Source: Lachnospiraceae bacterium
Lineage (GTDB): Bacteria; Bacillota; Clostridia; Lachnospirales; Lachnospiraceae
DNA: 40,804 nt
NCBI GenBank assembly: GCA_017436865.1
Contig: JAFSCH010000002.1
Location: 1 to 40,804, forward strand
Direction: 5' to 3'
Position 1 is the stretch's first letter, and each line of letters opens with the position of its first letter. The position numbers were made by a program, and so were the translations under genes. This document shows positions 1 through 40,804 of this stretch, one piece after another. The notes below the pieces were generated by a model, which was not told where the DNA came from, made no database searches, and was given only the letters and a program-made list of their open reading frames with translations.

Positions 1-467
1 ATTAAAAAGAGCAGATTATTGGACATTTTATAATACTTTTCCTTGTATATGTCCAAAACAAAATATAACTTCATTTCACAGCGTAGTATATGTTAAGTGC
101 CGCCCCAGCCGGCACATGTTACTCCACTAAACTTGAATTTAGGTGTTAATAAATGGAGACTTTAATCCGATATATATTATGTAAAGAACCTCTTGTTTTA
201 GGTTTCGAAGTACGAATTCGGTCACTGATTTAGCTTATAGAAGAATATAAGGCGAGAACAAGTGGGTGGGGGCGCGAAGAAAATAGCAGGATGGTGGAAA
301 AGTTGCAGAAAGGCGGAAATATGGAAAGATATAGGAGAAATGTCGAAAATTCTGATATGGGATTTTCGACATTTTGTTATAGAAATAAACATTTTTTGAA
401 AGTACTACTAAAAAACGGAAAACGCATATAAAATCAAGGAGAAAGAATAAGCTAGGTTGTTTTCAAC
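1..467. other. Non-coding left edge with hairpins
   Basis: No convincing gene is visible in this stretch. It holds an 8-bp inverted repeat TTGGACAT/ATGTCCAA at 19-26 and 49-56, a GC-rich hairpin GTGCCG/CGGCAC at 97-102 and 110-115, and two terminator-like hairpins that are listed separately (338-374 and 446-477). Any gene to which the leftmost structures belong lies outside the window, so no function is assigned. Confidence 0.5.
338..374. terminator. Terminator-like hairpin
   Basis: A perfect 13-bp inverted repeat (AAATGTCGAAAAT at 338-350 and its complement at 362-374) with an 11-nt loop is followed by a T-rich stretch on the plus strand. It resembles an intrinsic terminator but is AT-rich, and no plus-strand gene ends just before it in this window. 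Confidence 0.45.
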
Positions 468-477
468 CTAGCTTATT
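446..477 (-). terminator. Terminator of the AraC-phosphotransferase gene
   Basis: A perfect 14-bp inverted repeat (AATAAGCTAGGTTG at 446-459 and its complement at 464-477) has a 4-nt loop. On the minus strand a T/C-rich tract follows it. The stop codon of the upstream minus-strand gene (468-470) lies inside the stem, so gene end and terminator are merged. Confidence 0.75.
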
Positions 478-1766
478 TGCAATTTTTCCCATACTTGCAT
501 CAGCCATTTAGCCATGTTTACATTGGATTCAAAAATGTCTTTATATTTGTCCATAGTAGAGAACCATGCAATACAGGTAAACTGATTAGCGAGTAAGACA
601 TAAGGAATAGCAACGCGTTCCTCATTTGTTAAACCGACTACACTGTCGTAGCCATGAATAATGTTATGATAGATTTGAAGCCATTTATCAAGTTTGGAAG
701 CATCACTGTTTGTGAAACTTTCGGACAGAACAGCAGTAGCAGCGTAACAAGGATCAAAAATTCTGAGGTTACATTCGGATAGTTCGAAGTCGATAAAACC
801 CCAGGAATTCTTATTACAAATAATATTTCCTGGATTCGGATCACGGTGAATGATTTGCTTTGGAAGTTTATCATAGATGTCACCGAAAGTGTGAATATAA
901 TCATTACATTCCTTATCCGAAAGGTTGAGAAGTTTCTGTGCTATTGGAATAGCCCAGTTCGCTACGGATTCATACAAATTAACTTCGTTAACAGCGGTAT
1001 CAATATCCTTAAGGGCTAAGTGCAGTTGCCCTATTATTTCTCCCACAAATCTTGATTTTTCCGGATAATCTCCTTCATAAATATCTTTAGATGACATTTG
1101 ATGGCCAAGAATACGTCTGGTCACATAGAAATACAGTTCTCCATCACGAATATATTCTTCAGCATTTACCGTTTTAATTGGTGTAGCAGTACAGAGACCG
1201 ATACGTTCAATGGATTTGGAAAGTTCCATGTGGTTTTTGAGTTTACCTATGTTTGTTGTAAATTTAATGACATATTCATTACCAACATAGTAAGCATTTT
1301 CGTTTTTGTTTCCATTGCCTTCATAATAAATGTCTGAAATTGTTTCATGTTCTAAATTCCAATAGGTTAATATTTCTGTTATTTTTTTATGTGTAATCAT
1401 GATATGTTCCTCCTGAAACAAGTTGATTTTATATGGTTTCTTTGGGGGATGTTCTTGTAAAAAGGCAGAAGGAGTACAACCAAATTCTCGTTTAAAAGCT
1501 CTGTAAAATCCGGCATAAGTATCAAATCCGTATGTAAGTGCGACATCTGTCATTTTGCCTCCGCAAGCAATTTCATATATGGCATGAATTAGTTTTCGAT
1601 AGACAATATATTGCATAACTGGAACACCGATTACAGACTGAAACAATCTATAATAATGAAAAATGGAAAAACCAGCCGTGTCAGCGAGTTCGGCAGCTGT
1701 AATTTCTGTTTTAAGATTGTTTTCAATATAGTCGATACTGTTTTGGATAATGATTCGGTTGTCCAT
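468..1766 (-). CDS. AraC-type DNA-binding domain fused to an aminoglycoside/choline phosphotransferase-like domain
   Basis: This 432-residue protein joins two unrelated modules. Residues about 5-107 form an AraC/XylS helix-turn-helix pair (the part around TDVALTYGFDTYAGFYRAFKR is typical). Residues about 122-430 form an APH-fold kinase: HRDPNPGN (H307, D309 catalytic loop) and IDFE with D326 as the metal-binding aspartate. It probably acts in the cytoplasm. The phosphoryl acceptor is unknown; the family covers aminoglycosides, choline, homoserine and other small molecules. The start has a good GAGGTGA site in front of it. A methionine at residue 122 lies exactly at the domain junction, preceded on the minus strand by an AGGAGGAA-like site, so a kinase-only product could also be made. 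The fusion suggests a kinase that senses or modifies the effector of its own regulator; that is inference. Confidence 0.8.
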   Translation of the reverse strand: MDNRIIIQNSIDYIENNLKTEITAAELADTAGFSIFHYYRLFQSVIGVPVMQYIVYRKLIHAIYEIACGGKMTDVALTYGFDTYAGFYRAFKREFGCTPSAFLQEHPPKKPYKINLFQEEHIMITHKKITEILTYWNLEHETISDIYYEGNGNKNENAYYVGNEYVIKFTTNIGKLKNHMELSKSIERIGLCTATPIKTVNAEEYIRDGELYFYVTRRILGHQMSSKDIYEGDYPEKSRFVGEIIGQLHLALKDIDTAVNEVNLYESVANWAIPIAQKLLNLSDKECNDYIHTFGDIYDKLPKQIIHRDPNPGNIICNKNSWGFIDFELSECNLRIFDPCYAATAVLSESFTNSDASKLDKWLQIYHNIIHGYDSVVGLTNEERVAIPYVLLANQFTCIAWFSTMDKYKDIFESNVNMAKWLMQVWEKLQIS

Positions 1767-1816
1767 GTGCTCACCTCTTTTTTTGTGTGTTGTAGTTACA
1801 TATACATGATAACAAA

Positions 1817-1843
1817 AAAGCAGGAAAAAACCTTTCCTGCTTT
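1817..1843 (-). terminator. Terminator of nhaC-like gene
   Basis: AAAGCAGGAAA (1817-1827) and its complement (833-843 of the same kilobase, i.e. 1833-1843) form an 11-bp stem with a 5-nt loop. On the minus strand it is followed by a T-run, 14 bp after the antiporter stop codon. Confidence 0.85.
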
Positions 1844-1856
1844 GCTAAGTTTATAG

Positions 1857-3185
1857 TTATTTTGTCTTTTTACCAGATACAAAGAAAATAGTAATCATGC
1901 AACTGATAAACAGCATAAATGGATAGAATAAGTTAGGCATAATCTGGAATGCAGAGAGTTCACAGCCAAGCTCAGCGGCAGCAGAGATAGCAACTAACAT
2001 CTGTGCACCATAAGGGATAATTCCTTGGAAAAGACAAGAGAAGGTATCCAAGATGGAAGCTGTTGTCTGAGGTGTAATATCATACTCTTCTGAGATTTCT
2101 TTTGCAATAGGGTTTGCCATAACAATAGCGACGGTGTTATTAGCGGTTGCAATATCCATAGCACCTACTAAAAGTCCGATACCAAGCTGTCCGCCCTTTT
2201 CATTTTTGAATACACGCTTGATAAAGTTCAAAATTGCAAAGAATCCACCATATTCACGAATCAGGGCACAGATAGAGGATACCAAGATAGTAACCATAAT
2301 TGTTTCGTACATACCAGAGACACCAGACCCCATGTTAGAGAGTAATGCAGTTGCTTCAGTAGCACCTGTAGCAAGCATGATAATGGAACCAGAAGTAATA
2401 CCGATTAACAATACTACAAATACGTTAATACCAATAATTCCGCCAATTAAAACAAGTACATATGGAATAACCTGAATGAGATTATATTCCAGCTTTAAAG
2501 AATCATTTACCTCAGTTCCTAAAGTCATTACAGCAATTAATATAGCAGTAACAATAGCAGCAGGCAATGCAATCCAAAGATTTGTACGGAATTTGTCCTT
2601 CATTTCACAGCCTTGACCATTACAAGCAGCAATCGTAGTATCAGAGATAAAGGAAAGGTTATCTCCAAACATGGCCCCACCCATTACCGTACCAACACAT
2701 AACGCAGGATTGAATCCAGAAGCATTGGAAACAGCAATTGCAATCGGAGTAATCAGTGTAATCGTTCCAACCGAAGTTCCCATTGCTATAGAGACAAAGC
2801 AGCTTACAATGAATAAAACAATAACAGCAAATTGTGGTGGAATGATAGAGAGTAAGAAATAGGCAACGCTTTCTGCACTGCTTCTTCCTACAACACCGAC
2901 AAAGATACCGGCAACCATGAAGATAAGTACCATGGTTATAATATTTTTGTCGCCAACACCTTTTGCAATGATTTCCAACTTGTTATCAAATTTAAGCTTT
3001 GGGTTTTGGATAAAAGCAACCAATAAGGCAACTAAGAAGGAAACAACGATAGGAATATTATAGAAGCCCATCGGAATTTTCAAGACATATTCAAATAAAA
3101 TACCAAGTCCCAGATACAGAATTAAAAATACGCCAATAGGAAGCAGGGCTTTCCAATTTTCTTTTTTTACGTTTTCTTTTTGCAT
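1857..3185 (-). CDS. NhaC-type Na+/H+ antiporter family protein
   Basis: A 442-residue, almost entirely hydrophobic membrane protein with about 11-12 predicted transmembrane segments. The GTSVGTITLITPIA and VMGGAMFGDNLSFISDTTIA segments are characteristic of the NhaC / ArsB-NhaD-like ion transporter superfamily; the conserved polar GDNLS..SDTT stretch lies in the ion pathway of these proteins. Expected role: sodium-proton exchange, or in some relatives exchange of small organic acids or amino acids, at the cytoplasmic membrane. The start is supported by an AAAAGGAGA site a few bases upstream. It is a single-gene unit with its own terminator and a TATAAT-like -10 near 3212-3217 on the minus strand. 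The substrate cannot be settled from sequence alone. Confidence 0.85.
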   Translation of the reverse strand: MQKENVKKENWKALLPIGVFLILYLGLGILFEYVLKIPMGFYNIPIVVSFLVALLVAFIQNPKLKFDNKLEIIAKGVGDKNIITMVLIFMVAGIFVGVVGRSSAESVAYFLLSIIPPQFAVIVLFIVSCFVSIAMGTSVGTITLITPIAIAVSNASGFNPALCVGTVMGGAMFGDNLSFISDTTIAACNGQGCEMKDKFRTNLWIALPAAIVTAILIAVMTLGTEVNDSLKLEYNLIQVIPYVLVLIGGIIGINVFVVLLIGITSGSIIMLATGATEATALLSNMGSGVSGMYETIMVTILVSSICALIREYGGFFAILNFIKRVFKNEKGGQLGIGLLVGAMDIATANNTVAIVMANPIAKEISEEYDITPQTTASILDTFSCLFQGIIPYGAQMLVAISAAAELGCELSAFQIMPNLFYPFMLFISCMITIFFVSGKKTK

Positions 3186-3223
3186 TAGAAGTCTCCTTTT
3201 GAATTGTATATATTATAGTAACT

Positions 3224-3360
3224 ATTCAGTAGGCATACGCATTTACTGTGGATGCCATGAAAAAATGTAAATAGAGCAAGCAAAAATCTCATTGCGAAGC
3301 AATTTAATATGGCTTATTGCATAGTATCTTCGATGCCACGTAATTATGAAGGCACTGAAT
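3224..3360. other. Structured intergenic element bounded by ATTCAGT/ACTGAAT
   Basis: The gap between the antiporter and the large kinase holds a stretch of about 137 bp whose ends pair (ATTCAGT at 3224-3230, ACTGAAT at 3354-3360). Inside are smaller inverted repeats: GGCAT/ATGCC, ATTTAC/GTAAAT and ATTGC-GAA-GCAAT. It could be a small miniature element or a structured mRNA leader of the antiporter gene. I recognise no known riboswitch class. Confidence 0.35.
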
Positions 3361-3387
3361 AATTATATATTATATTATGTAACCATA

Positions 3388-3419
3388 CAAAAAAACAAGC
3401 CGGAAAGCATTTCCGGCTT
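3388..3419 (-). terminator. Terminator of the hybrid kinase gene
   Basis: AAGCCGGAAA (3397-3406) and TTTCCGGCTT (3410-3419) form a perfect 10-bp stem with a 3-nt loop. On the minus strand a run of seven T follows after one base. It lies 12 bp beyond the kinase stop codon. Confidence 0.9.
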
Positions 3420-3430
3420 AAAAAAACACA

Positions 3431-6400
3431 TTAATTTTCATTCATCAGATAATCTGTATCTTCATTGATTAACTGAATCATAGCTTCGGCAACTTCAGGA
3501 TCAAACTGTTTGTTCTTACCTTTTTCCAATTCGTTACGAATATAAGCTTGTGGAAGAATATCTCGGTAGCTTCGTTTTGAAGTCATAGCATCATAGGCAT
3601 CAGCAACACTGATAATGCGAACTAACTTAGGAATTTCATTTCCTTTGAGGCCGTCAGGATACCCCTTTCCATCCATACGTTCATGATGCCATCTTGCACC
3701 AATTTCGATATTAGGAATTTCTGCAATGTTTTTTAGAATATCATAACCGATTTCCGGATGCTTTTTGATAATGGCAAATTCTTCATCTGTAAGCTTCTGC
3801 GGTTTATTTATAATGTTATCCGGTATACCGATTTTGCCAATGTCATGTAGTAATCCCATAAAGTAGACAGTATCCTGTTCTGCTTCGGAGAGACCAAGCC
3901 TCATGGCAAGCTTTTTAGAGTATTTGGCAACACGATTAGAGTGTCCTTTGGTATATTTATCTTTAGCATCAATGGTTTGAGATAAAGTAAGCATTGCTTG
4001 TAAGGAGAGTTTTTCTACTTTAATCTCATTTTTCTTTACTTCATCTTGTAAGTATTGCTGTAGACGATCAAGTTCAATAATACGATTGATTCTCTCCAGC
4101 ATAATATCAGGAATAAATGGTTTGCGGATAAAGTCCATAACACCAGCCTTAAAGCTGTTCAGTTCCGTTTCAGAATCATTGTCTGCAGTAAGGAAGATAA
4201 CAGGAATATCCTTGGTTTGCTGATTGCTTTTTATATTTTGTAATACTTCAAAGCCGTCCATTTCAGGCATATGAATATCTAAAAGAATTAAATCAGGTAT
4301 ATGGTGTTGCATGTAAGCGAGTGCATCTTTTCCGCTTTCTAAACAGGTCACTTGGAAGAATTCTTCTAAGATTTTACGAGCCGTTTTTAAGTTAATCTTA
4401 TCATCATCAATAACTAGAATATGAAATGCGTTCTCAGCTTGCTGTGTTGTGTTACTAGGATCTGCAAATAACTTACGAATGTTATCTAACAGAGTCAGAT
4501 AGGTTTGCATTAAATCTTCATGGTTATCGCGGATAAAGTTAATGTCTTTTGTTTTTGCCGCATTTTCCAATGCTAGTGCCTTTGAGGACAGAACCTCTGC
4601 ACCGATTGACTTCGAAGAACTTTTTAAGGAGTGTACGAGTATCTGATAGTTATGCCAGTCCTCCATTTCGAAGAAGTTCTGTATCTTTTTGGAATAGTCT
4701 GCTTCGAGGACCGCTTCTACGATTTCCAGATAAAAATCGACATCACCATCATAGAAAGATAAACCTAGTTCCGTATTTAGGAAATCAATTCGTTCAATAA
4801 TAGGTTTATCCTCTTGCTGTTCCTTAAGATTTTCACGAGTCAGAATTAGTTCATCAGGCAGATACTGTCTGATAAGTTTCATAAGTCTGTCCTTCTGGAT
4901 TGGTTTAGACAAATAGTCGTCAAAACCTTTTTGGAGATATTCTTCCTTTGCACCTAAAATAGCATTTGCAGTAAGCATAATAACAGGAGTATGTTTCTTT
5001 TTACTCTCGGTCATTTCATTAATAAGCTTTAAGGTTTCGATACCATCCAAATCCGGCATCATGTGATCAAGAAAAATAATATCGTAGGTGTTGGAACGAA
5101 TTTTTCGTAAGGCTTCACGTCCGCTTGTAGCAGTGTCAATTTGAAGCATCGTATCTTTCAAAAGTCCACAGAATACCTTAATATTAACAGGTACATCATC
5201 GACTACCAGAATCGAAGCATCAGGTGCAACCAAATCGTCCGAAGTATACGAAATATGCTGATTATTGTAGGCATTGGTCAGATTGCCAATTGGAAGATCA
5301 GAGATGATACCTTGAGGAATGTTTACTGTAAAGATAGATCCTTTTCCATATTGGCTGTTGACCTGTATCGTACCATGCATAAGTTCTACAAGGTTATGAA
5401 CAATACTAAGACCTAAGCCCGTACCTTCTATTTTGTGTGTTGTGTTTTCATCAACACGGCTAAAGGAATCAAACAACAAAGGTATGTTTTCATTTTTAAT
5501 ACCAATTCCGGTGTCTTTTACAACGATTTCTAACAGATAGTGACCAGAGTCGTCTTTTTTGCCTCCCATTAAAAGAGTTACAGATCCTTCATGTGTGTAT
5601 TTAATTGCGTTGGACAGAAGATTAGTCAATATCTGACGAATGCGTACTTCATCACCAAAGAGACGACAGGGAAGGCTTTCATCACAAATTGTTTTAAAAG
5701 CAAGTTCTTTTTCATCTGCCTTAACACGCATCATACTACAACTATCATTAATAACAGAGGCAAGATCATATTCCATAGGAACAATATTCATTCTACCTGC
5801 TTCAATCTTAGAAAAGTCTAGAATATCATTGATAATGGCAAGTAGACTTCTACCGGCGACACGGATATCTTCGGCATATTCTTTGATATTACTTTCTGTA
5901 CTTTCCTTAGCAATCAATTCGTCAATTCCTAAAACGGCGTTAATCGGTGTTCGTATCTCGTGAGACATACTTGCAAGGAATTTTGCCTTTGCTTCACTTT
6001 CATAGAGCGCCTGCTTTTTCTCTTGATTGGATCGTACGATATCAAGAATGGCCTGAACACATGCCATAACAAGTAAAAACATGCAGCCAACGCAGATAAT
6101 GCTACCATTAAAAAGGCGATATCGATTCAAGCTTTGGAGTATTTGTAATATGGAGGTTAACAAAACGCCGACAATACCATAGGCTACATATAAATATTCA
6201 TGTATGTATTTCTTTACAATATCAATAATAACGGTAGTAAAGAATAAAACAATTAAGGAGCCAAGTAAGGTATAAACAGCAGGATTGATATCTCCTTGGT
6301 CAACCGTACTACTGACGATAAGTGCTGTAGCTGTTAAGCCAAAAACCAAAGAGCAAAGCTCGAAAAATAAGTATATGTAGTGATAGCGTCTTTTTTGTAT

Positions 6401-7192
6401 ATTATCAACATAAATACAAAATGAGATTGGAACGAAAAATAAAACAAATTGTGAAAAGGCACTTGTTACTGATACGTTAGGGAAAAAGGCCTGTTTCATC
6501 TTAGACTGCATGGCAACCCAGAGTGATACAGCAATAACACACCAGCCAAGATAGCGTAAATACAATGGATTATTGGTATGGCGTTGTAATGCAAAGCTCA
6601 ATAATACAGTACCAAATCCTAATACAAGCATTAATACAGCAAAAATAAGAATGATATAATTATCATTAAAAATATGAACAATAATGCCCATTTTGTCGCC
6701 ATATAAGATGCTTCTCATAACACCGCTATAAGAAGAATCACTTGTCATTTCAATGGTAATAATTTTTCCAGCATCGTCAGGACCAAGTTCAATAAAAAGA
6801 TAGGTACTGGCACTGGCAATACCAAAAGGACGCGTTAGCTTGGTAGAAAAGCTATTGCGAAGTGTTCCATCAATGTAAACAGACAAATCCTGCTTAGAGG
6901 TACGGATGCATATCCAGGTGCTGGTTGAGATAGGAGTAGGTAAAACATTTTCAACTACTGCAGTTTCTCCATGTGGTACATCAAAGGTACCAGGTACTTC
7001 TATAGAGGATTTTTTACCATCATTTTGTACATGAACCCAACCATTATCAAAGGTTTCCACCCAATAATCGCGTGGGTCCTGCTCACTGGGATAAAAAGAC
7101 TGTGCAATAAAAAACCAAACTATAAGTGCAATAAAAAAGATTAAATAGGATATGCGCACTAGCATATCAAGGGAATGTATCATTTTTTTCAT
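3431..7192 (-). CDS. Membrane hybrid sensor histidine kinase with two receivers, Hpt and C-terminal HD-GYP domain
   Basis: This 1253-residue protein holds a complete phosphorelay and a c-di-GMP phosphodiesterase-type output in one chain. Order: TM1 about 13-30; an extracytoplasmic beta-rich domain to about 175; seven TM segments about 180-390 (7TMR-DISM-like layout); HisKA with H411 in SHEIRTP; HATPase about 510-625 (DTGIGI, GTGLGLS); receiver 1 about 665-780 with D709 (FLDHMMPD); Hpt about 800-890 (HSLKSS); receiver 2 about 920-1035 with D972 (LLDIHMPEMDG); HD-GYP about 1060-1245 with H1116-D1117 (HDIGKIGIPD) and HHERMDGKGYPDGL. All catalytic motifs look intact. HD-GYP domains hydrolyse c-di-GMP, so phosphorelay to receiver 2 probably controls that activity. 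It is a single-gene unit with a GGAGG site before the ATG. The window also encodes a diguanylate cyclase at 18336. The ligand is unknown. Confidence 0.92.
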   Translation of the reverse strand: MKKMIHSLDMLVRISYLIFFIALIVWFFIAQSFYPSEQDPRDYWVETFDNGWVHVQNDGKKSSIEVPGTFDVPHGETAVVENVLPTPISTSTWICIRTSKQDLSVYIDGTLRNSFSTKLTRPFGIASASTYLFIELGPDDAGKIITIEMTSDSSYSGVMRSILYGDKMGIIVHIFNDNYIILIFAVLMLVLGFGTVLLSFALQRHTNNPLYLRYLGWCVIAVSLWVAMQSKMKQAFFPNVSVTSAFSQFVLFFVPISFCIYVDNIQKRRYHYIYLFFELCSLVFGLTATALIVSSTVDQGDINPAVYTLLGSLIVLFFTTVIIDIVKKYIHEYLYVAYGIVGVLLTSILQILQSLNRYRLFNGSIICVGCMFLLVMACVQAILDIVRSNQEKKQALYESEAKAKFLASMSHEIRTPINAVLGIDELIAKESTESNIKEYAEDIRVAGRSLLAIINDILDFSKIEAGRMNIVPMEYDLASVINDSCSMMRVKADEKELAFKTICDESLPCRLFGDEVRIRQILTNLLSNAIKYTHEGSVTLLMGGKKDDSGHYLLEIVVKDTGIGIKNENIPLLFDSFSRVDENTTHKIEGTGLGLSIVHNLVELMHGTIQVNSQYGKGSIFTVNIPQGIISDLPIGNLTNAYNNQHISYTSDDLVAPDASILVVDDVPVNIKVFCGLLKDTMLQIDTATSGREALRKIRSNTYDIIFLDHMMPDLDGIETLKLINEMTESKKKHTPVIMLTANAILGAKEEYLQKGFDDYLSKPIQKDRLMKLIRQYLPDELILTRENLKEQQEDKPIIERIDFLNTELGLSFYDGDVDFYLEIVEAVLEADYSKKIQNFFEMEDWHNYQILVHSLKSSSKSIGAEVLSSKALALENAAKTKDINFIRDNHEDLMQTYLTLLDNIRKLFADPSNTTQQAENAFHILVIDDDKINLKTARKILEEFFQVTCLESGKDALAYMQHHIPDLILLDIHMPEMDGFEVLQNIKSNQQTKDIPVIFLTADNDSETELNSFKAGVMDFIRKPFIPDIMLERINRIIELDRLQQYLQDEVKKNEIKVEKLSLQAMLTLSQTIDAKDKYTKGHSNRVAKYSKKLAMRLGLSEAEQDTVYFMGLLHDIGKIGIPDNIINKPQKLTDEEFAIIKKHPEIGYDILKNIAEIPNIEIGARWHHERMDGKGYPDGLKGNEIPKLVRIISVADAYDAMTSKRSYRDILPQAYIRNELEKGKNKQFDPEVAEAMIQLINEDTDYLMNEN

Positions 7193-7366
7193 AAGAAAAA
7201 CCTCCAGAGCTGTAAATAGGAAATTTATCTAAAAAGTGTATATTTTAAAAAAAACCACATTATGTAACTTAATAAGTGTGATTAATAAATATTATAACAT
7301 TTTTAAACAAATATAACCACTATTGTCGGAAAATAAGAAGAACATATTTTTTGTAAAAGACAGGTG

Positions 7367-7396
7367 TTGTATATTTTATTAAGTTCTGCATATACT
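7367..7396 (+). promoter_or_regulatory. Promoter of the superoxide reductase gene
   Basis: TTGTAT at 7367-7372 and TATACT at 7391-7396 are separated by 18 bp, about 29 bp before the start codon. The match is good at -10 and weaker at -35. Confidence 0.55.
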
Positions 7397-7424
7397 AGTT
7401 GAAAAATGTAAAGGAGTTTTTTCT

Positions 7425-7802
7425 ATGAAATTTTTAAAATGTAATCAGGATAAAACAATTTTTGCACTGATGAAGTCAGGCGCGCCATCTACAACCTGTA
7501 ATCATGCAGAGTTTGAGGAATTAGTACCGGGAACAACAGACGGGGCAGCTGAGAAGCATGTACCGGTTATCAAAGTAGACGGGAATAGAGTAACAGTTTT
7601 GATTGGTGAGGTAGAGCACCCAATGACAGAAGAACACTATATTGAGTGGATTGCTCTTGAAACCAAAAAAGGAATGCAGACAGTGTATTTAGATCCTAAG
7701 GGCGGTAAACCACATGCAGAATTTTTATTGACAGATGCCGATGAAGTAATTGCAGCATATGAATACTGCAATATTCATGGCTTGTGGAAAGCAGAGTATT
7801 AG
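7425..7802 (+). CDS. Superoxide reductase (neelaredoxin/desulfoferrodoxin family)
   Basis: A 125-residue protein of the superoxide reductase family, which reduces superoxide to hydrogen peroxide in anaerobes at a non-haem Fe(His)4Cys centre. The ligand motifs are visible: EKHVPVI (with the conserved Glu-Lys pair), EHPMTEEHYIEWI carrying two His, and CNIHGLW at the C terminus giving the Cys and last His. The N-terminal rubredoxin-like CxxC domain of classic desulfoferrodoxin is absent; only one Cys remains near the N terminus, so it is the one-iron type or a degenerate two-iron type. AAAGGAG precedes the ATG. Its stop overlaps the stop of the convergent LacI-type gene by 4 bp. An electron donor such as rubredoxin is expected elsewhere. 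Confidence 0.92.
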   Translation: MKFLKCNQDKTIFALMKSGAPSTTCNHAEFEELVPGTTDGAAEKHVPVIKVDGNRVTVLIGEVEHPMTEEHYIEWIALETKKGMQTVYLDPKGGKPHAEFLLTDADEVIAAYEYCNIHGLWKAEY

Positions 7803-8695
7803 TTGGTTTCCAGCATACTAATTTTATGGTCATGCTTCACATCAAATTTTCGATCCATGGCATTTAGCAAGATATTGATGACAAGGTTAGCTTTTTTAGA
7901 AATATCATTTTTTAGTACATGGATTGAATCAGGTAGCAAAGCTTCTGACTCATGTGAGGTAATGGCGACCATATCATGATCATTGATATAGGAGCGTAGA
8001 ATTAAGGCAAGATAAGAGCCAAGTACTAAGGATTTCTTGCCTTTTAATTTTGTGAAATCAGCCATAAGCTCAGGTGTATAGAATAGAATACGTTCTTGAG
8101 GTAAGATTTTAGTCAAAAAGGTAAGGTACTCTTCATTCTTGTATTTCTCTAAAACAAAATAAAAATCATTACCAAGATATTCGGATGCTTTTTCTATTAA
8201 TTGAGGAATGTCAGAATAAATTTGATAGAAAAGGCTGTCATTTATAATCATATCTACACTGATAACGGGGATAAAGCAGTTATCAGCAAGGCTAACAAAA
8301 TCTTTATTAGACAAATCAATAGCAATAATTGCATCAATATTTCGATTAATAAACCCAGAATCAGATGTAGTTTTTACAGGCATACAAATAACATCATATT
8401 TTAAGCGATTTAAGCGCTCGATTAGTAGATTTATAAAGCTGCTAAGTTCTAGATTGCGTGATGGCGTAGCATCATCCAGAGAATAGGAAATACCAATGAT
8501 ATTGTTGCGGCCTGTAGCCAGACTTTTTGCCACAGAGCTAGGAGTATAGTTAAGTAGATTGGCAATTTGAAGAACTTTTTTACGAGTTGCTTCGCTTATT
8601 TTTTGGTCTGTGCGGTTATTCATAATATAAGAAACGGTAGCAACCGAGACTCCGGCTTCTCTTGCAACATCTTTAACAGTTACTTTTTTTTCCAT
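7799..8695 (-). CDS. LacI/GalR-family repressor, probable regulator of the divergent maltodextrin operon
   Basis: A transcription factor of 298 residues from the chosen start. An N-terminal LacI helix-turn-helix (VKDVAREAGVSVATVSYIMN) and hinge region (about 50-60) are followed by a periplasmic-binding-protein-like effector domain. An in-frame ATG at 8755 exists, but the ATG at 8695 has a GAAAGGAAA site and begins directly with the HTH, so it is preferred. The effector domain is somewhat shorter than the usual 330-340-residue family length. It is divergent from the GH13-ABC operon and its promoter lies back to back with that operon's. Three LacI-type operators sit at the two transcription starts, implying repression of the operon and of itself, relieved by a maltodextrin-type sugar. 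The effector is inferred from the neighbours. Confidence 0.88.
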   Translation of the reverse strand: MEKKVTVKDVAREAGVSVATVSYIMNNRTDQKISEATRKKVLQIANLLNYTPSSVAKSLATGRNNIIGISYSLDDATPSRNLELSSFINLLIERLNRLKYDVICMPVKTTSDSGFINRNIDAIIAIDLSNKDFVSLADNCFIPVISVDMIINDSLFYQIYSDIPQLIEKASEYLGNDFYFVLEKYKNEEYLTFLTKILPQERILFYTPELMADFTKLKGKKSLVLGSYLALILRSYINDHDMVAITSHESEALLPDSIHVLKNDISKKANLVINILLNAMDRKFDVKHDHKISMLETN

Positions 8696-8722
8696 TTTTG
8701 GATTTCCTTTCTTAATACAATG

Positions 8723-8749
8723 TATATGTCCGTAGTACAAGGACATATA
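8723..8749 (-). repeat. Perfect 9-bp inverted repeat in the lacI-type leader
   Basis: TATATGTCC (8723-8731) and GGACATATA (8741-8749) form a perfect inverted repeat with a 9-nt spacer, between the transcription start and the ribosome binding site of the repressor gene. It could be an mRNA hairpin or another regulator's site. Confidence 0.6.
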
Positions 8750-8756
8750 GAACAAG

Positions 8757-8768
8757 TTAAACGCATAA
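8757..8768. promoter_or_regulatory. Third LacI-type operator, at the repressor gene start point
   Basis: TTAAACGCATAA matches TTAA-NCGN-TTAA with one mismatch and covers the predicted start of the repressor transcript (about 8766), suggesting autorepression. Confidence 0.5.
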
Positions 8769-8772
8769 GTGT

Positions 8773-8801
8773 ATCTTACAGAGCGTATAAAAAAATGTCA
8801 A
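8773..8801 (-). promoter_or_regulatory. Promoter of the LacI-type repressor gene
   Basis: On the minus strand TTGACA (8801-8796), a 17-bp spacer and TAAGAT (8778-8773) form a good vegetative promoter. Its -35 is the mirror image of the divergent operon's -35. Confidence 0.7.
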
Positions 8802-8808
8802 TATTATA

Positions 8809-8837
8809 TTGACACCATTTTTTAAGTGTGCTAGTAT
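8809..8837 (+). promoter_or_regulatory. Promoter of the maltodextrin operon
   Basis: TTGACA (8809-8814), a 17-bp spacer and TAGTAT (8832-8837), with a TG extended -10 at 8829-8830. The predicted start near 8844 lies inside the first operator. Confidence 0.75.
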
Positions 8838-8841
8838 CAAC

Positions 8842-8866
8842 TTAAACGGTTAACTTAACCGCTTAA
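8842..8866. promoter_or_regulatory. Double LacI-type operator
   Basis: Two adjacent palindromic sites, TTAAACGGTTAA (8842-8853) and TTAACCGCTTAA (8855-8866), both fit TTAA-NCGN-TTAA with the central CG typical of LacI/GalR operators. They are one base apart, and together make a nearly perfect 27-bp palindrome over the operon's transcription start. Binding here would block initiation. Confidence 0.75.
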
Positions 8867-8905
8867 GTGAGGGAAAAATTAGAATAAGAAAGGGTAGGTT
8901 ATCAA

Positions 8906-10633
8906 ATGAATAGGTATGCAATGCAGCATATAATGGATTCGTCTTATTGTTTTCCGATATCGGGAAAAGAAATAGTAATCAGACTTAGGACGGCAAGAGA
9001 TGATATTAAATGGGTACAGATTATTTATGAAAGTAAGTATGTGTTTGGAGAGAAGCAGCAAAAAGCATTTATGGAAAAAGCTTATACAAGTGAGCTTTAT
9101 GATTATTTTGATATTCATTTAGAACTTGAAGATACAAGACTTGCGTATGTTTTTCAGGTAAATGATGGAGAAAAGAGTTGGTTTTTCTCTGAAGATGGAA
9201 TTACAGAAAACTATGATTACAAATTAGGGTATTATAATTTCTTTCAATATCCATACATCAATCGTGCAGATATTATGGAACGAGTTGATTGGATGAAGGA
9301 TGCAGTTTTTTATCAGATATTTGTTGAACGTTTTCATATGGGAGATACCCAAAAAGATACATCCTATATCAATTGTGAATGGGGAGACATTCCGCATCCA
9401 AAGACTTTTGCAGGTGGTGATTTGAAGGGAATTACGAAAAAGCTTGATTATATTAAAGCAACAGGATGTAATGCAATATATTTAACACCGGTATTTCAGT
9501 CTATATCAAATCATAAGTATGATATTAGTGATTACTACAGTGTGGATAAGCAATTTGGTAGTAATGAAGACTTAAAAGAATTGGTTCAGGAAGCTCACAA
9601 GCGAGGAATGAAGCTTGTTATGGATGCGGTATTTAATCATTGTAGTGACCGCATGAAAGAGTTTCAGGATGTGCTGGAAAAGGGAAGACAATCTACTTAT
9701 TATAATTGGTTTTTTATCGAAGGAGATAAACCAGACCCGAAAAAGGGCAATTACGAAATGTTTGCATCTTGTGAATATATGCCAAAGCTTAATACATCAA
9801 ATCCAGAGGTTCAGAAGTTCTTAAATGATATAGGATGCTACTACATACAGGAGTATGATATTGATGGCTGGAGACTTGATGTGTCAGATGAAGTTAGTCA
9901 TGATTTTTGGCGAAGCTTCCGTAAGGCAATTAAGAGCTGTAAGAAGGATGCGGTTATCATAGGAGAAAATTGGCATGATGCCTATTCGAATCTTCGAGGA
10001 GACCAATATGATAGCATTATGAATTATGCATTTACCAAGGCTTGTCTTGATTATTTTGCAAGAGAGACTATGGATGCTCAAGGACTTGCATGGAAATTAA
10101 ACGATTTACTTATGCGAAACAGCGATACGGTTAATGCTATGATGTTGAATCTTTTGGATAGTCATGATACCCATCGTTTTTTTAGCGAAGTAGGTGAGAA
10201 CCGGTTTAAAATGAAAGCTGCATTGTGTTTGCTTTATCTGTTTCCGGGAACGCCATGTATCTTCTATGGAACAGAAATATTAATGCCTGGTGGTTATGAT
10301 CCTGACTGTAGACGATGTATGGACTGGGAAAAAGCAAATATTTATGGAGAATATGCAGAAATCTATGAATTATTGAATAGACTATCTGTTATTCGTAAGA
10401 GATATATGATGGCAGAAGGAAAAGTTCGAATTAGTGCAGAGAATGGAGTATTTCAGTTAGAAAACAGCTCAATGGAGAATATCATTATTCTTCGCATTAA
10501 CAATATGGATAAAGATATAGATATAAAAGGTGATTATCAAAAGGCAAGAAGTTGTAGTATAACAGTGGAAGATAAGGTACATAAACAAGTGGAATTTATA
10601 GAATGTGGGGAAGGAGCTAGCAAAAATGAATAG
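8906..10633 (+). CDS. Neopullulanase / cyclomaltodextrinase-type GH13 amylase
   Basis: A 575-residue cytoplasmic enzyme (no signal peptide) that should split imported maltodextrins or cyclodextrins. Residues about 1-125 resemble the CBM34-type N domain of neopullulanases; the (beta/alpha)8 barrel follows from about 130. The four GH13 motifs are present: DAVFNH; GWRLDVSDE with nucleophile D325; GENWH with acid/base E354; LLDSHDTHR with D421. The length fits the GH13_20 group. AAAGGGTAGG precedes the ATG. It is the first gene of the operon, 60 bp behind the predicted start site, and its end overlaps the binding-protein start by 8 bp (ATGAATAG). Exact product preference (maltose, panose, cyclodextrin opening) cannot be read from sequence. 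Confidence 0.9.
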   Translation: MNRYAMQHIMDSSYCFPISGKEIVIRLRTARDDIKWVQIIYESKYVFGEKQQKAFMEKAYTSELYDYFDIHLELEDTRLAYVFQVNDGEKSWFFSEDGITENYDYKLGYYNFFQYPYINRADIMERVDWMKDAVFYQIFVERFHMGDTQKDTSYINCEWGDIPHPKTFAGGDLKGITKKLDYIKATGCNAIYLTPVFQSISNHKYDISDYYSVDKQFGSNEDLKELVQEAHKRGMKLVMDAVFNHCSDRMKEFQDVLEKGRQSTYYNWFFIEGDKPDPKKGNYEMFASCEYMPKLNTSNPEVQKFLNDIGCYYIQEYDIDGWRLDVSDEVSHDFWRSFRKAIKSCKKDAVIIGENWHDAYSNLRGDQYDSIMNYAFTKACLDYFARETMDAQGLAWKLNDLLMRNSDTVNAMMLNLLDSHDTHRFFSEVGENRFKMKAALCLLYLFPGTPCIFYGTEILMPGGYDPDCRRCMDWEKANIYGEYAEIYELLNRLSVIRKRYMMAEGKVRISAENGVFQLENSSMENIIILRINNMDKDIDIKGDYQKARSCSITVEDKVHKQVEFIECGEGASKNE

Positions 10634-12122
10634 AAAAATAAATAAATGGGTAACAACGGGAATGATATGTTCTATGACAGCTGGACTTGTAGGTTGCGGA
10701 CAAAATGCAGCCCAAAGTGAAGCAGTATCAGATAAGACAGCAGGAGCAACGGAACAGGTTGTTCTTCATGTTTTGGAGAATGACACAGCAAAGTCAGAAG
10801 GGTATTTACAGGAATTATTGGATGCCTTTAACGAGGCATATGCAGATAAGGGAATTCAAGCAGTGGATGCCAATATGGATGAGTATACGGATTTGGCAGC
10901 GAATGGTCCTTATGGATATGGTCCGGATGTGTTATATCAGGCAAATGATAAGCTTATGACTTATGCAGCGGATAAACATATCATTCCGTTGTCAATAGAG
11001 GAATTTGAATGCTATGAACAGGTTCCAAACGAAGCGTGGGAAGCTTTTAAAATGGTGTTAGAGGGAAAAGAGTACTTTTGTGGTGTTCCAGTAAACATTC
11101 AGGCACCAATGCTTTTTTACCGAACGGATATGCTTCCAAAGAATTGGGAGAATACATGGGATAAAAATAATAATAAGAAACCAGATTTTATAGAAAATTG
11201 GAATGATTTGTATGCGTACTCCAAGTCATTAAGAGATATGGACACTAGCGCAAATAAGGATAGTCAATATGGATTTATGTCATCTCTGAATAATTTATAT
11301 CTGTCTTCTGAATTTATCTTTTCCTATGGCGGCTATGTTTTTGGTGAAAAAGAAGATGGAACGGTAAATTCAGAGGATATTGGATTTGCAGCAGGAAATG
11401 CCATGACAGGTATGCGAACATTAAAACAGATGGCAGGACTTATGAATGAGGAATGTATTGACGATACGATTACGTTAAATCGTTATGAAAAATTGGCAGA
11501 TGGAAGCTATTTTTGTACCGTGTCTACTCCAGATACCTATAGTCTTTTTATAGAAAAGCTAGCACTTCATTATGAAGCAGAAGGGCTTTCTAAGGAAGAA
11601 GCACATAGTAAGGCAAAGGAGAATTTGCAAATGGCCGAGCTTCCGGCACTTATGCCTGCAAATGGTGATTTAAGTGCAGCAAGTGAAGGAATGGGTGAGT
11701 CAGATTGGGTTAGTACAGTTGTTATGGGTGGTGTAAATGGTTATGGAATCAGTTCTTATACCAAGCATAGAGAAGCATGTGTGGAATTTGTTAATTTTGC
11801 AACCAGCTTTGATATGATAAAAACAAGAGTGGATAAGCTTGGAATTGCACCAACACGTTCAGATGTTGCAAAGGAATGTGGAGATACTACAGAGATGATA
11901 TTTACAAGTCTTTCAGAAGGAAGAATATATCTGATGCCATCAATTAAGGCTGTTGATCAGATTTGGGTGCCGACACAGACAGTTATGGGTGATATTGCTA
12001 AGGATGCTTTTCGTGAAAAAAAGGGAGAAACCGCAAAGTATGTATCTGAAGATGATTTTCAGAAGGCTTTGGAAACGGTAAATAAGAATATTTATGATGC
12101 AGTATATACCTTAGCTGAATAG
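10626..12122 (+). CDS. Maltodextrin ABC transporter solute-binding lipoprotein
   Basis: An extracellular sugar-binding protein of 499 residues. The N terminus is a lipoprotein signal with lipobox LVGC (Cys24). The chosen ATG has a GGAAGGAG site and yields an exact signal peptide; an upstream in-frame ATG at 10605 would add seven residues. The body matches family-1 extracellular solute-binding proteins (blocks such as PVNIQAPMLFYRTDMLP and GISSYTKHREACVEFVNFATS). It is longer than Escherichia coli MalE; an inserted WDKNNNKKPDFIENW stretch (about 185-200) looks like a surface loop. It lies between the amylase (8-bp overlap) and the permeases (56-bp gap), so it delivers alpha-glucan oligosaccharides to MalF/MalG-like permeases. 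Sugar specificity is inferred from context. Confidence 0.88.
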   Translation: MNRKINKWVTTGMICSMTAGLVGCGQNAAQSEAVSDKTAGATEQVVLHVLENDTAKSEGYLQELLDAFNEAYADKGIQAVDANMDEYTDLAANGPYGYGPDVLYQANDKLMTYAADKHIIPLSIEEFECYEQVPNEAWEAFKMVLEGKEYFCGVPVNIQAPMLFYRTDMLPKNWENTWDKNNNKKPDFIENWNDLYAYSKSLRDMDTSANKDSQYGFMSSLNNLYLSSEFIFSYGGYVFGEKEDGTVNSEDIGFAAGNAMTGMRTLKQMAGLMNEECIDDTITLNRYEKLADGSYFCTVSTPDTYSLFIEKLALHYEAEGLSKEEAHSKAKENLQMAELPALMPANGDLSAASEGMGESDWVSTVVMGGVNGYGISSYTKHREACVEFVNFATSFDMIKTRVDKLGIAPTRSDVAKECGDTTEMIFTSLSEGRIYLMPSIKAVDQIWVPTQTVMGDIAKDAFREKKGETAKYVSEDDFQKALETVNKNIYDAVYTLAE

Positions 12123-12178
12123 ATGAGAAGGAAGTAAGTGTTCAACTGGGCTATCCGGTTATTGTAGAGGAGAAAAAA

Positions 12179-13483
12179 ATGAGTAGGAAAGAAAAACTGA
12201 CACATACGTCAGTTCCGGTCAAGGCGTCTCTCGTTATTATGGGGACGGGGCAACTATTATATAGACAATGGACGAAAGGTTTGCTATATCTTACTGTTTT
12301 AGTGGCGACTTGTTTTTATATGGTAACAACGGGTATTTATGATATTGTGGGCTTTTTCACTTTAGGAACAAAAGAGGCTGATCCGTGGTTGGGAACAGAA
12401 GGCGACGATTCTGTAATGATGCTTCTAAAGGGGTTACTGGCGTTTGCGATTATAATAGCTTTTCTTATTATACATAGGTCTAATGTTCATGATATATTGG
12501 AATGTGACCGACAGGTGCGGGGAGGAAATAAACTTCCGGGTTTTAGCAAAGCAGTAAGTATTTTTCTGGATAAGAAATTTTATCTTATAGCACTTGCGAT
12601 ACCTGTCACAGGCGTATTGATTTTTAATGTTTTGCCAATTTTGTTCATGATATTGATTTCTTTTACGAATTATGGCGGAGATATTGTGCCACCCAAGCTT
12701 GTGGACTGGATTGGTCTTGCCAATTTTAGAAAGATACTGTCTTTGACGGAAATAAAGGATACGTTTTTTAAGATTCTAGGATGGAATTTTGTGTGGGCCG
12801 TTGCATCTACATTTTTGAACTATTTTGGCGGAATTGGTCTAGCACTTTTATTAAATAAGCAGTGTGTAAAAGGAAAAAGTTTTTGGCGGGCATTTCCAAT
12901 ACTTGCGTATGCGGTTCCAGGCTTTATTACACTTTTAGCATTTAAGTTTCTCTTTTCCTATGGTGGACCAATCAATTATTATATTACGTTACATGGTGGT
13001 GATGCCATTGGATTTTTGGATATTGATGCAGGATTGAAAGCGAAGCTCATTGGTCTTGTAGTTAATGCATGGACTTCGATTCCAACCTCCATGCTTCTTG
13101 CAACAGGCATTCTTTCAAACATGAATACCGATTTGTATGAGGCTGCCAGTATAGATGGTGCGACAAAATGGAAACAGTTTACAAAGATTACATTACCATT
13201 TGTTATCTTTTCAACAACACCGACATTAATTACAAGTTTTATTGGAAATTTCAATAACTTTGGTGTGTTCTATTTCCTTCGTGGGGGGGTGTACAAGGAT
13301 GGATATTTCCTTGCAAGCGATACGGATTTGCTGATTAATTGGCTATACAATTTGTCCATCGATAATAATTATTACGGAATCGGGGCAGCAGTCAGTTTGA
13401 TCATCTTTGTTATTACTTCTATATTTTCTTTAACGATATATGTAAGAAGTGCAGCTTATAAAAAGGAGGATACCTTCCGATGA
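12179..13483 (+). CDS. MalF-type maltodextrin ABC permease
   Basis: A 434-residue permease subunit. Residues about 20-100 hold extra N-terminal membrane segments, as in MalF of Firmicutes. The BPD_transp_1 domain follows from about 200, with the EAA loop EAASIDGATKWKQFTKITLPF near residue 320-340 that docks on the ATPase. GAGGAGAAAAAA precedes the ATG. It overlaps the next gene by 4 bp (ATGA), so translation is likely coupled. It forms the membrane channel with the MalG-type subunit. Confidence 0.9.
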   Translation: MSRKEKLTHTSVPVKASLVIMGTGQLLYRQWTKGLLYLTVLVATCFYMVTTGIYDIVGFFTLGTKEADPWLGTEGDDSVMMLLKGLLAFAIIIAFLIIHRSNVHDILECDRQVRGGNKLPGFSKAVSIFLDKKFYLIALAIPVTGVLIFNVLPILFMILISFTNYGGDIVPPKLVDWIGLANFRKILSLTEIKDTFFKILGWNFVWAVASTFLNYFGGIGLALLLNKQCVKGKSFWRAFPILAYAVPGFITLLAFKFLFSYGGPINYYITLHGGDAIGFLDIDAGLKAKLIGLVVNAWTSIPTSMLLATGILSNMNTDLYEAASIDGATKWKQFTKITLPFVIFSTTPTLITSFIGNFNNFGVFYFLRGGVYKDGYFLASDTDLLINWLYNLSIDNNYYGIGAAVSLIIFVITSIFSLTIYVRSAAYKKEDTFR

Positions 13484-14310
13484 AACAGAAAAAGAGATTA
13501 ATGGATACGATAGTGACTCATATGATATTGATTGCAGTATGTATTTTCTTCTTTTTTCCTGTACTGTGGTTAATTATGGCGTCTTTCTCAAAAAGTGGTT
13601 CAATCTATGATTTGGATGGTTTTTTTCCAAAGAGCTTTAGTCTTTTTGGTTATCAAAAACTTTTCACAGATACAACCATGTATGATTATCCAAACTGGTT
13701 GAAAAATACATTGTTTGTTTCTGTTTTTTCAAGTCTGATAGGGACAGTATTGGTTATCCTAACGGCTTATACGATTAGTCGTTTTAAGTTTCGTGGAAAG
13801 AAGACATTGATGAAATCTACTTTGATATTAAGTATGTTTCCAAGTTTTATGGGAATGACAGCAGTATATTTATTAATGGTTAATTTTAATCTGATTAATC
13901 AGTTATGGAGTTTAATTTTCATTTATGCTGCTGGAGCACCAATGGGATATCTTGTGCAGAAGGGATATTTTGACACGATATCAAATTCCATTTACGAGGC
14001 GGCACGTATTGATGGTGCAACGAACATTAGAATATTCCGTACTATAACATTACCACTTTCCAAGCCAATTATCGTATATACGGCATTGACGCAGTTTGCT
14101 TGGCCTTGGAGTGACTTTATTTTGCCTAATCTATTATTAAAAAATAAAGATTTATGGACAGTAGCTGTTGGTTTAATGCATTTGGATGAAACACAGTTTA
14201 CTAGATTTGCGGCAGGTTCTATTTTTATTGCAGTTCCAATTGTGGCACTATATTTTGCTCTTTCTAATTTCTTAGTGTCAGGAGTTTCAGCTGGTGCGGT
14301 TAAGGAATAA
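13480..14310 (+). CDS. MalG-type maltodextrin ABC permease
   Basis: A 276-residue permease with six membrane segments and the conserved EAA loop EAARIDGATNIRIFRTITLP. The start overlaps the malF-like stop by 4 bp and follows AAAAGGAGG. It is the last gene of the operon, closed by a strong terminator. No ABC ATPase gene follows, so the transporter must use an ATPase encoded elsewhere (MsmK/MsmX-type sharing is common in Firmicutes). Confidence 0.92.
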   Translation: MKQKKRLMDTIVTHMILIAVCIFFFFPVLWLIMASFSKSGSIYDLDGFFPKSFSLFGYQKLFTDTTMYDYPNWLKNTLFVSVFSSLIGTVLVILTAYTISRFKFRGKKTLMKSTLILSMFPSFMGMTAVYLLMVNFNLINQLWSLIFIYAAGAPMGYLVQKGYFDTISNSIYEAARIDGATNIRIFRTITLPLSKPIIVYTALTQFAWPWSDFILPNLLLKNKDLWTVAVGLMHLDETQFTRFAAGSIFIAVPIVALYFALSNFLVSGVSAGAVKE

Positions 14311-14327
14311 GAAAATATATAATTAGA

Positions 14328-14381
14328 ATATCCAAAAAGGTACTCAATGTGATGAATATCATGGAGTACCTTTTTGGATAT
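14328..14381. terminator. Bidirectional terminator between malG-like gene and ribH
   Basis: A perfect 18-bp inverted repeat (14328-14345 and 14364-14381) with an 18-nt loop lies between two convergent genes and serves both strands; the T-run sits within the 3' arm. Confidence 0.85.
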
Positions 14382-14389
14382 ATATGTAT

Positions 14390-14860
14390 TTAGGCTTCAA
14401 TTGTTCTAATTAAATTAACCATCTCAATGGCACCTAAAGCACAATCGTATCCCTTATTACCTGCCTTTGTTCCAGCACGTTCAATTGCCTGCTCAATATT
14501 TTCTGTTGTAACAACACCAAACATGACAGGGATGTCACTGTTCATAGATACGGTTGCAATTCCTTTTGAAACTTCGTTGCATACATAGTCATAATGGCTT
14601 GTTGCACCACGGATAACAGCACCGAGACAGATAACAGCATCATATTTACCACTCTTTGCCATTTTGGATGCAATCAGTGGAATTTCGAACGCACCTGGAA
14701 CCCATGCTACATGGATATCTTCTTCTTTTACATCGTGACGGAGCAATCCGTCCATTGCACCACCAAGAAGCTTAGAGGTGATGAATTCGTTAAAACGGGC
14801 AACAACGATACCTACCTTTATATTTTCGTTTGCAACTAAATTTCCTTCAAATGTTTTCAT
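14390..14860 (-). CDS. ribH: 6,7-dimethyl-8-ribityllumazine synthase
   Basis: Lumazine synthase condenses 5-amino-6-ribitylaminouracil with 3,4-dihydroxybutanone 4-phosphate, the penultimate step of riboflavin synthesis. The chosen start ([24 protein letters not shown]-like N terminus) gives 156 residues, the usual length, and has GAAAGGAC in front; the in-frame ATG at 14917 would add 19 non-homologous residues. Family motifs: [37 protein letters not shown] (catalytic His within) and [11 protein letters not shown]. It is last in the ribD-ribE-ribBA-ribH operon, 69 bp behind ribBA. Confidence 0.96.
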
Positions 14861-14929
14861 AATATTATGTCCTTTCTTTTTTAGGGTTATATGGTAACGC
14901 TTCAGGTACTGAATCATTACTTTATATGT

Positions 14930-16141
14930 TTACAGAGCGGTATCATAGTTCAAAATGTGTCCCATGCGCTTCTGTTTTGTTCTTAGATAAAATAAATCAT
15001 GTTTCGTAGCATTCATCTGAATCGGTATACGTTCTGTAATCTGCATACCAAATTCTTCAAGCTGATACACTTTATCTGGATTATTAGTTAATAAATGTAA
15101 AGTTTTTATACCAAGGTCACGTAAGATTTGTGCACCAATGTAGTATTCACGTTCATCACCGCCAAAACCAAGCGCAAGATTGGCTTCTAAGGTATCCATA
15201 CCTTGTTCTTGAAGCTCATACGCACGCAATTTGTTAATCAGACCGATTCCACGACCTTCCTGACGCATGTAAAGGAGAATACCACGGCCTTCTTTTTCGA
15301 TTTGAGACATAGCAGCAGCAAACTGTTCGCCACAGTCACAACGAAGAGAACCAAAAACATCTCCAGTTAAGCATTCTGAGTGAACACGACAAAGAACGTC
15401 TTTTCCGTCACCGATGTCACCTTTTACTAATGCAACATGGTGTTCACCGTTTAATTGGTTAACATAGCCATAAGCGGTAAAGTCACCATATTTGGTTGGC
15501 ATCTTTGTAACAGTCATGCGGTCTACAAGCTTTTCGTGTTGCTTGCGATATGCTTGTAAATCCTTAATGGTAATGAATTTCAAATTCCATTTTTGGGCTA
15601 GTTCTATGAGCTCGCCAGTACGCATCATAGTTCCATCTTCCTTCATGATTTCACAGCAAAGACCGCATGCCTTGAGTCCGGCAAGACGACAAAGGTCAAC
15701 CGTTGCCTCGGTGTGTCCATTACGTTCTAAGACACCATTTTTTTTGGCAAGAAGAGGAAACATGTGTCCTGGTCTGCGGAAGTCCTCTGGCTTTGCTCCT
15801 TCTTCGACGCATTTCATGGCAGTAATGGAACGTTCAGCAGCGGAAATACCAGTTGTGGTATCTACATGATCGATAGAAATAGTGAACGCTGTTTCGTGGT
15901 TGTCAGTGTTATGAGATACCATCTGTGGAATTTGTAGCTTTTGTACAAATTCAGCAGACATAGGCATACAGATAAGTCCTTTTCCATGAGTAGCCATAAA
16001 GTTGATATTTTCTGTTGTGGCAAACTCAGCAGCACAGATGAAGTCGCCCTCGTTCTCACGGTCATCATCATCAGTAACTAAAATAATTTGTCCTTGTCGT
16101 AAAGCTTCAAGTGCTTCGTCGATTGTGTTATAAGTAAACAT
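14930..16141 (-). CDS. ribBA: Bifunctional 3,4-dihydroxy-2-butanone-4-phosphate synthase / GTP cyclohydrolase II
   Basis: A 403-residue bifunctional enzyme feeding both branches of riboflavin synthesis. N-terminal RibB half (about 1-200) has the [10 protein letters not shown] acidic loop that binds ribulose 5-phosphate and metal, and RPGHMFPL. C-terminal RibA half (about 205-400) has the zinc site [19 protein letters not shown] (three Cys) and RQEGRGIGL for GTP. Both active sites look intact. GGAAGGAGT precedes the ATG. It is third in the operon, 37 bp after ribE. Confidence 0.97.
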
Positions 16142-16178
16142 AGTAGTACTCCTTCCATAAGGTTATTTTTAGATTATG

Positions 16179-16826
16179 TTAAAATCCATGTTGCAGTAAC
16201 CAGTCTCTTGTCATAGTGCTTTTAGCTGGTTGAGAAACAGCAGGTGTTAAAAATTTTTCTACATACTTTCCTATGATATCGTTTTCCAGATTGACGACAT
16301 CGCCAACTTTTCGTTTGCCAAGTGTAGTAACATGGGCGGTATGTGGAATGATGGAAACGCTGAAAGAATCAGCAGATAACCGGGCAACCGTTAGACTGAT
16401 ACCATCAATGGCAATGGAGCCTTTTTCTACGATGTAGCGCATAATGTTTGGTGTAGCTTGTATGGTGTACCAGATAGCATTATCATCACGTTTGATAGCT
16501 ATAATTTTTCCGACATCATCTACATGACCGGCAACAATGTGACCGTCAAAACGTCCATTTGCAGGCATAGCACGTTCTAGATTGACGTAGCTTCCAATTG
16601 TTAAATTTGAAAGCGAGGAACGATTTAAGGTTTCGTGCATAACATCTGCATGAAAACATTGTGACTGAATCTTAGTAACTGTCAGACATACACCATTCAC
16701 AGCAACACTGTCTCCGATTTTGAGTCCCTCTAAGACGATATTTGCATGTATTTGTAAAATAGCGGAGTGTGCACCTTTTTGAAGCTGCTTAATGGTTCCA
16801 ACTTCTTCAATGATCCCGGTAAACAT
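16179..16826 (-). CDS. ribE: Riboflavin synthase alpha chain
   Basis: A 215-residue enzyme that dismutates two lumazines into riboflavin and its precursor. Two lumazine-binding barrels are seen: MFTGIIEEVG at the N terminus with GDSVAVNGVCLTV, then a repeat with FDGHIVAGHVD and GSIAIDGISLTV. The start MFTGIIE is universal in the family, and the ATG at 16826 lies 9 nt behind a GGGGAGG site; a TTG three codons earlier is an unlikely start. It overlaps the ribD end by 20 bp, so translation is probably coupled. The C-terminal tail (about 200-215) is typical of variable family ends. Confidence 0.96.
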   Translation of the reverse strand: MFTGIIEEVGTIKQLQKGAHSAILQIHANIVLEGLKIGDSVAVNGVCLTVTKIQSQCFHADVMHETLNRSSLSNLTIGSYVNLERAMPANGRFDGHIVAGHVDDVGKIIAIKRDDNAIWYTIQATPNIMRYIVEKGSIAIDGISLTVARLSADSFSVSIIPHTAHVTTLGKRKVGDVVNLENDIIGKYVEKFLTPAVSQPAKSTMTRDWLLQHGF

Positions 16827-17913
16827 TTGAATCAACCTCCCCCTCTATTAAAATGTCATTACCAACCTGTCGTATGCTTTGATTTTTTAATATGACACAT
16901 TCAGCAGGTGTAGCGTAACCTTCACCGCTAATAGGTGTTTTAGCCATTTCACCACCAAAAAGTTTGGGTGCAATAAAAGCTTCTACCTTTTGAACAATAC
17001 CGCATTTTAATGCAGACCAGTTAAGGGTAGCACCACCTTCCATAAGAATACTGTCAATACCATGTTCACCTAATTCTTGCATAAGAGTGGAAAGATTAAG
17101 GTGTCCGTTCAACTTATCGACAGGAAGGATGTGGCATCCGGCTTGTTGAAATGCAGCATACTTGTCGGTATCCTGGCAACAGGTAGCAAGTATGGTAGGA
17201 ACTTCATGTGCAGTTCGAACAATTTGAGAATCTAAAGGGGTTCTTAGTTTGGTGTCGCAAATGATACGAATTGGATTGCGTCCGCCTTCCATGCGACAGG
17301 TTAAAAGTGGGTCATCAGCAAGTACAGTACCAACACCAACCATGATAGCGCGATAGCGATGACGTTGTTTTTGTACATAGGCGCGAGCCTCTTCTCCGGT
17401 AATCCATTTGGAAGCACCTGTGTGGGTAGCAATTTTTCCATCTAAAGTCATGGCATACTTCATAACAACGTAAGGACGTTTTGTTTGAATGAAGTGGAAG
17501 AAAACATCATTTAGTTTTCGACATTCTTTTTCTAGAACATGTTCAGTAACCTGAATGCCATTGGCACGAAGAATCTCAATGCCTTTTCCGGCAACAAGTG
17601 GATTCGGATCGCCGGAACCAACTACAACACGGTGAATACCGGTATTTATTATAGCTTCTACACAAGGGGGCTGTTTTCCATGATGACAGCAAGGCTCTAA
17701 GGTAACATACATGGTAGCACCTTTGGGAGATTCTGTGCAGGAAGCAAGGGCATTTCGCTCTGCGTGAGGCTCCCCATATCGTTCATGATATCCGCTTCCG
17801 ATGATACGGTCATCTTTTACAATAACAGCACCTACCATCGGGTTTGGAGAAACAAAGCCACAGCCCTTTTCTGCAAGCTGTAAGGCTAACTGCATATAGG
17901 TATTATCGTTCAT
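16807..17913 (-). CDS. ribD: Bifunctional diaminohydroxyphosphoribosylaminopyrimidine deaminase / uracil reductase
   Basis: A 368-residue two-domain enzyme for steps two and three of the pathway. The N-terminal deaminase (about 1-145) has the zinc motif HAERNAL and PCCHHGKQPPC. The C-terminal NADPH-dependent reductase (about 148-360) shows KYAMTLDGKIAT and GPNP-like nucleotide-binding elements, and EGGATLNWSAL. GAAAGGAAA precedes the ATG. It is the first gene behind the FMN riboswitch leader. One terminator-like hairpin lies only 23 bp upstream of the start codon. Confidence 0.96.
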   Translation of the reverse strand: MNDNTYMQLALQLAEKGCGFVSPNPMVGAVIVKDDRIIGSGYHERYGEPHAERNALASCTESPKGATMYVTLEPCCHHGKQPPCVEAIINTGIHRVVVGSGDPNPLVAGKGIEILRANGIQVTEHVLEKECRKLNDVFFHFIQTKRPYVVMKYAMTLDGKIATHTGASKWITGEEARAYVQKQRHRYRAIMVGVGTVLADDPLLTCRMEGGRNPIRIICDTKLRTPLDSQIVRTAHEVPTILATCCQDTDKYAAFQQAGCHILPVDKLNGHLNLSTLMQELGEHGIDSILMEGGATLNWSALKCGIVQKVEAFIAPKLFGGEMAKTPISGEGYATPAECVILKNQSIRQVGNDILIEGEVDSNVYRDH

Positions 17914-17935
17914 ATTGATTTCCTTTCAAGCAATT

Positions 17936-17966
17936 GAAAAAGCCCCGAATGCATAAGCACTCAGGG
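17936..17966 (-). terminator. Second terminator-like hairpin in the ribD leader
   Basis: On the minus strand GCCC...GGGC arms (17941-17966), with inner GA/TC and TGC/GCA pairs, are followed at once by five T. It stands right before the ribD ribosome binding site, about 120 nt after the riboswitch. Confidence 0.6.
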
Positions 17967-18029
17967 CATAGTAGACTTCTATGTGTTATGGAAACAAGGT
18001 GTTAACATTATATATGCATAGCGGTATAT

Positions 18030-18062
18030 AAATAAAAAATCTGGAATTGTAAAAATTCCAGA
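18030..18062 (-). terminator. Riboswitch-associated intrinsic terminator
   Basis: TCTGGAATT / AATTCCAGA (18054-18062 and 18040-18048) form a perfect 9-bp stem with a 5-nt loop, followed on the minus strand by six T. It lies about 28 nt after the FMN aptamer, the expected expression platform for transcription attenuation. Confidence 0.85.
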
Positions 18063-18089
18063 GCAGTTACGACCTAGTTTGTATAACTT

Positions 18090-18198
18090 ATCTTCTTTCA
18101 TCCAGACTTTACTGTCGGCTTCGGAATCTCACCGAATCATGCCTTACGGCTCGTGGGCTTTACCACCGGTAGGGAATTGCACCCTGCCCTGAAGATGT
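18090..18198 (-). ncRNA. FMN riboswitch (RFN element)
   Basis: On the minus strand the RFN hallmark segments appear in order: CAGGGCAGGGTGCAATTCCC, ACCGGTGGTAAAGCCCACGA, GGCATGATTCGGTGAGATTC, GCCGACAGTAAAGTCTGGAT, closed by the P1 stem ATCTTC/GAAGAT. It binds FMN and lowers expression of the ribD-ribE-ribBA-ribH operon, probably through the terminator at 18030-18062. Confidence 0.96.
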
Positions 18199-18213
18199 AT
18201 TCAATTGATTGTG

Positions 18214-18242
18214 AGTATACAGTTTATGTAAATTGTTGTCAA
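18214..18242 (-). promoter_or_regulatory. Promoter of the riboflavin operon
   Basis: On the minus strand TTGACA (18242-18237), 17 bp, and TATACT (18219-18214) precede the aptamer by about 16 bp. It is a near-consensus promoter. Confidence 0.85.
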
Positions 18243-18300
18243 GAATATTCTATAAATTTTATCAAATTTACCCAAATCAAGTAAGATAATATACAAACCC

Positions 18301-18329
18301 TTGCTAATAATTGCCTTTTTTGATACAGT
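18301..18329 (+). promoter_or_regulatory. Putative promoter placing the GGDEF mRNA start at its ATG
   Basis: TTGCTA (18301-18306), a 17-bp spacer and TACAGT (18324-18329). The expected start point, 6-7 bp downstream, coincides with the A of the ATG at 18336, so the mRNA could be leaderless. No ribosome binding site is visible before this ATG. Confidence 0.45.
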
Positions 18330-18335
18330 AGTCAT

Positions 18336-19745
18336 ATGAGAAGGAAGAAAAATGTATTAAACAAAATTACACATATGAAACCGTTAGATAGCGGGATTTT
18401 AATAGCAGTATTTGTCATGTTTGTGTTATTAATTGCAGGGGTAAGTATTGCTACGACTCGCTATAAAGAACGTCAGATACTTTTGGTTCAGGAGTCTATG
18501 GAGATTTTAGCAGATAACCAAAGAGTACAGTTTGAGCAATATGTGAATAATAAAGTTTTTTTATTGCAGGCATTGGTAACGTTTCCACAAATTTATGAAA
18601 TGAATACGGCAAGACAGAAAGAATTTATTAAGTCACGTTCCGAAGCACTTGGATTTCATCACTTATTTATCATGAAAAAAGATGGTATGGCTTATTATAT
18701 TGAAGAGAATCTTTGTAGGAATCAAAAAAATGAGCCTTTTTACAATGATGTGATGGATAATGATGTTTATATAACAGAACCTTTTTATGGGGCAGATGCA
18801 ACAACGATGACCATTAGCGTATCCATCTTAGATAAGAATCAGAAAAAGGTAGGGGCTTTATGTGGCGCTATAGAGCTGGAGTCGGTGCGACAGATGTTTA
18901 TAGAGAACCGTATGTTCCTGAAAGGAAGTAGCCTGCTAATCAATCGGGATGGAAATTTTATCTCAGCCGATGATATAGAGAAGGTTTATACGAAGACTTC
19001 GGTTTTTGAGCAGAATAATACAGATGTATCACTCATTGTGAAAGCCTTTGATGAAAAAAGAGATCAAAAAGGCATAATTGTCTTGGAGGGGATTGAGTAT
19101 CAGACGAATGTAACCTATTTGGAACGCTTTGATTGGGTAATTATACAGTGTATAAAAAGAGAGACAATATTTAAAGGATTAGAATATATTGATATATGGA
19201 GATATGTTTCGATTGGTATTGTAGTAATTATCATACTCTGTGTCATCCGAATTGTTATTTATTGGCATCGCAGTGATAAAAAGATGAATACCGATTCTTT
19301 GACAGGTTGTAACAGCCGTGCAGCAATGCAGAATCTATTGGATCATTTAAATGATACGAAAAAATATGACACAAGTATTGTTTACTTTGATTTGAACAAA
19401 TTTAAAGAAGTAAATGATACATATGGTCATGAAGTAGGCGACAAGGTACTTTGTATATTTGCACATACCTTGAAAGAGGTGTTTGATGATTTTGGTTATG
19501 TAGGGCGCATTGGTGGTGATGAATTTATGGTCATTTTGTTAAACAAGAAAGAGAAAGAAATCATTGAAATGTGCCATAAGGTCCAGGATATCTTATTAGA
19601 AGAAAGTAAGAAATTAGACTTTAATTATATAATTACTACTTCTTATGGATGTGCGATGAGAAGACGTGGAAGTGATGAAGAGCTGAATGAAATTGTAACA
19701 AAGGCAGATGATAGAATGTACTGTTATAAGGAAAATCATCGCTAG
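18336..19745 (+). CDS. Membrane-anchored GGDEF diguanylate cyclase with extracytoplasmic sensor
   Basis: A 469-residue protein: TM1 about 19-40, an extracytoplasmic domain about 45-283 that looks Cache-like, TM2 about 288-308, then GGDEF about 318-467. Active-site elements are intact: FDLNKFKEVNDTYGHEVGD and RIGGDEF. It should make c-di-GMP from GTP in response to an outside ligand. The RxxD inhibitory I-site is missing: the R and D positions nine and six residues before GGDEF are D and G, so product inhibition is not expected. No Shine-Dalgarno is seen before the first ATG; a second ATG at residue 14 (18375) also lacks one. Its opposite number could be the HD-GYP kinase at 3431. Confidence 0.9.
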   Translation: MRRKKNVLNKITHMKPLDSGILIAVFVMFVLLIAGVSIATTRYKERQILLVQESMEILADNQRVQFEQYVNNKVFLLQALVTFPQIYEMNTARQKEFIKSRSEALGFHHLFIMKKDGMAYYIEENLCRNQKNEPFYNDVMDNDVYITEPFYGADATTMTISVSILDKNQKKVGALCGAIELESVRQMFIENRMFLKGSSLLINRDGNFISADDIEKVYTKTSVFEQNNTDVSLIVKAFDEKRDQKGIIVLEGIEYQTNVTYLERFDWVIIQCIKRETIFKGLEYIDIWRYVSIGIVVIIILCVIRIVIYWHRSDKKMNTDSLTGCNSRAAMQNLLDHLNDTKKYDTSIVYFDLNKFKEVNDTYGHEVGDKVLCIFAHTLKEVFDDFGYVGRIGGDEFMVILLNKKEKEIIEMCHKVQDILLEESKKLDFNYIITTSYGCAMRRRGSDEELNEIVTKADDRMYCYKENHR

Positions 19746-19835
19746 TTCTTGTCAAGCTATGTAAAAGCTGATATATAATATATACACATTCATCAAAAAG
19801 AAATCATTTGCTTAAATTAAGGAAGAGGTGATGAG

Positions 19836-20780
19836 ATGTATAGAGTAGGAATTGATTTGGGTGGAACGAATATAAAGGTAGGCATTGTAGATGATTTAAA
19901 CCAGATTCTGATACAGGATTCTGTGCCGACCAAAGCAGAGCGACCATATCAGGAAGTGTTAAAGGATATGGCAGAGCTTGTTATAGCGTTAACAGAGAAA
20001 ATGAATATAAAACCTAATGAACTTTTGGGAATCGGAATTGGAAGCCCGGGAACAATAGATGCAAAAAATGGAGTTGTTGTATATTCTAATAATTTTGGCT
20101 GGGAGAATGTTCCTGTTACGAAGGAACTTGGTAAATATTTTACTTGTCCAATTCGAATATCGAATGATGCAAATTGTGCAACGCTTGGTGAGGTAAGAGC
20201 AGGTGCAGCGCGTGAGACACGTAATGTGATTCTTCTAACTCTTGGAACAGGTGTTGGTGGTGGTATTGTAATTGACGGTAACATTTTTGAAGGAGCTCAT
20301 GCAGGTGGTGCAGAGCTTGGACATACAAGTCTTATATTAGGTGGCGAATTGTGTACATGCGGAAGAAAAGGATGTGTAGAGTCTTATACATCGGCCACGG
20401 CATTAATAAGGGATGCCAGAAGAGCAGCTAAGAATCATCCGGAATCGAAGATGAATATGCTTTGTAAGGGTGATATCGCTAATATGGACGGAAGAATCCC
20501 ATTTGAAGCTGCACAGAATGGAGATGCGATAGCAGGCGAAGTTATTAATAATTATATCAGCTATTTGGGAGAGGCGATTATTAACTTTGTCAATATATTT
20601 CGGCCGGATGTTGTGCTGTTGTCAGGAGGCATATGTAATCAGGGAGATAAATTGACAGTTCCTTTATCAAAATATATAGAAAAAGGTTGTTTTGCAGGAG
20701 ATAAAGCGTATGTTCCAGAAGTACGTTGTGCAACACTTGGTTATCATGCAGGAATAATAGGAGCAGCTAATTTAGTTTAA
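19836..20780 (+). CDS. glcK: ROK-family glucokinase
   Basis: A 314-residue sugar kinase. The N-terminal ATP-binding motif GIDLGGTNIKVGIVDD, the sugar-binding ENDANCATLGE-like segment (here SNDANCATLGE), LGTGVGGGIV, and the ROK zinc motif GHTSL...CTCGRKGCVESY are all present. It phosphorylates glucose, and fits the operon at 8906 that should release glucose from maltodextrins. GGAAGAGGTGATG marks the start. A likely promoter lies at about 19749-19779 (TTGTCA and a TATAAT-like -10). An intrinsic terminator follows. N-acetylmannosamine kinase is a less likely alternative. Confidence 0.88.
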   Translation: MYRVGIDLGGTNIKVGIVDDLNQILIQDSVPTKAERPYQEVLKDMAELVIALTEKMNIKPNELLGIGIGSPGTIDAKNGVVVYSNNFGWENVPVTKELGKYFTCPIRISNDANCATLGEVRAGAARETRNVILLTLGTGVGGGIVIDGNIFEGAHAGGAELGHTSLILGGELCTCGRKGCVESYTSATALIRDARRAAKNHPESKMNMLCKGDIANMDGRIPFEAAQNGDAIAGEVINNYISYLGEAIINFVNIFRPDVVLLSGGICNQGDKLTVPLSKYIEKGCFAGDKAYVPEVRCATLGYHAGIIGAANLV

Positions 20781-20798
20781 ACTTCATACATAAAAAGA

Positions 20799-20831
20799 AA
20801 AACAGAAGCTTTTATAAGTTTCTGTTTTTTT
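20799..20831 (+). terminator. Terminator of the glucokinase gene
   Basis: AAAACAGAAGCTT (20799-20811) pairs with AAGTTTCTGTTTT (20816-20828) with one G-U pair, followed by more T. Confidence 0.85.
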
Positions 20832-20980
20832 AATTGTTATAGCGCTGAATCGATTGGATGAAATGTGTTTGGCGGATAGAGTCATTTATTTAAAATAGAA
20901 AATATTCTGGTTCATAGGATTCTTGGATGTATATATACTCTAGCTGGTTCTTTATTTGGATGGTGTTTGAAGAGTGTAGC

Positions 20981-21009
20981 TTGACAAGACTTGAGAGCAG
21001 TGTTAGGCT
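20981..21009 (+). promoter_or_regulatory. Probable promoter of the thrS T-box transcript
   Basis: TTGACA (20981-20986), 17 bp, and TAGGCT (21004-21009), with a TG extended -10 at 21001-21002. The -10 match is weak, but the position, just before the T-box, is right. The stretch between the glucokinase terminator (20831) and this promoter shows nothing recognisable. Confidence 0.5.
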
Positions 21010-21015
21010 TATTAT

Positions 21016-21280
21016 CAATAACATAAGAAAAGCGTCGACGGAAAAAAGTAGTTTATGTGGAATCATCCAGAGAGAGCGGCATTTGGTGGAAGCTGCTTAT
21101 GAGGAAGGTAGACGAAAACCATTCCAGAGCTGTAGCGCCTAAGATTGGATTTTCAGTTGTTAAGTGCTACCGTGTGCCTGCGTTAAAGGATAGGATTTGT
21201 TGGAATCTGAAGTAAAAAGTTAAGGTGGAACCGTGCAATAATTGCACCCTTAGATACTAGCGTATCTAAGGGTGCTTTTT
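21016..21280 (+). ncRNA. Threonine T-box leader upstream of thrS
   Basis: The T-box sequence AAGGTGGAACCGTG (21222-21235) and Stem I features (AGTA, AGAGAG, GGTGGAAGC distal loop) are visible. The specifier loop shows GAAAACCATTCC, giving ACC (Thr) at 21118-21120, which agrees with thrS downstream. The bulge TGGA implies a tRNA ending UCCA. Uncharged tRNA-Thr should stabilise the antiterminator and allow read-through of the terminator at 21244-21280. Confidence 0.93.
21244..21280 (+). terminator. T-box regulated intrinsic terminator
   Basis: GCACCCTTAGATAC (21244-21257) and GTATCTAAGGGTGC (21262-21275) form a perfect 14-bp stem with a 4-nt loop, followed by five T. Confidence 0.95.
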
Positions 21281-21285
21281 GCTTA

Positions 21286-21361
21286 TGCGCACACAAAAGT
21301 AAGGAAAATGTTGCATGAATGCAACCCTTTTGTGGCGCAAGAATGTGCCAAGGCACATTCT
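21286..21361 (+). repeat. Extra hairpin block between T-box terminator and thrS
   Basis: Three nested or adjacent palindromes follow the T-box terminator. An outer stem TGCGC-(A)-CACAAAAG / CTTTTGTGGCGCA joins 21286-21299 to 21327-21339. Inside it is GTTGCAT-GA-ATGCAAC (21310-21325). Next to it is a 10-bp arm palindrome centred on AA (21340-21361). No T-run follows. This is not part of the standard T-box; it may be an mRNA stability or translation structure, or a small dispersed palindromic repeat. Confidence 0.6.
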
Positions 21362-21420
21362 ATTCTTATGTTATGTGAAATGTTTCATGTTTGAAAACCC
21401 AAGAAAGGAGACATAAGATT

Positions 21421-23139
21421 ATGAAAGTAGTATTCAAAAACGGTGACATCAGAGAAGGAAGCTTTGAGGAAAAGGAGGTAAAGGAGGCATTCTGGCACAC
21501 AAGTGCACATGTGCTGGCACAGGCGGTAAAGCGGTTATATCCTGACACAAAATGCGCCATCGGACCTGCGATTGAGAATGGATTTTATTATGATTTTGAC
21601 TTTGCTTTTTCCTTTTCTGAGGAGCACTTAGCGGAAGTGGAAGCAGAGATGAGGAAGATCGTAAAGGAATCCTTGTCCTTACAGGTATATGAGGTGAGTA
21701 AGGAGGAGGCTCTTTCCTATATGGAAAAGGAAAATGAGTCATACAAGCTGGAGCTGATTCAAAATCTTCCTGATGGCGAAAGGATTAGCTTTTACAAGCA
21801 GGGAGATTATGCGGAATTCTGTGCAGGACCGCATATTTCTAATACTTGTCAGATTAAGGCATTTAAGCTGTTATCAGTTGCCGGTGCTTATTGGCGAGGG
21901 GATGAAAAGAATAAGATGCTGACACGTATTTATGGTATTTCCTTCCCGAAGGCAGCTGAGCTGGAAGAGTATTTGAAGATGTTAGAAGAAGCGAGACTTC
22001 GAGACCACAGAAAGCTTGGAAAGGAGCTTGGACTATTTATGTTGGCAGAGGAAGGACCGGGATTACCGTTTTTACTTCCAAAGGGAATGGTATTAAAAAA
22101 TCTCTTGATTGATTATTGGAGAAGGATTCATCAGCGGGAGGGTTATCTGGAGATTCAAACACCGATGATGCTGAACCGCGAATTATGGGAAACATCAGGT
22201 CATTGGGAGCATTATCGTGAGACAATGTACACAACAGTTGTCGATGAGGTTGAATACGCCATTAAGCCAATGAATTGTCCGGGCGGTATGCTTGTCTATA
22301 AAATGACACCTCATTCCTATAAAGAGTTTCCATTGCGAATTGGAGAGCTTGGACTAGTACACAGACATGAGAAATCAGGAACATTACATGGTCTGATGAG
22401 AGTCAGATGCTTTACACAGGATGATGCGCATGTATTCATGATGCAGGAGCAGGTCATTGATGAAATTCAGCGAGTAGCAAAACTGATAGATGAGGTCTAT
22501 AAGAAGTTTGGGTTTGACTATTTTGTTGAGCTTTCTACAAGACCGGAGGACAGCATTGGTAGTGATGAGGAATGGGAGCTTGCAACAAAGGCCCTTGAAA
22601 ATGCGATGCAGTCAATGAATATGCCGTACCGCGTAAATGAGGGAGATGGAGCCTTTTATGGGCCAAAGCTTGATTTTCATTTGAGAGATTCCATTGGAAG
22701 AACATGGCAGTGTGGTACAATACAGCTTGATTTTCAATTACCACAACGGTTTGAAGCAGAATATATCGGTGCAGATGGAGAAAAGCACAGACCAATTATG
22801 ATTCACCGAGTAGTATATGGCTCGCTGGAGCGTTTTATGGGTATCTTAATTGAGCATTATGCTGGTAAGTTCCCAGTGTGGCTTTCTCCTGTTCAGATAA
22901 AGATTTTGCCTGTATCGGATAAATATTTAGATTATGCAAGAGAGATAGCAGAGAGTCTAAAAGCTCAGAATATTCGTATTGAGATAGATGATAGGGATGA
23001 AAAGCTTGGCTTTAAGATTCGAGAGGCAAGGCTGGATAAGGTTCCGTATATGCTCATATTAGGGGAAAAGGAGCAGGTAGCAGGAATGGTCAGTGTAAGA
23101 CAGAGAGACGCAGAAGCAGATAAACAGGATATGGGGTAG
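21421..23139 (+). CDS. thrS: Threonyl-tRNA synthetase, with an early in-frame TAG
   Basis: A class II aminoacyl-tRNA synthetase of 572 residues that charges tRNA-Thr. Editing domain motif HTSAH is at about 24-28; there is no full N-terminal TGS domain, as in short clostridial ThrS. The catalytic core has PMNCPGGMLVYK (zinc Cys), RCFTQDDAH, and FYGPKLDFH; the anticodon domain follows from about 475. GAAAGGAGA supports the ATG at 21421; the ATG at 21391 is upstream of it without support. The frame ends DMG-TAG at 23137, but the same frame continues ATG TCG GTA GAA GAA ... to TAA at 23178. That reads MSVEEFVKILKL, the expected last helix of ThrS (Escherichia coli has DLGSMDVNEVIEKL). So the protein is about 13 residues short, or the TAG is read through, or it is a sequence error. 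Confidence 0.93.
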   Translation: MKVVFKNGDIREGSFEEKEVKEAFWHTSAHVLAQAVKRLYPDTKCAIGPAIENGFYYDFDFAFSFSEEHLAEVEAEMRKIVKESLSLQVYEVSKEEALSYMEKENESYKLELIQNLPDGERISFYKQGDYAEFCAGPHISNTCQIKAFKLLSVAGAYWRGDEKNKMLTRIYGISFPKAAELEEYLKMLEEARLRDHRKLGKELGLFMLAEEGPGLPFLLPKGMVLKNLLIDYWRRIHQREGYLEIQTPMMLNRELWETSGHWEHYRETMYTTVVDEVEYAIKPMNCPGGMLVYKMTPHSYKEFPLRIGELGLVHRHEKSGTLHGLMRVRCFTQDDAHVFMMQEQVIDEIQRVAKLIDEVYKKFGFDYFVELSTRPEDSIGSDEEWELATKALENAMQSMNMPYRVNEGDGAFYGPKLDFHLRDSIGRTWQCGTIQLDFQLPQRFEAEYIGADGEKHRPIMIHRVVYGSLERFMGILIEHYAGKFPVWLSPVQIKILPVSDKYLDYAREIAESLKAQNIRIEIDDRDEKLGFKIREARLDKVPYMLILGEKEQVAGMVSVRQRDAEADKQDMG

Positions 23140-23176
23140 ATGTCGGTAGAAGAATTTGTAAAAATTCTCAAACTTT

Positions 23177-23206
23177 AACAATTCAGAAACATTTGCGTGG
23201 TATACT
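23177..23206 (+). promoter_or_regulatory. AACA-array promoter A (response regulator operon)
   Basis: AACA at 23177 and 23188 (11 bp apart), then -10 TATACT at 23201, 13 bp after the last AACA. There is no -35 consensus. The array begins inside the read-through end of thrS. Confidence 0.75.
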
Positions 23207-23239
23207 GAAATAAAGAATATTTGTGAGGGGGCTTTTGTG

Positions 23240-23911
23240 ATGTTTAAGATATTGCTGCTGGAAGACGATAAAGACCTGAATCAGACCGTATGTACCTTTC
23301 TGAATCAGAATGGTTTTGAAGCAGTTGGCGTACATGAGGCAAATGCAGCCTATGACACGATGTATGGAAATATGTTTGATTTAATCATATCAGATATTAT
23401 GATGCCGGGTATTGATGGCTATGAGTTTGCGAAAACGGTTCGTGAGTTGGACAAGGAGATTCCGATTCTGTTTATGACAGCAAGGGATGATTTTGAGTCG
23501 AAGAAAAAGGGCTTTCGTGCCGGAATTGATGACTATATGATTAAGCCGATTGATTTAGAAGAGCTGTTACTTCGTATCGAAGCATTACTTCGCAGGTCAA
23601 AGATTGCAACCAGTAAAAAGATAGAGATTGGAAGTCTTTGCCTGGATGCCGAGGAGCATACCGCATACTTAAACGAAGAGGAAGTTCCTCTCACGGTTAG
23701 AGAATTTAATCTGTTATATAAGCTGTTATCTTATCCGAAGAAGACCTTTACCCGTTCTCAGCTTATGGATGAATTCTGGGATGCGGAGTCGGCATCCGGC
23801 TCACGAGTGGTTGATGTCTATATGACCAAGCTCCGTGACAAGTTTTCGGAATGTACGGATTTTGAGATTGTTACCGTACATGGATTGGGCTATAAAGCTG
23901 TACTGAAGTAA
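23240..23911 (+). CDS. OmpR/PhoB-family response regulator, probable master of the AACA-array regulon
   Basis: A 223-residue transcription factor. Receiver domain about 1-115 with the acidic pair LLEDD, phospho-acceptor Asp in LIISDIMMPG, T in FMTARDD and KPI. A winged-helix DNA-binding domain of the OmpR type follows (about 130-222; recognition helix region SRVVDVYMTKLRDKF, then GLGYKAV). GAGGGGG lies 8 bp before ATG 23240; a GTG one codon earlier is possible. It sits 10 bp before its partner kinase. Its own promoter carries the 11-bp AACA repeats that recur at five later promoters, so autoregulation is likely (inference). PhoB-family proteins bind 11-bp direct repeats, which fits. Confidence 0.92.
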   Translation: MFKILLLEDDKDLNQTVCTFLNQNGFEAVGVHEANAAYDTMYGNMFDLIISDIMMPGIDGYEFAKTVRELDKEIPILFMTARDDFESKKKGFRAGIDDYMIKPIDLEELLLRIEALLRRSKIATSKKIEIGSLCLDAEEHTAYLNEEEVPLTVREFNLLYKLLSYPKKTFTRSQLMDEFWDAESASGSRVVDVYMTKLRDKFSECTDFEIVTVHGLGYKAVLK

Positions 23912-23921
23912 AAGGAAAGGT

Positions 23922-24974
23922 ATGGTTTTGCATATGAAGAAATTTATTTTGGCAAGCTGGCGTTTTCTGATTATTTTTGGGCTGGTTGCCTTTGTAGTTA
24001 CCTGCAATTTTGTACTGTTTCTGAATATTGCACAATATGAAAAGGCTACAATTCGTGGGGCTGCGATTGTTACGTTTGTAAATGTGTTGGTGATAACGTT
24101 GTTATTTTATCTTGTTGATGGTGTCCGTCGTATGTGGACCGTAACAAGACCGGTAAATCGGATTAAAGATGGCATGAACCGCATGGTTGCAGGCGATTTC
24201 AGTGTGCGAATTCCTTATATCAAGGGCGAAAATAGCAGCAATGAATTCGATGCGATTATCAAGGGCTTTAATGAAATGGCAGCAGAGCTGTCAGGTGTAG
24301 AGACACTGAGAACGGATTTTATTTCGAATGTATCGCATGAGCTGAAAACCCCTCTTTCGGTAATACAGAATTATGCAACCATGCTCCAGACCAAGACACT
24401 TTCCGAGGAGCAGAGAATGGAGTATGCAAGTGCCATTTCCGAGCAGACGAGAAAGCTGTCCAATTTGATTACGAATATATTGAAATTAAACCGTTTAGAG
24501 AATCAACAGATTTATCCGGAAAAGAAAAAATACAATCTGACCGAGCAGTTATGTGAATGTCTTTTGACCTTTGAGCGTGCATGGGAGGAAAAAGACATCG
24601 AGATTGAAACGGATATGGAAGAAGATGTTTTCGTTTCTCAGGATGCAGAGCTTTTAAGCCTTGTGTGGAATAATCTTTTTTCCAATGCGATTAAGTTTAG
24701 CGAGGAAAAGGGTGTCGTTGGAATCCGCTTGAAAAGAGAAAATGGCATGATAATCGTTGAGGTTAGTGACAACGGTTGCGGAATCAGTCCGGAGGTTGGT
24801 TCTCATATCTTTGAGAAGTTCTATCAGGGTGATACCTCACATGCGACACAGGGAAACGGATTAGGGCTTGCGCTCGTAAAACGTGTGATTGATATTGTCG
24901 GTGGAGATATTCATGTGCAGAGTGTCTTAGGTGAAGGAACGACTTTTCAGGTGTGCTTTAAGGAGGAAGTGTGA
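23922..24974 (+). CDS. Sensor histidine kinase, short-loop two-TM type
   Basis: A 350-residue kinase and partner of the regulator before it. Two transmembrane helices (about 14-36 and 46-67) are joined by only about ten residues outside, so signals must be sensed within the membrane or through partner proteins, as in LiaS/BceS-like envelope-stress kinases. HAMP about 68-125; HisKA about 132-200 with the phospho-His in VSHELKTPL; HATPase about 240-348 (NNLFSNAIKFS, VSDNGCGI, GNGLGLALV). The first ATG follows AAGGAAAGG closely; ATG at 23934 is an alternative. Its stop overlaps the next gene by 4 bp. Confidence 0.92.
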   Translation: MVLHMKKFILASWRFLIIFGLVAFVVTCNFVLFLNIAQYEKATIRGAAIVTFVNVLVITLLFYLVDGVRRMWTVTRPVNRIKDGMNRMVAGDFSVRIPYIKGENSSNEFDAIIKGFNEMAAELSGVETLRTDFISNVSHELKTPLSVIQNYATMLQTKTLSEEQRMEYASAISEQTRKLSNLITNILKLNRLENQQIYPEKKKYNLTEQLCECLLTFERAWEEKDIEIETDMEEDVFVSQDAELLSLVWNNLFSNAIKFSEEKGVVGIRLKRENGMIIVEVSDNGCGISPEVGSHIFEKFYQGDTSHATQGNGLGLALVKRVIDIVGGDIHVQSVLGEGTTFQVCFKEEV

Positions 24975-25861
24975 AAAATAAATGGATAAAAATCGCAAAG
25001 CGTCTTCTGTTTCCGCATAAGGCTTTGATTGTTCTTTTTATATTGATTACGATTCCGTTATTGATTTATTCCTTGGGCTATGAGAATGCGAATCCGATTA
25101 TTACCTATGCAAGCTATCTGTTTTCGGCGTACACACTGACGATTTTTGTGGTACAGCTGCCACCTATTGTAAAGTGGGTAAAAAGAGGCTTGTATGCGAA
25201 TTATTACAGCTCGCGGTATTTGTCAGAGCCGTTGCTTCGAGCAAAGATTTCCTTGTATGCAGGCTTCGGAATCAATGTATTATATGCGGTATTTAAGTTT
25301 TTGGCAGGTGTTTATTATCGTTCCTTCTGGCTTGGAGCGATTGCCGTTTATTATATTATTTTAAGTGTGATTCGTTTTGGACTGGTAAAAAGAGAACGAT
25401 ACTTATCAAAGCAGGAAGAGAGCAAGGAAAAACGGCTGCATGAGTTAAAAAGCTATCGTTTTTGCGGCTATCTGATGATTCTGCTTCATATGGCAGTAGC
25501 AGGACTTGTGGTGCAGATGATATGGCAGAATAAGTCTTATAGTTATCCGGGCTTCTTAATCTATGCATTTGCGGCATATTCCTTTTATTGCTTTGGTATT
25601 GCCATCAAAAATATGGTCAAGTATCGCAAGCTGGAACAGCCGTTACTGGCAGCGGCAAAAATGATTTCCTTTGCGTGTGCATTGACTTCTATTTTAGCTA
25701 TGCAGACAGCTATGCTGACGCAGTTTGGAAATGGGCAGGAGTTTTTTGCAAGAATTATGAATTCACTGACGGGAAGTGCAGTATGCTTAACGGTATTTTT
25801 ATTGTCTATTCGCATGATACGAAGAGCAGGACGGGAAATTAAGAAAATTGAGGAGATATAA
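24971..25861 (+). CDS. Eight-TM membrane protein of unknown function in the kinase operon
   Basis: A 296-residue protein with about eight membrane segments (roughly 15-37, 43-68, 96-116, 120-142, 160-184, 190-212, 225-250, 260-285) and basic cytoplasmic loops. I recognise no family. GTG start overlaps the kinase stop (GTGA) behind an AGGAGGAA site, so translation is coupled. Its placement suggests an accessory sensor or effector of the two-component system, which would suit a kinase with almost no outside domain; that is inference. Confidence 0.75.
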   Translation: MKNKWIKIAKRLLFPHKALIVLFILITIPLLIYSLGYENANPIITYASYLFSAYTLTIFVVQLPPIVKWVKRGLYANYYSSRYLSEPLLRAKISLYAGFGINVLYAVFKFLAGVYYRSFWLGAIAVYYIILSVIRFGLVKRERYLSKQEESKEKRLHELKSYRFCGYLMILLHMAVAGLVVQMIWQNKSYSYPGFLIYAFAAYSFYCFGIAIKNMVKYRKLEQPLLAAAKMISFACALTSILAMQTAMLTQFGNGQEFFARIMNSLTGSAVCLTVFLLSIRMIRRAGREIKKIEEI

Positions 25862-25863
25862 AC

Positions 25864-26241
25864 ATGGAAAATAAACAGGAAAAAACATTTCAATATAGCT
25901 ATTCCTCGAAGCAACAGGATGAGGTTGAATCGATTAAACGGAAATACATGCCGAAGCAGGAGGATAAGCTGGAGCAGTTAAGAAAACTGGATAAAAGTGC
26001 AGAGACACCAGGAACCGTAGTTGGCTTGATGCTTGGCATTATCGGAACACTGGTAATGGGAACAGGCATGAGCTGTGTTATGGTATGGACGGATAGTCTG
26101 TTTGTAGTAGGCATTCTTTTGGGTTTACTTGGAATGGTGATGATTGCATCTGCTTATCCGGTATATAAGATGATTACCAAAAAACAAAGAGAGAAGATAG
26201 CACCGATGATTTTAGCGCTGAGTGAGGAGCTGCTGAAATAA
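25864..26241 (+). CDS. Small two-TM protein, paralogue of the one at 36054
   Basis: A 125-residue protein of unknown function. A charged N-terminal half (about 1-48, FQYSYSSKQQDEVESIKRKYMP) is followed by two membrane helices (about 50-72 and 78-100) and a basic tail ending EKIAPMILALSEELLK. About half of its residues match the protein at 36054-36443, including FQY-YS, KEDK-like, PGT, YP-YK and TKKQREKIA. It is last of the four-gene regulator operon, two bases after the previous stop; GAGGAGAT precedes it. A strong terminator follows. Confidence 0.75.
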   Translation: MENKQEKTFQYSYSSKQQDEVESIKRKYMPKQEDKLEQLRKLDKSAETPGTVVGLMLGIIGTLVMGTGMSCVMVWTDSLFVVGILLGLLGMVMIASAYPVYKMITKKQREKIAPMILALSEELLK

Positions 26242-26291
26242 AGGAGGATTGGCAAAGATAGGCTGTAAGCCATACATATAATAAGTAGTTT

Positions 26292-26336
26292 ATATGCCAC
26301 AAATTGAGAAGTTTTTTCAATTTGTGGCATATTTTT
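26292..26336 (+). terminator. Terminator of the regulator operon
   Basis: ATATGCCACAAATTGA (26292-26307) pairs perfectly with 26317-26332, followed by T-rich sequence. Confidence 0.9.
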
Positions 26337-26361
26337 ATTATGCACCATAGAATGGAAATAG

Positions 26362-26478
26362 AGTTTCGAAATTGTAAAAAGTTTAAAGTTTCGAAAGTGA
26401 TATGTAGAATATAATGTATAGAAGGTGGTATAATATATTTAATTTCAAAAGTATAATTATTTTAAAGTTTCGAAAGCG
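26362..26478. repeat. Three AGTTTCGAAA repeats before the DUF4143 ATPase
   Basis: AGTTTCGAAA occurs at 26362-26371, 26387-26396 and 26466-26475; the last two extend to AAAGTTTCGAAAGYG. Each contains the palindrome TTTCGAAA. Two lie upstream of a TG-extended -10 (TGGTATAAT, TATAAT at 26429-26434), and one lies between the transcription start and the start codon, next to the ribosome binding site. They look like operator sites. Confidence 0.6.
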
Positions 26479-26486
26479 GTGAAGAT

Positions 26487-27689
26487 ATGAAGACGATTGT
26501 AAGAGAAAGATATTTAGAAAGAATCAAGGCATTAAAGGATACCCCTGATATAAAGATTATTACTGGAATAAGGCGTTCAGGAAAGTCTAACTTAATGCAA
26601 ACATATATCGAATACTTAAAAAATAAGTTTGAGGATATAAATATTATCTTTATTGATTTTATGGATTTGGATTTTGAAGAAATAAAGGAATACCATGCTT
26701 TACACAAATATGTTGAGACGAGATATGATAAGGAAAAGAAGAATTATTTGTTTGTTGATGAAGTACAGCTATGTCCCAATTTTGAATTAGCAATTAACAG
26801 CTTATATTCTAAAAGTAAGTATGATATTTATATAACCGGGTCAAATGCTTTTTTGCTTAGTGCTGATTTGGCAACGCTGTTTACTGGAAGATACATTGAA
26901 ATTCATATGTTTCCATTCAGTTTTAAGGAATACTGTGAATATTATAGCGAAGAAAAGGATAAAGACAAGTTATTTGAAGACTATTTTATCAAGGGTGGTT
27001 TGGCAGGTTCATATGCATACAACACTGATTTAGATAGGGTGACTTATATAAAAGAAGTATACGAGACTATTGTTAACAGAGACCTAGTACAAAAGTACAA
27101 TCTGCCTGATACACAGGTTCTTCGTCAATTGAGTGAGTTCTTGATGGATAATATAAGTAACTTAACTTCCCCTAATAGGGTGAGTGACATATTGACTGCT
27201 AATGAAGTACCAACAAATCATGTAACAATAGGTAAATATATCAAATATCTATGTAATGCATTTATTTTCTATGATATTAAACGATACGATATAAGGGGAA
27301 AGAAGTATTTAGAAACCTCTGATAAATTCTATCTGTGTGATATCGGAATACGTTACGCAATTTTAGGCAGCCGTAATATGGATTACGGACGAGCATACGA
27401 AAATATGGTCTGTGTAGAACTATTGCGTAGAGGATATGAAGTTTATATTGGAAAACTCTATCAAAAGGAAATCGATTTTGTGGCACAACGTGGTAGTGAG
27501 AAAATATATATTCAGGTTAGCGACAATATATCGAATCAGGATACCTTTGAACGAGAGTACTCTCCATTGCTACAAATAAAGGATGCTTATCCTAAAATGA
27601 TTATTGCGAGAACAAAGCACCCAAAATACACATATGAAGGAATCGAAGTGCGTGACATAGCGGAGTGGTTGTTGAATACAGAGCAATAA
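26487..27689 (+). CDS. AAA+ ATPase with DUF4143 domain
   Basis: A 400-residue ATPase of the large clostridial/bacteroidal AAA_14-DUF4143 family. Walker A is GIRRSGKSN (about 26-34), Walker B LFVDEVQ (about 88-94), sensor TGSNAFLLS (about 114-122), then TLFTGR and PFSFKEY. The C-terminal DUF4143 part holds EIDFVAQRG...IYIQVS (about 330-350), resembling the core of a PD-(D/E)xK nuclease-like fold. The function of this family is not established. It has its own promoter and repeats, not the AACA array, so it looks inserted between regulon genes. The start follows GGTGAAG. Confidence 0.85.
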   Translation: MKTIVRERYLERIKALKDTPDIKIITGIRRSGKSNLMQTYIEYLKNKFEDINIIFIDFMDLDFEEIKEYHALHKYVETRYDKEKKNYLFVDEVQLCPNFELAINSLYSKSKYDIYITGSNAFLLSADLATLFTGRYIEIHMFPFSFKEYCEYYSEEKDKDKLFEDYFIKGGLAGSYAYNTDLDRVTYIKEVYETIVNRDLVQKYNLPDTQVLRQLSEFLMDNISNLTSPNRVSDILTANEVPTNHVTIGKYIKYLCNAFIFYDIKRYDIRGKKYLETSDKFYLCDIGIRYAILGSRNMDYGRAYENMVCVELLRRGYEVYIGKLYQKEIDFVAQRGSEKIYIQVSDNISNQDTFEREYSPLLQIKDAYPKMIIARTKHPKYTYEGIEVRDIAEWLLNTEQ

Positions 27690-27694
27690 GATTT

Positions 27695-27746
27695 AACAAA
27701 ACATTAACATCTCCTGAACATTTCAAAAACATTCAACCTTTATAGT
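27695..27746 (+). promoter_or_regulatory. AACA-array promoter B (epimerase)
   Basis: AACA at 27695, 27706, 27717 and 27728, each exactly 11 bp apart, then -10 TATAGT at 27741, 13 bp after the last. Confidence 0.85.
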
Positions 27747-27810
27747 AAGCTCATGAAAACGAGAAACAAACAATTTTGTGAGTATTATGATAGAAAGGTA
27801 GGATTTTGAA

Positions 27811-28689
27811 ATGAGCAACACAATGTATTTGGTAACAGGAGCAGCAGGATTTTTAGGTGGCACTATCTGCCGTCAGTTAGTGGATAGAGGTGAGAAGGTA
27901 AGAGCCTTCGTTCTTCCAAATGACAAAGCAATGAAGTTCGTTCCAAAGGAAGCAGAAATTGTAGAAGGTGACCTTTGCGATATGGAATCACTTCGCAGAT
28001 TCTTTACCGTACCGGAAGGAACAGAAACAATTGTACTTCACATTGCAAGTATCGTAACGGTTAGCCCTGAGTACAATCAGAAGGTTATGGATGTGAATGT
28101 CGGTGGAACCAAGAATATTATCGAGTTGTGTTTAGAGCATAAGGAGTGTAAAAAATTAGTATATTGCAGCAGTACAGGTGCGATTCCAGAGCTTCCAAAG
28201 GGACAGAAGATTAAAGAAGTAGATCATTTTGATGCAGATAAGGTAGTTGGCTGTTATAGCCAGTCAAAGGCTTTGGCAACACAGGCAGTTCTGGATGCGG
28301 TAAAGGAAAAAGGTTTACATGCTTGCATAGTACATCCGAGCGGAATCCTTGGACCGGAGGACTTTGCTGTAGGTGAGACAACAGGAACGGTAATCCAGAT
28401 TATAAACGGCGAAATGCCAATGGGGATCGACGGCTCCTTTAACCTGTGTGATGTAAGAGACCTTGCACAGGGAACAATTCTTGCAGCAGATAAGGGAAAG
28501 GACGGTAGCTGCTATATTCTTGGAAATAAGGAAGTATCTTTTAAAAAGTTTTCTGAACTTTTGATGGTAGAAAGCGGCTGTAAGCCAATTAAAGCATTCC
28601 TTCCTCTTGGAGTAGCAAATTTTATTGTAGGAGTTCTGGAAAAACAGCTTTATTCAAAAAGGATAAGGCTGTTTTGTTGTATAAGTTAA
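27811..28689 (+). CDS. NAD(P)-dependent epimerase/dehydratase, C-terminally truncated
   Basis: A 292-residue short-chain dehydrogenase of the extended (epimerase / dihydroflavonol-reductase-like) type. The Rossmann motif is TGAAGFLGG (about 9-17); catalytic Ser-Ser-Thr in YCSSTGAIP and the YSQSK Tyr-Lys pair near 150 are intact. Homology stops at about residue 272 (LPLGVANFIVGVLEK). The last 14 residues, QLYSKRIRLFCCIS, are unlike any family end and are encoded by a terminator hairpin. Full-length relatives run some 50 residues longer, so a deletion probably joined the gene to this terminator. GAAAGGTAGG precedes the ATG. It is driven by array promoter B. The substrate is unknown and activity after truncation is uncertain. 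Confidence 0.8.
   Translation: MSNTMYLVTGAAGFLGGTICRQLVDRGEKVRAFVLPNDKAMKFVPKEAEIVEGDLCDMESLRRFFTVPEGTETIVLHIASIVTVSPEYNQKVMDVNVGGTKNIIELCLEHKECKKLVYCSSTGAIPELPKGQKIKEVDHFDADKVVGCYSQSKALATQAVLDAVKEKGLHACIVHPSGILGPEDFAVGETTGTVIQIINGEMPMGIDGSFNLCDVRDLAQGTILAADKGKDGSCYILGNKEVSFKKFSELLMVESGCKPIKAFLPLGVANFIVGVLEKQLYSKRIRLFCCIS
28640..28680 (+). terminator. Terminator inside the 3' end of the epimerase gene
   Basis: AAAACAGCTTTAT (28641-28653) pairs with ATAAGGCTGTTTT (28663-28675) with one G-U pair, ahead of TTTTGTTGT. It lies wholly within the coding sequence, so transcription could stop before the stop codon. Confidence 0.8.
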
Positions 28690-28750
28690 TTGAAAAACAA
28701 CATACTGATAGTTTACAATAGTAGTATCATAATCTAAAGGGGCTGTGTAA

Positions 28751-30862
28751 ATGAAGCAATTCAGAAAAGACAATTTAGCAAAAGATATTTTATCAGGAAT
28801 CATTGTTGCCCTGGTGTCCATTCCGATTTCAATGGGCTATGCGCAGGTTGCAGGCTTACCGGTAACATATGGTCTGTATGGTTCTATCTTTCCGATTTTA
28901 GTTTATAGCCTGTTCACTTCCTCGCCACAGTTTGTATTCGGTGTGGATGCGACTCCGGCTGCCTTGGTAGGAGGAGCGCTTGCAAGTCTTGGTATTACTG
29001 CCGGAACACCGGAGGCAATGGAAATTGTTCCGATTATTACGCTGGTTACGGCATGCTGGCTGTTGGTATTTTATTTTATCAAGGCAGGAAGACTGGTTAA
29101 TTATATTTCCACTCCGGTTATGGGCGGATTTATCTCCGGTATCGGTTGTACGATTATTCTCATGCAGGTTCCAAAGCTATTTGGTGGAAGTCCGGGTACG
29201 GGTGAGTTATTTATCTTGCTTATCAATATTTGGGAGCAGCTGGCGAAGTTTAATCTGGTTTCAGCCATTCTTGGATTTGGTACAGTGATTATTATTTTAG
29301 TAGCAAAGAAACATATTCCAAAGTTTCCGATGTCTGTTGTACTTATGGCGGTTGGCGCAGGACTTACTTATTTTTTCAAAATAGACCAGTATGGGGTAGC
29401 ACTTCTTCCAACTGTGGAAAAGGGAATGCCAAGGCTTGTTTTGCCAAATGTTTCGCTGTTTTTGCAGCATGCAGAGGATATAGTGGTGCTATCGCTTACC
29501 GTAGCATTGGTAATTGTGGCACAGACCTTGCTTGCAACAAATAACTATGCCCTGAAATATAATTATAAAATCAATAACAATCGAGAAATTCTGGCATATG
29601 CAGCTGGAAATACAGCGGGCGCTTTGGTAGGCTGTTGTCCGATTAACGGTAGCGTGTCCCGAACCGGAATTGCAGATCAGTATGGCTGCAAATCACAGGT
29701 GATGTCGGTGTCTGCAAGTGCCACAATGGTAGTGGTGCTACTTTTTGGAACGGATTTATTGGCGTATCTTCCGGTGCCGGTGCTGACGGGAATCGTTATG
29801 GCAGCGCTGATTGGCATTATTGAGTTTGGTATTGCCAAGAAAATGTGGCAGTCTGATAAGCATGAGTTTTTGATTTTCCTGACTGCTTTTCTGGGCGTGT
29901 TGATTCTGGGTACTATTTATGGTGTTATATTAGGGGTAATCTTGTCCTTTATTGCTGTTATTATTCGTGCGGTAATTCCGCCGAAGTCCTTTGTTGGTAT
30001 TATACCGGGGCATGAAGGCATGTATACTCTGACAAGACATCGTGATGCGAAGCCGATTAAGCATACGGTTATTTATCGTTTTAGCGGAAATCTGTTCTTT
30101 GCGAATATCAATACCTTTCAGCAGGATATTGAGTCGGCAATTAAGGAAGATACGAAACAGGTGATTGTCGATGCCAGAGGAATCGGAAATATTGATATTA
30201 CGGCAGCAGACAGATTATTGATTTTAAATCGTAATTTAAGGAATCAGGGCATACACTTTTATATCGCGGAGCATGTAGAGGCAGTAAATGATCAGTTGCG
30301 TGCTTATGGAGCAGGAAGCTTGATTGAAGAGGGCGTGGTACGGCGTACTATTTCTTTGGCACTAAGAGCCGCAGGAGTTGAGAAGCCATATCCTTTAGAA
30401 GGAATTTCTAAGGATGAGGAATTCCCATATGTAGAAGAAAACGAAAGATTGGCAGAGTTCGAATGGGCATTTGGTGAAGGTGCGGAAGCAAAAATGGAAC
30501 AGTTTGCCTTGGAAATGGCAGAGCAGCTTGTTCATTCTGAAGGTCATAGTGTAGAAGACATTGTGGAAGCAGAAAGCGATGTTTTACCGACTCGTATGGG
30601 CTTATTCGATGAGGATGAGTTGTTAGAGCGTCTGGAAATGCATTTAACAGAACTGGAAGAGCAGGGATATGCTGATATCGAAGAAATTGAAGAAAGCATT
30701 GAAAAGAGAAGAAAGATTATTGAGAAGAAGATTGCAAGTTTAAGCCCTGAGGCACTTGAAATGTTAAGACACCATAGAGAAGAAATTGAAGAGCACCTTA
30801 AGGAAGAACATCGGGAGCTTTACGAAAGAATGGTAGAGATAAGAACACATATAGAGAAGTAA
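28751..30862 (+). CDS. SulP-family anion permease with STAS domain and long acidic C-terminal tail
   Basis: A 703-residue transporter. The SLC26/SulP core (about 1-410, GLYGSIFPILVYSLFTSSPQ and 10-14 membrane spans) precedes a STAS domain (about 430-540, FSGNLFFANINTF and VIVDARGIGNIDITAADRL). Unlike most SulP proteins it then has about 150 further residues, very rich in Glu and Lys and predicted helical or coiled-coil (about 555-703). Sulfate, bicarbonate or other anions are possible substrates. AAAGGGG precedes the ATG. Its promoter looks ordinary: TTGAAA (28690), 18 bp, TACAAT (28714). It does not carry the AACA array. A strong terminator follows. Confidence 0.88.
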   Translation: MKQFRKDNLAKDILSGIIVALVSIPISMGYAQVAGLPVTYGLYGSIFPILVYSLFTSSPQFVFGVDATPAALVGGALASLGITAGTPEAMEIVPIITLVTACWLLVFYFIKAGRLVNYISTPVMGGFISGIGCTIILMQVPKLFGGSPGTGELFILLINIWEQLAKFNLVSAILGFGTVIIILVAKKHIPKFPMSVVLMAVGAGLTYFFKIDQYGVALLPTVEKGMPRLVLPNVSLFLQHAEDIVVLSLTVALVIVAQTLLATNNYALKYNYKINNNREILAYAAGNTAGALVGCCPINGSVSRTGIADQYGCKSQVMSVSASATMVVVLLFGTDLLAYLPVPVLTGIVMAALIGIIEFGIAKKMWQSDKHEFLIFLTAFLGVLILGTIYGVILGVILSFIAVIIRAVIPPKSFVGIIPGHEGMYTLTRHRDAKPIKHTVIYRFSGNLFFANINTFQQDIESAIKEDTKQVIVDARGIGNIDITAADRLLILNRNLRNQGIHFYIAEHVEAVNDQLRAYGAGSLIEEGVVRRTISLALRAAGVEKPYPLEGISKDEEFPYVEENERLAEFEWAFGEGAEAKMEQFALEMAEQLVHSEGHSVEDIVEAESDVLPTRMGLFDEDELLERLEMHLTELEEQGYADIEEIEESIEKRRKIIEKKIASLSPEALEMLRHHREEIEEHLKEEHRELYERMVEIRTHIEK

Positions 30863-30870
30863 GAAACGAG

Positions 30871-30911
30871 AAGATTACTGTGAAAGAGATTTCGCAGTAG
30901 TCTTTTTTCTT
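30871..30911 (+). terminator. Terminator of the SulP gene
   Basis: A 15-bp stem (30871-30885 with 30890-30904, two G-U pairs) has a GAGA tetraloop and is followed by TTTTTTCTTT. Confidence 0.9.
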
Positions 30912-30926
30912 TGTAAAAAGCAAATT

Positions 30927-30956
30927 AACATTTCTTTAACATTTCAAAAATATAAG
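30927..30956 (+). promoter_or_regulatory. AACA-array promoter C (papain-like protein)
   Basis: TTAACA repeats give AACA at 30927 and 30938 (11 bp), with -10 TATAAG at 30951, 13 bp after the last AACA. Confidence 0.8.
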
Positions 30957-31021
30957 TTTAACACCTCTTGGATAGGATAATCGTGATAATGAGAAATAAC
31001 ACGTTTAATTCGAGGGTAAAT

Positions 31022-31543
31022 ATGAAACAGGATAAATTAAAAAATATGAAAACGATAACCATATTACTTACTAGATACAAAGATTTTTTCGGGAGAGTAC
31101 TCTGTGACATTGGCGGAGATTCTTATTCCCATGCATCCATATCCATTGATGAGAATGAAGAAATTTTCTATAGCTTTAATAAAAAGGGATTTGTGGTGGA
31201 AAAGCCAAAGAAGTATATGCCAAAAAAGAGAATGCCAGACAGTGCATGTATACGTCTAAAAGTTCCGGAAGAGGTATATTTCAAAATTCAGCAAGAGATT
31301 CAGTTTTTTTTAGAGAGAAAAGAAAAATATTCTTATTCATTATTCGGAACTTTGTTGTGTTTTTTACATATACCGCACAAATTTCATGATAAGTATTTCT
31401 GCTCTCAATTCGTTGCAGAATTATTAGAAAAGGCTGGCGCAGTAGAGCTTAGGAAAGAAGTTTCCTTGTATCTGCCATCGCAGCTGCTATATGGTTGGCA
31501 ATCTATATTTGCAAAAGAAGAAATTGTATTTAATGCAATTTGA
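31022..31543 (+). CDS. Permuted papain-like (NlpC/P60 superfamily, YiiX-like) protein
   Basis: A 173-residue protein from the chosen start. The order of the catalytic residues, His first in YSHASISID and Cys later in YFCSQFVAELL, is that of circularly permuted papain-like enzymes (YiiX/YebB and lipid-acyl or amidase relatives). No signal peptide is seen. GAGGG lies six bases before the ATG at 31022; other in-frame starts (TTG 30968, ATG 30989, ATG 31046) are possible, and the conserved domain begins at MKTITILLTRY (31046). Substrates of the family include lipids, peptidoglycan and peptides, so a role in envelope remodelling is plausible. It is driven by array promoter C. Confidence 0.75.
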   Translation: MKQDKLKNMKTITILLTRYKDFFGRVLCDIGGDSYSHASISIDENEEIFYSFNKKGFVVEKPKKYMPKKRMPDSACIRLKVPEEVYFKIQQEIQFFLERKEKYSYSLFGTLLCFLHIPHKFHDKYFCSQFVAELLEKAGAVELRKEVSLYLPSQLLYGWQSIFAKEEIVFNAI

Positions 31544-31554
31544 GCATTGATTTT

Positions 31555-31584
31555 AACATTTCTTTAACATGACTTTGATATAGT
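31555..31584 (+). promoter_or_regulatory. AACA-array promoter D (plsC remnant and ABC operon)
   Basis: AACA at 31555 and 31566 (11 bp), with -10 TATAGT at 31579, 13 bp after the last AACA. No other promoter is evident before the ABC genes. Confidence 0.8.
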
Positions 31585-31645
31585 GTATACACAAAAACTT
31601 GTATTTTGAGGAGAAGGCAGATAATAAGAGAAGGGCAGCGACTAG

Positions 31646-31771
31646 GTGATAGTACAGCTTCACTACTTAGAGTCGATTTCCTATGAAGAATATCAGGGAA
31701 TGAGTACGACAGAGCTTGCTACAATGGTACGAAGCAGAATCGAAGAAACCGTGAAGAAATACTCGGAGTAA
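31646..31771 (+). pseudogene. 3' remnant of a 1-acylglycerol-3-phosphate acyltransferase gene (plsC-like)
   Basis: A 41-codon open stretch, bounded by TAG at 31643 and TAA at 31769. It translates with ESISYEEYQGMSTTELATMV followed by RSRIEETVKKYSE, which closely resembles the C-terminal end of PlsC acyltransferases (xxPIxxEEYxGMxTxELAxxVxxRIEE). The catalytic HxxxxD and all N-terminal parts are missing. A GAGGAGAAGG site at about 31608-31617 probably belonged to the lost start. A deletion seems to have removed the gene body but left its promoter D and leader, now serving the ABC operon. A GTG at 31646 could start a short peptide, but I see no reason to think it functions. Confidence 0.6.
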
Positions 31772-31812
31772 ATAATTGGTGGAATAAAGATCAATACAAA
31801 GGAGACGAGGGA

Positions 31813-32712
31813 ATGAACGCTATTGAAATCAGAAACTTATCAAAAAGCTTTCGTGGAATGTACGCAGTCGATAATCTGAATATGACAGTTCCGGTCGGAG
31901 CAATCTATGGTTTTATCGGCGAAAACGGAAGCGGCAAATCAACAACGGAAAAGCTTATCTGTGGGCATCTGGTGCCGGATAACGGTGAAATCAGGCTGTT
32001 TGATAAGGATTATACGGATGCCGGAGTCAGAGTGCGAGTAGGCGCTTTGATTGAAAATGCAGGCTGTTTTCCGAATTCCAGTGTGTGGGATAATTTAATG
32101 ATGCAGGCTATTAATCTGGGAATTAAAAATCGTGAGGATGAAATTAGAAGAGTGCTGGAGATTGTCCGTATGGAGGACTCTGCAAAGACCAAATTCAAGA
32201 GCTGTTCTCTGGGAATGAAACAGCGAATCGGTATCGCAATGGCATTGCTTGGGGAACCGGCATTGTTGATTTTGGATGAGCCGATTAACGGCCTTGATAC
32301 AGACGGTATGAGGATTATGAGAGAGATTCTGGTAGACATTACTAAGAATTATGGTTGTACGGTTCTGATTTCTTCGCATATTCTTGGTGAACTGGAAAAG
32401 ATAGCGACTCATTATGGTATTATTCGTCAGGGGAGAATGATTCAGGAAATCAGCGCAGAGGAAATGGAAAGCAGAGCCCGTGTGTTTGTATCTCTAAAGA
32501 CTAAGGATATGAAAGGGGCGAAAGCTGTATTAAAGGCGAAATTTGACAGCGTGAAGGAAGAGGAAGAGTACCTTCGTGTGTATGATGTGGAGGATACCGA
32601 GTCAATTGTTAAGTATCTGTTAGAGAACGGGCATGTGGTAAGTGAGCTTAAGAAAAATAAGATAGGTCTTGAAGAATACTATATTGAGTTGATGTCAAAC
32701 AAGGAGGATTAA
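31813..32712 (+). CDS. ABC transporter ATPase, first of two tandem pairs
   Basis: A 299-residue ATP-binding subunit, of the BcrA/LanF-like type seen in peptide-antibiotic resistance exporters. Walker A GENGSGKST (about 37-45), signature CSLGMKQR (about 136-143), Walker B LLILDEPINGLD (about 156-167), H-loop SSHILGELEK. About three in five residues match the ATPase at 33560. The C-terminal 80 residues are a variable domain. GGAGACGAGGG precedes the ATG. It is 4 bp before its permease partner. Confidence 0.92.
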   Translation: MNAIEIRNLSKSFRGMYAVDNLNMTVPVGAIYGFIGENGSGKSTTEKLICGHLVPDNGEIRLFDKDYTDAGVRVRVGALIENAGCFPNSSVWDNLMMQAINLGIKNREDEIRRVLEIVRMEDSAKTKFKSCSLGMKQRIGIAMALLGEPALLILDEPINGLDTDGMRIMREILVDITKNYGCTVLISSHILGELEKIATHYGIIRQGRMIQEISAEEMESRARVFVSLKTKDMKGAKAVLKAKFDSVKEEEEYLRVYDVEDTESIVKYLLENGHVVSELKKNKIGLEEYYIELMSNKED

Positions 32713-32716
32713 TAAA

Positions 32717-33538
32717 ATGAAAGAATTAAAATTTGAATCTCCTAGCTTTTTTCAAAGATTAAAAGGTATGCTGGGTGTAGATTTTTATCGTTTATTCCAC
32801 ACTCCCATGTTTTATATCTTTTTGGCAATTGCAGCGATTATTCCGGCAATGATTTTAGGCACTACCGGTATGCCGGGACCTGATGGGACTGCTACAGCAC
32901 CTATGTACACCAACACATGGCAGATTATTGCGGCAGATACACCGTTGTATGTGGTGAACAGTATTGCAGAATATGCCAATATGAACATGGTGTTCATTTT
33001 CGGTGGAATCATGGTTTCTATTTTTATAGGACATGATTATAAGAGTGGCTATGTAAAACAGCTTTTTACAACCCATGCGAAGAAGCAGGACTATATGATG
33101 TCCAAAACCATTACCTGCGCTTTTGCAATGGCTTGCATGTGTATTACTTATTTATTGGGAGCTATGGCAGCCGGACTTCTTGTTGGTGCGTCCTTTGAAG
33201 TGAATATGGGTTCTTTGATTTGTGCTATTTTGGGCAAAATGATTATGAGCTTAGGCTGGGCGAGCCTGTATACCTTTCTTAACATTATTTTTAGAAGATT
33301 TTTTGGTATTTCGATTGCCTCATCCTTCTTTTTCGGTACGGGAATTCTGATTATTGGAGCGGCTGCGGTGATTGGAAATAATACCGCGCTTAATATCTTT
33401 TTATATGGCTCTTCGGTGTATGCATGTCTTAGCAGTAATATAGTAACTGTACTTGTATGTCTTGTAATTTCTGTGGTGTGGGCAATTATTTACAATGTAC
33501 TGGGTACCCGCATCCTTTCAAAATGTGATGTGTATTAA
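32717..33538 (+). CDS. ABC transporter permease, first pair
   Basis: A 273-residue membrane subunit with six predicted helices (about 34-52, 95-117, 125-153, 165-187, 200-225, 240-265). TM1 is followed by a loop of about 45 residues outside. The FIGHDYKSGYVKQLF block matches ABC-2 type (LanG/BcrB-like) permeases: (G/S)xDxxxGxxK. GGAGGATTA precedes the ATG. It should pair with the ATPase before it; the exported or removed substrate is unknown, with antimicrobial peptides a reasonable guess. Confidence 0.88.
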   Translation: MKELKFESPSFFQRLKGMLGVDFYRLFHTPMFYIFLAIAAIIPAMILGTTGMPGPDGTATAPMYTNTWQIIAADTPLYVVNSIAEYANMNMVFIFGGIMVSIFIGHDYKSGYVKQLFTTHAKKQDYMMSKTITCAFAMACMCITYLLGAMAAGLLVGASFEVNMGSLICAILGKMIMSLGWASLYTFLNIIFRRFFGISIASSFFFGTGILIIGAAAVIGNNTALNIFLYGSSVYACLSSNIVTVLVCLVISVVWAIIYNVLGTRILSKCDVY

Positions 33539-33559
33539 AAAGGAGGCAAAGGTATTAGT

Positions 33560-34459
33560 ATGAACGCAATAGAGATTAAAAATCTGACAAAAAATTTTGG
33601 TCAAAAGCAGGCTCTTCGTGGTCTTGATATGACGGTTCCGACGGGAGCAATTTATGGTTTTATTGGTGAAAACGGAAGTGGAAAGTCGACAACGGAAAAG
33701 CTTATTTGCGGTCTTCTTGTTCCAAGCGGCGGACAGATTAAGCTGCTTGGACGAGATTATACGGATGCAGATGTAAGAGCAAAGGTAGGTGTCTTAATTG
33801 AAGCTCCGGGATGCTTTCCAAATTACAGTGTATGGAACAATATGATGCTGCAGGCTGCTAATTTAGGCATGAAAAATGCTGAGGAAGAGGTTAGAAAGGT
33901 TCTAAAGCTGGTAAGAATGGAAGGCGCTGCCTCTAACAAATACAAAAACTGTTCTTTGGGTATGAAGCAAAGAATTGGTATTGCCATGGCACTCCTTGGA
34001 AATCCAAAGCTTTTGGTGCTTGATGAGCCAATCAACGGTTTGGATGCAGATGGTATGAGAATCATGAGAGAGGTTCTGGTAGATATCACCAGAGAGGCTC
34101 AGTGTACTGTTGTTATTTCCTCTCATATCTTAGGAGAGCTGGAGAAAATAGCAACGCATTACGGAATTGTCCGTAATGGAAAAATGATAAAAGAAATGAC
34201 GGCACAGGAGTTGGAGGAAAGCTGTCGTACTTATGTGGCACTTCAGACCAAAGAGATGAACAGGGCGAAAGCAATTCTTGCCTGTAAATATTCCCGTGTG
34301 GAGGAAGACGAAGCGGGTTATATCCGTGTTTATGATGCAAAGGAACCGGAAGAGATTGTTACATATCTGTATGAAAACGAAATTCTGGTAAATGAAATAG
34401 GAACTGCCAAGATTGGTCTGGAAGAATACTATATCGATCTCATGAAGGAGGGCAGATAA
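33560..34459 (+). CDS. ABC transporter ATPase, second of two tandem pairs
   Basis: A 299-residue paralogue of the ATPase at 31813, same length and same motif positions: GENGSGKST, CSLGMKQRIGIAMALLG, LLVLDEPINGLD and SSHILGELEK. Divergence is strongest in residues about 215-275. AAAAGGAGG precedes the start with a wider spacing. It lies 21 bp after the first permease and 1 bp before the second. The four genes are a tandem duplication of one ATPase-permease unit. Confidence 0.92.
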   Translation: MNAIEIKNLTKNFGQKQALRGLDMTVPTGAIYGFIGENGSGKSTTEKLICGLLVPSGGQIKLLGRDYTDADVRAKVGVLIEAPGCFPNYSVWNNMMLQAANLGMKNAEEEVRKVLKLVRMEGAASNKYKNCSLGMKQRIGIAMALLGNPKLLVLDEPINGLDADGMRIMREVLVDITREAQCTVVISSHILGELEKIATHYGIVRNGKMIKEMTAQELEESCRTYVALQTKEMNRAKAILACKYSRVEEDEAGYIRVYDAKEPEEIVTYLYENEILVNEIGTAKIGLEEYYIDLMKEGR

Positions 34460-34460
34460 G

Positions 34461-35252
34461 ATGAATTTTGAACATAATAGCTTTGGAAAAAGATTGGGAA
34501 GTATGTTGAAGGTGGACTTTAGAAGAATGTTCACGATGCCGCTGCTTTATATTATGGTAGGTTCCTGTCTCGTAATGCCCATACTGATATTGGTCATGAC
34601 CACAATGATGGACGGTTCCGTTTCCGTAAATCCCCAGACTGGTGTGGAAACCGTAGTGGAAGGCTTTGATAATACATGGCAGGCAATCGGTTCGGTAAGT
34701 GGTACTGCGATGAGCATGGATTTGACCAGTATGTGCAATATCAATATGCTGTACTTTTTCGTAGCAGTGCTTGTGGGACTGTTCGTTTCTCAGGATTTCA
34801 GAAGCGGATATGCCAAGAACCTTTTTACCGTTCGTGCGAAAAAGGGTGATTACATTATAGCAAAGACTCTTGTCGGATTTGTGGGCGGAGCACTTATGCT
34901 CATAGCTTACTTCATTGGTACGATACTTGGCGGAGCAATTTCAGGACTTTCCTTTGATACAGGAACCGCAGGAGTCAGTGGTATTGTCATGTGTATGATT
35001 GCCAAAATCTTTTTGATTTTAGTATTTGTTGCAATTGACCTGCTGGTAAGTGTTGCTGCAAAGCAGAAAACCTGGCTTTCCATTGTAGGTTCGCTTTGTG
35101 CAGGGATGCTGTTATTTACCATGATTCCTATGATAACACCTCTTGATTCTACGATGATGAATGTTATGTTATGTCTGGCTGGAGGTATTTTGTTTAGTGT
35201 AGGGTTAGGTGCGATTAGTAACATAGTATTGAAGAAAACGAGTTTAGTATAA
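34461..35252 (+). CDS. ABC transporter permease, second pair
   Basis: A 263-residue ABC-2 type permease with six helices. FVSQDFRSGYAKNLFTVRAKKGDYIIAKTL lines up with FIGHDYKSGYVKQLFTTHAKKQDYMMSKTI of the first permease (shown here only as matching blocks near residues 108-137). The N-terminal extracytoplasmic loop is larger and more polar than in its paralogue. GGAGGGC precedes the ATG. It closes the four-gene unit, followed by a terminator. Confidence 0.88.
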   Translation: MNFEHNSFGKRLGSMLKVDFRRMFTMPLLYIMVGSCLVMPILILVMTTMMDGSVSVNPQTGVETVVEGFDNTWQAIGSVSGTAMSMDLTSMCNINMLYFFVAVLVGLFVSQDFRSGYAKNLFTVRAKKGDYIIAKTLVGFVGGALMLIAYFIGTILGGAISGLSFDTGTAGVSGIVMCMIAKIFLILVFVAIDLLVSVAAKQKTWLSIVGSLCAGMLLFTMIPMITPLDSTMMNVMLCLAGGILFSVGLGAISNIVLKKTSLV

Positions 35253-35257
35253 GAATG

Positions 35258-35296
35258 AAACATGGAGCGTATCAGATTAATGCGCTCCATGTTTTA
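35258..35296 (+). terminator. Terminator of the ABC operon
   Basis: AAACATGGAGCG (35258-35269) pairs perfectly with CGCTCCATGTTT (35283-35294), then TATATAT. The final T residues lie in the stem and just past it. Confidence 0.85.
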
Positions 35297-35324
35297 TATA
35301 TTCAAAGGAAAATTTGTTACATTT

Positions 35325-35376
35325 AACAAAACTTAAACATTTCCCAAACATCTTCCAAACAACTGCAAGTTAGAAT
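35325..35376 (+). promoter_or_regulatory. AACA-array promoter E (34-residue peptide)
   Basis: AACA at 35325, 35336, 35347 and 35358, each 11 bp apart, with -10 TAGAAT at 35371, 13 bp after the last. Confidence 0.85.
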
Positions 35377-35428
35377 AAACCCATAATCAAGAGAAACAAA
35401 GAAAAAGCAACAAGAAAGGAAGATAGAT

Positions 35429-35533
35429 ATGAATAAGAAGATATTAAAAGTACTATTAGCATTTTCAGTAGCAGGCATCGGCATTGGAATTACTGCATGG
35501 TTTAAGAACCGAAAGAAAAAAATGATAAATTAA
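35429..35533 (+). CDS. 34-residue single-TM peptide
   Basis: A short open reading frame with a clear AAAGGAAG ribosome binding site 7-8 bp before the ATG. The product has a Lys-rich start (MNKKILK), one hydrophobic helix (about 8-24, with the glycine zipper-like GIGIGITAW) and a very basic tail (KNRKKKMIN). It thus looks like a small membrane peptide with both ends positively charged. It has its own four-repeat array promoter upstream, and the next array begins in its stop codon. Function unknown. Such peptides often modulate a sensor kinase or transporter, but nothing here proves it. Confidence 0.7.
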   Translation: MNKKILKVLLAFSVAGIGIGITAWFKNRKKKMIN

Positions 35534-35583
35534 CATTTCTTAAACATTTTACCAACATTTCACAAACAAGTGGAAGTTAAGAT
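35532..35583 (+). promoter_or_regulatory. AACA-array promoter F (small membrane protein operon)
   Basis: AACA at 35532, 35543, 35554 and 35565, each 11 bp apart, with -10 TAAGAT at 35578, 13 bp after the last. The first repeat overlaps the stop codon of the 34-residue peptide. Confidence 0.85.
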
Positions 35584-35646
35584 AAATACATCAAATGAAA
35601 CAAAAAGAAATCAAAAACAAAAGAGAAAAGAAAGGAATATAGAAAA

Positions 35647-36027
35647 ATGGAAAAGAAAACTTTTATTACTTTAGTTATGAGTGTGATCGGAGGAATGTTC
35701 TTCGCATTAGGAATGTGTATGTGTCTGTTACCTGAATGGAATATGTTCAATGAAGGTGTTGTGTTAGGTGTAATCGGTGCGGTAGAGCTGTTAATCACAT
35801 GGCTCGTACATCGTAAGATGTCAGGAAAACAGCCATTGAAGGTAAATGCCAAGGTTGTCGGAAAGGTTCTTTATGGTATCGTAGCTGCAATCGTATTTGG
35901 TGTAGGAATGGCTATGGTAATGGCATTTGACATGATGATTCAGGGAATTATCGTTGGTGTTGTAGGTATCGTTTTACTCCTTTTCCTCATTCCAATGTGT
36001 GTTGGATTAAAGGATAGTAGCAAGTAG
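35647..36027 (+). CDS. Four-TM small membrane protein
   Basis: A 126-residue protein with four hydrophobic helices (about 7-29, 36-54, 72-93, 97-118), arranged as two similar hairpins; FALGMCMCLL and FGVGMAMVMA occupy like places in each half, suggesting internal duplication. It carries few charges apart from HRKMSGKQPLKVNAK between the halves. No family recognised. GAAAGGAAT precedes the ATG. It is first of a three-gene unit behind array promoter F. Confidence 0.75.
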   Translation: MEKKTFITLVMSVIGGMFFALGMCMCLLPEWNMFNEGVVLGVIGAVELLITWLVHRKMSGKQPLKVNAKVVGKVLYGIVAAIVFGVGMAMVMAFDMMIQGIIVGVVGIVLLLFLIPMCVGLKDSSK

Positions 36028-36053
36028 CTAGATAGAATTAGGGAGAAAGAGTT

Positions 36054-36443
36054 ATGGAACCAGTAATAAATGATAATCAGAGCTTTCAATATACTTATTC
36101 TGCAAAAAGACAGAAGGAAGTGGAAGATATAAGAAAAAAGTATCTTCCTAAGGAAGAGGATAAATTTGAAACCTTAAAAAGACTGGATCGAGATGCTGAA
36201 AAGCCGGGAACAATGGCAGCAATCATAGTTGGTGTAATCGGAGCATTACTCCTTGGAGTTGGAATGTGCTGTACCATGGTCTGGGGAAGCTCTATGATGA
36301 TCTTTATTTTTGGAGTTATTATAGGAATTGTCGGAATTGGAATTGTTTCGATTGCCTATCCATTATATAAAAAGGTAACAAAGAAACAGAGAGAAAAAAT
36401 AGCAGGACAGATTTTAGCATTAAGCGAAGAGCTTTCCTTATAG
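36054..36443 (+). CDS. Small two-TM protein, paralogue of the one at 25864
   Basis: A 129-residue protein of unknown function, with the same plan as its paralogue: polar N-terminal half with FQYTYSAKRQKEVEDIRKKY, two membrane helices (about 54-77 and 82-104), and a C terminus VTKKQREKIAGQILALSEEL. The strong conservation of the cytoplasmic ends and less of the helices suggests that the ends bind something. AGGGAGAAAG precedes the ATG. The pair lies at both ends of the AACA-array region, one copy in the regulator operon and the other behind promoter F. Confidence 0.75.
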   Translation: MEPVINDNQSFQYTYSAKRQKEVEDIRKKYLPKEEDKFETLKRLDRDAEKPGTMAAIIVGVIGALLLGVGMCCTMVWGSSMMIFIFGVIIGIVGIGIVSIAYPLYKKVTKKQREKIAGQILALSEELSL

Positions 36444-36501
36444 AGAAGAATAGAAGATAAAGAAATATTAAAAAATGTTTTAGAAAAAGGAGAAAAGAAA
36501 A

Positions 36502-36795
36502 ATGGCAAAGTCAAAGTTAGTACAGGTAAATAAGAAAATCGAAGAGAGTGTTGTTGGTGGTTACAAGAAGATTGAAGAAGGCGTTGTAGGCGGATTCCAG
36601 AAGATTAGTGATAAGTTTGTAGATAACTATCTGACTAAGGATGGAGAGTCAGTAGAAGAAGCAAAGGCAAGAATTGCAGCAGAACAGAGTGAAAGAGAAG
36701 CAAAGGCAAAACAGGATATGGAAGCAAGAAAGTTAGCGAGTGAAGATATCGTAAAGAGAAATCTCGAAGCAAGCCTGAATGCAGGAAAAAGATAA
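36502..36795 (+). CDS. 97-residue soluble protein with VVGGYKKIEEG repeats
   Basis: A cytoplasmic, highly charged protein. Residues about 9-45 contain three near-repeats of 11 residues: NKKIEESVVGG, YKKIEEGVVGG, FQKISDKFVDN. Eleven-residue amphipathic repeats of this kind can lie on membrane surfaces, as in apolipoprotein- or synuclein-like helices. Residues about 50-97 are Ala/Glu/Lys-rich and helical. I know similar hypothetical proteins from Lachnospiraceae but no function. AAAAAGGAGAAAAG precedes the ATG. It is third of the unit behind promoter F, followed by a hairpin terminator. Confidence 0.75.
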   Translation: MAKSKLVQVNKKIEESVVGGYKKIEEGVVGGFQKISDKFVDNYLTKDGESVEEAKARIAAEQSEREAKAKQDMEARKLASEDIVKRNLEASLNAGKR

Positions 36796-36810
36796 GAAAT
36801 CATAAGGATA

Positions 36811-36844
36811 GGCAGTTTTATCAGAAAAGGTAGAACTGCCTTTT
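36811..36844 (+). terminator. Terminator-like hairpin before the cardiolipin synthase gene
   Basis: GGCAGTTTTA (36811-36820) pairs with TAGAACTGCC (36831-36840), followed by TTTT. No promoter is visible between it and the next gene 24 bp on, so partial read-through is likely. Confidence 0.75.
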
Positions 36845-36868
36845 GGTCATGTTTGAGGAGGGGTTCAA

Positions 36869-38434
36869 ATGAAGAAAACAATCAAAATCAGAAACAAAAA
36901 CGGTGTAAAAGAGCGGGAAATCAATTACATACCGGTTCGTTTTATTATAGCAATTCTGCTGATTATTCTGGAAACGGCAGCAGTCATAGGAATCACCATG
37001 CTTTGCGCCATTTATATTCCATATTTTTACCTTGCTATGTATGCGACACAGATTTTCTGCGTGCTGAAGATTATTAATTCGGAGGAGAATCCGGATTATA
37101 AGATTCCATGGCTTTTGTTTGTATTGATTGTTCCGGTTGCCGGATTTATGATTTACTTCATGTTTTATGATAGAAAGCTGGCAAGAAAGCAGATTAAAAG
37201 AATTCAAAAAATACTGAGTCAGCAGATACATACAAAGGATGAGAAAACCCTAGAAAAATTGAAACAGGAAGACAAGCAGGCTTACTTACAGGCAAATCTT
37301 CTGTGTAAGCTGTCTGATACACATTTATATCAGAATACGACAGCGACCTATTATGACATGGGGGAGAAGCTGTTTCCGGCAATGCTGGAAGACATGAAAA
37401 AGGCAGAGAAGTTTATTTTCCTTGAATACTTCATTATCGAGGAAGGGAATTTCTGGAACAGTATGCTTGATATTTTAAAGGAAAAGGCGGCAGCGGGCGT
37501 AGATGTTCGTGTCGTTTATGATGATGTAGGATGTATAATGACATTGCCGGGGAACTATTATAAAACGCTCAAAAGCTATGGTATTAAGGCAGTCTGCTTT
37601 TCCAGATTAAAAGGGCAGGCGGATAATGAATTCAATAACCGCAGCCACAGAAAAATCATGGTAATTGACGGTAAAGTCGGATACACGGGCGGCGTGAATA
37701 TTGCAGATGAATATATCAATGAGAAGAAGCTCTATGGACTTTGGAAGGATGTAGGAATTCGTTTAGAGGGAGAAGCGGTAGCGCAGCTTACTTCTATTTT
37801 CCTAGTTGATTATGAGTTGAATGTAAAGACACCGGTATCGGAATTTAATCCTTACTTTTGGACTGGTTGTTCGGTGGAGAATGAGGGCTATATGATTCCG
37901 TTTGGTGATGGACCACGCCCGATGTTTAAGCATAGAGTTGCAAAGATTATGCTTATGAATATGCTCAGTCAGGCGCAGGATTATGTGTATATGATGAGTC
38001 CATATTTAATCATAGATAATGAGCTTTGTCAGGCTATTGAAAATGCAGCAATGCGTGGCATTGATGTCAGAATCATCACGCCGCATATTCCGGACAAAAA
38101 GGTAGTCTTTGTCATGACCAGAAGTTATTATAAGAAGCTTACAGATGCCGGTGTTAAGATTTATGAGTTTGAACCGGGCTTTGTACATGCTAAGGTTTAT
38201 ATTTCGGATGATAAGTATGCAATTGTAGGAACGATTAATCTGGATTATCGTAGTCTTGTACATCACTTTGAAAATGGTGTGTGGTTGTATAAGCATAAGG
38301 TACTGGGACAGATTAAAGAAGATATGGAAGAAACCATGAAGAAATCTCTGTATATGACCGATAATATGATAAAGAATACATTAGGACAGCGTTTTATCAG
38401 AGCACTGGTAAGAGCATTATCTCCAATGTTGTAA
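36869..38434 (+). CDS. cls: Cardiolipin synthase (phospholipase D family)
   Basis: A 521-residue membrane enzyme that joins two phosphatidylglycerols into cardiolipin. Two or three N-terminal helices (about 20-45, 48-65, 78-98) are followed by two PLD half-sites. HKD1 is HRKIMVIDGKVGYTGG (about 260-275), and HKD2 is HAKVYISDDKYAIVGTINLD (about 445-464); both HxKx4D motifs are intact. GAGGAGGGG precedes the ATG. It is probably reached by read-through from promoter F past the hairpin at 36811-36844. Raised cardiolipin is a known way to resist membrane-active peptides, which fits the region. Confidence 0.92.
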   Translation: MKKTIKIRNKNGVKEREINYIPVRFIIAILLIILETAAVIGITMLCAIYIPYFYLAMYATQIFCVLKIINSEENPDYKIPWLLFVLIVPVAGFMIYFMFYDRKLARKQIKRIQKILSQQIHTKDEKTLEKLKQEDKQAYLQANLLCKLSDTHLYQNTTATYYDMGEKLFPAMLEDMKKAEKFIFLEYFIIEEGNFWNSMLDILKEKAAAGVDVRVVYDDVGCIMTLPGNYYKTLKSYGIKAVCFSRLKGQADNEFNNRSHRKIMVIDGKVGYTGGVNIADEYINEKKLYGLWKDVGIRLEGEAVAQLTSIFLVDYELNVKTPVSEFNPYFWTGCSVENEGYMIPFGDGPRPMFKHRVAKIMLMNMLSQAQDYVYMMSPYLIIDNELCQAIENAAMRGIDVRIITPHIPDKKVVFVMTRSYYKKLTDAGVKIYEFEPGFVHAKVYISDDKYAIVGTINLDYRSLVHHFENGVWLYKHKVLGQIKEDMEETMKKSLYMTDNMIKNTLGQRFIRALVRALSPML

Positions 38435-38461
38435 AATATTTTCATGAAAGGTGATATGTGA

Positions 38462-40201
38462 ATGAGTATGATTCCAAGACCTGAACATCCATTTCCGCAG
38501 ATGGAGAGAGAAAACTGGCTTAATCTCAATGGAGATTGGGACTTTGCGTTTGATTTTGGAAAAAGTGGCAGAGACAGAGAATTCTATAAAAATGGTGAAT
38601 ATACGGAAAAAATTGTAGTTCCGTTTTGCCCAGAAAGCAAACTTAGTGGAATAGAGTACAAGGACTTTATTCCCGCTGTGTGGTACAGACGATTGGTAGA
38701 GCTTTCCAAGGAGCAGTTAAATGGCACAGTTTTACTGCATTTCGGAGCAGTCGATTATCTGTCGGTTGTTTATATAAACGGCGAAGAAGTCGGCACGCAT
38801 GAAGGCGGCTATTCCTCTTTTTCTTTTGATGTTACCAAATATCTGAAAGCAGGTAAAAATGAAATCGTTGTCTATGCAGAAGATGATACTCGTAGCGGAT
38901 ATCAGCCTAAGGGCAAGCAAAGCTCAAAGTATTATTCTAATATCTGTGACTATACCAGAACCACAGGTATCTGGCAGACGGTATGGCTGGAGTATTTGCC
39001 AAAGAGCTATATCAGAAATGTAAAGTATTATCCTGATATCAACAATGGAATGATACATATTGCGGCAGATATTGTGGGAACGGGTATGCTTTCTGTGAAA
39101 GCTTATTATGAAGGAAAACTGTGTGGAAGCTGTGATACGGTTGTGACAAAAGCAAGCTGCGGCAATGTCAAATTAGCGTTAGGTCTTAAGGAAATTCATC
39201 TATGGGAGGTCGGAAACGGAAGACTTTACGATATCGAGCTTGCCTTGGCAAACGGAAACGATTGCGATAAGGTAAAAAGCTATGCGGGATTACGTGAAGT
39301 ACGCCTTGACGGATACCGATTTCTTTTGAATGGAAAATCGGTATTTCAGAGAACGGTGCTTGATCAGGGCTTTTATATAGACGGTATTTATACCGCTCCG
39401 ACAGAGGAAGACTTAATCAATGACATAAAAATATCCATGGGACTTGGCTTTAACGGGGCAAGACTTCATCAGAAAATGTTTGAACCGCGATTCTTATATC
39501 ATTGTGATAGAATGGGCTATTTTGTGTGGGGCGAACATGCAAATTGGGGACTTGATTTGTCAAATCCGGCAGCGTTGCATGCCTTTATGAAGGAGTGGCT
39601 AGAGGGGATTGACAGAGACTTCAATCATCCGTCCATTATCGGCTGGTGTCCTTTTAATGAAACATGGGATTACCAGGGCAGAAGGCAGAATGATGATACT
39701 CTGCGCCTGATTTATAGAGTGACCAAGCAGCTCGATAATACCAGACCTTGTATTGATACAAGCGGAAATTATCATGTGGAAACAGATATTTATGATGTTC
39801 ACAATTACCATCAGGATGTAAAGCTCTTTGTGTCACATTATGAGGCATTTAAAACCGGCGGAGCATTTTTGGATGAACATACGCATAGACAGCATTACAC
39901 AGAAGGACTTCCTGTTTTTGTCAGCGAGTATGGCGGAATCAAATGGGATGAAGTGAACACGAATAAATCTGCATGGGGCTATGGCGAGGCGCCAAAGACA
40001 AAAGCGGAATTTATCGAAAGATACAAGGGACTGACAGAATGTCTGTTGTCTCATCCGCGTATTATGGGCTTTTGCTATACACAGCTGTATGATATCGAGC
40101 AGGAAGTAAATGGACTCTATACTTATGATAGAAAGCCGAAATTCGATCCGGAAATCTTTAAGGCAATCAATGAGCAGCCTGCCGCAATTGAAAAAGAATA
40201 G
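38462..40201 (+). CDS. GH2-family beta-glycosidase
   Basis: A 579-residue, cytoplasmic (no signal peptide) glycosidase of the beta-galactosidase/glucuronidase family. Sugar-binding domain about 1-165 (WYRRLVELSKEQLNGTVLLHF, GYSSFSFDVT), immunoglobulin-like domain about 170-270, TIM barrel about 275-570. The acid/base Glu is in CPFNETWD (family motif NE) and the nucleophile Glu in VFVSEYGG. It is shorter than beta-galactosidases of 1000 residues, closer to the 600-residue glucuronidase-like members. GGTGATATGTG precedes the ATG, and ATG at 38468 is an alternative. No promoter was spotted in the 27-bp gap, so it may follow cls. Sugar specificity cannot be told. Confidence 0.85.
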   Translation: MSMIPRPEHPFPQMERENWLNLNGDWDFAFDFGKSGRDREFYKNGEYTEKIVVPFCPESKLSGIEYKDFIPAVWYRRLVELSKEQLNGTVLLHFGAVDYLSVVYINGEEVGTHEGGYSSFSFDVTKYLKAGKNEIVVYAEDDTRSGYQPKGKQSSKYYSNICDYTRTTGIWQTVWLEYLPKSYIRNVKYYPDINNGMIHIAADIVGTGMLSVKAYYEGKLCGSCDTVVTKASCGNVKLALGLKEIHLWEVGNGRLYDIELALANGNDCDKVKSYAGLREVRLDGYRFLLNGKSVFQRTVLDQGFYIDGIYTAPTEEDLINDIKISMGLGFNGARLHQKMFEPRFLYHCDRMGYFVWGEHANWGLDLSNPAALHAFMKEWLEGIDRDFNHPSIIGWCPFNETWDYQGRRQNDDTLRLIYRVTKQLDNTRPCIDTSGNYHVETDIYDVHNYHQDVKLFVSHYEAFKTGGAFLDEHTHRQHYTEGLPVFVSEYGGIKWDEVNTNKSAWGYGEAPKTKAEFIERYKGLTECLLSHPRIMGFCYTQLYDIEQEVNGLYTYDRKPKFDPEIFKAINEQPAAIEKE

Positions 40202-40211
40202 AGAGATTTAA

Positions 40212-40244
40212 AAATAGGAGACGATGCAGTATCGTCTCCTATTT
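40212..40244. terminator. Bidirectional terminator between GH2 and oxidoreductase genes
   Basis: AAATAGGAGACGAT (40212-40225) pairs perfectly with 40231-40244 across a 5-nt loop, between two convergent genes, and has T-rich flanks on both strands. Confidence 0.9.
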
Positions 40245-40255
40245 GAGTGTATATC

Positions 40256-40804
40256 TTAGAAGTTAACAAGTGTATCAATCTGAACTGGTAAACCGGAAGC
40301 AATGGATTTGTTGGCTGCTACACCGGTAAGAATAGACATAGCACCGTCTATCTGGTTAGCGGCTCTGTGGAACTTGTCCTCTGTAGGAAGGCCGAAGATA
40401 TCGTTTAGGAGAATCGGGTCTCCGCCACCATGACCACCCTCTTGCTTTTCAATTGGTACTTCATAAGACTCTGCAAACATAGGGAAAATGGTGATTTTTT
40501 CATATTTGGTAGCACCCTCGGCCGCTTTGTCGCCACCTGCATTCACATAAGATTTTTCTAATACGTCCAGTTCCATTCGGCCTTTACTACCGTTAAAGAC
40601 TACGCGGAAGCCTTCTTTAGGAACATAGGAATTTAAGGAATAGGTCATAATTGCGTTATTTTTATAACGAACCATAACCCCCATGGTATCCTCGATGCTG
40701 ATTTCTTCGGAGAATACACTCTTGTCACGGATATAGCCGTCTTCATGCTCTGCATTCAGGTAAAGGGCTGTCATTTCAGGGCTGGCAGCCATGTCAAGAT
40801 AGAA
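40256..40804 (-). CDS. Gfo/Idh/MocA-family oxidoreductase, partial
   Basis: The C-terminal part of a minus-strand gene that runs out of the window at the right edge. The frame is open to base 40804 (the last codons read FYLD before the first Met), so the ATG at 40792 is not the real start. The visible 182 residues look like the C-terminal alpha/beta domain of Gfo/Idh/MocA NAD(P)-dependent sugar dehydrogenases (MVRYKNNAIMTYSLNSYVP, VVFNGSKGRMELD, GHGGGDPILLNDIF, DGAMSILTGVAANKSIASG). The N-terminal Rossmann part lies outside. The neighbouring GH2 enzyme suggests carbohydrate catabolism, but the two genes are convergent. Substrate unknown. Confidence 0.8.
   Translation of the reverse strand, partial: FYLDMAASPEMTALYLNAEHEDGYIRDKSVFSEEISIEDTMGVMVRYKNNAIMTYSLNSYVPKEGFRVVFNGSKGRMELDVLEKSYVNAGGDKAAEGATKYEKITIFPMFAESYEVPIEKQEGGHGGGDPILLNDIFGLPTEDKFHRAANQIDGAMSILTGVAANKSIASGLPVQIDTLVNF

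Follow-up and report, generated by a model that had tools for sequence, protein, structure and literature searches.

AACA-centred 11-bp repeats as probable operators of an OmpR/PhoB-type regulator and a set of envelope genes in a Lachnospiraceae bacterium

Which protein reads the tandem AACA repeats that stand ahead of several genes in a 40,804-nucleotide stretch of DNA from a Lachnospiraceae bacterium, hereafter the window, and what might it control by doing so? The sequence-only reading of this stretch had proposed that six promoters carry AACA units at 11-bp intervals, that the -10 hexamer of each begins 13 bp after the start of its last AACA, and that one regulator, encoded at 23240 behind one of these promoters, recognises all six. 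Each of the 18 noted AACA was found in place, with 11-bp intervals inside each array, and TATACT, TATAGT, TATAAG, TATAGT, TAGAAT and TAAGAT each begin 13 bp from the start of the final noted AACA, although one of these hexamers is probably not a -10, as discussed below. The absence of a -35 consensus was likewise borne out, as at most one of the six positions of TTGACA was matched at spacings of 16-18 in any of the six promoters as first read. TTAACA, which matches TTGACA at 5 of 6 positions, is present at spacing 20 in promoters a, c and d, too far away for an ordinary -35. With tandem 11-bp direct repeats, a fixed distance to the -10 and no -35, the arrays have the form of OmpR/PhoB-type operators.

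The promoters and genes of the window described here all lie on the + strand. Promoter a (23175..23206), with units at 23177 and 23188, a gap of 9 nt and the extended -10 TGG-TATACT, precedes the regulator-kinase operon. The response regulator (23240..23911), for which the ATG at 23240 was chosen as start because relatives match from residue 2, combines a receiver domain (PF00072, 1.1e-24) with a winged helix (Trans_reg_C, PF00486, 4.4e-19) and so belongs to the OmpR/PhoB class. The sensor histidine kinase (23922..24974) has two predicted membrane helices (16-34 and 47-65) separated by a loop of 12 residues according to Kyte-Doolittle hydropathy, the form of an intramembrane-sensing kinase. 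Two further genes follow, encoding a multi-pass membrane protein of 296 aa that has no Pfam family (24971..25861) and a 125-aa protein with two predicted membrane helices (25864..26241), which are kept in the operon in 65 and found in 72, respectively, of 80 orthologous loci (regulator orthologues at 71-84% identity, 1.36 Mb in total).

Promoter b (27693..27746; units at 27695, 27706, 27717 and 27728, 9 nt, TATAGT) stands ahead of an SDR/epimerase-like gene (27811..28689), which is followed by a SulP-type transporter with a STAS domain (28751..30862); no orthologue of the transporter was seen among the 80 loci, so that its membership of the regulon is suggested by the window alone. Promoter c (30925..30978) overlaps a 191-aa open reading frame for which no family was found (listed as 30968..31543), whose actual start is probably further on, beyond the TAGGAT -10 at 30973. 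Promoter d (31553..31584; units at 31555 and 31566, 9 nt, extended -10 TGA-TATAGT) precedes the first of two pairs of ABC ATPase and ABC-2 permease (31813-32712, 32717-33538, 33560-34459 and 34461-35252; span 31813..35252). Promoters e (35323..35376; units at 35325, 35336, 35347 and 35358, 9 nt, TAGAAT) and f (35530..35583; units at 35532, 35543, 35554 and 35565, 9 nt, TAAGAT) flank a possible 34-aa one-helix peptide (35429..35533) without a relative in the loci searched. Downstream lie a 126-aa membrane protein (35647..36027), a 129-aa membrane protein (36054..36443), a 97-aa protein with 11-residue repeats of the KKIEEGVVGGY type (36502..36795; 34 of 80 loci) and a phospholipase D-like (PLD-like), cardiolipin-synthase-like protein (36869..38434). 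The 129-aa protein is a paralogue of the 125-aa protein, as both queries match the same genes, and Pfam searches with the 126-aa and 296-aa families gave only weak scattered matches and no assignment.

A model of the arrays, built from the 18 units of the window and the six -10s, with three consensus TATAAT added as pseudo-data, led to a correction of promoter c. Read as two units with TATAAG, array 30927 scored 29.7, below the 40.2 obtained for a reading with four units (30927, 30938, 30949 as AATA, and 30960), a gap of 9 nt and TAGGAT, and the stretch 30925-30974 has a single mismatch to the four-unit pattern. All six hexamers of the sequence-only reading are thus present at their positions, but TATAAG is probably not the -10 of promoter c. 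With this change the promoters are better read as two types, namely b, c, e and f with four units, and a and d with two units and an extended -10. The same division was seen in relatives. In 71 regulator promoters, counted after merging, there are two units, the third being exact in only one, and an extended -10 (TGn) is present in 68 of the 71 as opposed to 14 of 82 other promoters. Among these 82 non-regulator arrays the fourth unit lies within one mismatch in 72, the first unit is exact in 76 and the third in 79, and just 7 have an exact second unit, counting from the -10, a weak position that the AATA of array c fits.

Could such arrays arise by chance, or as a compositional repeat of AT-rich intergenic DNA? 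Pairs of AACA 11 bp apart occur 13 times on the + strand of the window (12 in the six arrays and one at 17993) and twice on the - strand, where third-order Markov sequences give an expectation of 1.5 per strand. AACA-N7-AACA-N9-TA was observed 6 times against 0.135 expected, and three AACA in step 6 times against 0.005. In the 4.2-Mb genome, both strands taken together, AACAN7AACAN9TAN3T has 12 matches, 5 of them in the window, with 2 in the reversed control, and the exact triple AACA has 9 matches, 6 of them in the window, with 3 in the control. The pattern is therefore not equally common at random sites of the genome; equal frequency there would have counted against the sequence-only reading, which this check thus favours. 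A stricter pattern with flanks, WWAACA twice, gave 7 matches in the genome (2 in the window) and 7 in the control, and is thus by itself no better than chance.

Of the 80 loci, 70 have AACA-N7-AACA-N9 followed by a -10 ahead of the regulator gene, and in the 200 bp upstream of the regulator the combination of period 11 and gap 9 occurs in 68 of 80, while other combinations occur in 0-2, except for 12 loci at period 11 and gap 11, which we take to be one and the same -10 seen in a shifted register. In L148 (78%) and L149 (74%), no two-unit site precedes the regulator. At a threshold of 18 the window-trained model matched 158 times on the regulator strand of the 80 loci, twice on the other strand and twice in reversed sequence; merging of overlapping registers left 148, 2 and 2 sites. 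When the model was used without its -10 part, it detected 73 arrays, both strands counted, as against 2 in the reversed control, and TAnnnT follows at gap 9 in 71 of the 73, with 1-5 cases at each other gap and 23 at gap 14, which may be a second TAnnnT register starting at the end of the first.

The sites also fall before particular genes. Within 330 bp upstream and at a model threshold of 16, a site lies ahead of the regulator in 70 of the 79 loci that could be scored (one locus being too short), the remaining 9 of 79 staying under the threshold, and the 126-aa gene in all of its 37 orthologues. Lower counts were obtained for the 125-aa gene (12 of 72), the 97-aa gene (5 of 34), ABC1 (4 of 20), the SDR gene (3 of 4) and the PLD-like gene (1 of 7), and some of the orthologues of ABC1, the PLD-like gene and the 97-aa gene that have no site may lie inside operons. 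No site fell within these limits upstream of the kinase gene (0 of 79), the gene for the 296-aa protein (0 of 59), ABC2 (0 of 21), either permease (0 of 8 in both cases) or the one orthologue each of the 191-aa and AAA genes (0 of 1). One two-unit site, C101:4491, which has an extended -10 and looks good by eye, was dropped as a target, as the model found no ORF in the 330 bp behind it.

If the regulator reads the arrays, the two should occur in the same genomes. The regulator (E <= 1e-80) is present in 11 of 36 genomes of the same genus, and a four-unit array with at most one mismatch is found in all 11 genomes that have the regulator and in none of the 25 that lack it, a cut-off that was picked after viewing the list; the one-sided exact probability is 1.7e-9 with the genomes counted as if unrelated. 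Allowing <=2 mismatches adds 5 genomes from among those 25 (G015, G017, G028, G034 and G035), and allowing <=3 mismatches brings the matches to 35 of 36 genomes, in part through a second, unrelated type of array, TTCACA..ATCACA..ATAACA..AACACA, which stands before a gene of about 500 aa in all four loci that were inspected. In a sample of 146 genomes of the order, the regulator is present in 15, too small a number for such a comparison, and the two-unit pattern in 115, which by eye is not above the control, this pattern being too loose. The order-wide counts, as well as those of the WWAACA pattern, are thus at control level, as chance would predict, but with 70 of the 80 loci carrying the site ahead of the regulator gene that explanation is refuted, and the excess over the Markov expectation, the strand bias, the -10s at gap 9 and the co-occurrence in the genus all speak against it, leaving it with a negligible probability. 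Taken together, these comparisons show the site, its spacing, its tie to the regulator and its target genes.

More distant relatives indicate how far this relationship extends. Regulators at 61-65% identity keep arrays; in the nine loci of the same genus that were inspected, the order of the operon differs and a four-unit array stands before the 296-aa gene (six found by the model, L174-L176 by eye). At 46-59% (n=11) no full-match two-unit array was found upstream of the regulator, with one marginal match, L144. The recognition helix reads VDVYxTK in the window regulator and in the array-bearing relatives shown, and the relatives at 46-52%, which have helices of the VD[VAS]HI type, have no two-unit array upstream of the regulator. 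The wing motif TVHGLGY was considered as a mark of AACA readers and dropped, as array-bearing relatives at 61-65% have TVRGLGY, which leaves the helix VDVYxTK as the one mark that holds. On plasmid pTS1 of Treponema saccharophilum, a regulator at 69% identity has no array before it, and a four-unit array lies 51 nt before a TolC/RND efflux operon.

The layout of the arrays is that of phosphate operators, which raises the question of whether the phosphate regulator of this genome (PhoP/PhoB), rather than the regulator at 23240, reads them as PHO boxes. PHO boxes consist of two 11-bp direct repeats (PMC2648988, PMC4415409) about 10 bp before the -10 (PMC1906773); these tandem repeats, bound head to tail, take the place of the -35 and keep a constant distance from the -10 (PMC4415409, PMC2648988, PMC1906773), a layout shared by the window arrays. 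PhoB models are also among the profile matches of the 23240 regulator, under the cut-off (TIGR02154, 163.2 bits as against 296.2). However, the window arrays differ from PHO boxes in their AACA core and in their envelope targets, none of the listed targets is a phosphate gene by Pfam, and across genomes the arrays track the 23240 regulator and not phosphate genes. The genome's own pstS is preceded by a different box, in which TTTTACA repeats stand at distances of 11 and 23 bp and 9 nt separate the end of the final repeat from TATTCT, and in the 6.5-kb stretch with pstS the model found no AACA array. As this box shares the layout and differs in sequence, the layout is that of the OmpR/PhoB family and the letters are those of this regulator, and we consider it very unlikely that the arrays are read by the phosphate regulator. 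The proposal that a single OmpR/PhoB-type activator at 23240 reads all six promoters, including its own, is instead supported by the sites in 70 of 80 loci and by the co-occurrence in the genus.

Thus, the arrays are very probably the operators through which the 23240 regulator would activate its own operon and a set of envelope genes, in a defence against membrane-active peptides or a similar envelope stress. We infer that the regulator binds the arrays and is phosphorylated, and that it activates rather than represses, as well as the signal and the protective role. The kinase, with its two membrane helices and very short outer loop, would phosphorylate the regulator, which might then bind the AACA-centred 11-bp repeats head to tail on one face of the DNA. 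As the start-proximal repeat ends 9 nt before the -10, the regulator would occupy the place of the -35 and could recruit RNA polymerase (class II activation). Its own promoter, with two units and an extended -10 (TGn), might allow some basal expression and positive feedback, and the target promoters would mostly offer four units and a weaker -10 without TGn. The predicted targets are small membrane proteins, two pairs of ABC genes of the lantibiotic-protection type, the cardiolipin-synthase-like enzyme, the amphipathic repeat protein and the SDR. A regulator covering the -35 region could also mainly repress, or do both, and position alone does not separate activation from repression. Yet direct contact with polymerase would agree with the fixed 9-nt gap (71 of 73) and with the lack of a -35 hexamer at spacings of 16-18 bp, and several of the target -10s are weak (TAGAAT, TAAGAT, TAGGAT), which makes a mainly repressive or dual role unlikely.

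Among known systems, the two-helix, short-loop kinase beside ABC transporters recalls BceRS-type systems (PMC3023708). Unlike those, the permeases of the window match ABC2_membrane_4/5, those of 273 and 263 aa matching ABC2_membrane_4, and none is of the large, BceB-like FtsX kind with its extensive outer domain. The nearest family of the ATPase at 31813 is that of lantibiotic self-protection (TIGR03740), its best NCBIfam match, albeit below the curated cut-off (202.8 bits as against 309.75), and the window differs from lantibiotic protection in having two ATPase/permease pairs. No lantibiotic synthesis genes were seen among the annotated neighbours. The SpaR/NisR boxes are short direct repeats with a period of about 11 bp upstream of regulated promoters, and differ from the window arrays in core sequence and targets. 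In searches of the open-licence PMC literature we found no published description of this regulon, which is weak evidence of absence. The layout is already known from the OmpR/PhoB family, and the regulon itself appears, from these searches, to be undescribed.

Drawing on the Treponema plasmid, that is, on a spirochaete with the regulator and a four-unit array before an efflux operon, we tentatively speculate that regulator and array form a portable pair. Such a pair would make up an envelope-defence regulon of gut Clostridia, so far undescribed, that might pass as a whole from one genome or phylum to another and capture local pumps, with the number of units, two with an extended -10 for the regulator and four without it for the targets, setting the order in which genes are switched on; we regard this as possible, at less than even chances. 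The operator rule of AACA repeats at 11 bp, ending 9 nt before the -10, would let the regulon of one sensor-regulator pair be read directly off the raw sequences of many uncultured gut bacteria, and would link to a single response several families of membrane proteins that have no Pfam match. The two promoter types may also serve as a clean natural set for studying how a class II promoter is tuned by the number of direct repeats and by an extended -10.

An orthologue of the regulator, the OmpR/PhoB-type response regulator at 23240..23911, is encoded at 69% identity on plasmid pTS1 of the spirochaete Treponema saccharophilum (L134), where a four-unit AACA array lies upstream of a TolC/RND efflux operon. 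Upstream of the more distant relatives at L143, L144 and L145 (46-48% identity to the regulator), AAC repeats of another kind, with an 11-bp-like period, were seen by eye.

Loci L165, L166, L167 and L168 carry an 11-bp array unlike the AACA type, with the units TTCACA, ATCACA, ATAACA and AACACA. In all four, this array is located upstream of a gene of about 500 codons whose protein starts with MYENN, and in three it is followed, after 9 nt, by a TATANT-like sequence; the pattern recurs in many same-genus genomes, both with and without the regulator.

The interval that separates promoter d from the first ABC gene holds a 41-aa ORF (31646-31771), which shares 64% identity with stretches in L177 and L182 and resembles the end of a PlsC-like acyltransferase; it is probably a gene remnant. 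A putative 34-aa one-helix peptide (35429-35533), for which no relatives were found among the loci compared, lies between promoters e and f, its ORF preceded by an AAGGA stretch. Finally, the 97-aa protein at 36502-36795 contains 11-residue repeats (KKIEEGVVGGY), which suggests that it may form an amphipathic helix at the membrane surface.
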